Assembly: GCF_015775515.1 (NCBI RefSeq)
Contig: NZ_CP065383.1
Coordinates: 372,001 to 436,000 of the forward strand
Source of the DNA: Atribacter laminatus
Lineage (GTDB): Bacteria; Atribacterota; Atribacteria; Atribacterales; Atribacteraceae
Direction: 5' to 3'
Length of the DNA: 64,000 nt
Part shown: positions 1 to 64,000 of the stretch, one piece after another
How the letters are laid out: each line of letters starts with the position of its first letter
Position numbering within the stretch: position 1 is the first letter of the stretch
Translations under genes and position numbers: made by a program
Notes under the pieces: model-generated
The model's database searches: none
The model's input: the letters and a program-made list of their open reading frames with translations, nothing else
Told to the model about the DNA's origin: nothing

Positions 1-326
1 GCTCTTTTTAATCTTGTGATAAGCGGTCCGGTGACCAAAAAAGAAGCTCTCATTTTTCGTATTAATTCGTAAGGAGCATCTGATTTTATGAGAGAGTCAG
101 GAAAAATTTGAAAGGTCCCTTCAGCCAACTTCTCGATTTTGACTCCTAACCCTTGAAGAACCAAAATCATGGTATTTACATCTAATAAATCAGGAATATT
201 CCTAATAATGGAGGGTGTCTCACTTAAAAGTGTTGCGGCAAGAATAGGAAGTGCTGCATTTTTAGAACCGCCAATTTCTACTAAACCTGCTAAAGGATTT
301 CCACCGTTGATTACAAACTTTTCCAC
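1..326 (-). CDS. murA: UDP-N-acetylglucosamine 1-carboxyvinyltransferase (MurA), N-terminal part, cut by window edge
   Basis: This is the N-terminal 108 or so residues of the enzyme that transfers enolpyruvate from PEP to UDP-GlcNAc, the first committed step of peptidoglycan synthesis in the cytoplasm. The reading frame opens with EKFVINGGNPLAGLVEIGG followed by SKNAALPILAA, the start typical of MurA, where the Lys-Asn pair helps bind substrate. The later RKMRASFLVTGPL stretch is also family-typical. I place the start at a GTG at 326 because AAGGAG lies just upstream at the right distance and no ATG fits. The gene follows topB on the same strand. The C-terminal catalytic part lies outside the window, so completeness cannot be judged. 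Confidence 0.9.
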   Translation of the reverse strand, partial: MEKFVINGGNPLAGLVEIGGSKNAALPILAATLLSETPSIIRNIPDLLDVNTMILVLQGLGVKIEKLAEGTFQIFPDSLIKSDAPYELIRKMRASFLVTGPLITRLKR

Positions 327-350
327 GCCTATTCTCCTTTTCAATCCAGA

Positions 351-375
351 CGCATTTTCATTTTAGAAAAATGCG
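351..375 (-). promoter_or_regulatory. Hairpin in the leader immediately upstream of murA
   Basis: CGCATTTT and AAAATGCG form an 8-bp inverted repeat with a 9-nt loop, about 25 nt upstream of the murA start. It has no clear U-run on the murA strand, so it is not a standard terminator. A role in the murA leader is only a guess. Confidence 0.25.
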
Positions 376-479
376 CCCCTTGAATGCTCCTTTTTTTAGT
401 TGTTTATAATCAGATACTTGTAATATTATATCTTATTCTCAATCACATTTTTTATTAATTATAATCTCTTTTTACCTTC

Positions 480-2624
480 TCATTTTGAGCTTTTTTCCTC
501 AAGCGTTGAAACCGAATCATTCTTCTTTTTTTGGGTTGGTGAGTTAAATTCAAATCCAATTTTCCCACCTTCCTGGAGAATCAACCGTGCTTTAAAAAAT
601 TTCCCCTTCTTGGATTTAAAACCTGAAATAACATCTGTTCTTCCTTGAGTAATGAGTTTTTGAGCCTGGCTACGGGTAATGGTTTTCCCCAAAATTTTTT
701 TCCATAAAGTAAAAGGACACCCTTCTTTCCATTGAATACAGGCAAAAGCGCTTCGGTTTTCCTGAACTGGCGAACCACATATTGGACAAGAACCAACATT
801 GCTGTTCATTTTGGCCCTTTCACCATTATCTGGTTTTTCTTTAACCTTGGCTACAATCTCCTCGGTCAATTTTTTGATTTCATTTATAAATTCTTTTCGA
901 GAAAATTGTCCCTTTTCTATTAAAATGAGTTTCTTTTCCCACTGGCCAGTTAATTGAGGGGAAGCCAACTCAATAACTGGAATACTTTCAACTAAATTAA
1001 TAAGTTCAATCCCCTTTGGAGAAGGAATTAAAGTTTTCCCTTCCCTTTCTAAATATCCAACCTCGATTAATCGCTCTATTATTGCAGCTCGGGTAGCAGG
1101 GGTACCCAACCCCGACTCTTTCATAATATCCTGCAACTCTTCGTCTTCAACAAATTTTCCTGCTCCCTCCATTGCAGAAAGAAGAGATGCTTCGGTATAC
1201 CGTGGTGGTGCTTTGGTTTCTTTTTCTTCAACCCAAACTTTTTCGGTTTTCACCGCTGTTCCAACTTCGGCTTCTGGAAGATATTCCGACTCTTCGGATC
1301 CGGCTTCTTTACCGTAAACTTTTCTCCACCCTGGCTCAACCAACACTTTCGATTTACTAATAAAATTCTCATTTTCCACCTGAGTTTTAATTCGTCTCTG
1401 AGCCCATATTGCTTCGGGATAAAAAACCGAAAGAAATCGCTTGCAAATAAGATCCATAATTTTTTGATCATCTCGTCCCAGAGTATCCCAATCAATTTTT
1501 TCTCCGGTCGGTATGATGGCATGATGATCAGATACCCGGCTATTATCAAAAACTCTTCTATCTTTTAATGCCTTTTTTGAGTCAAAAGGGTCTTGGGTCA
1601 ATTCATCAAAACCGCATTTTCGAAGCATATTCCATCCCGTTGTCACCTGGTCGACCAAATCATTAGAAAGATATCGGGAATCGGTTCGTGGATAAGTAAT
1701 CAGTTTGCGAGCTTCATAGAGTTTTTGGGCTGAATTAAGAGTTCTTTTGGCAGAAAAACCAAATATTTTATTGGCATCACGCTGTAGTTCAGTAAGGTCA
1801 TAAAGAAGGGGATGCTGTTCTTTGGTTTTTTTATCAGAATACTCTATCACTTTACCATTTTTCCCTTGAACTTTTTGCTCAATTTGTAAAGCTTGCTGTT
1901 GATCGTAAACTCGGTCTTCACCATCAATCCATTTTCCTAGATAAGCCCCTTGAGGTGAAGAAAATTCAGCAAAAATTTCCCAATAGGGAGTTGGTTTGAA
2001 GTTTTGAATTTCTTTTTCACGTAAGACTAAAATCGCTAAGGTTGGTGTCTGAACTCTTCCAACCGACAACAGAATTTTAAAACGAGCAGTAAATACCCGG
2101 GTTCCATTTATTCCCATCAACCAATCGCTTTCCGATCGACATTTGGCTGCTTCTGCAAGTAATTCCAGTCTCTCTCCTGGTAGGAGATTGTTAAATGATT
2201 GACGAATAGCAGGAGCAGTCATTGATGAAAGCCAAAGTCTCTTAAACGGTTTTTGAGATCCGGTAAATTCATAAATATATCTAAAAATGAGCTCTCCTTC
2301 CCTTCCCGCATCACATCCATTTATAATTTCTTCAACATCGTCTGATTCAATGAGATCTTTGATTATTTTGATTCTTTTCTCGTTTTTCTTAATAGGCTTT
2401 AAAAGAAATTTATCAGGAAGAATGGGAAGAAGGTTTAATCTCCATACCTTAAATCTTTTTTCATAATCTTCAGGTTCAGCTAAAGTAATAAGATGGCCTA
2501 TTGCCCAGGTAATATAAAATTTCTCGCTTTCTAAGTACTCTTTTCGATTGGTAAATTTCCCTAAAACTTTTGCTATATCTTTTGCGACACTCGGTTTTTC
2601 AGTAATAATTAGAGTTTTACCCAT
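480..2624 (-). CDS. topB: DNA topoisomerase III (type IA)
   Basis: A type IA topoisomerase that cuts one DNA strand through a 5'-phosphotyrosine link and decatenates or relaxes negatively supercoiled DNA. The 714 residues begin with the TOPRIM domain (GKTLIITEKPSVAKDIAKVL), continue with the acidic DAGREGELIFRYIY motif near residue 105, and carry the active-site tyrosine in the ITYPRTDSRY motif at about residue 311. The C-terminus has a CPICGSPV...C zinc-ribbon-like module followed by a topoisomerase C-terminal repeat. Length and order match TopB rather than TopA. The ATG start has a GAGGTAAAG ribosome site. murA lies downstream on the same strand. Confidence 0.95.
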   Translation of the reverse strand: MGKTLIITEKPSVAKDIAKVLGKFTNRKEYLESEKFYITWAIGHLITLAEPEDYEKRFKVWRLNLLPILPDKFLLKPIKKNEKRIKIIKDLIESDDVEEIINGCDAGREGELIFRYIYEFTGSQKPFKRLWLSSMTAPAIRQSFNNLLPGERLELLAEAAKCRSESDWLMGINGTRVFTARFKILLSVGRVQTPTLAILVLREKEIQNFKPTPYWEIFAEFSSPQGAYLGKWIDGEDRVYDQQQALQIEQKVQGKNGKVIEYSDKKTKEQHPLLYDLTELQRDANKIFGFSAKRTLNSAQKLYEARKLITYPRTDSRYLSNDLVDQVTTGWNMLRKCGFDELTQDPFDSKKALKDRRVFDNSRVSDHHAIIPTGEKIDWDTLGRDDQKIMDLICKRFLSVFYPEAIWAQRRIKTQVENENFISKSKVLVEPGWRKVYGKEAGSEESEYLPEAEVGTAVKTEKVWVEEKETKAPPRYTEASLLSAMEGAGKFVEDEELQDIMKESGLGTPATRAAIIERLIEVGYLEREGKTLIPSPKGIELINLVESIPVIELASPQLTGQWEKKLILIEKGQFSRKEFINEIKKLTEEIVAKVKEKPDNGERAKMNSNVGSCPICGSPVQENRSAFACIQWKEGCPFTLWKKILGKTITRSQAQKLITQGRTDVISGFKSKKGKFFKARLILQEGGKIGFEFNSPTQKKKNDSVSTLEEKSSK

Positions 2625-2724
2625 ACTTTACCTCGATTCCTATATAAAAAAATATATTTAACAAAGATTCCGATCCTCTCATCTTTTAACACAATCGAGC
2701 GCTGGAAATCTGTGTCATTCTTAA

Positions 2725-2743
2725 AAAAATGGAATCCATTTTT
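2725..2743 (-). terminator. Weak hairpin terminator after the fumarase genes
   Basis: AAAAATGG and CCATTTTT flank a 3-nt loop, with a T-run following on the minus strand. It lies about 110 nt past the fumarase beta stop and before topB. The stem is short and AT-rich, so this is a tentative call. Confidence 0.35.
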
Positions 2744-2853
2744 AAAAATATTAAAATTCCTTTTTTCAGCAAACTCTGGGTAGGTATTATATTGGACTGG
2801 TGTATATCCGTCAAATCATTCACTGATCAAAAACAGTAAGATAGCTGGGCTCT

Positions 2854-3450
2854 TTAAAGAGATAGCTCTGATCCCCAATCTATAAGGTTGACTCTACGAT
2901 GGTGAATTTTTCCCGATTCAAAAAGATCTCCCCCATAACTATCATAGGCAACTAACAGTGGTAAATCCCGAACCCAAAGCCGAATTAAAGCTTGAGCTCC
3001 TAAGTCTTCGTATCCCAACAAATCGGAGCGAACAACAAAGCTGGATAAATAGGCCGCTGCTCCACCGCAAGTAATAAAATAGACTGAATTGTATTTTTCC
3101 AGAAGTTTTTTTATTCCTGAGCTTCGTTCACCTTTACCAATAGTTGACCTCAAACCTCTTTGAAGGAAATATTCCAAAAATTGATCCATACGGCTTGACG
3201 TTGTTGGCCCAACCGAACCCACAACTTTTCCTGGTGGCGTCGGGCTTGGACCAGCATAATAAAAAGTGGAATTCATTAAAGAAAAAGGGAGCTCTGATCC
3301 CGACTTGATATCAGCAATCATACGACGATGTGTCGCATCACGAGCACAATATATTTCTCCATTCAACAACACCTTATCGCCGCTATGTAAGATTAAAACA
3401 TCATCTATGCTCAAAGGTGTTTTCAAGATATATTCATTGACATTTTTCAT
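2854..3450 (-). CDS. Fumarate hydratase, beta subunit (class I, Fe-S)
   Basis: C-terminal subunit of the two-part oxygen-sensitive class I fumarase, which interconverts fumarate and malate. The 198-residue protein has the family's CARDATHRRM segment, the YAGPSPTPPGKVVGSVGPTT segment and a GGAAAYL loop. I start at the ATG at 3450 (MKNVNEYILKTPL) rather than at upstream codons, because the alpha-subunit stop is six bases upstream and its TGGTGA supplies the ribosome site. Malic enzyme, alpha and beta genes are tightly packed in that order, so they are probably one operon. A tartrate dehydratase of the same family cannot be excluded from sequence, but the malic enzyme neighbour favours fumarase. 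Confidence 0.88.
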   Translation of the reverse strand: MKNVNEYILKTPLSIDDVLILHSGDKVLLNGEIYCARDATHRRMIADIKSGSELPFSLMNSTFYYAGPSPTPPGKVVGSVGPTTSSRMDQFLEYFLQRGLRSTIGKGERSSGIKKLLEKYNSVYFITCGGAAAYLSSFVVRSDLLGYEDLGAQALIRLWVRDLPLLVAYDSYGGDLFESGKIHHRRVNLIDWGSELSL

Positions 3451-3455
3451 TTCGA

Positions 3456-4301
3456 TCACCAAGATAACATCTTTTGACGAAAAACATGACAGGAGCAAAC
3501 CATCCCAACCGGAAGGCTGGCTATATGAGATGGATGGCTCTCAATACGAACCTCTAAACAAGTCATCTTCCCTCCTACTCCTTGAGGACCTATGCCGAGT
3601 TGGTTAATTTCATTTTTCCATTGTTCTTCCCATTGATGGTATTCTTTACATCGATTGGGCGTTCCCAAGGGTCGCCCAAGGGCACGGGAAGCAAGATACA
3701 TAGCGTAAGCGGCATTTCCTCCAATCCCAATACCAACAATAAGTGGTGGACAGGCTCGACTGGCGTTTTTATCCAGCTCTTGCAAGACAAATTTTTTTAT
3801 TTCATCCGAGGCAATTCCTGGAGTCATCATTTTTAAGGCACTAATATTATCGCACCCACCACCTTTAATCAGAAGATTAACACGAAACTCGTTGCCAGAA
3901 GTTTGTTGAATAAATACAATTCCAGGCGTATTATCTCCTGTGTTCTTCCCGATTAAGGGGTCAGATAAAATTGACTTTCGGAAATAGCTTTTTTGATAGG
4001 CTCGACGGATTGCTTCATTCAAAGCCTCTTGAAAGGTTCCCCCTGTCAACACAACTTCAATACCAATTGATACTTCTGCCATAACCATACCAGTATCCTG
4101 GCAAAGAGGAAGGCACTCTTCTTGGGCAATTACATAGTTTTCTAATATTTCGGAAAACATTTCACGAGCGGGATCGCTTTTTTCCTGAGTTAGTGCTCCC
4201 ATCATGCAATTTTGTAGTTTCTCTGGACTCTTTATATTCATCTCTATCAAAGCGCTTTCCAAAGGCGATATCAGCTCTTCGTGCGAAATATATTTCATCA
4301 T
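3456..4301 (-). CDS. Fumarate hydratase, alpha subunit (class I, Fe-S)
   Basis: Catalytic Fe-S subunit of the two-part class I fumarase. Over 281 residues it shows the expected cysteines: CQDTGM near residue 65, GGCDN with the preceding LLIKGGG near 150, and a third in ACPPLIVGIGIGG near 185. These normally hold the 4Fe-4S cluster that activates water. The start ATG overlaps the malic-enzyme stop (ATGATGA), which implies translational coupling. Partner gene is immediately downstream. The enzyme should convert fumarate to malate for the adjacent malic enzyme or run in reverse toward fumarate reduction; direction is inference. Confidence 0.9.
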   Translation of the reverse strand: MMKYISHEELISPLESALIEMNIKSPEKLQNCMMGALTQEKSDPAREMFSEILENYVIAQEECLPLCQDTGMVMAEVSIGIEVVLTGGTFQEALNEAIRRAYQKSYFRKSILSDPLIGKNTGDNTPGIVFIQQTSGNEFRVNLLIKGGGCDNISALKMMTPGIASDEIKKFVLQELDKNASRACPPLIVGIGIGGNAAYAMYLASRALGRPLGTPNRCKEYHQWEEQWKNEINQLGIGPQGVGGKMTCLEVRIESHPSHIASLPVGMVCSCHVFRQKMLSW

Positions 4302-5632
4302 TGCTTCTCCTGAGGAAGAGGAATATAATCTAATTTTACTAAATCTTTCACCATATCCTGGGCTCTCTGGATAATTTTCTCAACTTCTTTCCGAAGTTCA
4401 TTAAAATCTTTCTTTTTCTGTGCATGATTTTGTTCAACAGCAACCTGGGCAACTGCTAAAGCCTCTTCAATGAACAACTGCCATTCTTCCATACTGGGAA
4501 TTATATAATCTGGATGGAGTCCTCTTTTCTGCGCAAATCGATAAATAGCCTTGGAAGCTGCTATGCACATATCGTCATTAATGCATGCTGATTGAACCGA
4601 AAGAATACCTCGAAATAATCCCGGGAATCCCAATGAATTATTCACTTGATTCGGGAAATCCGATCGTCCAGTCGCAACAATTTTAGCTCCAGCTTCCTTC
4701 GCTTCCCAAGGCCATATTTCCGGATTCGGATTGGCACAAGCAAATACAATGGCATCTTTTTCCATGGTTTGAATCCATTCTGGTTTGATTACACCAGGAC
4801 CCGGTGTCGACAAGGCTATAAGCAAGTCACGATTGGCGATTGCTTCAGCTTTTCCACCTTTTAAGTTATCACCATTGGTCATTTGGCACAGCTCCCATTT
4901 CCAGGGATGATTTTCTTCCAAATCCTTTCTTTCTCGATGAAGCGTCCCACTTCGATCGCAGAGGACAATGTTTTCGGCAAGAACTCCAGCTTTTATAAGC
5001 AAATGAGCAATTCGGATATTTGATGCACCTGCCCCTACCAATGCAACTCGAATTTTATCCAAGGGTTTTTGTACAACTTCAACTGCTCCCAATACCCCCG
5101 CAACCGTCACTAAGGCAGTTCCCTGTTGATCATCATGCCAAACCGGTATTTTCATACTTTTTTGTAAAGTCTCTAAAACAGTAAAACACTCCGGTTGCGA
5201 TATGTCTTCTAGATTAATCCCTCCAAAACTCGGTTCAAGAGATTGGACAATTTGTATTAATTCTTCGGTGTTTTGAGTCTTCAAGCAGAGCGGCCAAGAA
5301 TCAACTCCTCCTAAATAACGAAATAAAAGTGATTTTCCTTCCATAACCGGCATTGCAGCTTCTGGACCAATATTTCCCAAGCCTAAAACTCTTGTTCCAT
5401 TCGAAACCACCGCCACAGTGTTCCATCGATTGGTGTATTCATAGGAGAGCTTAGGATCACCTACTATTGCTTTGCACACTTCGGCAACTCCTGGAGTATA
5501 CCATATGGCAAAATCATGGTAGGACCTTACCGGACATTTTAAATTCATTTCTATCTTCCCATGATAAAACTCATGAAGCTTCATCGCTTCTATTAATGGT
5601 TGATTCAATTCCATCTCGGTTTTCTTTTGCAT
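4298..5632 (-). CDS. Malic enzyme (malate dehydrogenase, oxaloacetate-decarboxylating)
   Basis: Oxidatively decarboxylates malate to pyruvate and CO2 with reduction of NAD(P). The 444 residues carry the malic N-terminal motif YTPGVAEVCKAI near residue 47, the SNGTRVLGLGNIGPEAAMPV segment with the metal/malate site, the VWHDDQQGTALV motif, and a Rossmann NAD-binding GAGASNIRIAHLL near 200. The length matches the short bacterial NAD-type enzymes that lack a phosphotransacetylase tail. The start has AAGGAGACCTCAA ahead of it. It is the first gene of the malic enzyme-fumarase unit. Coenzyme preference is not determined here. Confidence 0.93.
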   Translation of the reverse strand: MQKKTEMELNQPLIEAMKLHEFYHGKIEMNLKCPVRSYHDFAIWYTPGVAEVCKAIVGDPKLSYEYTNRWNTVAVVSNGTRVLGLGNIGPEAAMPVMEGKSLLFRYLGGVDSWPLCLKTQNTEELIQIVQSLEPSFGGINLEDISQPECFTVLETLQKSMKIPVWHDDQQGTALVTVAGVLGAVEVVQKPLDKIRVALVGAGASNIRIAHLLIKAGVLAENIVLCDRSGTLHRERKDLEENHPWKWELCQMTNGDNLKGGKAEAIANRDLLIALSTPGPGVIKPEWIQTMEKDAIVFACANPNPEIWPWEAKEAGAKIVATGRSDFPNQVNNSLGFPGLFRGILSVQSACINDDMCIAASKAIYRFAQKRGLHPDYIIPSMEEWQLFIEEALAVAQVAVEQNHAQKKKDFNELRKEVEKIIQRAQDMVKDLVKLDYIPLPQEKQ

Positions 5633-5688
5633 TTGAGGTCTCCTTATTTAAAGTCTATTCTTGAAAAACAGCAATGAGCAAAATAGGC

Positions 5689-5912
5689 GTCATCCTGAGG
5701 CTTCGTTTTTCGAAGCCGTGAGGATCTCATCCTTTTAATTTTTTCTTCCTTTGGTTAAAGGCCGAGGCTTTTTTCTTGAGTTTCTCGCTACCAAAATACA
5801 TCAATTCTTAATTTTTTTTCGACTCACGTATCACTTCTCACGACTCAATGTTTTTAGGAATGATATTGCCACGTCGTTCAACCAAAAAACGGTTGGGTAT
5901 CCTGCAATGACG
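5689..5912. repeat. Mosaic intergenic repeat, locus 1 (modules A and B)
   Basis: Within the 582-bp gap 5633-6215, bases 5689-5730 hold module A (GTCATCCTGAG ... CGTGAGGATCTCAT, with an internal CTTCG...CGAAG hairpin), and 5863-5912 hold module B (ATTGCCACGTCGTT ... CTGCAATGACG). The same modules recur near 14.9, 36.1 and 59.3 kb. The rest of the gap shows no gene I can support apart from the ribosome site for the gene at 6216. Confidence 0.75.
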
Positions 5913-6215
5913 ATTTTAGATAGATATTTCCTTCATCGTCTAGAGACGCTATAAGCATTTTGCACCATTCATTCATTTATTCACTTAACGATTTTCCCTC
6001 ATATTCATACAACTCTATTGGGAAATTTTACTACCATAATAATAGGCAGTGGTCAAAACATTCGCAAGAGTTCTTCACCGCTAAATTCTATCATCAATTT
6101 AAATTGTTATATTCTAATATGAGTCTACCATTAATTGAAGTAGGTTTTCATCTCCTTTTAAATCTGGTAGTATTGAGAGAAATTTGAAAAAATTAGTAAT
6201 AGGAGGAAATAGAGT

Positions 6216-6653
6216 ATGCCAGAAGCAACTGAATACCATCAACAGGGATTTAATTGTTGTGAGTCAACATTATTGGGATTGTGCGATCATTTAGGAAAAA
6301 CCTGCCATTTCTTCCCTCGGTTGGCAACCGGTTTTGGGGGTGGGTTAGGTCATACCGGTGATGTCTGTGGGGCTATAACCGGTTCAATTATGGCATTGGG
6401 TTTAGAATTCGGGCGTGACCAGGGGAATGATAAAAAAACCCGGGACGATCTCTATTTATTAGTAGAGCATTTCATAAATGATGTAAAAAAAGAATTAGGA
6501 GCCATAGATTGCATTGATTTAATTGGTGTTCCCATGAATACTGAAGAAGGATTAAATGAGTATCGAAAAAATAATATGCACTTAAAATGCCGAGAATTCA
6601 TTAAAACCATATCCCAAATAGCTAAAGAATATCTCGACCAAAATCGTCATTAA
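6216..6653 (+). CDS. C_GCAxxG_C_C family protein (putative redox protein)
   Basis: A 145-residue member of the small cysteine-rich family often named C_GCAxxG_C_C. The pattern is visible: FNCCESTLLGLC near residue 14, ATGFGGGLGHTGDVCGAITG near residues 40-60, and single cysteines in DCIDLIG near 105 and KCREFI near 127. The conserved cysteines suggest metal or redox chemistry, but no reaction is established. The ATG follows AGGAGGAAATAGAGT. The next gene begins about 12 bases downstream of the stop, so the two are likely cotranscribed with a radical-SAM gene. Confidence 0.8.
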   Translation: MPEATEYHQQGFNCCESTLLGLCDHLGKTCHFFPRLATGFGGGLGHTGDVCGAITGSIMALGLEFGRDQGNDKKTRDDLYLLVEHFINDVKKELGAIDCIDLIGVPMNTEEGLNEYRKNNMHLKCREFIKTISQIAKEYLDQNRH

Positions 6654-6664
6654 CCAAACTATTT

Positions 6665-7872
6665 ATGGAGAAATATCCAGTATTTGTCTATTATCCGACC
6701 AAAAATAAAAATAGTTTGAACATCCTAATAGGAGCATTACAAAATCATCCCTCATGGAACCAGCTTCAGTTTTTTTTTGTTCAAAAGAGGTTGAACTATT
6801 CTCTGCTCTCACTCATCACCAATCTGGTTTAATATTGATATCAGTTATGACCCCTGATTGTGAACAAGTTCAACCTCTTTTAGTAAAGTGTAAATCCATT
6901 AATCCCCAAGTTAAAATTTGTCTTGGAGGTCCTCACATCTCGGCAGAACCAGAATTCTTCCAAGGTCTTGCTGATTGGATGGTTATAGGAGAAGCTGAAA
7001 ACCTCATTCAAGAGATAATTTCATGTGCTATAAATGATTTTTCCGTTATGAACCCGGTAATCCTTAAATCAAATCAGCGGGTTCATCTTGATCTCTATCC
7101 TCCCTCCCCTATTAAACTGGGAAAATATGGCTTCATCGAGATTACTCGCGGATGTCCCTATGGATGTTATTTCTGTCAGACAAGCTCGTTATTTGGAACC
7201 GATGTTCGACATCGCAGTCTTGAAGCCATATTTGAGTACTGCCGAGAAATGAAGAAAAAAAATTTGACTGATATCCGTTTCATCACGCCAAATGCTTTAG
7301 CTTATGATTCGATTGATGGACGATCTTTAAACCTGAATTCTCTTTTTTCCCTCTTAGAAGGGATTAAAAAAATTATTGGTGAGACCGGTCGAATTTTTTT
7401 TGGATCCTTCCCCTCCGAAATCCGTCCCGATTTTATCACTCTTGAGTCAATACAAATTTTAAAAAAATTTTCTGATAGTAAAACTCTGGTCTTTGGCGGA
7501 CAAACTGGGAGTAATCGGTTATTAAAAAACCTTCATCGAGGTCATTCTCGAGAACAGGTTTTTTCAGCGGTGGATCTGGCCATTCAAAATGGTTTCCAGG
7601 TAGCCGTCGATTTTATTTTTGGCCTCCCTGGTGAAAAAGAAGAAGATGAAAAAGAAACCGTTAAATCCATCCAGAAGCTTATAAAGCAAGGAGCAAAAAT
7701 TCACGCTCATTCTTTCCTTCCTCTTCCTGGAACTCGTTTATCTGATGCTCAACCTACAAGCATGTCAGCATTTTTGAGGCATTTTTTGGGGAAGATAGCC
7801 CGAGATGGTTTCCTCTTTGGACAGTGGCAAACCCAGGAAAAACTTGCTCAAATTATTAAAAGAGATTATTAA
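6665..7872 (+). CDS. B12-binding/radical-SAM protein, interrupted by an apparent frameshift in a T9 tract
   Basis: A cobalamin-binding-type domain (GGPHISAEPEFF, then WMVIGEAE) precedes a radical-SAM core with the CPYGCYFC cluster motif (CxxxCxxC, near residue 163 of the reconstructed protein) and a later IFGLPGEKEEDEKE motif. The open frame runs 6754-7872, but its first ATG has no ribosome site and its N-terminus is abnormal. An ATG at 6665 opens EKYPVFVYYPTKNKNS and gives a natural beginning; joining it to the main frame needs one extra T in the nine-T run at 6770-6778. This is either a sequencing error or a real slippage-prone mutation. The exact substrate is unknown. Confidence 0.8.
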
Positions 7873-7927
7873 ATTGAAAAACCTTCTCCTCTCATTAGCG
7901 GAACTTTTTTTCCAGGAGGAGAACACT

Positions 7928-8158
7928 CTATTCTATTTCAACAATAGCATCTATTGGTTTTAAAGTATGACCCTTCCGGTTTATTTCGCGAATAGCTTTT
8001 TCCAGTTTCTGCCTGGAAACCATAACAAAATGACCACATTTAACACATTTCATCCCAATATCAGCACCAATTCTGGTCACCTTCCATTGTTGGCTCCCAC
8101 AAGGATGGCTCTTTTTAAGAGTTAAAATGTCCTCAACTTCAATTTTAATGATTCCCAT
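7928..8158 (-). CDS. DUF951 family protein
   Basis: A 76-residue protein with the layout of DUF951: VEDILTLKKSHPCGSQQWKV, then RIGADIGMKC and CVKCGHFVMVSR. The CGS and CxxC residues could form a small metal site. Function is not known for the family. It lies downstream of the nitroreductase gene (18-bp gap) and is probably in the same transcript. No transmembrane segment is evident. Confidence 0.85.
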   Translation of the reverse strand: MGIIKIEVEDILTLKKSHPCGSQQWKVTRIGADIGMKCVKCGHFVMVSRQKLEKAIREINRKGHTLKPIDAIVEIE

Positions 8159-8176
8159 TCTTCTTCTGGTTGTTGT

Positions 8177-8692
8177 TTATTCAGAAAAGCTTTCCTGACA
8201 AATAATCCTTTCCACCGGTCTTCTTGAAGTCGGCGGAACAGTCTTTACTGGGTAACCAAGAGGCGTAATCGCCACAACTCTTACCACATGAGGAATGCTA
8301 CATATTTCCCGAATCTTATCTTCATCAAAATCTCCTATCCAGCAGGTACCCAGTCCTTTGTTCCAAGCCGATAATATTAAATGGGTCACAGCAATTGCCA
8401 AATCAACAGGCCAGCTTTCCATATATTTTCCAATATATCCACCTCTACCTATTGCACAGGCAACAACAATAACAGGAGCTTCTCCAATAAACTCTTGGCC
8501 GGCACATGCTTGAGCAATTAAACGTTTCTTTTTATCATTTCGAATCAAAATGAATTTCCATGGTTGGAGATTGTTAGCCGAGGGTGCCAATTGCACAGCT
8601 TCAAAGATCTCATTTAAATCTTGTTGGGATATTTCATCAGAACGATATTTTCGAATACTTCTGCGGTTCTTTATGATTTCCATAAGGTCCAT
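8177..8692 (-). CDS. Nitroreductase family protein
   Basis: FMN-dependent oxidoreductase of the nitroreductase fold, 171 residues. The N-terminal IIKNRRSIRKYRSDEIS supplies the phosphate-binding arginines, APSANNLQPWKFILI is the classic FMN loop near residue 38, and GLGTCWIGDFDEDKI with ITPLGYPV closes the site near 115-150. It is the shorter class found in anaerobes. The natural substrate is not predictable; NAD(P)H-linked reduction of nitro or other electrophilic compounds is the family theme. The DUF951 gene follows on the same strand. Confidence 0.9.
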   Translation of the reverse strand: MDLMEIIKNRRSIRKYRSDEISQQDLNEIFEAVQLAPSANNLQPWKFILIRNDKKKRLIAQACAGQEFIGEAPVIVVACAIGRGGYIGKYMESWPVDLAIAVTHLILSAWNKGLGTCWIGDFDEDKIREICSIPHVVRVVAITPLGYPVKTVPPTSRRPVERIICQESFSE

Positions 8693-8731
8693 AAAATCAA
8701 ACCTCCCTTATTGCTAATAATCTTGTTTCGA

Positions 8732-11668
8732 CTAATTCAAAGTACTTAAACGAGGTATTTTTATTTCAGTATAAGGCTGCAAGTTATAAGGGCTATCTAT
8801 TATTTCAGAATTCGCTTCAAGGATTTTCTCCCATTTGGTTCCATCACGATAGTATCTTCTAGCAATATTCCAAAGGTTATCCCAGGGAAGAATGACATAG
8901 GAAGTGTATTTTTTTGACTCATCTAATTGTGTAGAAAGCTCCTGTATTTTTTTCTGGAGTATTTCAATTTGACTCAACTTGTTTTCGAGGTCTCTGGTTA
9001 AATTTTGTACTTCTTTTTCTACTCGTTTTTTTTCTTCCTCCAGTTTTTGGATATTTTCTGCTGACTGTTTTTCTTCCTTTAAAATGACCAACTCTTTGTC
9101 TATTCTATTCAACTCTTCCTGTTTTGTCCCCAAACCCTTTTCAAGGTCAAATTTTTCCTGACTCAGTCTTTCTATTTCAACTTGCAAATTATCCTTTTCC
9201 TGGTTCATAATTTGAAGAGATTGTTGGGTTTCTTCTATATGTTTTTGCCCATCAAGAGCTTCATATAACAAATCAACCCTTTCTTCGATTGCTTGTTTTT
9301 CCTGTTTTAAATCATCAATAGCTTCCTTGATAGTTTCAACCTCTGGAATACTTATTCCATATTCCTGAACAATAGTATTTATTTTCCCTTCAACTACTGA
9401 TATTTTTCCTTCTATTGCATCGACCCGATTGAATATTTCTTTTTTATTTAATTCTTGGTTAAATTGTTCAAGTGTTCCAACTCGGTTTAAAACTTGATTC
9501 ATTGAATTATTAAAAGTATCTAAAGACATCTTTAATTTTTCGTCATCAATTTTCTTGGAAATGTCAGTCTGAATTTTCTGATATTCTTCCTTCACTTCTT
9601 CAACAAACTGCTTTACATCAACAGTATTTTTTTCCAATAGACTACTCATTTCATCCCATTTATTTCCCCAATCTTGAGTGGTTGATTCCAATAATTGAAT
9701 CTGTGCGTCAGTTTTAGCGAGTCGATCCTCTAATTCATTTTTTATATTCTGAAGGGATTGGACCTTCCCCTCAATAATGACCATAGTCTCATCACCTGAC
9801 GTTTGTTTACTCCGAACATTTTCTAAGTTTTCCTGCAGTAAAGCAATATTTTTTTCATTCCCCTCAATTTCAGCAAGAAGCATCGCTTTTTCATTTTGAA
9901 TGAATTCAATTTTTTGCTTTAATGATTCTTCATTTGCTAACAACTCACTAATTTTTGATTGCATTTCATCTAATGATTCAATATTCGGCAGAGAGATTCC
10001 AATTGCTTCAAGTTGATCCTGGAGCTCCAGTAAAGTTTTTTCCTGTCCAACCGAAATTTCATTTTTTATTTGGTCAAATTGTTCATTGATTTTTTCTGAT
10101 AAATTGACCATTTGGCTTTTAGTTGCTTCTAAAGAATGGTTAAAACCATTTACTAAACTTTCTAGTTGATCTGAACGAGACCTGATGGCCTTTTGGGTTT
10201 CCTCCAGTTGGTTAATATTGGATTCCAAAACATTTGTTTTGGAATCCAAATTAGTTAGCTGAGTATTTATGAGCGAACTGAGGTTGGTCAGTTCATCAAC
10301 GTAAGATTGTTGAGAAGTTTCCATTCCCTGCAGTGAACTGGAATAGCTATCAATTTGTTCGCGAATGGATTGTACTTGGCTTTCTACCGTTGTCTTCATG
10401 GTATTCATTTCACTTCGCAGGTCCTCAACGGTCTTTATCGAATCGACCAATTGCTTTTCTAGCTGTTGTTTCCAACTTTCAAATTGACTGGTTGTCTCAG
10501 TTAAAGTATTTTTAACGGTATCTAAGTTCGCATTGAGCGTTTCATATTCAGGAAGAATTGTAGAAAGTTCAGCTAATTGAGCAGATTGATTCTTAAGGTT
10601 GGTCAGTTCATCAACGTAAGATTGTTGAGAAGTTTCCATTCCCTGCAGTGAACTGGAATAGCTATCAATTTGTTCGCGAATGGATTGTACTTGGCTTTCT
10701 ACCGTTGTCTTCATGGTATTCATTTTTTCTCTAATATCTTTTATTGATTTATCCGATTCAACTGTCTTTGTTTCTAATTCCTGAACTTGAAGGAACTTAT
10801 TATCCAGAGAGGTAATATTTTGCGTAAGTTGAGCAAAAGACTCTTTCAGTTGATCTATTTCAGAAATACGGGTTTTAATAATGTTCTGTTGGGTATTCAG
10901 TTCATCATGAAGGGTGGTTAAGGCTGTCTGGTTTTCATTTTTGAATTTTTCCAGTTCTTCTTGCCAATTACTTTGGAAAGATACCAGTTCTTGCTTTTGT
11001 TTTCCGACATTTTCTTGGAAAGAATCCAACTTTTCTATAAAAGAAAGCTTTTCGGATTCATTCTTCGTCCAGTTTTCTTCAAATTCCATTTTTAAAGATT
11101 CTATCTGGTTTAATAAGCTGTTTTTCTGGGTTTCAATTATTTCTGCAGTGTCAATAAACCTTTGATCGACATTTAGAGAGAGAAGTTGGTCTTTTATGAC
11201 TGGAATCTCGGTGCTCATGGTTTCCAGTTGGCTTAATTTTGTATTGAGTTCAGAGAGTTGCGTATCTTTATTCTTGCTTAAATGTCGTAATTCGATGAAC
11301 GCCTTTTCTAACCCCTCGACTCGACTAACAGAATCGTTAATGGTTTGATCAAGCATATCAATCTGGGTACCGAAACTCTCGAAATTTTTTAATTTTTGAG
11401 CTAATTGATCACCTTGTTCGCTTAATACATTTAATCTGTCACCAGCTTCCGCAATACTTTTTTCATAAGAGGAAAAATCCGGTAAAGCAGAAATTTTTTC
11501 GGTGACTTCTGTAAGCGAAGTACCTTGATTTTTTATGCTCTCTTCTAATACCTTCATTTTCTCTGTCGTTCCAGTAAGTAACCCTTTCACTGGATATAAA
11601 AGTGAAAACATCACTAAAGACAGAATAATCGCAATAATAGCCAATACAAGTGAAGGCCAATTTCTCAA
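8732..11668 (-). CDS. Membrane-anchored giant coiled-coil protein with C-terminal LysM domain
   Basis: A 978-residue protein with one N-terminal membrane segment (LVLAIIAIILSLVMFSLLY, residues about 7-25), then some 850 residues of predicted coiled coil rich in Glu, Gln, Lys and Leu, and a final LysM-like domain (LPWDNLWNIARRYYRDGTKW ... ANSEIIDSPYNLQPYTEIKIP). LysM binds peptidoglycan, so a model is a protein anchored in the inner membrane that reaches the wall. The start is a TTG at 11668 behind GGGGGTGAT. Residues in the region 315-465 contain a perfectly duplicated 43-residue block. Neighbouring upstream genes on this strand also encode membrane-anchored proteins. No named family is recognised. 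Confidence 0.8.
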   Translation of the reverse strand: MRNWPSLVLAIIAIILSLVMFSLLYPVKGLLTGTTEKMKVLEESIKNQGTSLTEVTEKISALPDFSSYEKSIAEAGDRLNVLSEQGDQLAQKLKNFESFGTQIDMLDQTINDSVSRVEGLEKAFIELRHLSKNKDTQLSELNTKLSQLETMSTEIPVIKDQLLSLNVDQRFIDTAEIIETQKNSLLNQIESLKMEFEENWTKNESEKLSFIEKLDSFQENVGKQKQELVSFQSNWQEELEKFKNENQTALTTLHDELNTQQNIIKTRISEIDQLKESFAQLTQNITSLDNKFLQVQELETKTVESDKSIKDIREKMNTMKTTVESQVQSIREQIDSYSSSLQGMETSQQSYVDELTNLKNQSAQLAELSTILPEYETLNANLDTVKNTLTETTSQFESWKQQLEKQLVDSIKTVEDLRSEMNTMKTTVESQVQSIREQIDSYSSSLQGMETSQQSYVDELTNLSSLINTQLTNLDSKTNVLESNINQLEETQKAIRSRSDQLESLVNGFNHSLEATKSQMVNLSEKINEQFDQIKNEISVGQEKTLLELQDQLEAIGISLPNIESLDEMQSKISELLANEESLKQKIEFIQNEKAMLLAEIEGNEKNIALLQENLENVRSKQTSGDETMVIIEGKVQSLQNIKNELEDRLAKTDAQIQLLESTTQDWGNKWDEMSSLLEKNTVDVKQFVEEVKEEYQKIQTDISKKIDDEKLKMSLDTFNNSMNQVLNRVGTLEQFNQELNKKEIFNRVDAIEGKISVVEGKINTIVQEYGISIPEVETIKEAIDDLKQEKQAIEERVDLLYEALDGQKHIEETQQSLQIMNQEKDNLQVEIERLSQEKFDLEKGLGTKQEELNRIDKELVILKEEKQSAENIQKLEEEKKRVEKEVQNLTRDLENKLSQIEILQKKIQELSTQLDESKKYTSYVILPWDNLWNIARRYYRDGTKWEKILEANSEIIDSPYNLQPYTEIKIPRLSTLN
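10281..10725 (-). repeat. 130-bp perfect direct repeat inside the coiled-coil gene
   Basis: Bases 10281-10410 and 10596-10725 read identically over 130 bp, with a 315-bp period that keeps the frame (105 codons). The encoded block contains EMNTMKTTVESQVQSI and SLQGMETSQQSYVDEL in both copies. Identity at third codon positions points to recent duplication or ongoing gene conversion. Confidence 0.95.
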
Positions 11669-11727
11669 AAAATCACCCCCAACTCAATCTTATCTGTGAC
11701 TTCTTGCTAAATCACAAGTAGAATAAT

Positions 11728-11934
11728 TTAACTTTGTAATAATAAACTTTTCACTCTCTCGAAAACCTGATAATCGTCTACCGAAGCAGGATAAGAATAC
11801 ATATCCAAAAAAATGACCACAAAAAAAAGAAAAAAAAGAATTAAAATGAATACCCAATTCCGGTCGTAAACTCTTTTTTGACCAAGGTCAACATTTTGAA
11901 TCCAAGTCGGTAATGCTTTTTTTCTTTTAATCAT
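11728..11934 (-). CDS. Small single-span membrane protein, unknown
   Basis: About 68 residues with a basic N-terminus (KRKKALPTWIQNVDLGQKR), one membrane segment (WVFILILFFLFFVVIFLDMY) and a short C-terminal tail. I choose the ATG at 11934; a TTG at 11946 in the same frame would add four residues. It sits between two genes for larger membrane-anchored proteins on the same strand, with gaps of about 30-60 bp, so a joint envelope role is plausible. I do not recognise a family. Confidence 0.55.
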   Translation of the reverse strand: MIKRKKALPTWIQNVDLGQKRVYDRNWVFILILFFLFFVVIFLDMYSYPASVDDYQVFERVKSLLLQS

Positions 11935-11965
11935 GCTCTTTCTCAAAAAAACAACAGTATTTTAG

Positions 11966-12916
11966 CTAAACATTTTCTTCGCCTGAACCTTCAACTATTT
12001 GCGCATATACTGCCCGGGCAAAATCTTTTTTAGTTGAACGATCAACAAATTTCAAAGCCTTAAGTAAATTATATTCCTCACCGGAAAGAGTACCATTTCT
12101 CAGCAAGCGATCTAGATCAGGTATGATAAAATGTGATAAATAAAGAGATGCAACCAAAAACTCTCGCCCTTCTCTTGACCTTAGACGAGCTTCTAATTTT
12201 TCAACAACCGACACATCTCCAGAACGATACATTTCAATTACATCTTCACCTGACAAACCGGGAATACTCTTAAAAACTGTATGGATAACAATATCTCCCA
12301 GTGGTTCCCCTGATTGAACTTTTTCTTTTACATCCCACAGTAATGGAGAAAAATCAATGGTTTCTTCGGTTAAATTAACTTTTATGTTTTTGGCGTCTAA
12401 ACTTAATTCTTGTAATTTCTTCAATCCTCGTTCAATGATTGCCTGTCGGGGTTCCTGTGTTTTTTTCTGGTCAACAAGGGGTATTTTTGGAGCTTCTTTT
12501 TCCTTTTCCGGTTCAACATAACGTTCTTCAGTTTCAAATTGTTCCATTTCTTGGTTTTCAAAACTCATTTTTTGCTCAGGAGGAACAACAAAATCTTTTT
12601 TCAATCTCACTTCTTCTTGAGGTAGTTCTTTTTCCCGAGGGATTCTTTGCCATAGACGTTTCTCCTCGATTTCTTTTAAATCATTTTCCATTGTCGGAGG
12701 AGTTGGTCTTGCTTTAATTGGAAAATTAATCTTTTTTTCGGTAAAAAGACGCTTTTTAATCTTCGGTTCCTCTTCAAAATCCTCATTCTCTTCTTTCCAA
12801 AGCTTTCTTTCCCGAGCGCTTTCTCGAAGAATAAGAATAATACTGATTAATATAGCAACAATTAATATCGCTAAAATCAAACCAATTATATCTTGAATTC
12901 TTAACATACCTTGCAT
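11966..12916 (-). CDS. Membrane-anchored protein of unknown function with helical C-terminal domain
   Basis: About 316 residues. The N-terminus has one membrane span (IIGLILAILIVAILISIILI), followed by a charged, low-complexity linker rich in Glu, Lys and Pro (about residues 35-165), then a folded-looking helical domain of about 140 residues containing LWDVKEKVQSGEPLGDIV and DVIEMYRSGDVSVVEKLE. The start ATG at 12916 is chosen because AGGTGG precedes it and the DUF2148 stop lies just upstream. The linker-plus-domain form resembles cytoplasmic envelope scaffolds, but no family is recognised and the function is unknown. Confidence 0.7.
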   Translation of the reverse strand: MQGMLRIQDIIGLILAILIVAILISIILILRESARERKLWKEENEDFEEEPKIKKRLFTEKKINFPIKARPTPPTMENDLKEIEEKRLWQRIPREKELPQEEVRLKKDFVVPPEQKMSFENQEMEQFETEERYVEPEKEKEAPKIPLVDQKKTQEPRQAIIERGLKKLQELSLDAKNIKVNLTEETIDFSPLLWDVKEKVQSGEPLGDIVIHTVFKSIPGLSGEDVIEMYRSGDVSVVEKLEARLRSREGREFLVASLYLSHFIIPDLDRLLRNGTLSGEEYNLLKALKFVDRSTKKDFARAVYAQIVEGSGEENV

Positions 12917-12926
12917 AGGCCCACCT

Positions 12927-13448
12927 CTAACCCTTTCGATCAAAATATATGTTTTTCCCTTGGGCAGAAAGAGGAATTCCCATTACTACGTCATCCTGAG
13001 TATAACCCATTTTTCTTGCTAACGCCCCCACTCTATACATAATACGATTGTCAACATTTAATAGTGAGGCAGTTTTTACCGCTGACCCAAGAGCAATACC
13101 CAAATCAAGTAAACGAAACATACATTGAGGCCCTTTAAATTCGTTTTTCTCAATCGGCTGCAACTCTTGACAGGTATCTAACCCACAAGCTCCACAATTT
13201 AAATTCATTACTGCTGCGTCCTTAATTCCTATTAATACTAAAACTTCCGATGCAACTAGATTTTTCCCGTCACGAATAAAACCTGGAATGTTTTTTTCCT
13301 CGCCGTACCGAATCATCCCTTCTCCAATTTTTTGGACATCATCCCCTTTTACCACGTGAACATGAACAAAATCAGTTCCACCTGATTTAGGAGCCGTTCG
13401 GGCTGCAATTGCCATCAATTCTCCAACTTGCTCTAACACTTCTCTCAT
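12927..13448 (-). CDS. DUF2148 ferredoxin-like domain protein
   Basis: About 173 residues. It carries the family's cysteine cluster NLNCGACGLDTCQEL near residue 90, with further cysteine in GPQCMFRLLDLGIALGSA, suggesting an Fe-S site. ARTAPKSGG near residue 15 is also typical. The start at 13448 (MREVLEQVGELM) is chosen over a longer frame because AGAGGTGATAGA lies directly upstream. Family members are found mostly in anaerobes; the biochemical role is not established. It is 10 bp upstream of the membrane-anchored gene at 12916. Confidence 0.82.
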   Translation of the reverse strand: MREVLEQVGELMAIAARTAPKSGGTDFVHVHVVKGDDVQKIGEGMIRYGEEKNIPGFIRDGKNLVASEVLVLIGIKDAAVMNLNCGACGLDTCQELQPIEKNEFKGPQCMFRLLDLGIALGSAVKTASLLNVDNRIMYRVGALARKMGYTQDDVVMGIPLSAQGKNIYFDRKG

Positions 13449-13547
13449 TCTATCACCTCTCGGTAGAAACGCCTCTCTCTGGCTTCTATAATAACTGAAA
13501 AACCTTTTTAGGTCCACCTTCTTATCAATGATCCTTTTTTAAAGCAA

Positions 13548-14696
13548 TTACCATGATGATTTGAGTAATTCGGCCATTTCTGATGACTGGAAAGGTCGTG
13601 GATTTTCAGTAATATTTTTACCGATATTATTAATATTTAAAACCGATATTAATTTGTCAAGAGGAACATTAAATTCTTTAAATCTTTTCCGTAAATGGAT
13701 TTGGTCAAGAAAATCTTCAAAAGCCAGAGCAAATTCCTCTGCTGGGTCCTTCTTTCCAGTTTCTTTAATACCGATTTTGTTAACAATATGTAAGTATTTT
13801 TTAGAAAACACTTCTCGATTAAAACGAATAACCTGGGGCATCAGAACCGCACAGGTTTCTCCGTGGGAAATAGAAAACTTTGGCCCAATAAGATGAGAAA
13901 ACCCATGAGCAGGTCCAGATGATGAATTTGCAAATCCCATAGCACTCAACATGCTTCCTTTGGCTACATATTCACGGTTTAAGAGGTTCGCTCCGTCTTG
14001 AACCACCTTAGGAAGATATTTCCAAAGGAGTTCAATGGCTTCTAACACCAGTGCATTACTAATCGGGTTAGAACGAGGGCTCGTATAAGCTTCGATTGCC
14101 TGTATTAAAGCATCTATTCCAGAAACAGCTGTGAGATAAGGACTCATTGATAAAGTAAAATTAGGATCAATGATAACTAACCGTGAAATTAAAAAAGGAC
14201 TGCGAACGCTTCTTTTAATTCCAGTATCAACATCGGTTAAAACCGAATTACTGGTCATTTCCGAACCGGTTCCTGCCGTCGTTGGAAGTGCGATCCAAGG
14301 AACACCGGCCTTAACTATTGGTACTCCTTCAAAAAAAGGCTGTATGGTTTTTCCATTCCCAATCAATCCGGCAATAACTTTCCCACAATCAAGAACACTT
14401 CCTCCACCCAGTGAAATAACCATTTCACAATTAAAATCAATTGATAGTTTTAATCCTCTGTTTACAGTATCCAAAGAAGGTTCGGGTTCAACCTGGTCAA
14501 ATATAGAATATATGAGCCCATTTCGATCAAGAGACTGGGTAATTTTATCGAGAATACCACTTTCCTTAACCGACTTTCGGCCGGTTATAATGATCGCTCT
14601 TTTCCCAATATTTACCAAAATTTTACCAATATCGTTCCCTTGGTTGGTTCCAAAAAATATTTCCCTGGGCAAACGAAAAACAAATGAATCTCCCAT
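13548..14696 (-). CDS. Iron-containing alcohol dehydrogenase
   Basis: Group III metal-dependent NAD(P)-linked alcohol dehydrogenase, 382 residues. The Rossmann part includes ITGRKSVKESG and the GGGSVLDCGKVIAGL coenzyme motif near residue 95, then LPTTAGTGSEMTSNSV near 140. The metal-binding half has GIDALIQAIEAYTSPRSNP near 197 and the His-rich SSSGPAHGFSHLIGPKFSISHGE stretch near 265-285, which would hold iron or zinc. It probably interconverts aldehydes and alcohols in fermentation. Upstream lies a repeat-filled gap. Confidence 0.92.
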   Translation of the reverse strand: MGDSFVFRLPREIFFGTNQGNDIGKILVNIGKRAIIITGRKSVKESGILDKITQSLDRNGLIYSIFDQVEPEPSLDTVNRGLKLSIDFNCEMVISLGGGSVLDCGKVIAGLIGNGKTIQPFFEGVPIVKAGVPWIALPTTAGTGSEMTSNSVLTDVDTGIKRSVRSPFLISRLVIIDPNFTLSMSPYLTAVSGIDALIQAIEAYTSPRSNPISNALVLEAIELLWKYLPKVVQDGANLLNREYVAKGSMLSAMGFANSSSGPAHGFSHLIGPKFSISHGETCAVLMPQVIRFNREVFSKKYLHIVNKIGIKETGKKDPAEEFALAFEDFLDQIHLRKRFKEFNVPLDKLISVLNINNIGKNITENPRPFQSSEMAELLKSSW

Positions 14697-14842
14697 TATT
14701 ACTTCCTTTTCCTTTCTTTTTTTTTCGAACGCTAAAACCAGTATTAAGTTTTATTTTATTCTTATCCATGCTTATTCTATCAACAAAAAAACCGAATTCC
14801 TCTTATTTCAATCCTAAAAATATAATAATGTTTAAAAAATCC

Positions 14843-15170
14843 GTCATCCTGAGCAGTGCTTTTCCGCGTGAGGATCTCATTTTTTAATTATTTTAAAAAA
14901 ATACTAAATGAGATTGCCACGTCACTTCGTTCCTCGCAATGACGGAACAGTAGAAAATCAAATCCCCCTTACCCCCTTTTCTAAAGGGGGAGATTCATTT
15001 CTGAATGAGTAATTTTCATCCTCATCTGGTGCTGCTAATCAGTATGAGGGTCTATCCTGAAAATCTAAGGGCATGATAAATCAAGCCCCCTACCAAAGAA
15101 TTAAAATTGTAGGAGCACAATATATTGTGCCCATTCTTTAATAATGTAGCGGCATGCCATGGCATGTCGA
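14843..15170. repeat. Mosaic intergenic repeat, locus 2 (modules A, B, C, D plus two hairpin repeats)
   Basis: The 703-bp gap 14697-15399 contains no supportable gene. It holds module A (14843-14880), module B (14910-14945), module C (14961-14993, AATCCCCCTTACCCCC paired with AGGGGG), module D (15013-15053, TTTTCATCCTCATCTGG ... CAGTATGAGGG) and two short palindromic units, GTAGGAGCACAATATATTG at 15111-15133 and CGGCATGCCATGGCATG near 15148-15166. Modules recur near 5.7, 36.1 and 59.3 kb. Confidence 0.8.
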
Positions 15171-15399
15171 ATCCTTGTTTTCGTCATCATCTAGCGCAAA
15201 CAAGCAACATAAATACCTATCCTATCAAGCTGACAATGCAACTTTCATCTCGATTTTTTTCTCTCTTAAATTCTCCTCTTTCTCCTTTGGTAGGCTAAAT
15301 ATGGAAACCTCTAAATATGATAATATCCCTAAATACCCTATTCTACGGAGTCTCAATAATCTTATCACTAGGCTTCAACATTATGAAGATTTTTAAATA

Positions 15400-15630
15400 T
15401 TAAATAATTGGACAGGTTAAAGTAGATTTTACTTCATGAATTTTTTGAATTTCTTTAAGCAGTCTTTCCCCAATTTCTTGGTTATCCTCGGCTTCAACCA
15501 AAAGAATAAGGTCAAAAGGACCCATCACTCGATCTATTCGAATAACCCATGAATACAAAGCTAACTCTTTTTTAACATTCTGTGCTTTCCCAACCTGAAT
15601 TTGGAGAAGAATATATGCCTGAACAGCCAT
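15400..15630 (-). CDS. Stand-alone Lrp/AsnC ligand-binding (RAM) domain protein
   Basis: A 76-residue protein made only of the Lrp/AsnC effector-binding domain, with no helix-turn-helix. The pattern YILLQIQVGKAQNVKKEL, then VMGPFDLILLVEAEDNQE, matches the alpha-beta RAM fold. Stand-alone RAM proteins in other bacteria bind amino acids or act as subunits; here no partner is adjacent. The ATG follows AAGGAGAAACT. The gap upstream (15631-15969) separates it from a divergent aldo/keto reductase gene. Confidence 0.85.
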   Translation of the reverse strand: MAVQAYILLQIQVGKAQNVKKELALYSWVIRIDRVMGPFDLILLVEAEDNQEIGERLLKEIQKIHEVKSTLTCPII

Positions 15631-15969
15631 AGTTTCTCCTTGACACCTGACAATCTATTTGAATTAATATTTATTAAATTAATAGAATTCTAAATAGAAA
15701 TTTTTCTATAAAACAACCCAGCTCACACCAAAAAAGAGAATTTTCATCATTGATCTTTAATAACCAATTTCTCCTATTCTATCCAATGAAGATATCAACT
15801 TTTGAATTTTTTTATTATAACATGTAACTCATTTTTTGAGGTATTTATGTTAAAGAAAATGAGATGGTTAAAGAAGATTAAATTCACTAATTAAAAGTGC
15901 TACAATAACTCTGGTTTTAGATTCACTCGCCAGAAAAAAGCTGAATACCCGGGAAAGGATGATGAAAAC
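15631..15969. other. AT-rich divergent intergenic region
   Basis: This 339-bp stretch lies between the divergent RAM-domain and aldo/keto reductase genes and must hold both promoters. I see no gene, RNA or strong hairpin in it. TACAAT at about 15900-15905 could be a -10 box for the rightward gene, but no convincing -35 box accompanies it. Confidence 0.3.
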
Positions 15970-16920
15970 ATGAAAAAGAATAGGATGGGAAAGCTTGACC
16001 TACAGGTTACTGAATTTTGTTTTGGTGCTCTTCCCATGGGACCTCTCCAAGCAAATATTCCAATAGATTACGGAGTTCACTTGATTCGTAAAGCCTGGGA
16101 TAATGGAGTAAACTTTTTTGATACTGCCGAAATTTATCAAACCTCCACTTACCTTCGAGAAGCTCTGGTTGATTTTCCAGAAGCTATCATAGCTACGAAA
16201 TCTACTGCATCGACCTATGAAGAAATGGAAAAAAGCATCAATAGAGCTCAACAGGAACTAGACCGATCTATGATCAACATTTTTCATTTACATGCAGCCC
16301 GGTCTACAGCAGCAGTTTTCGAAGAAAGAAAAGGTGCATTTGAGTGTCTAAAAGATTATAAAAAGAAAGGAATTATTCAAGCAGTTGGAATATCAACCCA
16401 CGCCGTTGACGTTGTTGAAAAAGCAGCTGAAGAACCGGATATTGATGTTATTTTTCCTATCATTAATATTGATGGAATGGGTATCATCCGGGGAAATACT
16501 ACAACAATGATTAAAGCAATTCAAAAAGCTTCCATAAGGGGAAAAGGAATTTATGCAATGAAAGTCCTCGCTGGTGGTCACTGTATTGATCGAATATTTG
16601 ATGCTATCGAATTTGTACGCAATATCCGAGAAATTAGCTCAATAGCAATAGGTGTGGTCAGGGAAGTCGAATTAGATTTTCATCTCCTTCACTTCAATCA
16701 ACAACCAATTTCTAAAGAACTCATGAATCAGTGTCTAGATCGGAAACAGAAAAAACCGGTTATGCTAAATAATTGCCGAAAATGCCGATTATGTGTGGAA
16801 ACCTGCCCCTCTGGAGCGATTACCATGGGATCTGATCGACCTTTAATAAACCTGGAAAAATGTCTAACTTGTGGATATTGTTTACCTGTTTGTCCTGAAT
16901 TTAATATCCGCTTTGTCTAA
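15970..16920 (+). CDS. Aldo/keto reductase with C-terminal 2x[4Fe-4S] ferredoxin domain
   Basis: A 316-residue fusion. Residues 1-260 form an aldo/keto reductase barrel (MGKLDLQVTEFCFGALPMGP, then FFDTAEIYQ with the catalytic Asp/Tyr, and FHLHAARS). Residues about 270-316 hold two clusters: CRKCRLCVETCP and CLTCGYCLPVCP. Such fusions occur in anaerobes and presumably pass electrons between ferredoxin-like clusters and a carbonyl substrate. The substrate is not known. The start has AAAGGATGATG upstream. It is convergent with the decarboxylase gene at 16982. Confidence 0.9.
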   Translation: MKKNRMGKLDLQVTEFCFGALPMGPLQANIPIDYGVHLIRKAWDNGVNFFDTAEIYQTSTYLREALVDFPEAIIATKSTASTYEEMEKSINRAQQELDRSMINIFHLHAARSTAAVFEERKGAFECLKDYKKKGIIQAVGISTHAVDVVEKAAEEPDIDVIFPIINIDGMGIIRGNTTTMIKAIQKASIRGKGIYAMKVLAGGHCIDRIFDAIEFVRNIREISSIAIGVVREVELDFHLLHFNQQPISKELMNQCLDRKQKKPVMLNNCRKCRLCVETCPSGAITMGSDRPLINLEKCLTCGYCLPVCPEFNIRFV

Positions 16921-16981
16921 CCATTTCTCGATTGCTTATTTTCAGTGTATTTTTTTCATTTTATATAATTAGCAAAAAAAT

Positions 16982-18130
16982 CTAAGCCAGAATGACTTTT
17001 GGTTTTTCAAAACCATTAAAGGTTGTCGCCGAAGCCCATGAATAGGCACCAATATTGGGAACGAACACCAAGTCATCCAATTGCATCTCGGGCATCAAAA
17101 CTCCATCAGCAATAATATCGACTGAGTCGCAAGTTGGTCCTGCCAATATGCAAGGATATTTTTCACTTTCATCTTTAAAAGTATAAAATTCAAAAACTGA
17201 TTTATCAAAAGGAATAGCTGTAAATGTCCCATAATATCCATCGTCTAAATAATACCAGTTTTTACCCGAGCGTTTCGCTCGTCCTATTACTTTTGAAATC
17301 AACAATCCAGCACTTCCCACCAGACTTCTTCCCGGTTCGGCAACAAAAGTACAATCTCTGCCAAAATATTCCAATAAGAGGGGAGTGAGTATTTTACCCA
17401 TCGATTCAACACTCACTTTGATATTTTTAGTCTGGTAAACCTGAAGAGGAAAACCGCCTCCGATATCAATGGTATGAAGGTGAATCCCTTTGGATGCTGC
17501 CTGTTCGAAAATTTCTACCACTAATTTGAGAGAAGCAATATAATTTTCTACATTCGTGCAAGGTGAACCGACATGAAAACTGATACCAATTGGATTCAAA
17601 CCAGCATCTTGTGCCTTGAGTAACAAATCCAAAGCTTCATTGGGTTCGGCACCAAACTTATAGGATAGATTAATCCGACTACCTACCGAAGGTGTCTTAA
17701 TCCTTAAGATAACCGACGCCCCTTGAAAAACCCGAGCCATTTTCCCTATTTCATCAAAATTGTCGTAAGTCAAACGGCTAACGCCACTATCCTTGGCAAA
17801 ACGAATACCTTTTTTTCTTTTAATCGTATTAGCAAATATCATGCGTTGTGGAGAAATACCGTGGCTTAAAACCAATTGAATTTCTTGAAGGGATGCCACG
17901 TCAAATGAAGATCCAATTTCCCCTAAAACCTGGATAATATAGGGATGTGGATTTGCTTTCAAAGCATAATAAACTTCAACCCCTGGGAAGAAAGATCGAA
18001 AAGCCTGATAGTTATCTATTAACCTCTCTCGAATTATAATAAAAAGTGGAGTGTCATGCTGTTCAATTAACTTGTCAATTTTATCATAGCTTAAACCAAA
18101 CACACCGGCTGAAAGGTTACTTTTCTCCAA
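16982..18130 (-). CDS. Ornithine/lysine-type decarboxylase (PLP, alanine-racemase fold)
   Basis: A 382-residue fold-type III PLP enzyme of the ornithine/diaminopimelate/arginine decarboxylase group. VYYALKANPHPYII near residue 55 holds the PLP lysine. SFHVGSPC near 170 and IDIGGGFPLQVY near 210 form the phosphate-binding part, and GPTCDSVDIIADGV near 325 has the active-site cysteine typical of ornithine decarboxylases. VAEPGRSLVGSAG near 265 is also typical. It likely makes putrescine or cadaverine. A good promoter sits upstream (18259-18287). Substrate choice between ornithine, lysine and another amino acid is uncertain. Confidence 0.85.
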   Translation of the reverse strand: MEKSNLSAGVFGLSYDKIDKLIEQHDTPLFIIIRERLIDNYQAFRSFFPGVEVYYALKANPHPYIIQVLGEIGSSFDVASLQEIQLVLSHGISPQRMIFANTIKRKKGIRFAKDSGVSRLTYDNFDEIGKMARVFQGASVILRIKTPSVGSRINLSYKFGAEPNEALDLLLKAQDAGLNPIGISFHVGSPCTNVENYIASLKLVVEIFEQAASKGIHLHTIDIGGGFPLQVYQTKNIKVSVESMGKILTPLLLEYFGRDCTFVAEPGRSLVGSAGLLISKVIGRAKRSGKNWYYLDDGYYGTFTAIPFDKSVFEFYTFKDESEKYPCILAGPTCDSVDIIADGVLMPEMQLDDLVFVPNIGAYSWASATTFNGFEKPKVILA

Positions 18131-18258
18131 AAATAATCAACTCCCGCTTTTATAATATGGAAATTATTAAATACCAAAATTGGAGCAAAAAGAACGATCA
18201 TCCTTAGGAGGAAAAATTTGAATCAATACTCAAGAAGTACTTGCTCTGACAACTGTGA

Positions 18259-18287
18259 AGTATAAACTTTCATCACCGGATTTTCAA
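18259..18287 (-). promoter_or_regulatory. Sigma-70-type promoter for the decarboxylase gene
   Basis: On the minus strand TTGAAA (18287-18282) and TATACT (18264-18259) are separated by 17 bp, close to consensus. Predicted start is near 18252, giving a leader of about 120 nt before the decarboxylase ATG. Confidence 0.6.
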
Positions 18288-18295
18288 GAGTTTAG

Positions 18296-18345
18296 AACCA
18301 TCGAGTCAACAAAATTTTTAGACGACCGCTGCTGGCTCGATGGTT
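18296..18345. repeat. 10-bp inverted repeat with 30-bp spacer upstream of decarboxylase promoter
   Basis: AACCATCGAG (18296-18305) and CTCGATGGTT (18336-18345) are perfect inverted copies. They lie between the transporter gene end at 18377 and the decarboxylase promoter. They could form a 3' stem for the transporter transcript or be a regulator site. No U-run follows. Confidence 0.5.
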
Positions 18346-18376
18346 ACTTCAAGTGTTCTTTAATGTCCAGCGCTAT

Positions 18377-19465
18377 TTACTGGCTTACCGGAATTTCTCC
18401 TTCTACTCCTTCGACAAACCACGAGAAAGACAAGATATCTTGATCAGACATTTTTTGCCCTTCAGCAATTTTCTCATTTCCATTTTGGTCTTTTATCGGA
18501 CCCCAGAATACATCCCAGGTTCCATTAATTATTTTTTCCTGCTCTTCTTGAACCAAGGTTTTTACTTCTTCCGGCACATCTTGGCTAAAGGAGGTAAGTT
18601 TTACAATTCCCGTATCCATACCCCACCAATCGTCAATTGGTTTCCAGTTTCCTTCAATAACCTTTTTTATTATATCGACATAAATTGTTGACCAATCCCA
18701 AACCGAGGAAGTCAGGCATTTCGTCGGAGCATAGCTGGACATATCATTGTTATAACCAATAACATATACCCCTGACTCTTCAGCAGTTTGTGGAGTTGAC
18801 CCAGAATCGGCATGCATACCAATCATGTCGGCTCCTGCATCAATAAGTGCTTTAGTAGCTTCTTTTTCTTTTCCAGGATCAAACCAAGAATAAAGCCAAA
18901 CAACCTTCACTCTTGCGTCGGGATTCGCCTTACGGGCTCCTAAGGTAAAAGCATTAATCATACGGATTACTTCAGGGATTGGATGGGCTGCCGGAAAACC
19001 AATGATATTACTTTTTGTCATGCTTCCCGCCACTAACCCCGATAGATATCGAGCTTGGTACATCCTACCAAAATAGAGACCAACATTGTCAGCCATTTTA
19101 TACCCCGAACAATGCATGAAAATTACGTCTGGGTATTTCTTAGCAACTTCAATAACCTGGTCCATATATCCAAACGATGTGGCAAAAACCAGCTGCGCTC
19201 CGTTTCGAACAAATTGTTCCATAACTCGTGCACAATCTGGCCCTTCTGGGACCGATTCAGCATACATGGTCGTTACCCCGGGAAACGCTTTTTCTATTGC
19301 TTGGCGTCCTTGGTCGTGCATATAACTCCATCCCCCGTCACCAACTGGACCTACAAAAACAAAGCCAATCTTGAGATCTTCCGCTGGAATCGGATCAAAA
19401 GCTAGAGCAACCGATCCCATGGCAAAAAAAACCACCAGAATTAATAACCATACCCATTTGTTCAT
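18377..19465 (-). CDS. BMP-family ABC transporter substrate-binding protein
   Basis: Periplasmic solute-binding protein of the PnrA/BMP family, 362 residues, which usually captures nucleosides or related compounds. The signal peptide is clear (NKWVWLLILVVFFAMGSVALA). The mature part shows KIGFVFVGPVGDGGWSYMHD at the start, then VFATSFGYMDQVIEVAKKYPD and FMHCSGYK, all family-typical. I start at MNKWVW (19465) since the longer frame adds an unlikely cytoplasmic head. It is the last gene of a four-gene transporter operon. The ligand may differ from purine nucleosides. Confidence 0.9.
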   Translation of the reverse strand: MNKWVWLLILVVFFAMGSVALAFDPIPAEDLKIGFVFVGPVGDGGWSYMHDQGRQAIEKAFPGVTTMYAESVPEGPDCARVMEQFVRNGAQLVFATSFGYMDQVIEVAKKYPDVIFMHCSGYKMADNVGLYFGRMYQARYLSGLVAGSMTKSNIIGFPAAHPIPEVIRMINAFTLGARKANPDARVKVVWLYSWFDPGKEKEATKALIDAGADMIGMHADSGSTPQTAEESGVYVIGYNNDMSSYAPTKCLTSSVWDWSTIYVDIIKKVIEGNWKPIDDWWGMDTGIVKLTSFSQDVPEEVKTLVQEEQEKIINGTWDVFWGPIKDQNGNEKIAEGQKMSDQDILSFSWFVEGVEGEIPVSQ

Positions 19466-19536
19466 TTTCTTATGACACTCCCTTTCCTTATTTAGTAAAA
19501 TTAATGTCAAAAAAATTATACTTGATTTTGGTTCAC

Positions 19537-20466
19537 TTATTCACTTTCTTCGCGAAAATAAGGTTGACCCAAAGAAGCTGGGGCTCCAAACAGGATACCC
19601 TTGCCTTTTCCAATTGAAATAAAAATGAGGACACAAACCGTAAGAAGATAGGGAAGCATTAGAAGTAAAGGCGTTGGGATGCTCGTTCCAGTTGCTTGAA
19701 GTCTTAATTGAAAAGCTTCTACGCCTCCAAAAAGATAAGCCCCTAAAGCAGCCCGGGTTGGATTCCATATTGCAAATATAACCAGAGCCACTGCAATCCA
19801 ACCTCTTCCTGCAGTCATTGATTCAGTCCACATTTTATTATAAGCTACTGAGAGATAAGCTCCGCCTATGGCAACGATGCCACCACCAATTGCCACTGCT
19901 AAATAACGAATCCGATTAATGTTTAATCCCATCGCATCAGCAGCCCTGGGACTGTCACCTACTGCTCGTAAGTTTAAGCCTATCCGAGTCGAGATTAAAA
20001 ACCATGAAAGGAAAATAACCAGGAAAAAGGAAAAATAAACCAGCAGGTCATGATTAAAAAAAATCGGACCAACAAAAGGAATGCGGTTTAAAACTGGAAA
20101 AGGAGTTTTTAATAAACCTGGAATGGTCTTACCGATGAATGCTTTTCCCATAAGGGAGCTGACCCCGGTTCCAAATATTGTCATTGCCAAGCCACTTACC
20201 ACTTGATTGCCTCTTAATGTGATAGAAATAAAACCATGGATAAGAGTTATAAGAGCTCCTAAAATAAAGGCTGCCATTATTCCCAACCAAGGATTACCGC
20301 TCACTAAACTTACAGAAAAACCCGTGAGAGCTCCTATAAGCATTATTCCTTCTAAACCCAAGTTTAAAATTCCCGATTTTTCGATGATAATTTCCCCTAA
20401 AGTTGCAAATAAAATGGGAGTACCACTTCGAACTGCTGCAGCCAGAATGGAAACAACCATTTCCAC
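19537..20466 (-). CDS. BMP/nucleoside ABC transporter permease 2
   Basis: Inner-membrane permease of 309 residues with about eight hydrophobic spans, related to YufQ/NupQ-type permeases. Motifs include GEIIIEKSGILNLGLEGIML near residue 25, GNQVVSGLAMTIFGTG near 90, and AVGDSPRAADAMGLN near 170, the last being the loop that contacts the ATPase. It abuts permease 1 with no gap (stop to start). Function is import of the solute delivered by the downstream binding protein. Confidence 0.92.
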   Translation of the reverse strand: MEMVVSILAAAVRSGTPILFATLGEIIIEKSGILNLGLEGIMLIGALTGFSVSLVSGNPWLGIMAAFILGALITLIHGFISITLRGNQVVSGLAMTIFGTGVSSLMGKAFIGKTIPGLLKTPFPVLNRIPFVGPIFFNHDLLVYFSFFLVIFLSWFLISTRIGLNLRAVGDSPRAADAMGLNINRIRYLAVAIGGGIVAIGGAYLSVAYNKMWTESMTAGRGWIAVALVIFAIWNPTRAALGAYLFGGVEAFQLRLQATGTSIPTPLLLMLPYLLTVCVLIFISIGKGKGILFGAPASLGQPYFREESE

Positions 20467-21540
20467 TTAGCGCTCATCTCCTCTAATAAACCGTATTCGG
20501 TAATTCCTAAAAAATTCTCCCCCTAAAACAAAAAACAGTATTAATCCTTGCAAAACCAAGGTGCTAGCGATGGGTAATCGCATTACAATCTGCAGGCTTT
20601 CGCCTCCTACCTGAAGGGCACCAATAAGAAAGGAAACCAGCATAACCGAAATAGGATTCAAACGAGCCAACCAAGCAACAATAATCGCAGTAAATCCGAA
20701 TTCTGCAGTAAAACCATGCTGTAGGCGTCCCTGTAAGCCTGAAACCTCACACATTCCGGCAATCCCTGCTATTGCCCCAGATATAAACATAATTAGGACA
20801 ATATATCTTAAATAATAAATACCAGCATATTGAGCTGCTTTTGGGCTTTCGCCAATAACTTGTATTTCATACCCCCAACGGGTATAACGAAAGATAAACC
20901 AGAAAAAAATTGCAAAAAAGATTGCAATAAAGAGCCCGTAATGGATTCTCGTCCCAACGAGAAGAGGAATCCGTGCCGCCTCAGGAAAAGGAGCAGTCAT
21001 GGGAAATCCCAAGCTATCTGGGTCTTTCCACGGCCCATAGATAAAATAATCAACCAGGTGTATAGCGACATAGTTAAGCATTAATGTAGTAATAGTTTCG
21101 TTTACATTCCAACGAGCTTTTAAATATCCTGCTATAGCGGCCCAACTTCCACCAGCAATACCAGCTAATAAAAACATGATAAAAAACATCATCCAGTGGT
21201 TATCTACATAAAAATACCGAACTGCAGCAGTCGTTGCCAAAGCTCCCAAAAAGATTTGGCCGGCAGCACCAATATTCCAAACGGTGGCTTTAAAAGCCAA
21301 AGTAACCGCTATGCCTGATAGAGTTAAGGGAATGGCTTTTACAATGGTTTCACTAATTCCATACCAATCACCGAATGCGGTTTGAAACATTCCACGATAA
21401 GCTTGAAGTGGGGATACCTTGAGAAATGCTAAGAAAATTGATCCACCGATCAAGGCTAACAATACCGATATGATAGGAAGAAAAACACTTAAAAACCAGG
21501 AGGAATAAGTTCGTTTATCAACTCGAACAGAAATACTCAT
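20467..21540 (-). CDS. BMP/nucleoside ABC transporter permease 1
   Basis: Second membrane subunit, 357 residues with about nine hydrophobic spans, related to YufP/NupP-type permeases. The family motif VWNIGAAGQIFLGAL lies near residue 88 and the coupling-loop motif VIGESPKAAQYAGI near 225. The start overlaps the ATPase stop by four bases, so translation is coupled. Together with permease 2 it forms the transport channel. Confidence 0.92.
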   Translation of the reverse strand: MSISVRVDKRTYSSWFLSVFLPIISVLLALIGGSIFLAFLKVSPLQAYRGMFQTAFGDWYGISETIVKAIPLTLSGIAVTLAFKATVWNIGAAGQIFLGALATTAAVRYFYVDNHWMMFFIMFLLAGIAGGSWAAIAGYLKARWNVNETITTLMLNYVAIHLVDYFIYGPWKDPDSLGFPMTAPFPEAARIPLLVGTRIHYGLFIAIFFAIFFWFIFRYTRWGYEIQVIGESPKAAQYAGIYYLRYIVLIMFISGAIAGIAGMCEVSGLQGRLQHGFTAEFGFTAIIVAWLARLNPISVMLVSFLIGALQVGGESLQIVMRLPIASTLVLQGLILFFVLGGEFFRNYRIRFIRGDER

Positions 21541-23081
21541 GCAGAAACCTTTTGAATATTTTTTAATGGAGTTCCTGCCATCATCAAGCCTAAAACTTCA
21601 GGTGTGATCTCCTGTGGTTGGTCAACAATTCCCATGATTTCTCCTTTACATATGACGGCCAGTCGGTCACTCAAAGCAACTAGTTCTTCTATGTCTTCAG
21701 AAATTAAAAGAACCGAAGCCCCTCGGTCTCTTTCTTTTAGAATTTGTTCCCGAACAAATTTGGTAGCCGCAACGTCTAAACCCCATGTTGGATGCATAGC
21801 AATAATAACTTGAGGTGAATCGCTGAGTTCTCGCCCTAACATTAGTTTTTGAAGATTGCCCCCGGAAAGATTCTTTACCGGATAGCGACTATGAGGAACG
21901 GCAATATAAAATTTTCGAATTAAATAGCGGGCATATTGATCCACTTCATACCAATTAATTAATGATCCCTTTGAAATGGGGTTTTTCCAATACTTTTTCA
22001 AAATTGCATTTTCATCGACCATCATATTCGGAATTAAACCAACTCCACGTCGGTCAGCCGGAATATATCGAAGACCTTTATTTATAAAATGTCGGGGCGG
22101 TCGGTTGGTAAGTTCATGTTGATTTATTTTTATTTTTCCTGACTCGATCCTTCGTAAGCCTGATAGCGCTTCGCATAATTCCTGTTGACCATTCCCTGCC
22201 ACACCAGCCATTCCAAGTACTTCTCCTTGATGTATTTGTAACGAAAGATCTCGAATAACCTGAAATCCACGATCACCACGAACTTGAATATTTTCAACAT
22301 CGAAAACTAAAGGACCGGATAATTTTGGTTGCTTTTGAATCGAAAAAACAAATTTCTGCCCCATCATCATTTCCGCTAATTTTTCCTTGGTGGTTTCACA
22401 GGTAAGAACCGACCCAACTTTTTCACCTTTGCGAAGAATGGTTACCCGATGGGATAACCTCATAACTTCATCCAATTTGTGTGAGATAAAAATTATTCCA
22501 TACCCTTCCGATGCCATAAAAGCAAGCATTTTAAATAAATTCTGGCTTTCTTGAGGAGTTAATACTGCCGTTGGTTCATCGAGAATGAGCAGTTTTGCCT
22601 TCCGATAGAGCATCTGTAAAATAGCTACCCTTTGTTGTTCCCCGATCGACAATTGCCAAACAAATGACATCGGATCTATCTGAAGACAATATTTTTCCGA
22701 TAATTCCATTATCTGCCTTTTTATTTCTTGTTTGGGAAGAATTTGAGGAAGATTATTTAAACCCAAAATCATATTTTCCCAGACGGTTTGACCAGGAATC
22801 AGCATAAAATGCTGATGAACCATCCCTATTCCAGCCCGAATTGCATCAAAAGGTGAACGAAAATCACATTTTTGACCATTAATAAAAATGTTTCCCGAGT
22901 CGGGAAGGTAAAGACCATATAAAATATTCATTAATGTTGATTTACCGGCGCCATTTTCTCCTAATAAAGCATGAATTTCTCCATATTTTAAATCAAAGTC
23001 AACCTTTTGATTGGCTATAACGCTCCCAAAAGTCTTGGTGATTCCTTTCATTTCAACGCCACTCATCAACTTAACCTCCAA
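21537..23081 (-). CDS. BMP/nucleoside ABC transporter, double ATP-binding protein
   Basis: A 514-residue ATPase with two nucleotide-binding domains. The first has a normal Walker A (GENGAGKST near residue 42), the LSIGEQQRV signature and LILDEPTAVLTP. The second has a degenerate Walker A (GVAGNGQQEL near 295), which is normal for this subfamily, but keeps the LSGGNLQK signature. It powers uptake for the two downstream permeases and is the first gene of the operon. Its leader carries a TATAAT box. Confidence 0.93.
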   Translation of the reverse strand: MEVKLMSGVEMKGITKTFGSVIANQKVDFDLKYGEIHALLGENGAGKSTLMNILYGLYLPDSGNIFINGQKCDFRSPFDAIRAGIGMVHQHFMLIPGQTVWENMILGLNNLPQILPKQEIKRQIMELSEKYCLQIDPMSFVWQLSIGEQQRVAILQMLYRKAKLLILDEPTAVLTPQESQNLFKMLAFMASEGYGIIFISHKLDEVMRLSHRVTILRKGEKVGSVLTCETTKEKLAEMMMGQKFVFSIQKQPKLSGPLVFDVENIQVRGDRGFQVIRDLSLQIHQGEVLGMAGVAGNGQQELCEALSGLRRIESGKIKINQHELTNRPPRHFINKGLRYIPADRRGVGLIPNMMVDENAILKKYWKNPISKGSLINWYEVDQYARYLIRKFYIAVPHSRYPVKNLSGGNLQKLMLGRELSDSPQVIIAMHPTWGLDVAATKFVREQILKERDRGASVLLISEDIEELVALSDRLAVICKGEIMGIVDQPQEITPEVLGLMMAGTPLKNIQKVSA

Positions 23082-23391
23082 AAATGAATACCTTCCACCT
23101 TAGAAAGAACAATTTTACTCTACGAATTAAATATGGGCAAAATAAAAGTATCGCTGAACAGAATACCAAGAAAAAAACTGGTTTTTTTATACAGAGTAGG
23201 TTAAAACTTACCCTGTTGAGGGCATAAAAAGTACTCGTTGCAAATTATATCAAATATTACTGGTTGAAAAAAAGCATTATATTTATTAATATTGCACAAG
23301 TGTTACTATTTATGTTTTATCTTTCGAAATACTTCTCCAATTTGAAATATTTTATTCTCGGAATAATCCTTTAGAAGGAGAGCGATATACC
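23082..23391. promoter_or_regulatory. Divergent promoter/leader region between transporter operon and isocitrate dehydrogenase
   Basis: On the minus strand TATAAT at 23249-23244 is a likely -10 box for the transporter operon; its -35 box is weak. The predicted 155-nt leader contains an imperfect hairpin around 23195-23220 (CAGAGTAGG against TTACCCTG) followed on the minus strand by an A-rich stretch and an A7/T7 inverted repeat near 23170-23188. I could not match it to a known riboswitch class. No gene is seen. Confidence 0.4.
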
Positions 23392-24474
23392 ATGAAACAC
23401 ACCATAACCCTCATACCGGGAGATGGCACCGGTCCAGAGATCACCAATACGGTAGTCAGTGTTCTGGAAGCAACTGGTCTCGAAGTTGAATGGGATGTTC
23501 AGGAAGCTGGGTCTGATGTTCTTGAAAAATATGGAACCCCGTTACCAAATCATGTTCTTGAATCAATAAAAAAGAATAAAGTCGCACTCAAGGGTCCGAT
23601 TACGACTCCGGTTGGAACTGGTTTCCGGAGTGTAAATGTCGCTCTTCGGAAGGAACTGGATCTCTTTGCTTGTGTACGACCTTGCAAAACCTATCCAGGG
23701 GTTCGGTCGCGATATGAAAATATTGATCTGGTTATCATTCGGGAAAATACCGAAGACCTTTATGCCGGTATCGAGTTTGAAGTAAATAAAGAAACCACGA
23801 CTCATTTAATCCAAAACATAAAAGAATTAAGTGGTCACTCAATACGCAGTGATGCCGGTTTAAGTATTAAACCAATATCGGTTTTTGGTTCAAAGCGAAT
23901 TATTACTTTCGCATTTGAATATGCCCGTCAGAATAAACGGCACAAGGTCACTGCTGTTCACAAAGCGAATATCATGAAATATTCTGATGGTCTTTTCCTT
24001 CAGGTTGCTCGTCAAGTGGCAACAAGTTATCCGGATATAGAATTTGAAGATCGCATTGTTGACAATATGTGTATGCAATTAGTGCAAAAACCAGAACTTT
24101 ATGACGTATTAGTTCTCCCCAACCTCTATGGTGATATTCTTTCTGATTTAGGAGCTGGTCTGGTTGGAGGTCTAGGTGTTGCACCTGGAGCAAATATCGG
24201 CAATGACTATGCTGTATTTGAACCAACTCATGGAAGTGCTCCCAAATACAAAAACCAAAACAAAGTAAATCCTATTGCTATGATTCTTTCGGGAATGATG
24301 ATGCTTCAGTATATCGGTGAAAAAGAAAAAGCCCAGAAGTTGGAAAAAGCTGTTGCCAAGGTTATTCAAGAAAATCGTTTTGTAACCTATGATATGAAGC
24401 CTATTTCCGATCAACACCAAGCAGCCAAAACCCATGAAGTTGGAGAAGCTATTAGCCGAATTCTTACCAAATAA
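23392..24474 (+). CDS. NAD-type isocitrate dehydrogenase (isocitrate/isopropylmalate dehydrogenase family)
   Basis: A 360-residue beta-decarboxylating dehydrogenase. It begins [15 protein letters not shown] and has the substrate loop [20 protein letters not shown] near residue 80, where SVN-LRKELDL is typical of isocitrate rather than isopropylmalate enzymes. [14 protein letters not shown] near 120, [14 protein letters not shown] near 190 and [19 protein letters not shown] near 240 complete the site. It converts isocitrate to 2-oxoglutarate. AAGGAGAG precedes the ATG. FAH and AEC genes follow closely, giving a small carboxylate operon. Homoisocitrate activity remains possible. Confidence 0.88.
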
Positions 24475-24506
24475 TTCTAAAAATTGATTAAAAGGGGTGT
24501 CCTTCC

Positions 24507-25274
24507 ATGAAATATTTACGGTTTCTAAAACCTGATACCAATCAGTGGAGTTGGGGCATTATTGAAAAAGATTCAATCATAGAAGAATTTTCCGATTCTT
24601 ATTTTAATTCATCAGAAAAAAATGGATTTTCGCTTAATCTGTCTCAGGTAAAACTAGGATCACCCACTCTCCCATCAAAAGTTGTTGCTGTAGGCTTAAA
24701 CTACCGCGACCACATCCAAGAATTCGGCCACCAAGTTCCCGATCATCCTATCCTGTTTATCAAACCATCAACAGCGGTTCTTGAACCAGGAGGAACTATA
24801 CTCCTTCCCCAACAATCAAACCAAGTAGATTTTGAAGGCGAGCTTGCAGTGGTAATAAAACAAACTGCCTATCAGATAACCGCCCAAGATGCTCCAAATT
24901 ATATTCTCGGTTATACTTGTTTTAATGATGTCACCGCTCGTGATTTGCAGAGCATTGATGGACAATGGACCCGAGCCAAATCTTTTGATACTTTTGCCCC
25001 AATCGGTCCGTGGATAGTTTCCAAGTTAAACCCCAACCGCCTCCAAATCCTCACCCGGGTAAACGGGACAATTCGACAACAATCAAATACTAAACATCTG
25101 GTTTTCCCAATAAACGAATTAGTTGCCTATATATCTCAAATTATGACTCTACTTCCCGGGGATGTTATTGCAACCGGTACTCCATCAGGCGTTGGTCCTT
25201 TAAAACCAGGAGATCGTGTAGATGTTGAAATTGAGGGAATTGGAATTTTAACCAATCTCGTCAGGAAAATATAG
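24507..25274 (+). CDS. Fumarylacetoacetate hydrolase family protein
   Basis: A 255-residue FAH-fold enzyme. Metal-binding features are visible: VAVGLNYRDHIQEFGHQVPD near residue 65, VDFEGELAVVI near 110 with the metal-binding Glu residues, FNDVTARDLQ near 145, and GDVIATGTPSGVGPLKPGD near 220. The family includes acylpyruvate hydrolases, 2-hydroxyhepta-dienedioate isomerases and oxaloacetate tautomerases/decarboxylases. Given the isocitrate dehydrogenase and organic-acid carrier neighbours, a role on oxaloacetate or acylpyruvate is plausible but not shown. Confidence 0.88.
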   Translation: MKYLRFLKPDTNQWSWGIIEKDSIIEEFSDSYFNSSEKNGFSLNLSQVKLGSPTLPSKVVAVGLNYRDHIQEFGHQVPDHPILFIKPSTAVLEPGGTILLPQQSNQVDFEGELAVVIKQTAYQITAQDAPNYILGYTCFNDVTARDLQSIDGQWTRAKSFDTFAPIGPWIVSKLNPNRLQILTRVNGTIRQQSNTKHLVFPINELVAYISQIMTLLPGDVIATGTPSGVGPLKPGDRVDVEIEGIGILTNLVRKI

Positions 25275-25277
25275 ATT

Positions 25278-26183
25278 ATGTACCATGTTCTATTGATAAT
25301 GCTAATCCTGATGGGTTTGGGAATCGTTTTGCAGATTTTTAAAATATTCCCGCCGGGCACTGCTTCTCTACTAAATAAATTTGTACTGTATATTTCTTTC
25401 CCCTGCTTGGTTTTTCGGTCTTTACAACCAGCAACTATTGAAGCCGCTTACTGGAAAATCCCACCGTTAGCTCTTTCCATCATAACCATCATTTTTCTGC
25501 TTTCTTATGGTTGGGGAAAATACCGATTAAAATTCTCCCCGGCAAGTAGTGCAAGCTTTGCTATGGGGGCTGCTTTTGGCAACACAGCTTTCCTTGGCTA
25601 TCCCTTTGTTATGGCTTTGCTGGGTGAAAATGCGCTCCCTCCGGCAATTTTTTTTGATCAGATGGGTAACTTTTTAGTAGTCTATACTGTAGGGGTAGCC
25701 ATCTGCGCGTATAGTAAGGACCAGAAATTTTCTTTTACTAGTTTCAAAGAAATTTTAAAATTACCACCCTTTTTAGCTTTTATTGTCGCTTTGCTCCTCA
25801 ATGGGGTTTCGATACCTGCAGTCTTTATGGATTCCATAAAACGATTAGCCGATACCACTGTCCCAGTTATTATGATTGCCATTGGTTTATCGCTTTCAAT
25901 AAAGCATCTATCACGCCGTTTGGTTCCAATACTTTATGCCACCGGTATTAAGTTAGTCCTTCTGCCAATATTATTTTTAATTTTGACTCGATTCATTCTT
26001 TTTGAACCGGTAACCCGACAAGTCATGGTTATTCAATCCGCGACTCCCACTCTCATGAGTTCTTTTGCTTTAGCTTCGCTTTATTCACTTGATACAGAAT
26101 TATGTTCCAGTATTATTTTTACTACAACGATCATATCCTTTGCAACTTTACCGTTATGGAACTTTATCCTTCACTATTTCTAA
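25278..26183 (+). CDS. AEC family transporter (auxin efflux carrier/malate permease type)
   Basis: A 301-residue inner-membrane carrier with about ten hydrophobic spans. Typical features include an N-terminal helix ending in IFKIFPPGTASLLNKFVLYI, GAAFGNTAFLGYPFV near residue 95 and VIQSATPTLMSSFALASLY near 255. Relatives export or exchange malate, malonate and similar acids. It starts three bases after the FAH gene stop. Its last 30 bases overlap the 3' end of the convergent DUF3084 gene. Confidence 0.87.
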   Translation: MYHVLLIMLILMGLGIVLQIFKIFPPGTASLLNKFVLYISFPCLVFRSLQPATIEAAYWKIPPLALSIITIIFLLSYGWGKYRLKFSPASSASFAMGAAFGNTAFLGYPFVMALLGENALPPAIFFDQMGNFLVVYTVGVAICAYSKDQKFSFTSFKEILKLPPFLAFIVALLLNGVSIPAVFMDSIKRLADTTVPVIMIAIGLSLSIKHLSRRLVPILYATGIKLVLLPILFLILTRFILFEPVTRQVMVIQSATPTLMSSFALASLYSLDTELCSSIIFTTTIISFATLPLWNFILHYF

Positions 26184-27287
26184 GCGAACTCGTAATGGTC
26201 CGATGGTATAAATATCGTTTTCTGCTATAGCATTAATTAAAACTTGATCACTCAATTGAGAGAGCTGACGGCTTACATCGGTCAGGTTCAGAGCGGAAAC
26301 CAAACCGATTCTTCCTCGCTGCGGTATAATCCCCTGTTTTACGCCAAGGGTATTTAATTCACTTAAGATTTCGGTGAGTATTTGCTCAACATTGCTCTGG
26401 TCAGAATCCACACTAACTTCCTTTTGATAAACCAATTGACCAGCAGCAAAGATTTTTTTATTATCATCTAATAAAAAACGGGTAATAACTGGCTCTCCCT
26501 TTAGAGTATTCAGTGCTGAAACGAGCCGAATTACCGTCTGGTTTTGTGATAATATTAATTTTTCTAAAGCTTGATCAAAATTATCACCCATCACAAAAAC
26601 TGCCCTCTGGCTAGAACTATCTTGCCCAGCTCCCCTTCTTAATGCTAATTCGTCAGCCCTTTGCAACAAGGTAAGTAAGTAGTTTTCAGCTTCTTCTCTT
26701 GCCAACCCGGCCGGTGCAAGACCCCTTAGCATCTCTTCATCTTCCTGGAATACAATCTCACCCTGGCGAATAGCAACAATGGTTTCTTGAGTCCGTCTCA
26801 ATTCTAATTGAAGAGATTGAATTTCTTCATTGAGACTATTTCTCTGTTCAACCAGGTCATGGATATTTCCATTTAAAATTTCAACCTGACTTTCTAATTG
26901 AGATCGAGACAAAATTAAATCTTTTTCCTTTTGTTCTAACTCAGCAATCCTCTTTTGAAAATTTTCTGCTTCCTTTCTCATAACATCTAATTCCGTGTTT
27001 CTTTGTTTCACCTCATAATTTAAAGAGTCAAGCTTTTCTCTCAATTCTCTCATGCCAAACAAGGCAGTTCTTACATCCTCTGATGCAACAGTCAATATCG
27101 CCAGGGTTATAGTTGCAATCATAACTCCAGTGATAATACTCATTAAAATAGCCGTATAGCGAGGGCGCAGTTTTAATACTGATAAGCGTTGTTTACCTAT
27201 GCGTCTCCCTAAAACATCTCCTAAATAAGCAACAACTCCACTGATAATAATAATTGAAATTATGAGCAGGAAACCGGAAAAGTCCAA
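26154..27287 (-). CDS. DUF3084 domain protein, membrane-anchored coiled coil
   Basis: A 377-residue protein with two N-terminal membrane helices (FLLIISIIIISGVVAYLGDV and a second near residues 45-68), a coiled coil at about 75-165, and a C-terminal domain of roughly 190 residues. GRRIGKQRLSVLKLRPRYTA between the helices is the DUF3084 hallmark. The start is TTG at 27287 behind AAGGAGAACC. It lies just after the LptF/G gene, suggesting an envelope role, but function is unknown. The 3' end overlaps the AEC gene on the other strand by 30 bp. Confidence 0.85.
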   Translation of the reverse strand: MDFSGFLLIISIIIISGVVAYLGDVLGRRIGKQRLSVLKLRPRYTAILMSIITGVMIATITLAILTVASEDVRTALFGMRELREKLDSLNYEVKQRNTELDVMRKEAENFQKRIAELEQKEKDLILSRSQLESQVEILNGNIHDLVEQRNSLNEEIQSLQLELRRTQETIVAIRQGEIVFQEDEEMLRGLAPAGLAREEAENYLLTLLQRADELALRRGAGQDSSSQRAVFVMGDNFDQALEKLILSQNQTVIRLVSALNTLKGEPVITRFLLDDNKKIFAAGQLVYQKEVSVDSDQSNVEQILTEILSELNTLGVKQGIIPQRGRIGLVSALNLTDVSRQLSQLSDQVLINAIAENDIYTIGPLRVRLEIVKDKVP

Positions 27288-27304
27288 ATGTGGTTCTCCT
27301 TTGA

Positions 27305-28390
27305 TTAATATTTCTCTTTAAACTGTATCAGACCGACACCAAGAATACCAGTGATAATATTACTCAGCCATGCCCCTAAAAAAGGAGACATACCGCCCCC
27401 CTCAGCGACTGTCCCGCTAACCGAAAACAACACATAATAACCGAAAACCATTAAAATACTCATTCCTATCCCCATTACTTTACCCGAACGAGGCGACGCT
27501 ATTCCAAGTGGAACTCCCACCAAGGCAAAAAAGATTGCTGCAAAAGGGATAGCGGTTTTTTGCCAAAGCATAAGCTGTAGTCGGTATTTTTGTTCAGGGT
27601 TTTCATGTTCCTGAGAAATATACTCTTGAAGTTCTTTATAACTCATTTCTTGTGGATTTTTTTGACTCTTTAAAACATCTTCCATGCTTTGTTGCGTGTA
27701 CATTTCCTCTTTTTCAAAACGTACAACTCTTTCCACCTCACCACGGGAACCAACCTCATACATGACTCCTTTAATAAAAACCCATTTCCCATTATCCAAA
27801 AATGCTTGATCGGCATTCAAAATCCGCTTTAACCCATTGTGATCATATTCTTGAACAATAACTCCTGACAAGAGTGGTTGTTCTCGATCAATTTTCTTAA
27901 CGTAAAAAATTCTTTCTTGGGATTCATCAATCCGATCGCGGAAAAATGTATTTTCCTGAAATAACCAGCTGGTTACCGAAGTTCCACCAATCAAACTCTG
28001 TAGTTTTTGAGAAGAAGTCGGTAATATCCTTTCTTGTATATAGATGGTAAAAATACAAGACCAGATTCCTATTAAAAGAAAAGGAATAACCAAACGTTTT
28101 ACACTGATACCTGATGCTTTTAAAGCAATTACTTCGCTATCGGCTGCCATTCGATTCATGGTAAGAAGAACTGATAGAAGGACTGACATAGGAAACACGT
28201 ATACTAAAAAAGATGGAAGGCTATACAAAAAAACCTGGGCGATGGTCATAAATGGCACTTTGGATTGAAGCCATAGTCGGGTAAGCCGAAATAACAAATC
28301 GCCAGCGGTGAGGATGGTTAGAAAGAGCGCAACACCAAGAAAAAAGTTGTGAAGCGCTTGTTTGAGGAGATACCAATCAAATACTTTCAT
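27305..28390 (-). CDS. LptF/LptG family permease (lipopolysaccharide export)
   Basis: A 361-residue YjgP/YjgQ-family inner-membrane protein. It has three N-terminal and three C-terminal membrane helices with a large periplasmic part between them. The start FDWYLLKQALHNFFLGVALF and the cytoplasmic loop ADSEVIALKASGISVKRL near residue 95 are family hallmarks. The C-terminal part has VGVPLGIASPRSGKVMGIG. With LptB it should extract lipopolysaccharide from the inner membrane. Only one LptF/G gene is in this cluster, so a second copy would be elsewhere or the complex is homodimeric. Confidence 0.9.
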   Translation of the reverse strand: MKVFDWYLLKQALHNFFLGVALFLTILTAGDLLFRLTRLWLQSKVPFMTIAQVFLYSLPSFLVYVFPMSVLLSVLLTMNRMAADSEVIALKASGISVKRLVIPFLLIGIWSCIFTIYIQERILPTSSQKLQSLIGGTSVTSWLFQENTFFRDRIDESQERIFYVKKIDREQPLLSGVIVQEYDHNGLKRILNADQAFLDNGKWVFIKGVMYEVGSRGEVERVVRFEKEEMYTQQSMEDVLKSQKNPQEMSYKELQEYISQEHENPEQKYRLQLMLWQKTAIPFAAIFFALVGVPLGIASPRSGKVMGIGMSILMVFGYYVLFSVSGTVAEGGGMSPFLGAWLSNIITGILGVGLIQFKEKY

Positions 28391-28395
28391 GCTCT

Positions 28396-29136
28396 CTACA
28401 TATTAAATCTTTCGCCCAAGTAATATTTTCGGCTTACCTCAGAAGATATTATTTCTTCCGATGTTCCAGAAATTAAAATTTTTCCGTCAAACATTATATA
28501 AGCTCGATCGGTTATAGACAAAGTCTCTCGAACAGCATGATCAGTAATCAGGACGCCAATATTTTTCTGGGCAAGATATTTGATAACACCTTGAATCTCC
28601 TCAACTGCAATTGGATCTATCCCTGTAAAAGGTTCATCCAATAAGACAAAAGAGGGGTCAGTTGCTAAAGAGCGTGCGATTTCCAGCCGTCTTCTTTCTC
28701 CTCCGGAAAGAAGGTTTGCCGATGTCTTTGCCAAATGACTTATTCCAAACTCTTCTAACAATTCCTCCCGTCGTTTTATGATATCTTTTCTTTTCAAACC
28801 TTGCATTTCAAGGACCAAATCAATATTTTCCCAAACTTTAAGCTTACGAAATACCGATGGTTCTTGGGCTAAATACCCAATTCCTAGCCGAGCTCGCAAA
28901 TACATTGGTAAGTGATTAAGTTCTTGGGAATCGAGAAACACTTTGCCTCCACTAGGACGAATCAAACCAACAATAATATAAAAAGTAGTAGTTTTCCCTG
29001 CTCCATTCGGTCCTAACAGCCCAACGATTTCTCCTCGAGAAACCTGAATACTCACTTCCTGAACGACTCTTTTTTTGGAATATTCCTTGGCTAATCCTTC
29101 ACCCTTTAACGATTGCCAACTTCTTTCTTGGATCAA
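28396..29136 (-). CDS. lptB: LPS export ABC transporter ATP-binding protein LptB
   Basis: A 246-residue single-domain ABC ATPase. Walker A is GLLGPNGAGKTTTFYIIVGL near residue 37, the LptB-type YLAQEPSVFRKLKVWENI Q-loop is near 90, LSGGERRRLEIARSLA is the signature near 140, and LLDEPFTGIDPIAV the Walker B near 162. It overlaps the LptA stop by four bases and is followed by the LptF/G permease, a standard Lpt order. It drives lipopolysaccharide extraction at the inner membrane. Confidence 0.95.
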   Translation of the reverse strand: MIQERSWQSLKGEGLAKEYSKKRVVQEVSIQVSRGEIVGLLGPNGAGKTTTFYIIVGLIRPSGGKVFLDSQELNHLPMYLRARLGIGYLAQEPSVFRKLKVWENIDLVLEMQGLKRKDIIKRREELLEEFGISHLAKTSANLLSGGERRRLEIARSLATDPSFVLLDEPFTGIDPIAVEEIQGVIKYLAQKNIGVLITDHAVRETLSITDRAYIMFDGKILISGTSEEIISSEVSRKYYLGERFNM

Positions 29137-29855
29137 TTGGTCTCTTCTCCTTCAATCGCCATTATATTTATTTCAACATTTCCTTCCACTCTCACTTTTC
29201 CAGTTTCAACATCAATTAAAATTTTCTCTCCGCGTAGCTGATTCCCATCCTTCTCGACAGTAGCATTCCCCTCTAATACAATAAAATTTGATCCTTCTTG
29301 ATATGTGGCGCTTTTTGACTGGCCCGACCATCCTTCCTTTGCAATCACGACCGAAGATGCTAACCATTTTTTTTCATTTAAGCTATAATCAACTTGTTGA
29401 GGTCTTATTTGGAAACTATTTATCATTAATAATGGGTTACCGGTTAGAAGGATCTTTCCGGGAGATAGAAAAAAGTCCATCTTTTTGGTCTGGAAACTAA
29501 AATCCTTTCCTTTCCCTTGGATATCGGTCATTACTACCTTTTTTTCCTTTCCATAAAAAAACAAAGACTGGGAAAAAATCGTTTTGTCTTCCCAAACCAC
29601 CTGGATTTCACCCTCACTTTTTGCTTCTTGCTTGACGGTATCGACTTCAAGATAAGGGCAAATCATGGTAACGCCCTGCCATTGTATCGTAGATTGTCCC
29701 TTGGCATAAATAATACCGGTTTTTTCATCAAATTCAGCCGATGAGGTTTTTAAAGTTACATCGGATGAGCTTTGAGCAGCCGTAATCCCTTCCCTACTCA
29801 ATAAAAATAGAAAAATAATTAAAACTAAAACAGGCCAAATATTTATTTTTCTCAT
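29133..29855 (-). CDS. lptA: LptA/OstA-like periplasmic LPS transport protein
   Basis: About 240 residues. A signal peptide (KINIWPVLVLIIFLFLLSREGITA) is followed by an OstA-like beta-jellyroll, with SSAEFDEKTGIIYAKGQSTI and KVRVEGNVEI showing the strand pattern of the family. The periplasmic bridge carries lipopolysaccharide between LptC and the outer membrane. I choose the ATG at 29855, which overlaps the LptC stop (ATGA) and has GAGGGGAATTT upstream. It is longer than typical E. coli LptA and may hold two OstA-like units. Confidence 0.85.
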   Translation of the reverse strand: MRKINIWPVLVLIIFLFLLSREGITAAQSSSDVTLKTSSAEFDEKTGIIYAKGQSTIQWQGVTMICPYLEVDTVKQEAKSEGEIQVVWEDKTIFSQSLFFYGKEKKVVMTDIQGKGKDFSFQTKKMDFFLSPGKILLTGNPLLMINSFQIRPQQVDYSLNEKKWLASSVVIAKEGWSGQSKSATYQEGSNFIVLEGNATVEKDGNQLRGEKILIDVETGKVRVEGNVEINIMAIEGEETN

Positions 29856-30427
29856 AAATTCCCCTCGCTCTTTAAAGTAATAACAACCTCTTCGGGAAAA
29901 GCAAGTAATCCTCGAGATAAATCGTACCAAAGCTTCTTTGATTCAATCAGCATATTTTTTTTCTCAACCAAAACATTTTCTATTCTCATAAATTGCTCAT
30001 TACTTAGCCACGTCAAGGTCTTACCAACGATAGAACCACCTCCATCAATCTTTACGAGATTGATATCTTCAAGCCGTGCATCTGAGTTTTCAACATCCAC
30101 TTGTCCCTTTTTCGCCTTAATCTGATATTGCGGTTGGTTCTCTTGAAATAAAAAACCTTGAACACCATTTAAATAAATGTTTTCTCCGTCTTTGCTTAGG
30201 TCGTCGGTATGGATTTCCCATTCCTTCCCTGAATCGGACACTCTGCTAATTTCTGCTTTTTCCAACTGGATAACCAAAGAACCCTGGTTAATCGGGGTAG
30301 GAGAAATCAGCGCTGTTCGGAAAGTTTTTGATCTTTCCAGCGGATTGATCCAAAAAACCAATATCAATATTACCAATAAGACCAAAGAAAGGTATAACCA
30401 TAAAAGCGTTTTCCAATCATTACTCAT
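29852..30427 (-). CDS. lptC: LptC-like LPS export protein
   Basis: About 191 residues with one N-terminal membrane helix (LLWLYLSLVLLVILILVFWI) and a periplasmic beta-jellyroll domain. The YQIKAKKGQVDVENSDARLE and VVITLKSEG stretches fit LptC. It would receive lipopolysaccharide from the LptB/F/G complex and pass it to LptA. Its start ATG overlaps the stop of the upstream thioredoxin gene, and its own stop overlaps the LptA start, so the block is translationally coupled. Sequence similarity across LptC proteins is low, so the call leans on position too. Confidence 0.82.
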   Translation of the reverse strand: MSNDWKTLLWLYLSLVLLVILILVFWINPLERSKTFRTALISPTPINQGSLVIQLEKAEISRVSDSGKEWEIHTDDLSKDGENIYLNGVQGFLFQENQPQYQIKAKKGQVDVENSDARLEDINLVKIDGGGSIVGKTLTWLSNEQFMRIENVLVEKKNMLIESKKLWYDLSRGLLAFPEEVVITLKSEGNL

Positions 30428-31187
30428 TCTCAACATTTAATTGATAATAGACTTTTTGAAAGCCTTTGAGTGCCATTTGCTGGCAAATCTCACGACTCTT
30501 TTCATTATTACTGGAAAAAACCAAATAGGTCAAATTTTTATCATGAGTTTCTAAGGCTTGATTCAGATCAGTTATCACCTGATAACTAACATTTAGTTTA
30601 TCAGAATAGGGATTTTCATTTTCTAAACGGAAATCAAGCAATTGAACCTGGGGAGATATTTTGATAAGATTCTCAGCTTCTATCGGTAATAACCCCCTAT
30701 ACCACATTATCCGTCCTAACTTTTTCATGATATTATCGCGATTGGTGGCTCCGATAATGAAATCAACGATATTCCCCAAGGGATCAATAAAATATGCAGT
30801 TGGAACTCCAAATATTTGATAAAGTCCTACTAATTGTGCTTCCTGATCAAGTAAGGTCAAATAATCATAAGGAATGTTTTCCAACATTCTACCAACGGTG
30901 TCTTGGCTCTCACCGAGATTGATTGCAATCACTTGAAGACCGGAATTTTCTTTATAAGTATGATAAATTTCGTTTAATAATGGAAGTTCTTCGGCACAAA
31001 ATCCACATTTGGTAGTAAAAAAGCTTATAATAATAGGCTTTCCTAAAAATTCACTCAATGAATACATTTTACCATCAAGATCGGGGAGTTGAAATTGAGG
31101 CGCAGGTTTTCCCGCAGCAAATAGAGAGAAGAAAATCATGGTAGTTAAAACGAATATTGTCATAAAGAAAAATCTCTTGGTTTTCAT
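30420..31187 (-). CDS. TlpA-like thioredoxin domain fused to a degenerate rhodanese-like domain
   Basis: A 255-residue exported protein. A signal peptide (FFFMTIFVLTTMIFFSLFAAG) precedes a TlpA/ResA-type thioredoxin domain with PAPQFQLPDLDGKMYSLSEF and the CGFC active site near residue 61, plus the cis-proline in GVPTAYFIDPLG. The last 80 residues (QLLDFRLENENPYS ... LTYLVFSSNNEKSREICQQM) look like a rhodanese fold whose catalytic cysteine position reads serine. It overlaps the LptC start, so it belongs to the Lpt operon. It might keep thiols of envelope proteins reduced or form disulfides; this is inference. Confidence 0.8.
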   Translation of the reverse strand: MKTKRFFFMTIFVLTTMIFFSLFAAGKPAPQFQLPDLDGKMYSLSEFLGKPIIISFFTTKCGFCAEELPLLNEIYHTYKENSGLQVIAINLGESQDTVGRMLENIPYDYLTLLDQEAQLVGLYQIFGVPTAYFIDPLGNIVDFIIGATNRDNIMKKLGRIMWYRGLLPIEAENLIKISPQVQLLDFRLENENPYSDKLNVSYQVITDLNQALETHDKNLTYLVFSSNNEKSREICQQMALKGFQKVYYQLNVENE

Positions 31188-31352
31188 TGAACGTTTAACC
31201 CCCTATTTGAAGTCATTGTTGTATATCTTTATTGAGAAACAAACGTTCAAAAAACAGAAATATTCCGTATCTTTCACAAAATTTTTTTATTTTCTTTTCC
31301 TCAAAGAGATATTTCCGAAACAAAAAAAGGGATTGGATCCAAAAAGAGGAAC

Positions 31353-31378
31353 AAAAAAAAGACTCAAGAATCTTGAGT
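31353..31378 (-). terminator. Intrinsic terminator after the FlgM-like gene
   Basis: On the minus strand ACTCAAG and CTTGAGT form a 7-bp stem with a 3-nt loop, followed by CTTTTTTTTG. It lies about 100 nt past the FlgM-like stop and separates that gene from the thioredoxin-Lpt operon. Confidence 0.7.
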
Positions 31379-31473
31379 AGAAACACCGAGTAATATGCAG
31401 GAAAAAAGACAAAACGAAGAATTCTTAGAATTCACATCGCTATCAAAAATTCAATCTCGCTTTTTGAAAAAGA

Positions 31474-31785
31474 TCATTCACTGCTTGAAATATCACTTAA
31501 TAAATCAGCAGCTTCCCGACCCATCAATTTTTCAACGATATCGAGACCATGAATGTTGTAAGTTCCGCTTTGAATTTTATTCTTTAAATCCTGAACAAGG
31601 TTTTCACGAACAGTTGGTATTTCACGATACTTCGCATGATATCTTTTCAAATCAAGAGAAACCAGAAGCAGCGAAGTATTATGAAGTATAACATGAGTAT
31701 TCGTAAATATTTCAGGATTTTTCTTCATTTTTTTTTCTTTGTATATCCCAATAACATTTTGAATTTGCGCTTCCGAAATTTTCAT
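31474..31785 (-). CDS. FlgM-like anti-sigma factor
   Basis: About 103 residues. The N-terminus (KISEAQIQNVIGIYKEKK) and the C-terminal ENLVQDLKNKIQSGTYNIHG with IVEKLMGR fit the FlgM family, whose C-terminal helices bind the flagellar sigma factor FliA. I start at the ATG at 31785 behind GAGAGGCGCC. No flagellar gene is next to it, and it has its own terminator. It may regulate a sigma factor encoded elsewhere. A short, low-complexity match makes the call less certain than an enzyme. Confidence 0.65.
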   Translation of the reverse strand: MKISEAQIQNVIGIYKEKKMKKNPEIFTNTHVILHNTSLLLVSLDLKRYHAKYREIPTVRENLVQDLKNKIQSGTYNIHGLDIVEKLMGREAADLLSDISSSE

Positions 31786-32008
31786 TTTGGCGCCTCTCAT
31801 TTTCTTTCCTATTTAATATATCGGTTGGAAATAAAAAAAGTTTAATTTTATTTCATTGACTTTTTGGAGAATTTAAAAATTTTCTTCTAAAAAATTTCAG
31901 GTACTCCTCATTGCATCTAATTTTTTGATTGTTATACCCAACTCCTTTTTTCAAAAATGAAAATAAAGGAAAAGAAATATTAATATTTTTAGTAAAATAA
32001 TTATAAAT

Positions 32009-32677
32009 TTACTGATCTTTTACTTGAGCGACAGCACGGATAGGAGAACCGGTACACTTAACAAATTTCAATGGGAAAGCACAAAAAAAGGCTTCTTTTT
32101 TTAAAAGATGCTGAAGGTTGGTTAGAAATTCATAAATGATAACTCCAGCTGGTAGAAACACTCGATGGCTATCATAGGGCGCATGATCAATGCTCGGCGC
32201 ATCAATTCCAACTCCCTTTACCTTCTGTTCAACTAAATATTGGGCAGCTTCCCCAGATAAACCTGCATATTGCTTAAAATATTCTTCCTGACCATATCGG
32301 ATGCTGTCATTAGTATAAAATAAAACAATATCATTAGGAAAAATCGTAATTCCTTGCTGATTGATTGTTCTTTGTAGCTCTTCCCTTGAAAGGCTCTCTC
32401 CCGGTTTAAAATGACTTATATCAACTATGAGGCATCTTCCACAAAACCGATCAACTGGTATTTCTTCGACTGATAATCCTGTCTTATCAAAATGAGAAGG
32501 GACATCGAGATGAGTCCCGGTATGTTCTACCATAAAAAAAGCAGTTGTTGCATTAGGGTGAAGATCAAGGGTAGTCCAGGTAAAAAAAGTGGGTGATGGT
32601 TGTCCGGGAAAAACTGGTGATCCATTGTAGACTGGTAGGGTTAAATCAATCCAAGTGGTATTTTCGTTTGACAGCAT
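32009..32677 (-). CDS. Cyclase family protein (kynurenine formamidase-like)
   Basis: A 222-residue metal-dependent hydrolase of the cyclase/KynB family. The HTGTHLDVPSHFD motif near residue 51 supplies the metal-binding His and Asp residues, preceded by DLTLPVYNGSPVFPG at the N-terminus. Later, GIDAPSIDHAPYDSHRVFL near 155 completes the site. Members hydrolyse amides or lactones such as formylkynurenine or isatin; no tryptophan pathway gene is nearby, so the substrate is unknown. Confidence 0.88.
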   Translation of the reverse strand: MLSNENTTWIDLTLPVYNGSPVFPGQPSPTFFTWTTLDLHPNATTAFFMVEHTGTHLDVPSHFDKTGLSVEEIPVDRFCGRCLIVDISHFKPGESLSREELQRTINQQGITIFPNDIVLFYTNDSIRYGQEEYFKQYAGLSGEAAQYLVEQKVKGVGIDAPSIDHAPYDSHRVFLPAGVIIYEFLTNLQHLLKKEAFFCAFPLKFVKCTGSPIRAVAQVKDQ

Positions 32678-32709
32678 TAGTTTCCCTCCCTCATTATCAT
32701 TTTATCTTA

Positions 32710-32919
32710 TTATAATGTTAAATAATATCTTCCATTTTCAATATGATCCATTAATAAGCAATAAACAACCTTATGTCTCCAAGGCTTAAAGCGCTTTAAG
32801 AAAACGCGACTTTCCTCCGCAGAAACCGGCTGACCTTTTTTATAATAATGACCTATGGCTTTTCGTAACCCCAAGTCATCAAAAGCAATTATATCGCTCC
32901 TGGTTAAATAGTAGGGCGA
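32710..32919 (-). pseudogene. Remnant of a DNA-3-methyladenine glycosylase (AlkA-type), C-terminal fragment
   Basis: A minus-strand open stretch of about 70 codons reads DDLGLRKAIGHYYKKGQPVS, then KRFKPWRHKVVYCLLMDHIE before a TAA at 32710. The pattern of Asp-Asp-Leu-Gly-Leu-Arg, then Arg/Lys-Pro-Trp-Arg, is the C-terminal end of HhH-GPD base-excision glycosylases. A stop codon at 32920-32922 and no start or HhH motif upstream mark it as a fragment. The remainder up to 33123 shows no gene. Confidence 0.55.
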
Positions 32920-33123
32920 TTAGGTGTTCCTGACTCCTCAATCTTGTTTAGGAATGGAACCTGGTTTTATTTAACAAAACTAAATAGAGTCATCGTTAAG
33001 CCAAATTCACGAAGAATCACTTCTGGATGCATAAACTCTTTTTAAGTACTTGAGGGTGAAAGGTGATGGGGGTTCACAAGTTATTTGCATCATCGTCTAT
33101 GAAGCTATGGCCCCCTTCTTTAA

Positions 33124-33327
33124 TTATTCACTATTTTTATAAAGGGATAAAAATTTTTGAAGGGAACGGTCATAAGTTTTTTCCACCTCAGCTGGGAAAA
33201 AACAGGCAGGTAGTTCATGATGAGACCAGTGATATTGAATACATTCACAACATATCCCTTTTCTTGGACATGGTTCATAGGTACAGGGACATGCCGAAGT
33301 ATTCTTCTGTATTTTACACTCGCGCAT
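33124..33327 (-). CDS. DUF6485 family cysteine-rich protein
   Basis: About 67 residues beginning [20 protein letters not shown], with further cysteines in [13 protein letters not shown] and a closing [17 protein letters not shown]. This cysteine arrangement is typical of a small family of presumed metal-binding proteins of unknown function. The start at 33327 lies inside the 3' end of the glycosyltransferase gene in another frame (14-bp overlap), preceded by AAAAGGATG, so the two are translationally coupled. Confidence 0.8.
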
Positions 33328-34039
33328 ACTTTTCATCCTTTTTTTCAGAAGATTTATCAGGGACAACAATTTCCTTCATTTTTATTTTGCTTTCATAGAG
33401 CAAGTAAGCGTAAATAATTTCGAAATACATCTTAATTCGATGATAAAAACCTAAGAAAGGACCGTATTTTTCTTCTTTATGATAGTGAGAGATGCCCCAA
33501 AGTGGGACCATTTCAACCTGACCACCAAAATCACGGGCATAATGAGTGAGAAATACTTCAACACCAAAACGAGACCAGGAAAAATCTTTCACTCTTCGTA
33601 TCCACGTTCCTCGAACTGCTCGCTGTCCGTTTAAAATAGGGCAAACTTTCTGAGCTAAATCTGTTGACCCTCTCCCTCCTTTGAACACCCCAATTGTCAT
33701 TACAATCGAAGGATCTTTAACCATGGGATTAACCAATTCGTAAAGATGTTTTTCATTCAAACGAATAAGGTCAGCATCAAGAAATAAATAAATATCGCTT
33801 TCACTCTTGTTCCTTATTCCACTGATTAGCGCAGCACCCTTCCCTTTGTTTCTATTATGTCGTAAAACATCTACAGCCATGCTGGGAGGGACTTGGACTG
33901 TTTTATCTCGAGAACCATCGTCAACCACCAGGATATCATCAATGAATTGAACGTTCTTTAATACTTTCAATACCTGTGAAATCCTTGGTTCTTCATTATA
34001 AGCCGGTACTATCGCAGTTATTGTTTGATTCTTTAACAT
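33314..34039 (-). CDS. Family 2 glycosyltransferase
   Basis: A 241-residue GT-A fold transferase. [20 protein letters not shown] opens the nucleotide-sugar domain, [11 protein letters not shown] near residue 37 and FLDADLIRL near 87 are the two acidic motifs, the latter the DxD-like metal site. The protein resembles dolichol-phosphate-mannose-type and glucosyl-3-phosphoglycerate-type enzymes but has no membrane domain. Acceptor and donor sugars are unknown. Divergent from the AI-2E family gene. Confidence 0.88.
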
Positions 34040-34125
34040 ATTAAATTCCCAACAATACCTCTTTTATTTGTATTCAAGAACACGTACAATATTATACACA
34101 AATAACCAGGAAGGAAAAGACAAAT

Positions 34126-35163
34126 TTGACTTCTGAGAAAATTCTTGTTAATCTTTATCGGCTTCTTATTGCAATTATTATCCTCTTTGTTGTTTATATC
34201 CTAAGAAATATTCTCATCCCATTTGCCCTGGGAGGAATTTTAGCCTATGCACTAACACCAGCAGCACGCTATTTAAACAATCGAGGTTTTTCTTGGAAAA
34301 CATCGGTATTGATCATATTTTTAGCTCTTCTCATTTTTTTTATTTTGCTTTTTTTCCTAGTTCTTCCAGAAGCTGTTTCTCAATTTCGATCTCTCACATC
34401 AAATCTCCCTGAGTATACTTCAAAAATTATTGATATAGCAAAAACTATCGATGAACGCTATCCAGCGTTAGGTATATCAGAAGCTATTGAAGAATTTATG
34501 ATCAATCTCAGCTCGAACCTCCAGTCGTATTTAGCCACCATCCTGAGTAATATTGTTAATCTATTTTCGCTCATCATGAGTATTATTTTTATGGGATTTG
34601 TGCTGACTCCATTTATTCTTTATTACTTTATGGCTGATGCAGTTAAAATCCGTCGTGCTTTAATTCGCCTATTTCCCTCCCAAAACCGAAAGAAATTTGT
34701 CAAACTTATTCGATTGACAGACAAAATAGTTGGTAACTTTATCCGTGGCCGATTACTAGTTTCTTTATTTGTTGGCATATGCGTTACGATAGGTCTTTTC
34801 TTGATGAACATCGAGTTTTCTTTGGTAATCGGTGTCATTGCTGGTATTCTTGACATTATCCCCTATCTTGGTCCAATTATTGGAGCCATTCCGGCTTTGA
34901 TTTTCGCTGGAACCAAATCCATATGGCTGGTATTGGCTGTAGCTTTACTTTTTGGAGGAATTAACCTCATCGAAGGAGTCTTCATTGCTCCTAAATTTAT
35001 GGGGAAAGAAGTTGGTTTACATCCAGTAACCGTTCTTTTTGCCTTATTAGTAGGTGGTGAATTGTTTGGAGCGTTAGGAGTTATTGTTGCCATCCCGGTA
35101 GCTGGTGTTTTAAAAGCCTTCTATCTTCACAACCGGAAACATATTCAAGACGATATCACCTAA
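34126..35163 (+). CDS. AI-2E family transporter (PerM-like)
   Basis: A 345-residue inner-membrane protein with about eight hydrophobic spans. The N-terminal IIILFVVYILRNILIPFALGGILAYAL pair and the C-terminal AGILDIIPYLGPIIGAIPAL and GVFIAPKFMGKEVGLHPVTV motifs are typical of the family, which includes autoinducer-2 exporters and Na+/H+ antiporters. A TTG start at 34126 follows AGGAAGGAAAAG. The 3' end overlaps the convergent sirtuin gene by 4 bp. The cargo is unknown. Confidence 0.9.
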   Translation: MTSEKILVNLYRLLIAIIILFVVYILRNILIPFALGGILAYALTPAARYLNNRGFSWKTSVLIIFLALLIFFILLFFLVLPEAVSQFRSLTSNLPEYTSKIIDIAKTIDERYPALGISEAIEEFMINLSSNLQSYLATILSNIVNLFSLIMSIIFMGFVLTPFILYYFMADAVKIRRALIRLFPSQNRKKFVKLIRLTDKIVGNFIRGRLLVSLFVGICVTIGLFLMNIEFSLVIGVIAGILDIIPYLGPIIGAIPALIFAGTKSIWLVLAVALLFGGINLIEGVFIAPKFMGKEVGLHPVTVLFALLVGGELFGALGVIVAIPVAGVLKAFYLHNRKHIQDDIT

Positions 35164-35915
35164 GCATTTTCTTCAAATTTTTTTATCTCTTCGTCAAGAA
35201 AATGGAGAATGCTACTTGCTTTCCCGTTCAGTACAAAAGCCGCTTTTTTATCAAATGGAGTTTCTTCTAAATTAATAATCATTAGTTTTGTTGCCAAAGA
35301 AGGAATCAAGTTTGCCGGCGATACTTGCAGACTGGAACCTATCACTAACAAAGGAAATTTTTGAACCATTTTTGTTGCTTGTTCAAAACTGGAAGGAAGC
35401 ATATCACCAAATAAAACAACATCCGGCCGCAGAATACCTCCACACCGACAACGAGGAGGGATTTGTCCATCCATTACCAAGGATTCAAGTTTTTCAATTG
35501 AAACTGTTCTCATACATTTCACACAGCTCGCCGTTCGCAAATGGCCATGGATCTCCATCACTTTTTTTGAACCAGAATCGATATGGAGGCTATCAATATT
35601 TTGGGTTATAACAGCTTTCACCATGCCTTTACTTTCCCAACTGGCTAAAATATCATGGGCAAGATTTGGACGAGCCTGTTTAAATTGCATAAGGACCGAA
35701 AATCCAGTTTTATAAAATAATTCTGGCTGGTTGAAAAGGACCTCAGTAGAAAGGATTTCCATAGGATCATATTGATTCCACAACCCGGTTTGTGGACTCC
35801 GAAAATCGGGAATTCCACTTTCAGTTGAAATTCCTGCACCGGTTAGGACTATCCAAGGTCGATTAAGCCATAAACATTCAGCCGCTTTTTTTTGCCTATC
35901 ATTGTGAAAATACAT
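35160..35915 (-). CDS. NAD-dependent protein deacylase (Sir2 family)
   Basis: A 251-residue sirtuin. GAGISTESGIPDFRSPQTG near residue 27 is the NAD-binding loop, TQNIDSLHIDSG near 107 the TQNID motif, and EIHGHL near 128 carries the catalytic His. Zinc ligands are CVKC near 136 and the CRCGG pair near 160. It removes acyl groups from lysines of target proteins with NAD consumption. AGGAGG lies about 13 nt before the ATG. Convergent with the permease gene at 34126. Confidence 0.93.
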   Translation of the reverse strand: MYFHNDRQKKAAECLWLNRPWIVLTGAGISTESGIPDFRSPQTGLWNQYDPMEILSTEVLFNQPELFYKTGFSVLMQFKQARPNLAHDILASWESKGMVKAVITQNIDSLHIDSGSKKVMEIHGHLRTASCVKCMRTVSIEKLESLVMDGQIPPRCRCGGILRPDVVLFGDMLPSSFEQATKMVQKFPLLVIGSSLQVSPANLIPSLATKLMIINLEETPFDKKAAFVLNGKASSILHFLDEEIKKFEENA

Positions 35916-35954
35916 ATATATAGTATTCCTCCTAAACTTTCAATAAAAAATCTG

Positions 35955-36255
35955 ATCTATCCTGAAAATACCATCTTATAAATTCCCCCATTGAGGGGGG
36001 ATAAAGGGGGGTGTGCCTTTAATCGGTCATCCTGAGCCCTCGCTTTTTGAGGGCGTGAGGATCTCATCTTTTAAGTTTTTTCTTCATAAATACTTTAAAT
36101 GATGAGATTCTTACGTCGTCCGGCAAAAACACCGGACTCCTCAGAATGACTAAGTGGATGGTAGAGATTGCCACGTCGCACAAGACGCTCCTCGCAATGA
36201 CGGATTTAGATAGGTATTTTCATCCTCATCTGGTACTGCTGACAGCATGAGGGTC
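35955..36255. repeat. Mosaic intergenic repeat, locus 3 (modules E, C, A, B, B, D)
   Basis: The gap 35916-36259 is filled with repeat modules in order: E (ATCCTGAAAATACCATCT), C (35981-36012, CCCCC paired with GGGGGG), A (36026-36067), B (36104-36150, with a CCGG hairpin), B again (36164-36203) and D (36217-36255, TTTTCATCCTCATCTGG). Modules are shared with loci near 5.7, 14.9 and 59.3 kb. No gene is present. Confidence 0.8.
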
Positions 36256-36259
36256 TGGC

Positions 36260-37393
36260 CTATCGATTTAATATTTTTCCGACTGAAGATACTTTAATTT
36301 GTATGGCGTTATGGGGACATAATTCCTGGCAACAATAGCAACGGATGCAATGTTTATAGTTATGTTGAGGAACATGGTGTTTTTCTTTCCAAAATAACGC
36401 TTTGGGTTGAGCCGGACAAATATCTATACAAACTCCACAAGCTTTACATTTTGAATAATCGATGATTGGTTTCGATAAAAAGAGATTTCTAAAAGACCTT
36501 AAAAAACCTTCTTTTTTATAAGATACCATCGATTCTCTTTGAACATCAAAATCTGCCCTGTAAAAATGAGAAAAATCATCTCCAACTAATTCAATGCGGT
36601 CTTCTTGCCAATATCCCAGCTCCCCCTTTTCTCCTTCAAGACAAGTGATTACCTTTCTTGGATCCAGTCTTATAAGGCGACTAAAAGTAGCATCGATAGC
36701 AATTGGGTCCTGGGAAAAGGCGATCAAACCCATTAATCGAGGCCGTCCATTTCGTGGTCCATTTCCCTCCATAGCAATGATAGCATCCATCACATAAAAA
36801 TCAGGCTTTAATAGTAAGTTTAAATCAACTAACATTCGAGAAAAATGAAGTACATCAGGAAGTTTAAAATGAAATTCACTCTTGAGCAAACCGGGAATAC
36901 AACCATATTGATTTTTTACCGCACCGGTAACCCGGGTTAAGCCATGAGTTTTCCACTTAGGAAGACTTAAAAGGGCATCGAAATTAAATAAATTCTTGGC
37001 AACAGTAAACTGCCGATTTTGCGTTGCTCTTGAAAAGGTTACCTCTTTCTTTTCAACAAAATCAACCATTTCGATTTTAAGATTTCTTAATGGATCATAG
37101 ATTCCGGCTTTTTTTGCAACAGTTTCGCTAGAACCAAATCCTGGTGAATCACCATATCCACAAATAAAATCATTTTCAATGAGAATCTCTGCAACTCCCT
37201 GCAATAAGGAAGGATGAGTGGTGATTGCTTTTTCAATGCTATCCCCGATTAGTAAATTTGGCTTCAACAGTATTCTTTTTTTATTTTGAAATATCCTTTT
37301 AACTCCACCAAAATAAGAAAAACCCCTCATCAGGGCTGTTTTTACTTGGTATAATTCGTAGCTTGGACAACCAATTAGAGCAACCTTACTCAT
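36260..37393 (-). CDS. DUF362 protein with C-terminal 2x[4Fe-4S] domain
   Basis: A 377-residue protein. The DUF362 part occupies residues 1-300 (ILLKPNLLIGDSIEKAITTH near 42, PKWKTHGLTRVTGAVKNQYG near 155, DAIIAMEGNGPRNGRP near 205), followed by a ferredoxin module with CKACGVCIDICPAQPKAL and CIRCYCCQELCPHNAI. Such proteins are abundant in anaerobes, but their reaction is not established; electron transfer is a fair inference. No signal peptide. Confidence 0.9.
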   Translation of the reverse strand: MSKVALIGCPSYELYQVKTALMRGFSYFGGVKRIFQNKKRILLKPNLLIGDSIEKAITTHPSLLQGVAEILIENDFICGYGDSPGFGSSETVAKKAGIYDPLRNLKIEMVDFVEKKEVTFSRATQNRQFTVAKNLFNFDALLSLPKWKTHGLTRVTGAVKNQYGCIPGLLKSEFHFKLPDVLHFSRMLVDLNLLLKPDFYVMDAIIAMEGNGPRNGRPRLMGLIAFSQDPIAIDATFSRLIRLDPRKVITCLEGEKGELGYWQEDRIELVGDDFSHFYRADFDVQRESMVSYKKEGFLRSFRNLFLSKPIIDYSKCKACGVCIDICPAQPKALFWKEKHHVPQHNYKHCIRCYCCQELCPHNAIQIKVSSVGKILNR

Positions 37394-37540
37394 TTATTTC
37401 CTTTCTTTTGATGAAGTAAACTATTTATAAATATTTACCTAATTCTCTTGCCTAATTAAATTATGAATCGTTATAATGGTTCGAAGTCAAATATGTTAAA
37501 AACTTAAAAAAAGTATATATAAAAGGAATTTTAGATTTTA

Positions 37541-38101
37541 ATGATGAAGATTACTTCCAAAGAACTGGTCATAATCAGTCTATTTATCGCGATTGGAGTC
37601 ATCCTAACTCGTTTCGCCAGCCTCAGAATTCCTGTGGGAGGAATCGAGGGAATACGGATTGGTATTGGACCTTTAGCAATTATTTTGGCCGGAATTCTTT
37701 TTGGACCTTTTTATGGGTCACTCACTGGAGTAATGGTCGATGTAATTGGCTATATTTTAAGCCCCATAGGACCTTATATGCCCCACTTTACCCTAACGTC
37801 TGCTTTATACGGTCTTATCCCTGGAATAATGAGTTTCCAAATCATCTCTCATTCTCATGAATTTAAAAACCTCCCCAAGCTTCTGATCTGGGGAACTGTT
37901 TCAATGACACAAATTTTGGTAGGATTTATTCTCACTCCTATTTTTCTACATTTAATTTTTGACATTCCCTGGAAGCTCCTTATCATTCCGAGACTTATTA
38001 GTACTCCCATTCAGGTGCTCCTTTTTGGATTTATCCTTCAACTTCTATATAAAGCTCCTCCTTTTTCATCGTTATTTTTTTCTACTCATCAGTCACGGTA
38101 A
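37541..38101 (+). CDS. ECF transporter S component, folate-type (FolT-like)
   Basis: A 186-residue inner-membrane protein with about six hydrophobic segments. ELVIISLFIAIGVILTRF opens helix 1, IRIGIGPLAIILAGILFGPF near residue 45 and GVMVDVIGYILSPIGPYMPH near 70 are typical of the folate-type substrate-capture proteins of energy-coupling-factor transporters. It needs shared EcfA/T proteins, which are not in this window. No tetrahydrofolate riboswitch is recognised upstream. Confidence 0.8.
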   Translation: MMKITSKELVIISLFIAIGVILTRFASLRIPVGGIEGIRIGIGPLAIILAGILFGPFYGSLTGVMVDVIGYILSPIGPYMPHFTLTSALYGLIPGIMSFQIISHSHEFKNLPKLLIWGTVSMTQILVGFILTPIFLHLIFDIPWKLLIIPRLISTPIQVLLFGFILQLLYKAPPFSSLFFSTHQSR

Positions 38102-38135
38102 AATCATACTGGAATAAAATTGGATATTATTGATC

Positions 38136-38645
38136 TCAATCCTGAGGATACTGGGGAAATGTTTCTTGGCAATCGTTTAAATATTCCCTGGTATTAAAAA
38201 GCAAATTAAAATGACGGTACTCTTCACCGGCTAAAAAAGACAAAAAATCTTTAATTTTTTGATCACCAATTTCTTTCTCACTGGTAGCAAAAAATCGATG
38301 AATGCTAGTTTCCAATGCCATGGCCTGATCAATAATTTCTATTTCGGTTAACAAGGGCGATGAAGATTGGTTTTTATCTTGAACTATTTCAGAAAATATC
38401 GAATCAAAACATTCCCGAGAAGATCTCCTTAAACCTTCTCGGGAACCATTGGAAAATATTTCTCCCTTTCTGAGTTGCTCATACCCTTCTTGAATCCTTT
38501 GCAAGTGGAAAGATTCATCATCGATTATTTTTTTAAAAATTTCTTTACACAACAAATTCTGTAGTTGGTTTGATTTCTCAAGATAAAATTGATAAATGTC
38601 TTTCTTGTTGTGGAGTGCTAACTCAAAAACGGTTAAATCAGACAA
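38136..38645 (-). CDS. Rubrerythrin-like ferritin-family protein
   Basis: A 169-residue four-helix protein with the spacing of di-iron ferritin-like folds: FELALHNKKDIYQFYLEKS near residue 7, DDESFHLQRIQEGYEQL near 42, IDQAMALETSIHRFF near 105, and AGEEYRHFNLLFNTREYL near 140. The Glu and His residues in these segments would hold two irons. There is no rubredoxin tail. Peroxide or oxidative-stress roles are typical of relatives. The start is TTG at 38645. Convergent with the FolT-like gene. Confidence 0.78.
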   Translation of the reverse strand: MSDLTVFELALHNKKDIYQFYLEKSNQLQNLLCKEIFKKIIDDESFHLQRIQEGYEQLRKGEIFSNGSREGLRRSSRECFDSIFSEIVQDKNQSSSPLLTEIEIIDQAMALETSIHRFFATSEKEIGDQKIKDFLSFLAGEEYRHFNLLFNTREYLNDCQETFPQYPQD

Positions 38646-38845
38646 TTTTTATAACCCCTTTCCATAACAACCTCTCGCCCAAATAATTATAAACTGACAT
38701 TGATTATTTAAAATATACAATCCATTTTAACATTATAACCAACAATCTCTTTAAAAAAGATGTAAAATAGTCATGCTATCTTATAGAGTAGTCGGACTGA
38801 TATCTTAGAAAAACCATAAATAAGATTCAACAACTTTTAAAAAAC

Positions 38846-38874
38846 TTGTACTCTTTTTAATCACTTGGTAGAAT
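38846..38874 (+). promoter_or_regulatory. Sigma-70-type promoter for the Zn-ribbon/sigma operon
   Basis: TTGTAC (38846-38851) and TAGAAT (38869-38874) are spaced by 17 bp, upstream of the gene at 38908. The ribosome site CAGGAGGAAAAA follows. No ECF-type AAC/GTC promoter pair is obvious. Confidence 0.55.
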
Positions 38875-38907
38875 ACCCAAAAATGATTTAGGTTTCAGGA
38901 GGAAAAA

Positions 38908-39210
38908 ATGCAAGAACTTCCTTTAAGATGTAAAAGCTGCAAAACCCCGATAAATACTGAAGATATAACTGAAATTGGAATTTACAAAATTCCTGCTTAT
39001 CGAGGTTCTGCATACATTCGATATATCTGCTCTTATTGTCGAGAATTCGGAGAAGCAACCTTTAGTTTAGAAAAAATGGAAGATGTCGCTCGAATTACTC
39101 GAAAAAAGAAAAAAGATAAACCGAAAGGACAAATTACTATAGATGAAGTTATTGAATTCCATAAAGACTTGGAAAATTTAAAAAATGCTGATTTTTTAAA
39201 AGACGCATGA
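38908..39210 (+). CDS. Small zinc-ribbon protein, unknown function
   Basis: A 100-residue protein with two CxxC pairs, CKSCKTPI near residue 8 and CSYCREFGE near residue 41, forming a likely zinc ribbon, and a basic stretch ([11 protein letters not shown]) before a helical tail. It is the first gene of the operon that continues with an ECF sigma factor. It may regulate transcription or bind nucleic acid, but I do not recognise the family. ATG follows AGGAGGAAAAA. Confidence 0.6.
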
Positions 39211-39220
39211 AGGTAGGAAA

Positions 39221-39820
39221 ATGTTGATGGAAAAAACCAAAGATCAACAAAAAATTCTTTTTCAAGAGCTTTTAATGCCCGAATTAGGCGCCTTGTTTCG
39301 AACCGCCTTGAGAATGACCAGGAATCGTGAAGATGCCGAAGATTTAGTTCAAGAAACAACCACCAAAGCTTTTTCAGCAATCGATCGATTCGAAGAAGGA
39401 ACAAACTTTCGAGCTTGGATTTTTAAAATTCTCACTAATACTTTTATCAATAACTATTATCGGGTTCGAGAGCGCAATAAACTTCCATCCTTAGATGAAA
39501 TGGAAGAAGAATCGGCATTTCAACCAGCTTTTGAAGGAATAAGTCCTGAACAAGCATTGTTAAATACATTGACGAAAGAAGATATTCAGAAGGCGATCGA
39601 TGTTATTCCCATAGATTTTAAATCAGTTGTTGTTCTAAATTTGGTTGAAGGGTTCTCTTACAAAGAAACTGCTGAAATTTTGGACATACCAATTGGTACC
39701 GTTATGTCCCGTTTGCATCGTGGAAGAAAAATTTTACAAAAACTTCTCTGGGAATATTCCTCGTCAAAAAATAGTACTGAAAAGGGGACAAAAGAAGAAT
39801 GGACTGCAAAGAAGCAGTAG
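39221..39820 (+). CDS. ECF-type RNA polymerase sigma factor (sigma-70 family)
   Basis: A 199-residue two-domain sigma factor. Region 2 is present ([20 protein letters not shown], then [19 protein letters not shown]) and region 4 has the helix-turn-helix [20 protein letters not shown] near residue 148. It directs RNA polymerase to a stress regulon. The start ATG follows AAGGTAGGAAA; a second ATG six bases later is possible. Its 3' end overlaps the anti-sigma gene by 22 bp, typical of a sigma/anti-sigma pair. Confidence 0.93.
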
Positions 39821-40026
39821 AGAAATTATATCTTTACCTTGATGGAGAGATTCTCACACCTCAAGAACGTAAAGATTTTGAAGAACATCTAAGGATCTGC
39901 CGAAAATGTTGTGAAAAGTTTGATTTTGAAAAAAACCTTCTAAATTTAATAAAATCAAATTGCCTTGATACACCCCTTCCGGCAACTTTAGTAAATAAAG
40001 TTCTTACTGTTATTAATAGTTTTTAA
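39799..40026 (+). CDS. Anti-sigma factor, zinc-binding ZAS type
   Basis: A 75-residue zinc-finger anti-sigma (zf-HC2). The site is [20 protein letters not shown] with [10 protein letters not shown], giving Cys3, His30, Cys34 and Cys37 as likely ligands (HxxxCxxC). Redox-sensing relatives such as RsrA release their sigma factor on thiol oxidation; zinc release may do the same here. It overlaps the sigma gene by 22 bp. No membrane segment, so it is cytoplasmic. Confidence 0.87.
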
Positions 40027-40045
40027 TAGTTTTTGAGGAGTAAAT

Positions 40046-40972
40046 ATGGAGATTGAAAAAAAAGAAAAAAAGATTGCCATTGGTGATTTGGCAAAAACCT
40101 TTGTCGAAAGTTATAAAAAGACTGATTTGATTACCAATATAGAAAAAAAGCAATTCCCCTCACGAATCAATGTCATTCGTATAACTGAGGAATTACGTGA
40201 AATTCTTTTCCCGGGTTACATTGGTCGAACCAGTTTAAATTGGTTAAATGTTGAGTATTACGTTGGAGGAAAGTTAGATCGTCTTTTCGATGAATTACAA
40301 TTAGAAATCTCAAAAGCTTACGGTGAAGAATATTCAACGAAATCCCTTTCTCAAGCCGAGTGCATTCAGCTTTCTTGTGATCAAACTCTTACTTTTTTTC
40401 AAAAAATCCCCGAGATTCGAGAAATGCTTGAGGATGATGTCCAAGCAGCTTTTGATGGTGACCCAGCGGCAAAAAATACTGATGAAATTGTATTTAGCTA
40501 TCCAGGCGTAGTGGCTGTCTCTATTTATAGGATGGCTCATGAACTCCTGGTTCAAGGTGTACCTCTCATCCCCCGGATGATGACCGAATATGCTCATAGC
40601 ATAACTGGCATTGATATCCATCCTGGTGCAAAAATCGGAAGAAGTTTTTTTATCGACCATGGCACTGGGGTAGTTATTGGTGAAACAACTATTATTGGAG
40701 ATCAGGTTAAGATTTATCAAGGCGTTACTTTGGGAGCGCTCTCCTTCCCCAAAGATGAGCGGGGCAAAATTATCCGTGGTACAAAAAGACATCCAAGCAT
40801 AGAAAACAATGCAACTGTCTATGCAGGAGCCACCATTCTCGGTGGCGAGACAACAATTGGAGAAGGAAGTGTAGTTGGTGGTAATGTTTGGCTTACTCAT
40901 TCCATCCCCTCCCATACCAAAGTAATCATCGAGGAGCCTCGGCTAAAATTTTTTGAAAATAAAAAAGAATGA
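40046..40972 (+). CDS. cysE: Serine O-acetyltransferase (CysE/EpsC type)
   Basis: A 308-residue transferase that makes O-acetylserine from serine and acetyl-CoA. The C-terminal left-handed beta-helix is clear from IDIHPGAKIGRSFFIDHGTG near residue 192 onward, with VIGETTIIGDQVKIYQG and TLGGETTIGEG-type hexapeptide repeats. The long N-terminal helical domain is that of the EpsC-like group. Position after a thiol-type sigma/anti-sigma pair suggests that cysteine supply is part of its stress response. AGGAGTAAAT precedes the ATG. Confidence 0.92.
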   Translation: MEIEKKEKKIAIGDLAKTFVESYKKTDLITNIEKKQFPSRINVIRITEELREILFPGYIGRTSLNWLNVEYYVGGKLDRLFDELQLEISKAYGEEYSTKSLSQAECIQLSCDQTLTFFQKIPEIREMLEDDVQAAFDGDPAAKNTDEIVFSYPGVVAVSIYRMAHELLVQGVPLIPRMMTEYAHSITGIDIHPGAKIGRSFFIDHGTGVVIGETTIIGDQVKIYQGVTLGALSFPKDERGKIIRGTKRHPSIENNATVYAGATILGGETTIGEGSVVGGNVWLTHSIPSHTKVIIEEPRLKFFENKKE

Positions 40973-41733
40973 CTTGGCATTGGCATTTACTGTTTTTTTT
41001 GGGTTGGATCTCGGTTAGGTTAATCAGTGAGTCTTTCCCCTCTCCATATATTTCTTTTCTCTTTTTTCCGCTTTTCCCAATTCTTTGGGTCAGTTTGCCG
41101 CTTTTTTTTGCCGTTAAAGCCTTTATTTATTCCTTCCATCATGGAGGCTCTTTTTTAACAGCACTGATCAATGCCATCGTCGGATTTTTTCATTATCCAC
41201 ATTTTCTTTGGTCTCGGAGGTTAATCTTAGATTTATCACCGAATGCCATTCAAACCATCCTAAAAAAATCAACCAAAATTACCAAAGTTTCTGCGCCCGA
41301 TTCGCTCTTTTGTCCTTTCTGTAACATAGAAATTCCTCAAGCACTGCGTTTTATTTCTGGGGAAAATATAACCACCACCAAGAGACCAATGCTCTGTCTG
41401 CGATGTGGATTACGATTTGATTGCTGTCGCTACTGCCAAAACTATGAGATGAGTGGGAATCAAAGTTGGATGTTTGAAAATTCTCGCGGTAAATGTAAGG
41501 TTATTAAGGAAGTGCAAAATATTGATTCCTTTTGCGATCCTTCCATGGCAAAACGACTCCATGATATGGGATGGGATAGCTTATATACCGGGCTTTCGAT
41601 CCCCGATAATTTTACTCCACCTGATCGCTGCCGCCAGTTTATACTTGATGGAGAAAAAACCAAAATTGATCATATCCCGGGTATGGGTAAAATTCGGATT
41701 CGCTTAATGAAGCTCCAAAAAAAGCAGGATTGA
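40969..41733 (+). CDS. Cysteine-rich membrane protein of unknown function
   Basis: A 254-residue protein. The N-terminal 75 residues hold two or three hydrophobic spans (WHLLFFLGWISVRLI and FPILWVSLPLFFAVKAFIY). A soluble C-terminal part has paired cysteines in CPFCNIEI near residue 114, CLRCGLRFDCCRYC near 144-157 and CKVIKEVQNIDSFCD near 175, which suggest metal binding. The end has IPGMGKIRIRLMKL. It overlaps the cysE stop by four bases, so it is coupled to that gene. No family is recognised. Confidence 0.65.
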   Translation: MTWHWHLLFFLGWISVRLISESFPSPYISFLFFPLFPILWVSLPLFFAVKAFIYSFHHGGSFLTALINAIVGFFHYPHFLWSRRLILDLSPNAIQTILKKSTKITKVSAPDSLFCPFCNIEIPQALRFISGENITTTKRPMLCLRCGLRFDCCRYCQNYEMSGNQSWMFENSRGKCKVIKEVQNIDSFCDPSMAKRLHDMGWDSLYTGLSIPDNFTPPDRCRQFILDGEKTKIDHIPGMGKIRIRLMKLQKKQD

Positions 41734-41955
41734 CACTCCTGCCGCTCAATCGGTACCGCTTGACAACCAAAACGCTTTTCAAAAAAGAACAGCATTAGGA
41801 ATCCAACCGCCCTTGTTTATAACGGTTAGGTATTCCCGGTTTAAAAATGCAATAAGGAGGCTTTCAGCAGTTTCAATTAATAATGCTATAGGATAACCAC
41901 CTGATTTCCTGATCTCTGATTTTTTACAATAATTCTCTATTTTTAAAGGATTTTT

Positions 41956-42357
41956 TTATTCCCAAGCCGCCTCCTCATTGTCATCATCTCGATGCATTAC
42001 CGATAAAGCGAAATCAAAGCCTATGAGAGAAGTTATTTCAGTGTTTAAAGCCTGGGTAAGTTGAAATAAACTTTTTTCTGCCTCCAAATAGGAACGAATG
42101 AGTTGGTTATTGTTTGCTTTTTCATGCAAATTGTTAAGCTCGGCAAAGTCATTTTCTTCAATATCACGTTCACAAGATATTTCCAGCAACCGTTCTTGTT
42201 CATCCCTCAATAAATTCATAATTGAAGAGGCAGCTTCATCTCCAAGGATTGCTGAACGGGTGATCTGGAATTTTTTAAAAACGGTTGTTTGCATTATTTC
42301 TTCGGCAAATTTTCTTGAAACATTTTTTAAGTCTTCGTTTAAAAGTAACGAACTCAT
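41956..42357 (-). CDS. YlbF/YmcA family regulator
   Basis: A 133-residue all-helical protein of the YlbF/YmcA (formerly DUF964) family. SSIMNLLRDEQERLLEI near residue 44 and IRSYLEAEKSLFQLTQALN near 86 follow the family pattern. In Bacillus, relatives form a complex that stimulates mRNA processing by RNase Y; whether that applies here is unknown. AGGGAGGCTTAAAAA precedes the start. Confidence 0.75.
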   Translation of the reverse strand: MSSLLLNEDLKNVSRKFAEEIMQTTVFKKFQITRSAILGDEAASSIMNLLRDEQERLLEISCERDIEENDFAELNNLHEKANNNQLIRSYLEAEKSLFQLTQALNTEITSLIGFDFALSVMHRDDDNEEAAWE

Positions 42358-42464
42358 TTTTTAAGCCTCCCTAATTAAGTATAAAACACAAAACGATAGG
42401 ATAACAATAGATGTTTGGCTATTCTAACATATTGAACCAAAGAATTTCTTTTTTAAAGGAAAGT

Positions 42465-43487
42465 TTATGGGATACAACCACATGATTTTCGAATAATTAT
42501 TTCTGGTTGTAAAACAACTATCCTTTTTTCTCTTATCTTTTCCCCAGAAATTCTTTGAAGTAAAAATTCTGTGGCCATGCTTCCCATAGTATAAGCCGGC
42601 TGTTTCGCTACTGTTAGAAAAGGACAAGTATATGAAGCCATCTCAAGGTCATCAAAAGTAACTAAAGCTAAATCTCCAGGAATTTCAATACCCATCTCTC
42701 GCGCCGCTCGTATTATCCCAATAGCAATAAAATTATTGCCGGCAAAAACAGCGGTAGGTTTTACGCCAGAATATTGTAAAAACTTTGATGCCATCTGATA
42801 TCCGAAATTCTCTTTAAATTCTCCAGAAATAATCCACTCAGAATTTTCTTGAATATGATATTCTCGAAGAGCTCGAAGATACCCTCTTACCCGATCTTGG
42901 CTCGTCGATAAAACCGGTGGTCCTGAAATAACGGCTATTTTCTTGTGATGATGAACTTCAATAAGATGTTTGGTTAAAAGATAAGCACCTTCTTCACTAT
43001 CCCCAACCACACTATCCCAGCCATTATTAACAGAAAAAGTGCGATCAACAAGAACCAACGGGAGGTTGCGGTTTTTAATATCACCCAAATTGTTACCCGA
43101 ACCACAACTGGCAATAATTATCCCATCTACTCGTCGTTGGAGCATAAGATTGACATAAAGCTTTTCTTTTTCAACATTTTCATCAGTATTACAAAAAATT
43201 GTATTAAAACCCCTCTGAGAAGCATAGTCCTCAACTCCCCTTGCAACAGTAGTAAAAAAAGGATTCGTAATATCGGAGATGATGAGAGCTAAAGTATTGG
43301 TTTGTTTTTTGACCAGGCTTCTCGCTAAAAAATTGGGTGAATAATTCATCTCTTCGGCAATTTTGTGAATCTTTTTTCTGGTTTCTTCTTTTACTATATT
43401 TTGATTGTTCAATGCCCGCGAAACTGTAGCCGGCGAAACTCCCGCTCTTTTGGCTATATCGTATATAGTTGACAATGAAATCACCAC
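42465..43487 (-). CDS. LacI family transcriptional regulator (first)
   Basis: A 340-residue repressor with an N-terminal helix-turn-helix (STIYDIAKRAGVSPATVSRA and LNNQNIVKEETRKK) and a hinge helix NYSPNFLARSLVKKQTNTLA, followed by a periplasmic-binding-type effector domain (LALIISDITNPFFTTVARGV). The frame may begin at GTG 43487, or at TTG 43475 that has GGTGAT upstream. Sugar or related ligands release it from DNA. Three TGAAATCG-type operators in the next kilobases (44.2, 44.4 and 52.1 kb) are plausible targets. Confidence 0.92.
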   Translation of the reverse strand: MVISLSTIYDIAKRAGVSPATVSRALNNQNIVKEETRKKIHKIAEEMNYSPNFLARSLVKKQTNTLALIISDITNPFFTTVARGVEDYASQRGFNTIFCNTDENVEKEKLYVNLMLQRRVDGIIIASCGSGNNLGDIKNRNLPLVLVDRTFSVNNGWDSVVGDSEEGAYLLTKHLIEVHHHKKIAVISGPPVLSTSQDRVRGYLRALREYHIQENSEWIISGEFKENFGYQMASKFLQYSGVKPTAVFAGNNFIAIGIIRAAREMGIEIPGDLALVTFDDLEMASYTCPFLTVAKQPAYTMGSMATEFLLQRISGEKIREKRIVVLQPEIIIRKSCGCIP

Positions 43488-43559
43488 AACATTCTTAATA
43501 GATTCTTTAATTTTAAGGATTATAACAATTATCGATCTCGCCTACTCATTCTTCACTCG

Positions 43560-44092
43560 TTATAATTTAATTGGATAAGTCCCTTTTTGTTTAAGTAAGT
43601 TAATCATTCGATCATACCATCGGGGGTTCACGTTTCCTGCTATTGAATGATCTGAGGCAGGCAAATATCCTCCACCCTTAGCCGCATTTAACTTATAAAG
43701 AACCTCCTTCTCAATATCTTCCCAATTGCCTTCTCCAAGCAACCGTGTATCCAAACCACCATAAAAGGCAATTCTACTTCCATATTTTTGTTTTAGCTCA
43801 ACTGGATCCATTCCCGCTTTTGCTTCCAAAGGATTATAAACATCAACCCCGGCTTCAATCAAATCTTCAAAAATAGCAAGACTTTTTCCACAACCATGAT
43901 ATACCGTTATAATTCCATGAGAATGGATAAAATCGCATAATTTTTTGACACAGGGAAAAAATATTTCCCTTCAAAGAGAGGGAGAAATTTTTCGTAGATT
44001 TTTTCGTAATCTCCCCCATTAATAAAACAAGCCTTAATTATCGTTCCACCAAATCTTCCTAATTCAAGACCGAATACCATACTGACTGACAA
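43560..44092 (-). pseudogene. Uroporphyrinogen decarboxylase-family gene, N-terminally truncated and frameshifted
   Basis: The C-terminal 100 residues (IEAGVDVYNPLEAKAGMDP, YGSRIAFYGGLDTRLLGEGN) read cleanly to a stop at 43560. In the frame continuing upstream the coding goes on as CVKKLCDFIHSHGIITVYHG, but then switches near 43965 (poly-T/A run) to the frame with FGLELGRFGGTIIKAC. There is no N-terminal half. The URO-D family includes corrinoid-dependent methyltransferases, so it may not be haem synthesis. One frameshift plus the missing 5' part mark it as a pseudogene. Confidence 0.72.
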
Positions 44093-44203
44093 AACTAAAA
44101 AGCAAAATCAACCCCACAAAAATCATCTTTTTCAAGGTTTTTCCCTCTTTTTTTTAAAAACCTCTCTCAAACCCTTAAAGACTGATCCCTTAGTAAAATC
44201 CAT
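44064..44203 (-). pseudogene. Remnant 5' end of an exported-protein gene with leader ORF
   Basis: Behind GGGGGTGAT an ATG at 44203 opens a 23-codon frame (DFTKGSVFKGLREVFKKKRE) ending at 44132, where it overlaps a TTG/ATG frame (KKMIFVGLILLFSFVSQYGI) that looks like a signal peptide or first membrane helix and stops at 44064. Both end before any mature protein. The stretch then runs into the middle of a URO-D-family gene, so a deletion likely joined the two. The promoter and operator upstream remain intact. Confidence 0.5.
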
Positions 44204-44224
44204 ATCACCCCCTTCGAATATAAT

Positions 44225-44267
44225 TGTAACCGATTTCATATTATCATTGCCCTAAATGGATTGTCAA
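44225..44267 (-). promoter_or_regulatory. Promoter plus LacI-type operator (leftward, decayed gene)
   Basis: On the minus strand TTGACA (44267-44262), a 16-bp spacer and GATAAT (44245-44240) are followed at once by TGAAATCGGTTACA (44238-44225), a full match to the CG-centred LacI/CcpA-type operator form TGWAANCGNTNWCA. It faces the broken gene remnant at 44203. Confidence 0.7.
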
Positions 44268-44412
44268 CAATTTAAAAGATAGCAAAATTCTTGGTTGGTC
44301 TAAAATATTTAAAATATACTATATGATATTTTAACTTTTAAATAAGCTATTTCTATAATTATTAAGAAAATTATATCTAAAATTTTTTGATTTGCTATTT
44401 CACTTTAAAAAT

Positions 44413-44459
44413 TTGACATTTGCAGGGTAAAAGCGATAATATTGATGAAATCGATTGCT
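44413..44459 (+). promoter_or_regulatory. Promoter plus LacI-type operator of the fucose-isomerase-family gene
   Basis: TTGACA (44413-44418), 16-bp spacer and GATAAT (44435-44440) are followed by TGAAATCGATTGCT (44446-44459), a CG-centred operator with 12 of 14 expected positions. The layout mirrors the leftward promoter at 44225-44267, so the same repressor probably binds both. The AT-rich stretch 44268-44412 between them holds no gene. Confidence 0.7.
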
Positions 44460-44491
44460 TTTTTTGCTTTGGATAAAGGAGGAATAAAGAA

Positions 44492-45907
44492 ATGAGTAAA
44501 ATTGGTATCATTACTTTTTCCGATGGTCGTCCTCATGTTCACCAGGAATTATTAGCAATGAATTTAAAATTCCAGGAGAATTTAGTAAAAAAACTTCAAC
44601 AAGAAGGTCATGAAGTCATTGTTGCCGATGAGCCCCCCTGGACAAATCAGCTAGCAGTTGCGGCTGGAAAAAAAATGCAACTCACTGGCGTTGATTGTAC
44701 AATTTTCAATTATGCTATTTGGGCTTGGCCTCATTTTACCGTTTTAGCAGCTCAGTTTGCACCGGGTCCTTTTCTCTGTCTTTCTAATATCAATCCTGGG
44801 TACCCTGGTCTAGTCGGTATGATGGCCAGTTCTGGTGCATTAGATAATATTGGAATTCCTTATACCCGGATTTCAGGTGATTTAAATCAGGAATCAACTT
44901 TTAAAAAAGTAAATTGTTTCATCAAGGCTGCCGCCTGTTTGAAGCAAATACAAGGTGAAACCTTTGGGTGTTTTGGAGGGCGGCCAATGGGAATGTACAC
45001 CGCCACCTCAGGAACTGATTCTTGGATGAAGACATTTGGAATTGATACCGAACATATCGATCAGTGGGAAATAGTCCGGCGATCAGAATTCCTGCTTTCT
45101 CAAAATCCGAAAAAAATCGAACAGGCTTTTCAATGGTGTGAAAAAAACATCGGCTCGATTCAATACGATGGGAAACAATTGACTCCAGAAATCTTAAAAA
45201 AGCAAATTGCCTCCTACTATGCAGTAAAAGAATTATGTCAAGAAATGCATTTAGATTTCTGTGGAATAAAGGGACAACCCGAGCTTACCAATAATTTTTG
45301 TACTATGGATGTCGCCGAAGCTTTTATGAATGACCCCTACGATTTCGATGGACCTAAAGAACCTATCGTTTGCTCTACCGAAGCAGATATGGACGCAGCA
45401 TTAACCATGGAGATTTTCAAAAAATTAGCAAAAACCCCGGTACTATTTGCTGATGTTCGCCATTGGCATGAAGATTATCAAATATTGGACTTGTGCAACT
45501 CTGGCGAACACGCCACTTACTTTGCCGGAGCCAGCTTCGATTTTCGAGACAACCTACCTCGAGTTTCTTTCCTTCCTGAAGGCTTCTATTTCCAAGCTGG
45601 CGGTGCCGCAGTTCATCATCTTGCCCATCCAGGAAAAGTCACCATGGCACGATTAGGAAGAAAAAATGGAAATTACTGGATGGCTATTATGACTGGGGAA
45701 TTTCTCCAGTTTGATGAGAAAACCAACCAAGAAATCATGACACGCACTCAAATTGAATGGCCCCATGCATTTTGTAAACTTGATACGAGTATTGACCGAT
45801 TTATTGAAAAGTTTCCCTGCAACCACATCCATGGAGTATATGGTCATTTTGTTGAAGAACTCAAATTGGTTTGTGAATTTCTTGGTATTCATTGGGAAAT
45901 CATTTAA
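44492..45907 (+). CDS. L-fucose/L-arabinose isomerase family protein
   Basis: A 471-residue ketol isomerase of the fucose/arabinose isomerase family. The opening KIGIITFSDGRPHVHQELL, then GAGCHG-equivalent region CFGGRPMGMYTATSG near residue 163 and the C-terminal PGKVTMARLGRKNGNYWMAI near 380-400 fit. Late metal-binding residues are in YGHFVEELK near 448. It would interconvert aldo- and keto-sugars, but the sugar is not established. AAAGGAGGAATAAAG precedes the ATG. An operator overlaps the transcription start, so expression is probably sugar-controlled. Confidence 0.85.
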   Translation: MSKIGIITFSDGRPHVHQELLAMNLKFQENLVKKLQQEGHEVIVADEPPWTNQLAVAAGKKMQLTGVDCTIFNYAIWAWPHFTVLAAQFAPGPFLCLSNINPGYPGLVGMMASSGALDNIGIPYTRISGDLNQESTFKKVNCFIKAAACLKQIQGETFGCFGGRPMGMYTATSGTDSWMKTFGIDTEHIDQWEIVRRSEFLLSQNPKKIEQAFQWCEKNIGSIQYDGKQLTPEILKKQIASYYAVKELCQEMHLDFCGIKGQPELTNNFCTMDVAEAFMNDPYDFDGPKEPIVCSTEADMDAALTMEIFKKLAKTPVLFADVRHWHEDYQILDLCNSGEHATYFAGASFDFRDNLPRVSFLPEGFYFQAGGAAVHHLAHPGKVTMARLGRKNGNYWMAIMTGEFLQFDEKTNQEIMTRTQIEWPHAFCKLDTSIDRFIEKFPCNHIHGVYGHFVEELKLVCEFLGIHWEII

Positions 45908-45922
45908 CTTAAACCCCTAATT

Positions 45923-45958
45923 AAAAAAGAGCGGGTGTAAAAAACCCGCTCTTTTTTT
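45923..45958. terminator. Bidirectional intrinsic terminator
   Basis: AAAAAAGAGCGGGT and ACCCGCTCTTTTTT form a 14-bp inverted repeat around a 7-nt loop, with T-runs readable on both strands. It separates the convergent isomerase genes ending at 45907 and 45977. Confidence 0.92.
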
Positions 45959-45976
45959 AAATAATTATTTCAAAAC

Positions 45977-47179
45977 TTATAATTCAGGTCCAAAGTGTTT
46001 TAACATGACCAACATCGTATTTTCACTTGGATTGGTGATGGTTATTCCTTCCCGGGCTGCTTTTTGGGTTACAAACAATTCGTCGCTGGTCATTTCTCCA
46101 AATCGAATTAAACTTGGAGCATCGATAGATAAGGATCCAAACTGGCCATGACCCTCAATGGTAATCAGCCCATAGGCTTCCTTATCTTTGATGGTAACCG
46201 TACTCCCGGGAAACACCCTTAGCTCTTTCGCTGAAAAATCACTGGATTTATAGGAAATCCAAAATTCCTCATAACCTTCCGTTCTCATTTCTTCGACTGG
46301 TTTGACTGGTTTGGGTTCAGCAAATCGATTATGATAAAAATCTGGATCAACGTTTAAATCCCAGTTTATCAGGCTAATGATAAAATCAAGATCATTTTTA
46401 TACTCTTCAGGAACATTTTTTACCAGTAATTCCCAAGGTGTTGGGACATCCCACACTAATGACTGGAACATAGCAAATACATCCGAACATCTTTGGGGTT
46501 CATAGGTTAATAAAGAACCAGGCGCATGAAGAATGCCAGGGGGGACGTCCCACCCAGTTCCTGGTTTGAGTTTATATGCTCGAGACAAATACAGTATCCC
46601 ATTATCACCCTTGTTCCAATCTTCTAAACATTTTCTTACCTCATCCTTGGTTGTTCCGGGATTAAGACCAAAAAAAGTATAAGGAAACCAACCACCATGA
46701 TTATTCAACTGGGCTGGAAAAAAGTAGGATTCCGGTTTTCCCATAGCCCCAACATGAGCAGCTGTTTCATCATCATGATGAAGATGATGAGGAAGGGGTT
46801 CCATATTGTCAAAAAACTTACTAAACATCAACCAGCCGCCAAATTTTTTCATAACGTCGGTCCCTAAGATATCATTCCCCATGATATCAATTGCTTCTTT
46901 GAGAAGAACTTTTTCCTCTTTCCTTCCATCTTTAAAATAAATATAGCTTAAACCCTCATCTGGAAGCGTCTCCGGCCCGTTGTCCGCTTTGGTCGTCGAA
47001 GCAAACCATCGTTCATCAATGCCACCCCGATGTGCTCCAAAAGCATAGTAATCATCAGGGTGAAGTTTTATGCGTTTACCAGGAATACAAAATGAACGAG
47101 GAACCCAATTGGGAAATAACCGAAATATTCCCTCTCCTTGTTCTAAAGCTCTTTCTACAACTTCTGATGAATTCGCCAT
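45977..47179 (-). CDS. Phosphomannose isomerase-like cupin protein
   Basis: A 400-residue protein of double-cupin type. The metal site is suggested by PLPHHLHHDDETAAHVG near residue 130 and WDVPPGILHAPGSLLTYEPQ near 215, which resemble mannose-6-phosphate isomerase. The C-terminal 100 residues form a second beta domain (FPGSTVTIKDKEAYGLITIE). It is probably a sugar or sugar-phosphate isomerase. It is the last of a run of carbohydrate genes on this strand, after a LacI gene. Substrate is uncertain. Confidence 0.72.
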   Translation of the reverse strand: MANSSEVVERALEQGEGIFRLFPNWVPRSFCIPGKRIKLHPDDYYAFGAHRGGIDERWFASTTKADNGPETLPDEGLSYIYFKDGRKEEKVLLKEAIDIMGNDILGTDVMKKFGGWLMFSKFFDNMEPLPHHLHHDDETAAHVGAMGKPESYFFPAQLNNHGGWFPYTFFGLNPGTTKDEVRKCLEDWNKGDNGILYLSRAYKLKPGTGWDVPPGILHAPGSLLTYEPQRCSDVFAMFQSLVWDVPTPWELLVKNVPEEYKNDLDFIISLINWDLNVDPDFYHNRFAEPKPVKPVEEMRTEGYEEFWISYKSSDFSAKELRVFPGSTVTIKDKEAYGLITIEGHGQFGSLSIDAPSLIRFGEMTSDELFVTQKAAREGITITNPSENTMLVMLKHFGPEL

Positions 47180-47248
47180 AATACTCCCTCTTTTCTATTG
47201 TTTGTTTTTTAATTATCATCTAAAAATTTACCATAAAACCGTATCCCT

Positions 47249-47261
47249 ATTCCATGGGAAT
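47249..47261. promoter_or_regulatory. Short palindrome upstream of the cupin isomerase gene
   Basis: ATTCCATGGGAAT is a 13-bp near-perfect palindrome about 70 bp upstream of the cupin gene start. It is not of the CG-centred LacI form. It may be a regulator site; nothing further supports this. Confidence 0.25.
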
Positions 47262-47313
47262 AATCAATTATCTCTAATATAAAGATTTTATTTTATTAAT
47301 CCAAGCTCACATT

Positions 47314-48318
47314 TCACCTTTTCAAAGGACGGGTTGATTCGCGGATTATTAAGCTCGGTTCCAAAACAATTCGATTGAGAGTGATTTCTTTCTTGTGAAT
47401 ATGATTTAAAATAACTTGAACTGCTTTTTGACACATTTCTTGAAATGGTTGGATAATAGTTGTAAGCGATGGAGTAACCATTTCCGAAGAGCTAATATTG
47501 TCCATCCCAATTAAGGAAATATCTCCGGGGACACGAATGTGATTTTTGTTGAGCTCTTTCAGGGCTCCAATTGCCATCATATCATTTTGGGCCCAAATTG
47601 ACGTAATTTTAATACCATCACTTAAAAATTTTTTAATAGCGTAAATCCCCGATTCAAATTTAAAGTCTCCTTCATATATGAAACCCGAGGGCAATAGAAT
47701 TCCATTTTCAGAAAGAATGGTTTTAAAGCCTTTTAATCGCTCTCGACAAAGAGCGATATTTAATGGGCCAGTTATACAGGCTATATTTTTGTGATCCAAG
47801 CTCATCAAATGCGAACCGGCTAAAATTCCGGCTTTATAGTTATTCAGAACAATACTGGGAATATGTTCCTTTTCCAAAAAACGATCAACAACCACAACTG
47901 GAATATTGGTTTTCTCAAGAATTTTGAAAACCCGGCTTTGATCAGAAACTCGAGAAAAAATTATTCCATCGACATTTCTTCGAATCAGGCTATCAATAAA
48001 TCGTTCTTCTTTTTCCGGATCTTCATTGGTATTTCCTAAAATCAAATCAAATCCATGATCAACAATTTGTTCCTCTACATAATGAATGAAATTGACAAAA
48101 GTTTGATGGATGATTTCAGGAACAACCAAACCAATAATACCTCCACTTCTCATGCGAAGACCTTTAGCAAGGAGGTTTGGTTTGTAGTGGAGTTTCCGAA
48201 TCGCCTTTTCCACTCTTAAGCGGGTTCTCTTATCTACCGGAATACTATTATTTATTACTCTGGATACGGTTGAAACCGAAACACCAGCGATTTGAGCGAC
48301 ATCTTTCATTGATGGCAT
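47314..48318 (-). CDS. LacI family transcriptional regulator (second)
   Basis: A 334-residue repressor. The N-terminus has the HTH SMKDVAQIAGVSVSTVSRVI and the hinge helix NLLAKGLRMRSGGIIGLVVP, then an effector domain typical of ribose/galactose-type LacI proteins. AGGTCATCT lies before the ATG. It follows the ABC-transporter binding-protein gene on the same strand, so it is likely the local regulator of that transporter, which has a perfect CG-centred operator at its promoter (52068-52083). Confidence 0.93.
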   Translation of the reverse strand: MPSMKDVAQIAGVSVSTVSRVINNSIPVDKRTRLRVEKAIRKLHYKPNLLAKGLRMRSGGIIGLVVPEIIHQTFVNFIHYVEEQIVDHGFDLILGNTNEDPEKEERFIDSLIRRNVDGIIFSRVSDQSRVFKILEKTNIPVVVVDRFLEKEHIPSIVLNNYKAGILAGSHLMSLDHKNIACITGPLNIALCRERLKGFKTILSENGILLPSGFIYEGDFKFESGIYAIKKFLSDGIKITSIWAQNDMMAIGALKELNKNHIRVPGDISLIGMDNISSSEMVTPSLTTIIQPFQEMCQKAVQVILNHIHKKEITLNRIVLEPSLIIRESTRPLKR

Positions 48319-48383
48319 AGATGACCTTATTTTTAACTTTAGAAACTAACTCTCCTTTTTAATCATTTCTTTTTAATAAGCTT

Positions 48384-48424
48384 ATAATCTCATAGGGGAG
48401 TAGCGTTCTCCCCTATGAGATTAT
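48384..48424 (-). terminator. 17-bp perfect hairpin after the sugar-binding protein gene
   Basis: ATAATCTCATAGGGGAG and CTCCCCTATGAGATTAT form a 17-bp perfect stem with a 7-nt loop, starting 6 nt past the binding-protein stop. No U-run follows on the minus strand, so it may work as a partial terminator or as an RNA-stabilising 3' stem that raises binding-protein mRNA relative to the LacI gene. Confidence 0.7.
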
Positions 48425-48429
48425 TTCAT

Positions 48430-49389
48430 CTAGAAACTCTTTTCAGCTTGATCAAGATTATCCTTGGTAATTACAGCCGGCTCAATTAAAACCACCGCGT
48501 TTTCTGGGGTTTTACCTTCTTTTACAAAGTTATAAAGAATTTCAAAACCGGTCGCTGCTTGTTTCCCAGGAAATTGTTCTATCGTTGCATCTAGTATACC
48601 ATCATCTATCGATTTTAATGCATCGGTTAGTGCGTCAAACCCAATCGTAATCACTTCTTGGACATTGAATTTAGCACTGGCTTGCAAAGCCTCAAGAGCA
48701 CCGAGAATCATTTCATCGTTCGCTCCAAATACAGCATCAATTTCCGGGCTGCTCATAATAAAATCTTCCATAACCTGCATGCCATCATCTCGACGGAAAT
48801 TAGCAGTCTGTGTCTTAACAGTTATATTTGGATATTGCTTCATAACATCCTGGAACCCAGAACTACGGTCAATAGCCGGACCAGCGCCTGGTGTACCATA
48901 AAGTTCAATTACAGTTCCCTTAGGATCACCAAATTTTTTGCTCAGTTCAGCAACAATAAATTCGGCGGCTTTCTTCCCACCGGTATAATTGTCTGCTCCG
49001 ACATGGGCTAAAATCTCTACAGGAACTCCCTCTTTCAACCTGCGATCCACAGTCACCACAGGAATAGCAGCTTTATTGAGTGCTTCAACACCAGGAACGA
49101 CTGCTTCGACTTCGATTGGAACTAATAATACTCCATTTACTTTTTTAATAATCATATCTTCAATAATTGATATTTGTTTTGATACCTCATCATTTGCTTC
49201 CAATGATACAACATTCACTCCCAATTGGCTGGCTTTGTCTTTCACAGCTTGTTCGAGAAAAGCAAACCAAGCAAAAGAAAGGGATGGGAATGAAAGCCCA
49301 ATAGTGTATTCTTGAGCAAGAGCTAAAGTTCCAAACATACAGCTAAAAGCCAAGATTGCCACAATAAACAACAATCCAATTCTTTTCAT
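48430..49389 (-). CDS. Sugar ABC transporter substrate-binding protein (ribose type)
   Basis: A 319-residue periplasmic protein. Its signal peptide is RIGLLFIVAILAFSCMFGTLALA, and the mature protein starts with EYTIGLSFPSLSFAWFAFLE. Family motifs include IIKKVNGVLLVPIE near residue 88 and VFGANDEMILGALEAL near 215, typical of RbsB-like proteins that bind pentoses or hexoses. The ATG follows AGGAGGAAGAAA. It sits between the permease gene and a LacI regulator gene. A strong hairpin lies directly downstream. Confidence 0.93.
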   Translation of the reverse strand: MKRIGLLFIVAILAFSCMFGTLALAQEYTIGLSFPSLSFAWFAFLEQAVKDKASQLGVNVVSLEANDEVSKQISIIEDMIIKKVNGVLLVPIEVEAVVPGVEALNKAAIPVVTVDRRLKEGVPVEILAHVGADNYTGGKKAAEFIVAELSKKFGDPKGTVIELYGTPGAGPAIDRSSGFQDVMKQYPNITVKTQTANFRRDDGMQVMEDFIMSSPEIDAVFGANDEMILGALEALQASAKFNVQEVITIGFDALTDALKSIDDGILDATIEQFPGKQAATGFEILYNFVKEGKTPENAVVLIEPAVITKDNLDQAEKSF

Positions 49390-49413
49390 TTTCTTCCTCC
49401 TTTTGGTTTTTCT

Positions 49414-49460
49414 CTAAAAAAAGAAAAAACATAATTTTTCTTTTTTTATCACCCCCCCCC
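49414..49460. repeat. A/T inverted repeat and C9 run upstream of the binding-protein gene
   Basis: AAAAAAAGAAAAA and TTTTTCTTTTTTT form a long A/T inverted repeat near 49414-49447, directly followed by a run of nine C at 49452-49460. They lie in the 151-bp gap between binding-protein and permease genes. The repeat could act as a terminator or RNA stem. Confidence 0.55.
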
Positions 49461-49540
49461 TTAGTTAATTTTACCAGAAAAGAAATTAAATCTCCTTTGA
49501 ATGCTGTTTAAGGAATGCTTCGTACTTGAAAGTATTTTTT

Positions 49541-50521
49541 TTAAACAGTCCGGAAACGACGCTTCATCCTATCCATAAGAACCGCAAGGATGATAATTGT
49601 ACCCTTAACCATCATTTGCCAATAGGGTTGGACTCCTAATAAGTTTAAACCGTTAGAAATAACCCCGATGAGCAATGCGCCGATTAAGGTTCCATATACT
49701 CCACCTTCCCCACCCATCATACTGGTTCCACCGATAACCACTGAAGCGATTACATCTAATTCATAACCCTGCCCTGCTACCAGCTCTCCAGAATTGAGCC
49801 TTGATGTAAGGATAAGCGCACTTAATCCTGAGAGAGTGCCAAGAATTGTATAGGTAAGAATTTTTACTCGATCAACCATAATACCTGAAAGTAAAGCTGC
49901 CTCTTGGTTCCCCCCGATAGCGTATATGTAACGGCCAAAAACCGTTCTTTTAAGAATAATACCAAAAACGATGACACACCCTAAAAAAAGAATGACCGGG
50001 AAAGGAATAGGACCGATCATTCCAGCACCAATAAATCGGAAAGCAGGACTCATTCCAGAAATTGGTTTCCCCTGGGCTATGAGTAATGTCGCCCCACGAA
50101 ATATACTCATCGATCCTAATGTAACAATAAAAGGATGTATTCCACCTTTGGTGGAAACATATCCATTAAAATAACCGATACCCGCTGCTACGAGTAAAGG
50201 AATAATTAAGCTAAGAAAAAAGTTACCACCCCATTTTACTTGAAATCCAGCAGCAATAATACCGGCAAAAGCAACAATGGAACCTACCGAAAGATCTATG
50301 AGTCCTAATAAAATTACTAATGTCATGCCAACTGCCATAACCCCGATGATTGAGACCTGTCGAATGACATTAATGATATTGAGGGGATTAAAAAAAACTG
50401 GATTAAGAATTCCAAAGACTACACAGACCACAATAAAAACTAATAGGATCCCAATCTTATCCCAAAAAATAAAGAAACGTTCAACTAATCCCTGATTTTT
50501 ATCTTCAGTCAGAGCGTCCAT
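49541..50521 (-). CDS. Sugar ABC transporter permease (RbsC type)
   Basis: A 326-residue inner-membrane permease with about ten hydrophobic spans. RQVSIIGVMAVGMTLVILLG near residue 50, GLIDLSVGSIVAF near 69, and IGGNQEAALLSGIMVDRVKI near 205 (the coupling region to the ATPase) are standard for the ribose/xylose/galactose family. SVVIGGTSMMGGEGGVYGTL lies near 262. The start overlaps the ATPase 3' end by 17 bp. It pairs with the binding protein downstream. Confidence 0.93.
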   Translation of the reverse strand: MDALTEDKNQGLVERFFIFWDKIGILLVFIVVCVVFGILNPVFFNPLNIINVIRQVSIIGVMAVGMTLVILLGLIDLSVGSIVAFAGIIAAGFQVKWGGNFFLSLIIPLLVAAGIGYFNGYVSTKGGIHPFIVTLGSMSIFRGATLLIAQGKPISGMSPAFRFIGAGMIGPIPFPVILFLGCVIVFGIILKRTVFGRYIYAIGGNQEAALLSGIMVDRVKILTYTILGTLSGLSALILTSRLNSGELVAGQGYELDVIASVVIGGTSMMGGEGGVYGTLIGALLIGVISNGLNLLGVQPYWQMMVKGTIIILAVLMDRMKRRFRTV

Positions 50522-52034
50522 TTAAACGTCCCCCTCCTATTGCTAGTTTTAAAACTTCTTCTTGGTTCGCATTTTGGCGGGTTAAGGTTCCGGTAATCTT
50601 TCCTTCTTTCATAACCAATATATGATCGCTCATCCCTAATATTTCCGGTAATTCTGAAGAAACCATCAAGATTGCAGCCCCTCGTTCTATAAGTTTGTTC
50701 ATTAAGTGATATATTTCAATCTTTGCTCCCACATCAATTCCCCGAGTTGGTTCATCAAAGAGGTAAATATCGCACTCTCGAGCAAACCATTTCCCCAACA
50801 CCACTTTTTGTTGATTCCCCCCGGAAAGAAACATGGTTTTCTGATGAAAGAAAGGAGTTTTAATATTCATCATTTGAACCATTTCAGAAGTGATATGATT
50901 GAGTTTCGTATCATCAATAAAACCACGATTGGATATCTTGGTTAAGGAAGGTAGCCCAATATTGTCCGTGACCGATAATAACAATACCAAACCTTGGGTT
51001 TTTCTTTCTTCAGGGAGAAGCGCAATGCCCAAATTAATGGCATCATGCGGAGATTGAATGGTAACTTTATTCCCTTTCACAAAAATCTTTCCGCCATCTA
51101 AAGGATCTAAACCATATATAGCCCGTAAGAGTTCAGTTCGACCTGAACCAACCATTCCGGCAATTCCTACGATTTGTCCCTTTTTAAGGGAAAAATTAAT
51201 ATTGTGCAGCACTCCCTTCCGGTTTAAATTTTCTACTCTTAAAACCTCATCTTCAACTTTATGATCCAGATGAGGAAATTGCTCAACTAATTTCCGCCCA
51301 ACCATCATTTTTATCAAATCATCAATCGTTAACGTAGCTGTATTGCTGGTTGCAACATGCTTCCCATCTCTTAACACTGTCACTCGATCGGATATAGCAA
51401 ATATTTCGTCGAGATGGTGTGAAATATAAATTATGGTTACTCCCTTTGATTTCAGGAACTGGATAATTCGGAATAGTGTTTCAATCTCTTTTTTTGCTAA
51501 CGCTGCCGTAGGTTCATCCATTATTAATATTTGTGCATTGAGTGAAAGTGCTTTTGCAATCTCAACCACCTGCTTTTTTGCAACTCCCAAAGTTCCAACC
51601 TTCGCATCAATATCTACATCCACTTCCAGAAAATCTATGAGCTTCTGAGCTTCCTCTTTCATCTTTTTCCAATCAATAAATCCTCGCTGGTTGCGAATGT
51701 GGTGACCCATAAAGATGTTTTCAGCTACTGTTAAAGCAGGTATTAAATTCAGTTCTTGATAGATGGCAGCTATTCCGCTCCGTAAAGCTTCATGTGGGTT
51801 TTGATAATGAATTGATTGACCTTGAAAAAATACAGCTCCCGAAGTTTTTTGATATACACCGGTGACAATTTTAATTAAGGTCGATTTTCCAGCTCCATTC
51901 TCACCTACCAAAGCATGGACCTCTCCCCTTAAAACATCAAAACTGACATTATCTAAAGCTAACACACCCGGAAAACGTTTAGTTACCTTATCAAATCGTA
52001 AAATCCAATCCTCATCCTTAATGGGATTATTCAT
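50505..52034 (-). CDS. Sugar ABC transporter double ATP-binding protein (RbsA type)
   Basis: A 509-residue ATPase with two ABC domains. The first has GENGAGKSTLIKIVTGVYQK near residue 40 and ILIMDEPTAALAKKEI near 172. The second carries a degenerate Walker A (GMVGSGRTELLRAIYG near 293) and the LSGGNQQKVVLGKWFA signature near 405, as normal for this class. The ATG at 52034 is favoured over a TTG three bases earlier since GGAGAGG sits upstream. It is first in the operon and has an operator at its promoter. Confidence 0.94.
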   Translation of the reverse strand: MNNPIKDEDWILRFDKVTKRFPGVLALDNVSFDVLRGEVHALVGENGAGKSTLIKIVTGVYQKTSGAVFFQGQSIHYQNPHEALRSGIAAIYQELNLIPALTVAENIFMGHHIRNQRGFIDWKKMKEEAQKLIDFLEVDVDIDAKVGTLGVAKKQVVEIAKALSLNAQILIMDEPTAALAKKEIETLFRIIQFLKSKGVTIIYISHHLDEIFAISDRVTVLRDGKHVATSNTATLTIDDLIKMMVGRKLVEQFPHLDHKVEDEVLRVENLNRKGVLHNINFSLKKGQIVGIAGMVGSGRTELLRAIYGLDPLDGGKIFVKGNKVTIQSPHDAINLGIALLPEERKTQGLVLLLSVTDNIGLPSLTKISNRGFIDDTKLNHITSEMVQMMNIKTPFFHQKTMFLSGGNQQKVVLGKWFARECDIYLFDEPTRGIDVGAKIEIYHLMNKLIERGAAILMVSSELPEILGMSDHILVMKEGKITGTLTRQNANQEEVLKLAIGGGRLNGRSD

Positions 52035-52067
52035 CAATCCTCTCCAATTTGTTTAACCTTTGGATAT

Positions 52068-52092
52068 TTGAAATCGTTTTCAAGGTATTATA
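52068..52092 (-). promoter_or_regulatory. LacI-type operator and -10 box of the sugar ABC operon
   Basis: TTGAAATCGTTTTCAA (52068-52083) is a near-perfect CG-centred palindrome of the LacI operator form. On the minus strand TATAAT (52092-52087) lies three bases upstream of it, so the operator covers the expected start site. The -35 box is weak. Confidence 0.75.
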
Positions 52093-52208
52093 AAAAACAC
52101 TTTCACTACTATTCTATATTCTCTTATTATTTTTATCAATTTAATTTGACTTTTCTTTTCAGCTAAAAAATATCTAATTTCTCAAATTTTTATCATCTTT
52201 TTCTATCC

Positions 52209-52237
52209 TTGACAAGGCTTATGAAATACGCTATTTT
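52209..52237 (+). promoter_or_regulatory. Promoter for the tRNA-Leu/tRNA-Val pair
   Basis: TTGACA (52209-52214) and TATTTT (52232-52237) are separated by 17 bp and lie just upstream of tRNA-Leu at 52252. Expected start is within a few bases of the tRNA 5' end. Confidence 0.65.
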
Positions 52238-52251
52238 ATATTTTGCCCTTC

Positions 52252-52340
52252 GCCGAAGTGGCGGAACTTGGCAGACGCGCTGGATTCAGGTTCCAGTGAG
52301 TTTAACGCTCGTGGGGGTTCAAATCCCCCCTTCGGCACCA
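52252..52340 (+). tRNA. tRNA-Leu (anticodon CAG)
   Basis: Acceptor GCCGAAG pairs with CTTCGGC, followed by ACCA encoded in the DNA. The anticodon arm CTGGA/TCCAG surrounds TTCAGGT, giving CAG. A long variable arm (AGTTTAACGCTCGT region) fits a class II tRNA-Leu. TTCAAAT is the T-loop. Confidence 0.96.
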
Positions 52341-52343
52341 GAT

Positions 52344-52418
52344 GCGCGATTAACTCAGCGGTAGAGTGCCATCCTCACACGGTGGAAGTCGCTGGTTCGA
52401 ACCCAGCATCGCGCACCA
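52344..52418 (+). tRNA. tRNA-Val (anticodon CAC)
   Basis: Acceptor GCGCGAT pairs with ATCGCGC, then ACCA. Anticodon stem CCATC/GGTGG encloses CTCACAC, so the anticodon is CAC. T-loop is TTCGAAC. It follows tRNA-Leu by three bases, so both come from one transcript. Confidence 0.96.
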
Positions 52419-52746
52419 CCATTTTTTGTTTAATCGCAACCAGAACTATCAAAATAGTTATAATAAGGTGTTACTCTGAGTAATCCTTTTCCATCGAGGC
52501 AAGAATGGTGATTTCAGAAGGTGAAAAATTTGCTGAAATATTCGGTCAATAAAAGAGTGAATACCTTTCTGTGCTTTCTTAGACAAAATGCAACACCAAA
52601 TGAAAGTGTTGTAATAATAAAAAATACGCCAATTTTTAACCTCCTTTTTTAATATCAATCCAATTGCACCAATAATTTTTAATAAAATTCCATCACTTTC
52701 AATTGAATCAATATCAATTTAATTTCGGTTCTGGATTGGAGCTCTC
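52419..52746. other. Intergenic region with possible small-gene remnant
   Basis: No confident gene is seen in this 328-bp gap. On the minus strand AAAAGGAGG at about 52641-52648 precedes a 40-codon frame (52633-52514) reading IGVFFIITTLSFGVAF and FTLLLTEYFSKFFTF, a membrane-helix-like sequence, but it lacks a standard start codon (ATT), while TTG in the next frame gives only a short peptide. It could be a decayed or error-containing small membrane gene. Confidence 0.25.
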
Positions 52747-53112
52747 ATGAAAAAGAAAAGCGAATTGGAAAGTCAAATTAGTTCGACTCTCATCCAGTTT
52801 GAAAAAGAATACATGGGAAGAGGGCCAGTCGATATAAAGACTTACCTTTTTGATGATATTGTTTTTATACGATTGAAAGGCGTCCTCACCAAAGCAGAAA
52901 CGCAATTAGCCTCAGGGGGGAGTAAGGATAACCGCGATTTAATAAAGCGGGTCCGTATTGAGCTTTTAGAAAAAGGAAGACCGCTTTTGGAAGCAATAAT
53001 TGAAAATATTCTTAATCGAAAAGTAGTGAGCTTGCACACTGATATCAGTACTCGTACTGGTGAGCGGTTGATAATCTTTACTTTAAATGAACCACTGAAT
53101 GACCTGGTCTAA
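52747..53112 (+). CDS. DUF2294 (MpsC-like) family protein
   Basis: A 121-residue protein with the DUF2294 pattern: QISSTLIQFEKEYMGRGPVD at the N-terminus, then FIRLKGVLTKAETQLASG and RPLLEAIIENILNRKVVSLH, closing with DISTRTGERLIIFTLNEPL. Related domains occur in the MpsABC sodium/bicarbonate system in Staphylococcus and in many stand-alone proteins of unknown role. No MpsA/B partner is nearby. The ATG has GGAGCTCTC upstream. Confidence 0.85.
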   Translation: MKKKSELESQISSTLIQFEKEYMGRGPVDIKTYLFDDIVFIRLKGVLTKAETQLASGGSKDNRDLIKRVRIELLEKGRPLLEAIIENILNRKVVSLHTDISTRTGERLIIFTLNEPLNDLV

Positions 53113-53248
53113 AGTTTGCTTAATGAGAATATAAGTCTCTTTGAAAAAAAACACCACATCATGAATCTAATTTCTTGCATATTCAACTCTTCCCTTTTTT
53201 AAAGAAAATGAAAAAATGACTTTATTTCACTAATTTTTTCCATAAACA

Positions 53249-53277
53249 TTGACAGCGGATATCATAATGAGTAGAAT
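53249..53277 (+). promoter_or_regulatory. Strong promoter for the leader RNA and PEPCK/HprK-like gene
   Basis: TTGACA (53249-53254), 17-bp spacer and TAGAAT (53272-53277) nearly match consensus. The predicted start is near 53284, about 148 nt before the ATG at 53432. Confidence 0.75.
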
Positions 53278-53283
53278 AACCAC

Positions 53284-53410
53284 TTAAATCGGTGGAGCAC
53301 TAAGGGTATTGGTGTTTCGCACATAAAGAAAGATACAGTCGGAAGCCAAAGAGTATTAATGACGATTTGGAGAGGGCTGGGGTTATAATCTAACTCCAGC
53401 CCTTTTTTAT
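53284..53410 (+). ncRNA. Candidate structured leader RNA ending in an intrinsic terminator
   Basis: The transcript from the strong promoter would begin near 53284. AAATCG (53286-53291, extended to 7 bp by flanking bases) can pair with CGATTT (53363-53368) to close a domain of about 70 nt. Inside, GTAT/ATAC and GTG/CAC short helices are possible. Then comes a terminator: GGGCTGGGGTTA and TAACTCCAGCCC (53374-53402, 12 bp with one G-U), followed by TTTTTT. This is the layout of a riboswitch or attenuator, or of a short independent RNA. It matches no class I can name. Confidence 0.5.
53374..53408 (+). terminator. Intrinsic terminator upstream of the PEPCK/HprK-like gene
   Basis: A 12-bp stem (GGGCTGGGGTTA with TAACTCCAGCCC, 5-nt loop) is followed by six T. 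It lies 24 bp before the gene start, between promoter and coding sequence, so it should cause premature ending unless regulated. Confidence 0.88.
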
Positions 53411-53431
53411 TTTAGAAAGAAGGAGAAAAAA

Positions 53432-55201
53432 ATGAAAAGCTTTACTTTAAGGAATAAAGAAGTGATCATTCATACTGAAGGAGAAATTTGTGGTAACATC
53501 CAAGAATTAACCAATAGCCCCATTTTCGAAAGAATGGTTTACGCCTTCATGGATCATATCAAAAAGCACAGTTCTTTGTTAAGCGATTCTTTATTTCCTC
53601 CAGATGTTGAGCTTTCCTATCGTTCAAAAATAGTTTCTCTACTGCGAATTTTAACCACATCATCTCTTGAAGAAGTTGTTAAAATCTTACCTGATTATGG
53701 TTTCTTTTTAGATAAAAAAAATTTACTTCATGAATTTGTGGAAAAGCTCTATAACTTCTGGCGTCGATATGAAAGGTATATGATTTGTCATTCCGAGTCT
53801 GGAATCTATTCTCATGATCAAAAACCTTATCGAACTTTTAACATGACGGTTGAGCGTCTTTCCCACTTAGTTCGAGCAGGATATCGCGATATATGCGAAA
53901 ATATCACTGGTACTCATCCTCGAGTTTATCGTCAAGTCGATGCCGGTTGCCAAGCGGGAATTATTGCGGTCCCAAAAAAATGGAATCTTCCTTCGGAAGA
54001 ATACGCTAAACTCCTTTCCATCCCCTTTATCCGACAATTGATGATACAACCGCCTCTCATTCTCGATCCTCCAATGAATAAACGAACTGGACATTTCCAT
54101 AAAATTCCTCAAAACGTATTATCCAGCCTTGTGATCGAGGGGAAAAAATGGCTTTGTTATCCAGCCCAGGTTGGGAAATTAGTCATCTTCATCTATTTTG
54201 AAGAATGTTTTATGGGATTAGGTTGTTCTCTGGCCAATCTTTTTGAGTTGGCTGATGATGATCAAATCAGCAAAGGACCGGATGCTATTTACCTTTATGG
54301 GATTAATCCCACAACGTTTCCTTCCAATCTCAATTCTGAAACTGTCTTTTTTGATGATGAATCGAATAAAATTCTGATCGGTTTCGTTCCTGGAAAAGAG
54401 CAATATGGGTACTTCGGCTATCTTAAAAAGATGGTGCTCACGCTCCACAATATTGTCATGATGAAAAAAGGAATCCTGCCTTTCCATGGCGCAGCTTTTC
54501 GTATCACCAATTTGGATAAATCAGTTTCGACTATTGCCATTATTGGAGACACGGCTGCAGGGAAATCGGAAACTCTGGAAGCTCTTCGTATTATGGGAAA
54601 TGGATATATTGCTGACCTAAAAATTATTGCCGATGATATGGGCTCTTTTGAGATTGATGAAAACAACCATCAAATTCTCTGTTTTGGTACCGAGATTGGT
54701 GCCTTTGTTCGACTTGATGATTTAGAAAAAGGCTATGCCTTTGAACAAATTGACCGAGCTATTATCATGAGTCCTCAAAAAATGAATGCCCGAGTTATTT
54801 TACCAGTAACAACCGTAGATTGTATCTTAAAGGGATCCCCAATTGATTATATTTTCTATGCAAATAACTATGAAGAAATTGATGAGTTACATCCAGTTAT
54901 TGAACGGTTTCCGACCGTTGAAAAAGCTTTGGAAGTATTCCGGGAAGGAAAAGCTATGTCAAAAGGAACCACCACGTCGGTAGGTATTGTGAATTCCTAT
55001 TTCGCAAACATTTTTGGGCCTATTCAGTATCTCGATCTCCATGAAAAAATTGCCCATCGCTATTTCTCAAAATTTTTTAAAACTAATATCTTTGTCGGTC
55101 AAATTCGTACTCGTTTAGGTATCTGCGGTCAAGAAATGAATGGACCGCAAACTGCCGCTGCTGCTCTTATGGAGTTAGTTGGTCTAAAAAGAACCAAATA
55201 A
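53432..55201 (+). CDS. PEPCK/HPr-kinase-like P-loop protein, substrate unknown
   Basis: A 589-residue protein. Residues about 310-410 carry YFGYLKKMVLTLHNIVMMKK, GILPFHGAAFRI, a P-loop IIGDTAAGKSETLEAL near residue 372 and KIIADDMGSFEI near 400. The layout before the P-loop resembles PEP carboxykinase (ATP), while GKSET and ADD are closer to HPr kinase/phosphorylase, both of the same P-loop fold group. The N-terminal 300 residues show no domain I recognise, and typical PEPCK substrate motifs are not evident. It may be a divergent carboxykinase or a kinase. AGAAGGAGAAAAAA precedes the ATG, and a terminator-bearing leader precedes that. Confidence 0.65.
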   Translation: MKSFTLRNKEVIIHTEGEICGNIQELTNSPIFERMVYAFMDHIKKHSSLLSDSLFPPDVELSYRSKIVSLLRILTTSSLEEVVKILPDYGFFLDKKNLLHEFVEKLYNFWRRYERYMICHSESGIYSHDQKPYRTFNMTVERLSHLVRAGYRDICENITGTHPRVYRQVDAGCQAGIIAVPKKWNLPSEEYAKLLSIPFIRQLMIQPPLILDPPMNKRTGHFHKIPQNVLSSLVIEGKKWLCYPAQVGKLVIFIYFEECFMGLGCSLANLFELADDDQISKGPDAIYLYGINPTTFPSNLNSETVFFDDESNKILIGFVPGKEQYGYFGYLKKMVLTLHNIVMMKKGILPFHGAAFRITNLDKSVSTIAIIGDTAAGKSETLEALRIMGNGYIADLKIIADDMGSFEIDENNHQILCFGTEIGAFVRLDDLEKGYAFEQIDRAIIMSPQKMNARVILPVTTVDCILKGSPIDYIFYANNYEEIDELHPVIERFPTVEKALEVFREGKAMSKGTTTSVGIVNSYFANIFGPIQYLDLHEKIAHRYFSKFFKTNIFVGQIRTRLGICGQEMNGPQTAAAALMELVGLKRTK

Positions 55202-55212
55202 ATCAAAAGAGA

Positions 55213-55473
55213 TTATTCGGTTTTGATATACAAAAATTCAAAAACATAGAGTGGAATTTTTTTGGGATTAGTGGTTTGAGCAGTCGGATTAAAGCGTGCA
55301 ATCGGCCGAGGTTTATCGGTTTTGTTTAAGAATTGCAAGCGTTCAGCTAATGATTCTTTAAGAAGGACTTTTATTTCTTCTATGGTTTTTGACCGAACCT
55401 CTAAATCAACTATATCAGGGAAACAGGCGTAAAATTCCTTTTCTCTTTTTTCTACCACTGCCCAATATCCCAT
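55213..55473 (-). CDS. HicB-like antitoxin-domain protein
   Basis: An 86-residue protein with the partial RNase H-like HicB pattern: WAVVEKREKEFYACFPDIVD, then SKTIEEIKVLLKESLAERLQ. There is no adjacent HicA mRNA interferase, and no C-terminal DNA-binding domain is apparent, so it may be an orphan antitoxin or a repurposed domain. AAGGGAGGGGATG precedes the ATG. It is convergent with the PEPCK/HprK-like gene (11-bp gap). Confidence 0.65.
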   Translation of the reverse strand: MGYWAVVEKREKEFYACFPDIVDLEVRSKTIEEIKVLLKESLAERLQFLNKTDKPRPIARFNPTAQTTNPKKIPLYVFEFLYIKTE

Positions 55474-55503
55474 TTTTCATCCCCTCCCTTCAATTAAAAT
55501 ATT

Positions 55504-55537
55504 AACATCAACCAGTGGATTCCCCCTGGTTGATGTT
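55504..55537. repeat. 12-bp inverted repeat upstream of the HicB-like gene
   Basis: AACATCAACCAG and CTGGTTGATGTT are perfect inverted copies with a 10-nt spacer, 31 bp upstream of the HicB-like start. No U-run follows. It may be an operator for the HicB-like protein or a transcription-ending stem. Confidence 0.6.
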
Positions 55538-55711
55538 TGATCTCTTAAAGAGAAATCTATGGTTACTTTCATTATACAAAAATTTAATCTTTATGGCGAA
55601 ACCATTTCAATTATTGTTATCAATAAATAACTTTTACTCCAAATCTTTTTATCTTTAATGGTACAATATTGAAAAAGTATCCTTGGCTTGGTTAAAGGAG
55701 GTTGCCTATCA

Positions 55712-56572
55712 ATGTTCAAATTTGGAGTTGATACCTTTATTTGGAGTGAAGCTTTCTCAGAAAAAGATCTATGGGTCATTCCGAAAGCGAAAGAACTTGG
55801 TTTTGAAGTATTAGATATTTCCATCAGTAAACCAGATAGTTTCCCCACCCAACTGGTCAAAGAAAAGATTCAAGAAACCGGTCTCGAAGTGGTTACCACC
55901 ACCACTCTGGGTAAAGAAACCAACCTGATCTCATCTGATCCGGCCATTCGAAAAAACGGCATTGAATTCATGAAGAAGATGGTTGATATCAATGTTGAGC
56001 TGGGGTCTCGAATCATCGGTGGCGTAAGCTATGCTGCCTGGGGATACCTGAGTGGGAAACCCCGAACCCAACAAGAATGGGACTGGTCGATTGCCAGCAT
56101 GAAAGAGATTGCTCAGTATGCTCAGGAGAAGAGCCAAATCGCCGTCTGTGTTGAACCGGTGAATCGCTTTGAAACCCATTTCTTAAACATTGCCGATGAT
56201 GCAGTTCGCTATTGTCAGGAAGTTGGCTATGAGAATATCAAAGTCCATCTCGACTCCTTCCACATGATTCGGGAAGAAACCAGCTTTCGGGAAGCAGTGA
56301 AAACCTGTGGGAAGAAATATTTGGGCTATGTCCATGTCTGTGAAAACAACCGAGGAATTCCCGGAACCGGTCTAGTCCCCTGGAAAGAATTCTTTCTTGC
56401 TCTCAAGGATATCAACTACACTGGCCCGTTAGTCATCGAATCTTTTGATCCCAGTTTTGAAGAGCTCAACCGTCAATGTGCCATCTGGAGAAAATTGGCT
56501 GATTCTGGAGAAGAATTAGCGGTTCAAGGGTTGAAGCATCTCAGAGCAGTCGCCAAGGAGATTGGAGAGTAA
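55712..56572 (+). CDS. Sugar phosphate isomerase/epimerase (psicose/tagatose 3-epimerase type)
   Basis: A 286-residue TIM-barrel enzyme of the xylose-isomerase-like family. Metal-binding residues fit in VCVEPVNRFETHFLN near residue 150, VHLDSFHMIREE near 183, YVHVCENNRGIPGTG near 206 and LVIESFDPSFEE near 243, matching ketose 3-epimerases. I start at 55712 (MFKFGVD) behind AAAGGAGG rather than the longer frame from 55688. The sequence is noticeably more GC-rich than its neighbours, with codon choice biased toward C-ending forms. Its sugar is unknown. Confidence 0.87.
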   Translation: MFKFGVDTFIWSEAFSEKDLWVIPKAKELGFEVLDISISKPDSFPTQLVKEKIQETGLEVVTTTTLGKETNLISSDPAIRKNGIEFMKKMVDINVELGSRIIGGVSYAAWGYLSGKPRTQQEWDWSIASMKEIAQYAQEKSQIAVCVEPVNRFETHFLNIADDAVRYCQEVGYENIKVHLDSFHMIREETSFREAVKTCGKKYLGYVHVCENNRGIPGTGLVPWKEFFLALKDINYTGPLVIESFDPSFEELNRQCAIWRKLADSGEELAVQGLKHLRAVAKEIGE

Positions 56573-56672
56573 ACCATAGCAAAGGAAGAGCCCTCTTTCG
56601 ACTCGTTTTGAATTTCAATGCTTGATTGAGGGCTTTCTCGACCAAGCTCTTGCCTCACATCTAAGATGATTA

Positions 56673-56867
56673 TCAATCCTGGACCGTTTTTTCAAGCTTG
56701 TCTATTTCGCTTTCTATAAAAGTTCTCATAGCTTTTAGCATTTCAATTCGAGCGAGGGAAAGATGATTTCGTACTTCCTCGCTGACTTGTGGTCCAAAAA
56801 AATTGGTGAGAGGACTAAAAAACATCTCCTCAAACATTTCTCTCATATTTTCTTTTTCATTACTCAT
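56673..56867 (-). CDS. Small helical protein of unknown function
   Basis: A 64-residue, mostly helical, charged protein (MSNEKENMREMFEEMFFSPL, then SEEVRNHLSLARIEMLKAMR). It starts 10 bases past the flavodoxin-like gene on the same strand, with AGGTTCATTAAG before its ATG. I recognise no family. The amphipathic pattern suggests oligomerisation or a partner-binding role. Confidence 0.55.
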   Translation of the reverse strand: MSNEKENMREMFEEMFFSPLTNFFGPQVSEEVRNHLSLARIEMLKAMRTFIESEIDKLEKTVQD

Positions 56868-56877
56868 CTTAATGAAC

Positions 56878-57291
56878 CTATCCTTTTTTTAATTGCCTTT
56901 CCAATAAAAGCTGGGCATCTCTATCACTCTTAATCGCTTGAAAGTCAGTAACAAATGCCCCGCTTGACTCCATATTCGCCATTAAACGCCGAAGGGCTTT
57001 ATCGGTTCCAAACAAGGAGGGTCGAACATAGGCCACCGTTTTCTTCCCCTCCATTCCAGCTACTCCTTTTAAAAAGTTCACCACTTCCGGTGAAATCTTG
57101 CCACCAAAAGCACTGACTACCGACGCACCAATAAAAATTACATCATATGGCCTTAAATTAATAGGTGAGGATACATCCTCGATTTCAATAGCTTTCACGG
57201 TATGACCTGATTTTTCAAAAGCATTGATCATGTAACGCGTACTCTGTTGTAAAGCTTTATCTTTCCCGAGATAAACGAAAGCAACTCTCAA
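56878..57291 (-). CDS. Flavodoxin-like fold protein
   Basis: About 138 residues with an alternating beta/alpha pattern: RVAFVYLGKDKALQQSTRYM, PYDVIFIGASVVSAFGGKIS and GKKTVAYVRPSLFGTDKALR. It resembles flavodoxin-domain proteins, although the P-loop for FMN phosphate (TGNT) is replaced by GKDKALQQS. I start at a TTG at 57291 with GAGAGGTG upstream; a GTG at 57303 is the alternative. Binding of FMN is uncertain. A small helical gene follows. Confidence 0.72.
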   Translation of the reverse strand: MRVAFVYLGKDKALQQSTRYMINAFEKSGHTVKAIEIEDVSSPINLRPYDVIFIGASVVSAFGGKISPEVVNFLKGVAGMEGKKTVAYVRPSLFGTDKALRRLMANMESSGAFVTDFQAIKSDRDAQLLLERQLKKG

Positions 57292-57432
57292 CCAATTAGA
57301 CACCTCTCTTTCGCAATACCCTATTCATAGTTTAAAAATTTCAACATCTAAAAAACCTTGATATTCTTATTATAGCCAAAAAAGCAAGTCTGTGTCCACG
57401 AAAAAAGATTGAAAAATTTATAAATGAACTCT

Positions 57433-58272
57433 TCAATATTTTTCTATCTGAGAATTCCTATCTCGTTTTTTTTGGCAAAGAAGCGTATTCCAATTATTTT
57501 TCTGGTTTGTATGTATTATTTCAAGAGAAAGCATACCAACAGCCTTTTCAATACGAGAGTCATCCTCTACTTGAAAACCTGATAATACTAAATAACCAGT
57601 AACAGGAAGCATATTGCTCAGGAGGGGTAAATTTTCTAAAATAAATTCGGCTCCAATATTCACTACGATAAAATCAAAAGAACCTTGCACGCTGGAAAGA
57701 TCACTCGTTTTTGCCTGAATCCGCTCAAAAGGGACTTGATTTAATGCACAGTTGCGTTTTAATTCTTCCATGGCCAAGGGATCAATATCAATAGCAGTAA
57801 CATCTCCAGCACCAAGACGAATAGCTAAAAGAGAGAGTATCCCCGATCCCATGCCAACATCTAAAAATTTCATTCCCGGTTTAAAAAATTGAGATAGGAA
57901 TTCCATACAGGAAAAAGTTGTTGGATGATCACCGGTCCCAAATGCGTAAGCAGGATAAATAACCAAATCTACCATTGAAGGAATTGCTGGTTCCCAAGGA
58001 GGACGAATGACAATGGCTTCATTTACTATTATCGGTATAAAGCGTTTGCGCCATTCTTCAGCCCAATTTTCATCAGGTTCTTCTTCACGTTCTGCAGCAA
58101 CGATGTATTCTGGAAAGGCCCCCTCTGGCCAATCTCGTAGGTAGGCAACTATGGTCAAACTATCTTTCTCCCAGAAGCCGTACGGTTCCTGATCTTTAAA
58201 CCACAAATAAACCTGCTCGCGATAGGATTCATGCTTTATTCTCAGAGTGAGTTTCTTCCATATTCGACTCAT
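57433..58272 (-). CDS. prmA: Ribosomal protein L11 methyltransferase (PrmA)
   Basis: A 279-residue SAM-dependent methyltransferase that methylates ribosomal protein L11. AFGTGDHPTTFSCMEFLSQF near residue 112 and KFLDVGMGSGILSLLAIRLG near 135 are the PrmA and SAM motifs, followed by VTAIDIDPLAMEELKRNC and FDFIVVNIGAEFILENL, the last with the NIxAE-type motif in place of NILA. The N-terminal domain (residues 1-95) is the L11-recognition part. Its 5' end overlaps the upstream methyltransferase gene by 44 bp. Confidence 0.88.
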   Translation of the reverse strand: MSRIWKKLTLRIKHESYREQVYLWFKDQEPYGFWEKDSLTIVAYLRDWPEGAFPEYIVAAEREEEPDENWAEEWRKRFIPIIVNEAIVIRPPWEPAIPSMVDLVIYPAYAFGTGDHPTTFSCMEFLSQFFKPGMKFLDVGMGSGILSLLAIRLGAGDVTAIDIDPLAMEELKRNCALNQVPFERIQAKTSDLSSVQGSFDFIVVNIGAEFILENLPLLSNMLPVTGYLVLSGFQVEDDSRIEKAVGMLSLEIIHTNQKNNWNTLLCQKKRDRNSQIEKY

Positions 58273-59134
58273 TTTTATTCCTTTCGGCTACGACTAATAA
58301 ACCTGAAGCAGAGCGGGCACCAACCCCCAGCACCTCAAATTGAGAGTCATACTCTTGGCAAATTCCCAAAAATTGTTGATAAGTTTTCTGGTTATTCACG
58401 ATGCGCTGTAAAGTCTTGGTTTTTATTAATCGGGCTAACGTCCCGGTTGCCATTGCTCGAATCGGTCGAAAATTTTGTTCGATAATCATATTTATCAGCT
58501 CTTTAGGAAGAAAGGCATGGAGTGGGGGAAAAATATAACGATTTAAAAAAGAAATCTTTTTCTCAATCTGTTGCAACTTTTCCGGGTGGTCCCAATTGCC
58601 TTTTTCTAAATAAGACCGAATATGATTTAAGGAACCGGTCCAGCCCATTTCCAACTCAATTGCTATCGGGAGCTGTCCCAAACGGTTTACCACCGAAACA
58701 ATAACTCTTTTTCGACTCACCCGACATATTTCTTGTATAGCTCGGATATGATCAGGGTAGGCATAAGATATTGGTGCATCTAAACAGAGAACTAAATCAA
58801 AACATTGTTCGGGAAATTGATGGAGATTTTGCACCCTTCCTTCAACAAATTTTATTGAATGTATTCCACTTTTTTGGGCTAAATTCTTTGCCTCTTGCAG
58901 CATAGCCGTAGAAATATCTAAAAGGGTTAGTTCACATCCTCTTCGAGCTATTTCTAAACCATATCGACCATAACCCCCTCCAGCATCAAGAACTTTTATT
59001 CCGGAATGTAAATAAGGTTCGACTTCCAGCCAGACTAAATCGGTATGAACTTTTTTTTCAATATTCCTTTCTCTTCGCTTTTCTTTTCTCACCCCGGCAT
59101 TCCAATACATTCGGTGTTGAATATCTCTATCCAT
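58229..59134 (-). CDS. Class I SAM-dependent methyltransferase
   Basis: A 301-residue methyltransferase with motif I VLDAGGGYGRYGLEIARRG near residue 45, motif II-III LTLLDISTAMLQEAKNLAQK, and CFDLVLCLDAPISYAYPDHI near 115. The C-terminal part has extra helices and no recognised targeting domain. Substrate is unknown. GGAAGGATAT precedes the ATG. Its 3' end overlaps prmA by 44 bp, indicating coupling. Confidence 0.85.
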   Translation of the reverse strand: MDRDIQHRMYWNAGVRKEKRRERNIEKKVHTDLVWLEVEPYLHSGIKVLDAGGGYGRYGLEIARRGCELTLLDISTAMLQEAKNLAQKSGIHSIKFVEGRVQNLHQFPEQCFDLVLCLDAPISYAYPDHIRAIQEICRVSRKRVIVSVVNRLGQLPIAIELEMGWTGSLNHIRSYLEKGNWDHPEKLQQIEKKISFLNRYIFPPLHAFLPKELINMIIEQNFRPIRAMATGTLARLIKTKTLQRIVNNQKTYQQFLGICQEYDSQFEVLGVGARSASGLLVVAERNKNESNMEETHSENKA

Positions 59135-59162
59135 ATATCCTTCCGTTGTATATTTAATGAAA

Positions 59163-59612
59163 ATCTATCCTATTCTGAAAATACCATCTAATGAATTGAA
59201 TTCTTTAATTCATCACCCCGAGGCTTCATTTTTCGAAGCCGTGAGAATCTCATCTTTTCAGTTTTTTAAATTATCCTTTAATTCTTTTTTCATTCTCTCC
59301 CTCGCCCTCTCGCGCCCTCTCCCCCTCAGTCTTTAAGGGCGTGAGGATCTTATCATGGACTTTCACCCTCATCCTCACCTTCTCCCATCAAGGGAGAAGG
59401 AACTCTGACTCGTCATTGCGAGGAACGAAGTGACGTGGCAATCTCATGAGTTCAATCTTTTTTATTCCTCTCTTTTTAGAGAAATGAAGTTTAAGAAGGA
59501 TTCGTTTCTTCCGGTTCTTTCAAATCCCCCTTACCTCCTTTTATAAAGAGGGAAACTGGTTCTTAATATATATTTTCATCCTCATCTGATACCACAAATT
59601 GGTATGGATGTT
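59163..59612. repeat. Mosaic intergenic repeat, locus 4 (modules E, A, B inverted, C, D)
   Basis: The 533-bp gap 59135-59667 holds module E near 59163-59190, A (59211-59254, with CTTC/GAAG hairpin), an A-like tail (GGGCGTGAGGATCTTATC near 59337), module B in inverted orientation (59411-59447, CGTCATTGCGAGGAACG ... GGCAATCTCAT), C (59522-59552) and D (59573-59612). No gene is supported. The same modules occur at 5.7, 14.9 and 36.1 kb. Confidence 0.78.
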
Positions 59613-59667
59613 TTTCCTGCCAATAGAACAATCATCATTCATTCCTGTTTCTAGACTTTTCACGATA

Positions 59668-61491
59668 CTACATTATTAAGTTTTGAATTTCGTTTTGAAT
59701 GCGAAGGAGGAAATCCTGCAATGAAAACCCTCCTAAATCTCCTTCTTTTCTTTCCCGAACGCTTACTTGATGGTTTTCAACTTCCTTATCACCCATGATT
59801 AAAATATAGGGAATCTTCTGAAGCTGGGCTTTTCTAATTTTTGCTCCTAAGGTAGCATTTTCATCATTTAACTCCACTCGTATCTGAGCTCGAGCTATTT
59901 GTTGTTTGACTTCCTGAGCATAGGAATAATGTCTTTCGGCTATTGGTAAAACCACCACCTGCACCGGAGATAGCCATACCGGTAAAGCACCGGCAGTGTG
60001 CTCAATAAGAATACCAAGAAAGCGTTCCACGCTCCCTAAGATAGTCCGATGAAGCATAACCGGCCGATGTTTCATTCCATCTTCGCCAATATAATTGAGA
60101 TCGAAGCACTCCGGCATGGTAAAATCAAGCTGAATAGTCCCACACTGCCATCGACGTCCCAGAGTATCCTTTAAATGAAAATCAATCTTAGGACCATAAA
60201 AAGCTCCGTCACCCTCGTTAACCCTGTAAGTTAAGTTCTTTTCTTGAAGAGCATTTTCCAAGGATTTGGTTGCTAAATCCCACATCTCATCTGAACCCAT
60301 CGAATTTTCCGGTCGAGTACTTAGTTCTAATTCATAATCAAATTGAAAAAGCCGATAAATATAATCAGCCAACTCAATAACTCCAATGATTTCTTGTTTG
60401 ACCTGATGGGGTTCCATGTAGATATGGGCATCATCTTGGGTGAAACATCGCACCCGCATGAGTCCATGGAGCACTCCGGAGAGTTCATGACGATGAACTA
60501 ATCCCAATTCGGCCATCCGTATCGGAAATTCACGATAACTATGCAGTTGACTTTGATAAACTAAGATCCCACCTGGACAATTCATCGGTTTAACCGCAAA
60601 TTCTCTTTCATCAATTGAGGTAAAATACATATTATTTCGATAATGGTCCCAATGCCCAGATCTCTCCCATAACTCACGATCAAGGATAATCGGAGTTTTT
60701 ATTTCATGATATCCTCTTTTAATATGCTCTTTTCGCCAGGCATCCAAAAGGGCATTAATAACCACCATGCCTTTAGGATGGAAAAAAGGGAATCCTGGCC
60801 CCTCTTCGTGAAGACTGAATAATTCAAGCTCCTTCCCTAATTTTCGATGATCTCTCTTTTTTGCTTCCTCCAACCGATAAAGGTACTCTTTGAGTTTATT
60901 TTTATCATCAAAGGCAATGCCATAAATCCTTTGCAACATTGGATTGGTTTCTTTCCCTCTCCAATAGGCTCCCGATACACTCAAGAGCTTATAGGCTTTA
61001 ATTGAGCTGGTTGATGGAACATGAGGACCCCGGCAAAGATCAACAAATTCTCCCTGTTGATAAAGACTGACCTGATCTTCAAGAATTTCATCCAACAATT
61101 CGATTTTATAATTTTCTCCCCGGGAAGCGAAGAGTTGCTTTGCTTCATCTTTAGAAAGCACCTTTCTTTCTACTGAAAGATTTTCCTGAATAATTTTCTC
61201 CATTTCATCTTCTATTTTCTTTAAATCTTCTTCATTCAAAGCGTGATCAATGTCGAAATCATAGTAAAATCCCTCTTCAATTGCCGGTCCTATGGCTAAT
61301 CGAGCTCCAGGATAAAGCCTTTTCACCGCCTGTGCCATCAGATGAGAAGTACTGTGCCAATAAATAGCCTTCCCTTCTTTATCATCAAAAAAAATATATC
61401 TTTCAATATCTCCATTATTTTCTCGGAGATCAACCAATTGACCCGCTTTATTCATTGCAGCAATCGCTGAATTGATTGAGTTTTTTGCCAT
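59668..61491 (-). CDS. thrS: Threonine-tRNA ligase
   Basis: A 607-residue class II synthetase that charges tRNA-Thr. It contains the editing domain (HSTSHLMAQAVKRLYPGARL near residue 46, CRGPHVPSTSSIKAYKL near 150), class II motifs (KPMNCPGGILVYQSQL and HRHELSGVLHGLMRVRCFTQ), the zinc-site Cys in MNCPGG, and the C-terminal anticodon-binding domain. Standard ThrS has a 60-residue TGS domain; here only about 35 residues precede the editing domain. The ATG at 61491 with AAGGAGG eight bases upstream is chosen; one a few codons earlier has no site. Confidence 0.95.
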   Translation of the reverse strand: MAKNSINSAIAAMNKAGQLVDLRENNGDIERYIFFDDKEGKAIYWHSTSHLMAQAVKRLYPGARLAIGPAIEEGFYYDFDIDHALNEEDLKKIEDEMEKIIQENLSVERKVLSKDEAKQLFASRGENYKIELLDEILEDQVSLYQQGEFVDLCRGPHVPSTSSIKAYKLLSVSGAYWRGKETNPMLQRIYGIAFDDKNKLKEYLYRLEEAKKRDHRKLGKELELFSLHEEGPGFPFFHPKGMVVINALLDAWRKEHIKRGYHEIKTPIILDRELWERSGHWDHYRNNMYFTSIDEREFAVKPMNCPGGILVYQSQLHSYREFPIRMAELGLVHRHELSGVLHGLMRVRCFTQDDAHIYMEPHQVKQEIIGVIELADYIYRLFQFDYELELSTRPENSMGSDEMWDLATKSLENALQEKNLTYRVNEGDGAFYGPKIDFHLKDTLGRRWQCGTIQLDFTMPECFDLNYIGEDGMKHRPVMLHRTILGSVERFLGILIEHTAGALPVWLSPVQVVVLPIAERHYSYAQEVKQQIARAQIRVELNDENATLGAKIRKAQLQKIPYILIMGDKEVENHQVSVRERKEGDLGGFSLQDFLLRIQNEIQNLIM

Positions 61492-61632
61492 TTCATTTTC
61501 CTCCTTCATAAAATCTTACCAGCTAATTTATAGTAGCTTTGAGAAAGTTGTCGGTTTGTATATAAATTTATATCATAAAATCATACCACTTTCGAACATT
61601 TCTCAACAGGACAATAAAGCTTGCACAAATGA

Positions 61633-61668
61633 AAAGGGCGCCATTCCTAAACCGGAATGGCGCCCTTT
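61633..61668 (-). terminator. Intrinsic terminator of the five-tRNA cluster
   Basis: AAAGGGCGCCATTCC and GGAATGGCGCCCTTT form a 15-bp perfect stem with a 6-nt loop, followed by T residues on the minus strand. It starts 10 nt after tRNA-Val ends. Confidence 0.9.
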
Positions 61669-61677
61669 CAAATCTTC

Positions 61678-61752
61678 TGGTGGGCGGCACAGGACTCGAA
61701 CCTATGGCCTCTTCCGCGTCAAGGAAGCGTTCTTCCTCTGAACTAGCCGCCC
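61678..61752 (-). tRNA. tRNA-Val (anticodon GAC)
   Basis: Acceptor GGGCGGC pairs with GCCGCCC, then ACCA. Anticodon stem CTTCC/GGAAG encloses TTGACGC, so the anticodon is GAC. T-loop is TTCGAGT. It is the last gene of the cluster. Confidence 0.94.
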
Positions 61753-61768
61753 ACATATTCTATATTCT

Positions 61769-61843
61769 TGGAGGCGGCACTCGGACTTGAACCGAGGATG
61801 AAGGATTTGCAGTCCTCTGCCTTAGCCGCTTGGCTATGCCGCC
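61769..61843 (-). tRNA. tRNA-Cys (anticodon GCA)
   Basis: Acceptor GGCGGCA pairs with TGCCGCC, discriminator T, then CCA. Anticodon loop CTGCAAA gives GCA. T-loop is TTCAAGT. Confidence 0.95.
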
Positions 61844-61859
61844 AAAGTCTTCCATTATC

Positions 61860-61935
61860 TGGAGCGGAAGACGGGACTTGAACCCGCGACCCTCACCTTG
61901 GCAAGGTGACGCTCTACCAACTGAGCTACTTCCGC
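61860..61935 (-). tRNA. tRNA-Gly (anticodon GCC)
   Basis: Acceptor GCGGAAG pairs with CTTCCGC, discriminator T, then CCA. Anticodon loop TTGCCAA gives GCC. The D-arm is GCTCAGTTGGTAGAGC. Confidence 0.96.
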
Positions 61936-61949
61936 CTCTCAAGCTACAA

Positions 61950-62025
61950 TGGTGCCGAGACCCAGAATTGAACTGGGGACGCATGGATTTTCAGTCCATC
62001 GCTCTACCATCTGAGCTATCTCGGC
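61950..62025 (-). tRNA. tRNA-Phe (anticodon GAA)
   Basis: Acceptor GCCGAGA pairs with TCTCGGC, then ACCA. Anticodon loop CTGAAAA gives GAA. The D-arm is GCTCAGATGGTAGAGC. Confidence 0.96.
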
Positions 62026-62032
62026 ACTCATT

Positions 62033-62111
62033 TGGCGGGGTCGACGGGATTTGAACCCGCGGTCTTCAACGTGACAGGCTGACGTGTTTGGCCAGGCTAC
62101 ACCACGACCCC
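62033..62111 (-). tRNA. tRNA-Asp (anticodon GTC)
   Basis: Acceptor GGGGTCG pairs with CGACCCC, discriminator G as usual for Asp, then CCA. Anticodon stem TCAGC/GTTGA encloses CTGTCAC, giving GTC. It is the first tRNA of the five-gene cluster (Asp-Phe-Gly-Cys-Val). Confidence 0.93.
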
Positions 62112-62221
62112 GCTCATTTGTACTTCGGATTCAGGATACCTCCCTCGCCCGAAAGCAATTAACATTTTAATAGGTCAAAAGGCTTTTGGCAAGTCTTTCT
62201 TGAAAATATTCAGGGAAAGCT

Positions 62222-62608
62222 TTATTTATTTTCCTGAATAACCTTATTATAATCATCGGAACTTAACAATTGCCCAACTTCTTCCGGTTGAGTCGATTGA
62301 ATAACACAAATCCATCCTTTTTCATAAGGACTTTGATTAATAACCTCTGGTTTATTTTCAAGGAGAGAATTCACTTCAGTTATGACACCAGAAATTGGTG
62401 AATAAAGGTTGGATACCGTTTTAATCGATTCAACATCACCGATTTTATCTCCCTTTTTAACCGTTAGGTTCGGTTTTGGCAACTCAACATACACTAGGTC
62501 CCCCAATTCTTCCTGAGCAAAATCAGTGATGCCACAGCGATAAGCGCCATTTTCCTCTTTTACCCACAAATGCTCGGGAGTATACAATAAATCTTTGGGA
62601 ATATTCAT
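62222..62608 (-). CDS. gcvH: Glycine cleavage system H protein
   Basis: A 128-residue lipoyl carrier that shuttles the aminomethyl group between P, T and L proteins. The lipoylated lysine is Lys63 in GDVESIKTVSNLYSPISG. The opening PEHLWVKEENGAYRCGITDF and AQEELGDLVYVELP are also typical. AGGAGGTTTCAT precedes the ATG. It lies directly downstream of the lpd gene, which supplies the L protein; P and T proteins are not in the window. Alternatively, it may serve lipoate relay. Confidence 0.95.
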   Translation of the reverse strand: MNIPKDLLYTPEHLWVKEENGAYRCGITDFAQEELGDLVYVELPKPNLTVKKGDKIGDVESIKTVSNLYSPISGVITEVNSLLENKPEVINQSPYEKGWICVIQSTQPEEVGQLLSSDDYNKVIQENK

Positions 62609-62653
62609 ATGAAACCTCCTCGTTTTGGCCAGATGTTCAATCCAAATAACTAT

Positions 62654-64000
62654 TTAAAAAAGATGCAATGAAGATCCAAAGACAGAATCAGCTGCTTCCA
62701 TAACGGTTTCAGTGAGAGTGGGATGAGGATGAATGGTGTGGGCGATCTCTTCGGGAGTCGATTCCAATGCCATTGCCAAGGTTAGTTCACCGATGAGATC
62801 AGATGCGTGAGGTCCAATTATATGAGCGCCTAAGATCTCACCAGTTTTTTGGTCGGCAATAATTTTAGTAAATCCTTCGGTTTCTCCTTCAATTAAGGCT
62901 TTCCCAACTGCTCGGAAAGGAAACTTTCCAACTTTCACATCGAATCCTGAGGCAATCGCTTCATCCTCGGTTAAGCCTACTGAGCTGATTTCTGGTGAAC
63001 AAAAAATACAATTCGGTATGACTCGGTAATTCATGGTTGCTTCTTTTCCCATTATACTATTAATAGCTACTTCTGCTTCTTTAAAAGCAACATGGGCTAA
63101 AAGATATTTCCCATTGACATCACCAGCAGCAAAAATTGATGGCACCGAAGTTTTCATTTGTAAATCGGTAGTGATCGCTTTTTGATCCATCTTTATTCCG
63201 GCTTTCTCTGGATAAAGACGGTCAGTCATTGGCACTCTTCCGGTAGCGATTAAAACATAATCACCTTCAGCCACCTTGGTCTCAGAATTTTGTTCATAGG
63301 ATACTTGGAGTTTTTTATCTTTAGAAATTCCAACCACTTTCGCATTGGTATGAATCTTCATTCCTTTCTTTTCTAATATTTCAACTAAAAGCTTGACGAC
63401 CTCACTATCGGCAATGGGAAGGATATTGGGAAGCATTTCAATCACTTCAACTTGAGTTCCAAAGGTGTTGAGAATGCAGGCCATTTCCATTCCGATATAA
63501 CCGCCGCCGATCACGACTAATTTTTCCGGAATAGATGGTAAATCCAATACTTCATCACTATCAATGACTCCATCCAAATCCACCCCTGGAACCGGTAAAT
63601 GGGCAGATTTCGAACCGGTCGCAATCAGGATGTGTTTGGCTTGAATGGTTTCTTTCTTTTTCTCTTTCCCTATGACTTCAATTGTCTGTTTATCCAAGAA
63701 GGAACCAATCCCGTCAATAACTTCTACTCCGGCTTTTTTTAATAAAAATCGAACTCCTCCGGTTAATTGTTTAACCACTTTATTCTTCCGAGCCACGACT
63801 CGAGTCCAGTCTACTCCATCTACTTTTAGCTGAACTCCAAATTCTGCAGCTCGTTCACTGAGGTGAAAAATTTCCTGTGATCGAAATAAAGCTTTGGTTG
63901 GAATACAGCCTCGGTTTAAGCAAGTTCCTCCAATATCACGACTTTCAATCAAAAGAGTATTTATTCCTTTTTGTCTTGCACGAATAGCAGCCGCATAACC
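62654..64000 (-). CDS. lpd: Dihydrolipoyl dehydrogenase, N-terminus cut by window edge
   Basis: FAD-dependent NAD-linked enzyme that reoxidises dihydrolipoyl groups. About 449 residues are visible. The frame runs from the window edge as GYAAAIRARQKGINTLLIES, then GGTCLNRGCIPTKAL with the redox-active cysteine pair. VVIGGGYIGMEMACILNTFG near the centre is the NAD-binding motif, IFAAGDVNGKYLLAHVAFKE the second FAD motif, and HPHPTLTETVMEAA the C-terminal His-Glu site. Only the first few residues with the FAD GxGxxG motif lie outside. gcvH follows by 45 bp. Confidence 0.95.
   Translation of the reverse strand, partial: GYAAAIRARQKGINTLLIESRDIGGTCLNRGCIPTKALFRSQEIFHLSERAAEFGVQLKVDGVDWTRVVARKNKVVKQLTGGVRFLLKKAGVEVIDGIGSFLDKQTIEVIGKEKKKETIQAKHILIATGSKSAHLPVPGVDLDGVIDSDEVLDLPSIPEKLVVIGGGYIGMEMACILNTFGTQVEVIEMLPNILPIADSEVVKLLVEILEKKGMKIHTNAKVVGISKDKKLQVSYEQNSETKVAEGDYVLIATGRVPMTDRLYPEKAGIKMDQKAITTDLQMKTSVPSIFAAGDVNGKYLLAHVAFKEAEVAINSIMGKEATMNYRVIPNCIFCSPEISSVGLTEDEAIASGFDVKVGKFPFRAVGKALIEGETEGFTKIIADQKTGEILGAHIIGPHASDLIGELTLAMALESTPEEIAHTIHPHPTLTETVMEAADSVFGSSLHLF

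Follow-up and report, generated by a model that had tools for sequence, protein, structure and literature searches.

The window analysed here (a stretch of 64,000 nt, to which all coordinates refer) contains a gene for a 589-aa protein preceded by a promoter, a structured leader and an intrinsic terminator. An MpsC (PF10057) gene lies upstream, at 52747-53112, and an MpsC gene also adjoins the homologue of the 589-aa protein gene in G008, a representative of another genus of the same family. The leader has counterparts in two congeners, G003 and G005, and the following features were assigned:

53249..53277, + strand: sigma-70-type promoter, TTGACA (53249-53254), 17 nt, TAGAAT (53272-53277), assigned from sequence
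53286..53291, + strand: P1 5' strand AAATCG, assigned from sequence, invariant in the three species
53292..53320, + strand: P2 hairpin (53292-53303 / 53309-53320), from folds and cross-species pair changes
53336..53340, + strand: putative antiterminator strand CAGTC (CAGCC in G003 and G005), pairs with GGCTG at 53375-53379
53346..53350, + strand: putative antiterminator strand CCAAA, pairs with TTTGG at 53366-53370, invariant in the three species
53363..53368, + strand: P1 3' strand CGATTT, assigned from sequence
53363..53370, + strand: switching strand CGATTTGG, in which CGATTT pairs with P1 and TTTGG with CCAAA
53374..53408, + strand: intrinsic terminator, 12-bp stem, 5-nt loop and six T, kept in G003 and G005
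53420..53425, + strand: Shine-Dalgarno sequence AAGGAG, assigned from sequence
53432..55201, + strand: gene for the 589-aa protein, a distant PEPCK-fold protein with the P-loop GDTAAGKSET, from NCBIfam and an AlphaFold model

The promoter matches 11 of the 12 consensus bases and ranks first among the 20 promoter-like sites in a scan of positions 52000-56000. The pattern TTGACA-N16-18-TANAAT occurs once in the window, at this promoter, against an expectation of 0.29, and at least once in 23 of 100 shuffles of the same 64 kb; taken alone, the match seems only mildly above chance, such matches being not rare. It is the conservation of promoter, leader and terminator in two other species that places the whole element above chance. 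We infer a transcription start at 53284-53286, so that the 5' strand of P1 would roughly coincide with the 5' end of the transcript. The terminator arms (53374-53385 / 53391-53402) make a 12-bp stem that includes one G-T pair and closes the loop TAATC, followed by six T at 53403-53408; a terminator scan that allows for the A/T extension counts 17 pairs. The promoter, the closing helix AAATCG/CGATTT and the 12-bp stem described in an earlier, sequence-only reading of this DNA are all present, as is the short distance between the terminator and the ATG, although this amounts to 23 nt (53409-53431) rather than the 24 bp given there. A perfect TATAAT at 53384-53389 overlaps the terminator loop and might be a second -10 element that escapes the terminator; its -35 element matches at only 4 of 6 positions, at a spacing of 19 nt, and the hexamer is not in place in G005.

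The downstream gene was called PEPCK/HprK-like in the same reading, and its predicted fold is indeed that of PEPCK. The NCBIfam PEPCK match of the protein (E 3e-5) is under the family cut-off, and a Pfam search gave no match, nor did a search by sequence for solved structures. The AlphaFold model, built from 30 relatives, has a pLDDT of 84, and its best fold matches in the PDB are ATP-dependent PEPCKs (E 1.9e-14, 16% identity, range about 14-18%). The product is, on this model, a distant PEPCK-fold protein and a putative enzyme of an uncharacterised family. The gene evolves under strong purifying selection (dN 0.053, dS 0.68 between the window and G005; dS is 0.17 between the window and G003). 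Homologues outside the phylum were fetched at 49 loci (Omnitrophota, Spirochaetes and others). As a whole, the family has a patchy distribution, with members in Omnitrophota, Neomarinimicrobiota, Spirochaetes, Bacteroidales, archaea and others, most of them 46-54% identical, and no gene neighbours are constant across the fetched loci, which gives no clue to function; the combination of scattered taxa and inconstant neighbourhoods suggests horizontal spread. The viral contigs searched contain neither a PEPCK-like relative nor a match to the leader pattern.

The RNA between promoter and terminator is predicted to fold at -46.3 kcal/mol, compared with -26.4 (sd 3.35) for shuffles (z = -5.95); without the terminator z is -2.57, i.e., the terminator supplies most of the excess stability. 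Fold prediction indicates that P2 is formed in all three leaders and that each of them can also form an antiterminator, CAGYC:GGCUG together with CCAAA:UUUGG, which traps the 5' arm of the terminator, GGCTG (53375-53379) being part of that arm. Given that CGATTTGG is common to P1 and the antiterminator, these two structures are mutually exclusive. Before the arm is made, the ensemble energies with P1 and with CCAAA:UUUGG are -20.5 and -20.0 kcal/mol in the window, -20.2 and -22.1 in G003, and -18.8 and -17.7 in G005, i.e., the two folds are separated by 0.5, 1.9 and 1.1 kcal/mol, respectively; in G003, P1 is minor even at this stage (probability 0.02). With the arm made, the antiterminator reaches -27.1, -28.9 and -27.6 kcal/mol versus -20.6, -20.3 and -18.8 for P1 (window, G003 and G005), so that inclusion of GGCTG makes it the best predicted fold in every one of the three species, with a margin of 6.5 to 8.8 kcal/mol. 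The terminator, when complete, exceeds the antiterminator in stability by about 8.5 to 13 kcal/mol.

In each species, leader plus arm folds better than every one of 1000 shuffled sequences. By probability, the pairing between the arm and the sequence 5' of it is only mildly unusual, 5.6%, 11% and 5.6% of shuffles doing as well in the window, G003 and G005; the energy gain from this pairing is rarer (1.1%, 4.3% and 0.4%). When P1, arm pairing and energy gain are required together, 0.1% of shuffles pass for the window, 2.3% for G003 and 0% for G005, but these measures were picked after the fold was seen and the three species are not independent. Among the three closely related sequences there is one compensatory pair, matched by 150 of 500 column shuffles, and 98.6% of cells are paired; besides this pair, all helices together contain four pairs with a one-sided compatible change and one broken cell. 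The share of P2 is one compensatory GC-to-AU pair, three one-sided compatible pairs and one broken cell. The switching strands are invariant in the three species except for one C/T, which still pairs.

Between the window and G005, the leader differs by 6 substitutions and is 93% identical, compared with 58% at fourfold sites, 67% in the upstream spacer and 65% in the stretch after the terminator; the contrast with the fourfold sites indicates that the leader is held by selection. The terminator is 85% identical between these two, with the loop shifted in G005, and is the same in G003 as in the window. This level of leader conservation, together with the strong purifying selection on the gene, makes it very improbable that the leader is a recent non-regulatory insertion with a chance terminator, tolerated because the gene is dispensable, even though the leader is limited to one genus and a deletion in G002, which has lost most of the gene, fuses the MpsC gene to its last 44 codons.

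The leader precedes the orthologous gene in G003 and G005, which are both of the other Atribacter congeners in which the region is assembled. In G004, it falls in an assembly gap, with the MpsC and PEPCK-like contigs breaking on either side; in G002, a deletion has removed the leader together with most of the gene; and in G001, an incomplete assembly, neither leader nor gene was found. In G002 (G002:C281, 1260-1640), the first ~76 MpsC codons are joined to the end of the PEPCK-like coding sequence, an arrangement expected from a single clean deletion or else from a misassembly. The PEPCK-like protein of G008 is 84% identical, and there a TTGACA-17-TAGAAT promoter (11 of 12 consensus bases) lies just 3' of the MpsC gene, followed by a short 5' UTR directly before the PEPCK-like gene, with no leader and no terminator in this upstream region. 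Because the same promoter apparently drives the gene directly in G008, it can be assigned to the gene, and the leader to the gene's own transcript as a genus-level addition to the 5' UTR. Among the homologues, the upstream regions read were those of Atribacterota. The leader is absent from order-level relatives, in which neither blastn nor a covariance model gave a convincing match, and the covariance model, R1, run against 50 genomes of the phylum, recovered the three known leaders only and no second copy. Further R1 matches, in G036, G009 and G027, score ~20 bits and look like chance; the one in G009 lies inside a recX-like ORF. A pattern with a fixed 4-nt gap matches G003 only since the gap in the window and G005 is 3 nt. 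The simplest reading of these sequences would be that leader and terminator were gained within the genus, between an old promoter and the gene.

We propose, with a probability of roughly two in three, that the leader acts in cis as a transcription attenuator within the 5' UTR of the PEPCK-like gene. Judging from the sequence, promoter, structured leader and intrinsic terminator all lie within the 5' UTR of the gene that would be regulated, and an exclusive pair of antiterminator and terminator is, by fold prediction, kept among relatives, as in an attenuator. The riboswitch or attenuator layout that the sequence-only reading had recognised is strengthened by the antiterminator in three leaders, by purifying selection and by the promoter of G008; against it stand the small number of closely related sequences (three), a compensatory pair that is not above shuffles, the only mildly unusual probability of arm pairing, the low probability of P1 in G003, and outgroups that manage without the leader. 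RNA polymerase would start near 53286, and the emerging leader would form either P1 (AAAUCG:CGAUUU, closing P2 and a conserved linker) or the antiterminator (CCAAA:UUUGG stacked on CAGYC:GGCUG), the former leaving the 5' arm of the terminator free and the latter tying it up. With no signal, transcription of the arm would presumably tip the balance to the antiterminator, and the gene would be read. Stabilisation of the P1-closed fold by a metabolite or protein would instead allow the terminator to form, yielding an RNA of ~123 nt that ends at 53408. By analogy with P1-type riboswitches, locking of this fold by a ligand would switch the gene off; that direction (signal = OFF) is a guess, as is what the signal consists of.

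The signal could be received by an aptamer for a small molecule or by a binding site for a protein, which appear about equally plausible. The former could amount to an undescribed class of small-molecule riboswitch, seen so far only in Atribacter, with a ligand from carbon metabolism and controlling a PEPCK-fold enzyme, which we put forward as a tentative idea. The leader has in common with terminating riboswitches of the purine, SAM and lysine types the 5' promoter, the P1-closed domain, the exclusive antiterminator and terminator and the short distance to the Shine-Dalgarno sequence, but differs from them in having no sequence or covariance match to Rfam riboswitches, and it is described from three sequences. 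In the literature searched, no riboswitch work on Atribacterota was found. We do not claim a 'riboswitch' in the strict sense; the leader appears to be a new sequence family that works in a known way.

The sequence-only reading had seen no likeness to known RNA families and had proposed an Rfam search as a check, with a known-family match counting against it; for the window leader with and without the terminator and for those of the two other species, no family, T-box included, scored above its gathering threshold. The best score, 28.9 bits (E 7.5e-4), was that of the L20 leader (RF00558), under its gathering score of 58.7, and is accounted for by an A/U-rich run and the terminator hairpin: the leader alone, with the terminator removed, has no RF00558 match. 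These two elements are common to the L20 leader and the present one, but the gene here is outside an infC-rpmI-rplT operon. A leader-peptide attenuator is likewise unlikely because no short ORF with a start codon and Shine-Dalgarno sequence is conserved across species; a 9-codon ATG ORF is present in the leaders of the window and G003, but its stop codon is lost in G005, and the indels are not multiples of three (2 nt between the window and G005).

An antiterminator that overlaps the terminator arm is an architecture common to riboswitches and to protein- and tRNA-dependent attenuators. The leader could thus be a PyrR-, BglG/LicT- or T-box-like attenuator instead of a metabolite riboswitch; we consider this sub-type of the attenuator reading, whose probability overlaps with it, possible though doubtful. 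The antiterminator over the terminator 5' arm is as in the PyrR, BglG/LicT RAT and TRAP systems, and a narrow distribution fits a local regulator, but the recognition sequences of these systems, including the RAT and PyrR-loop consensus, were not recognised in the leader by eye, and at E up to 10 no T-box or other attenuator model of Rfam matched, bar the sub-threshold, terminator-driven L20 leader scores.

Less likely again, and in our view rather improbable, is that the leader is an independent small RNA of ~123 nt, ended by its own terminator and placed before the gene by chance, the gene being expressed by leaky read-through or from another promoter. The terminator is very strong, the finished RNA would fold compactly into P1/P2 and the terminator, and the TATAAT in the terminator loop could serve a second promoter; nevertheless, that element has the poor -35 and the displacement in G005 noted above, in G008 this promoter serves the gene with no leader in between, and the conserved blocks are the antiterminator strands, for which a small RNA that is already complete would have no use. 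If the leader is an attenuator, its testable two-state fold provides a handle on the signal to which this PEPCK-fold enzyme, of an uncharacterised family, responds. The probable host, Atribacter laminatus RT761, has been brought into culture, and transcriptomic work on it is published (PMC7736352).

The leader of G003 (G003:C175) follows its own course: at 84% identity to that of the window, about the neutral rate, and 85% to that of G005, it is as far from the former as from the distant G005, whereas its flanking genes are near-identical to those of the window. Either local recombination or fast change restricted to the leader could account for this divergence. Its changes avoid the switching strands except for one T/C in CAGYC, where pairing is kept.

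On the 3' side of the PEPCK-like gene, a minus-strand ORF of 86 aa (55213-55473), with no Pfam match, resembles HicB-type antitoxins by eye, and related sequence is also found 3' of the PEPCK-like gene in G004 and G002.
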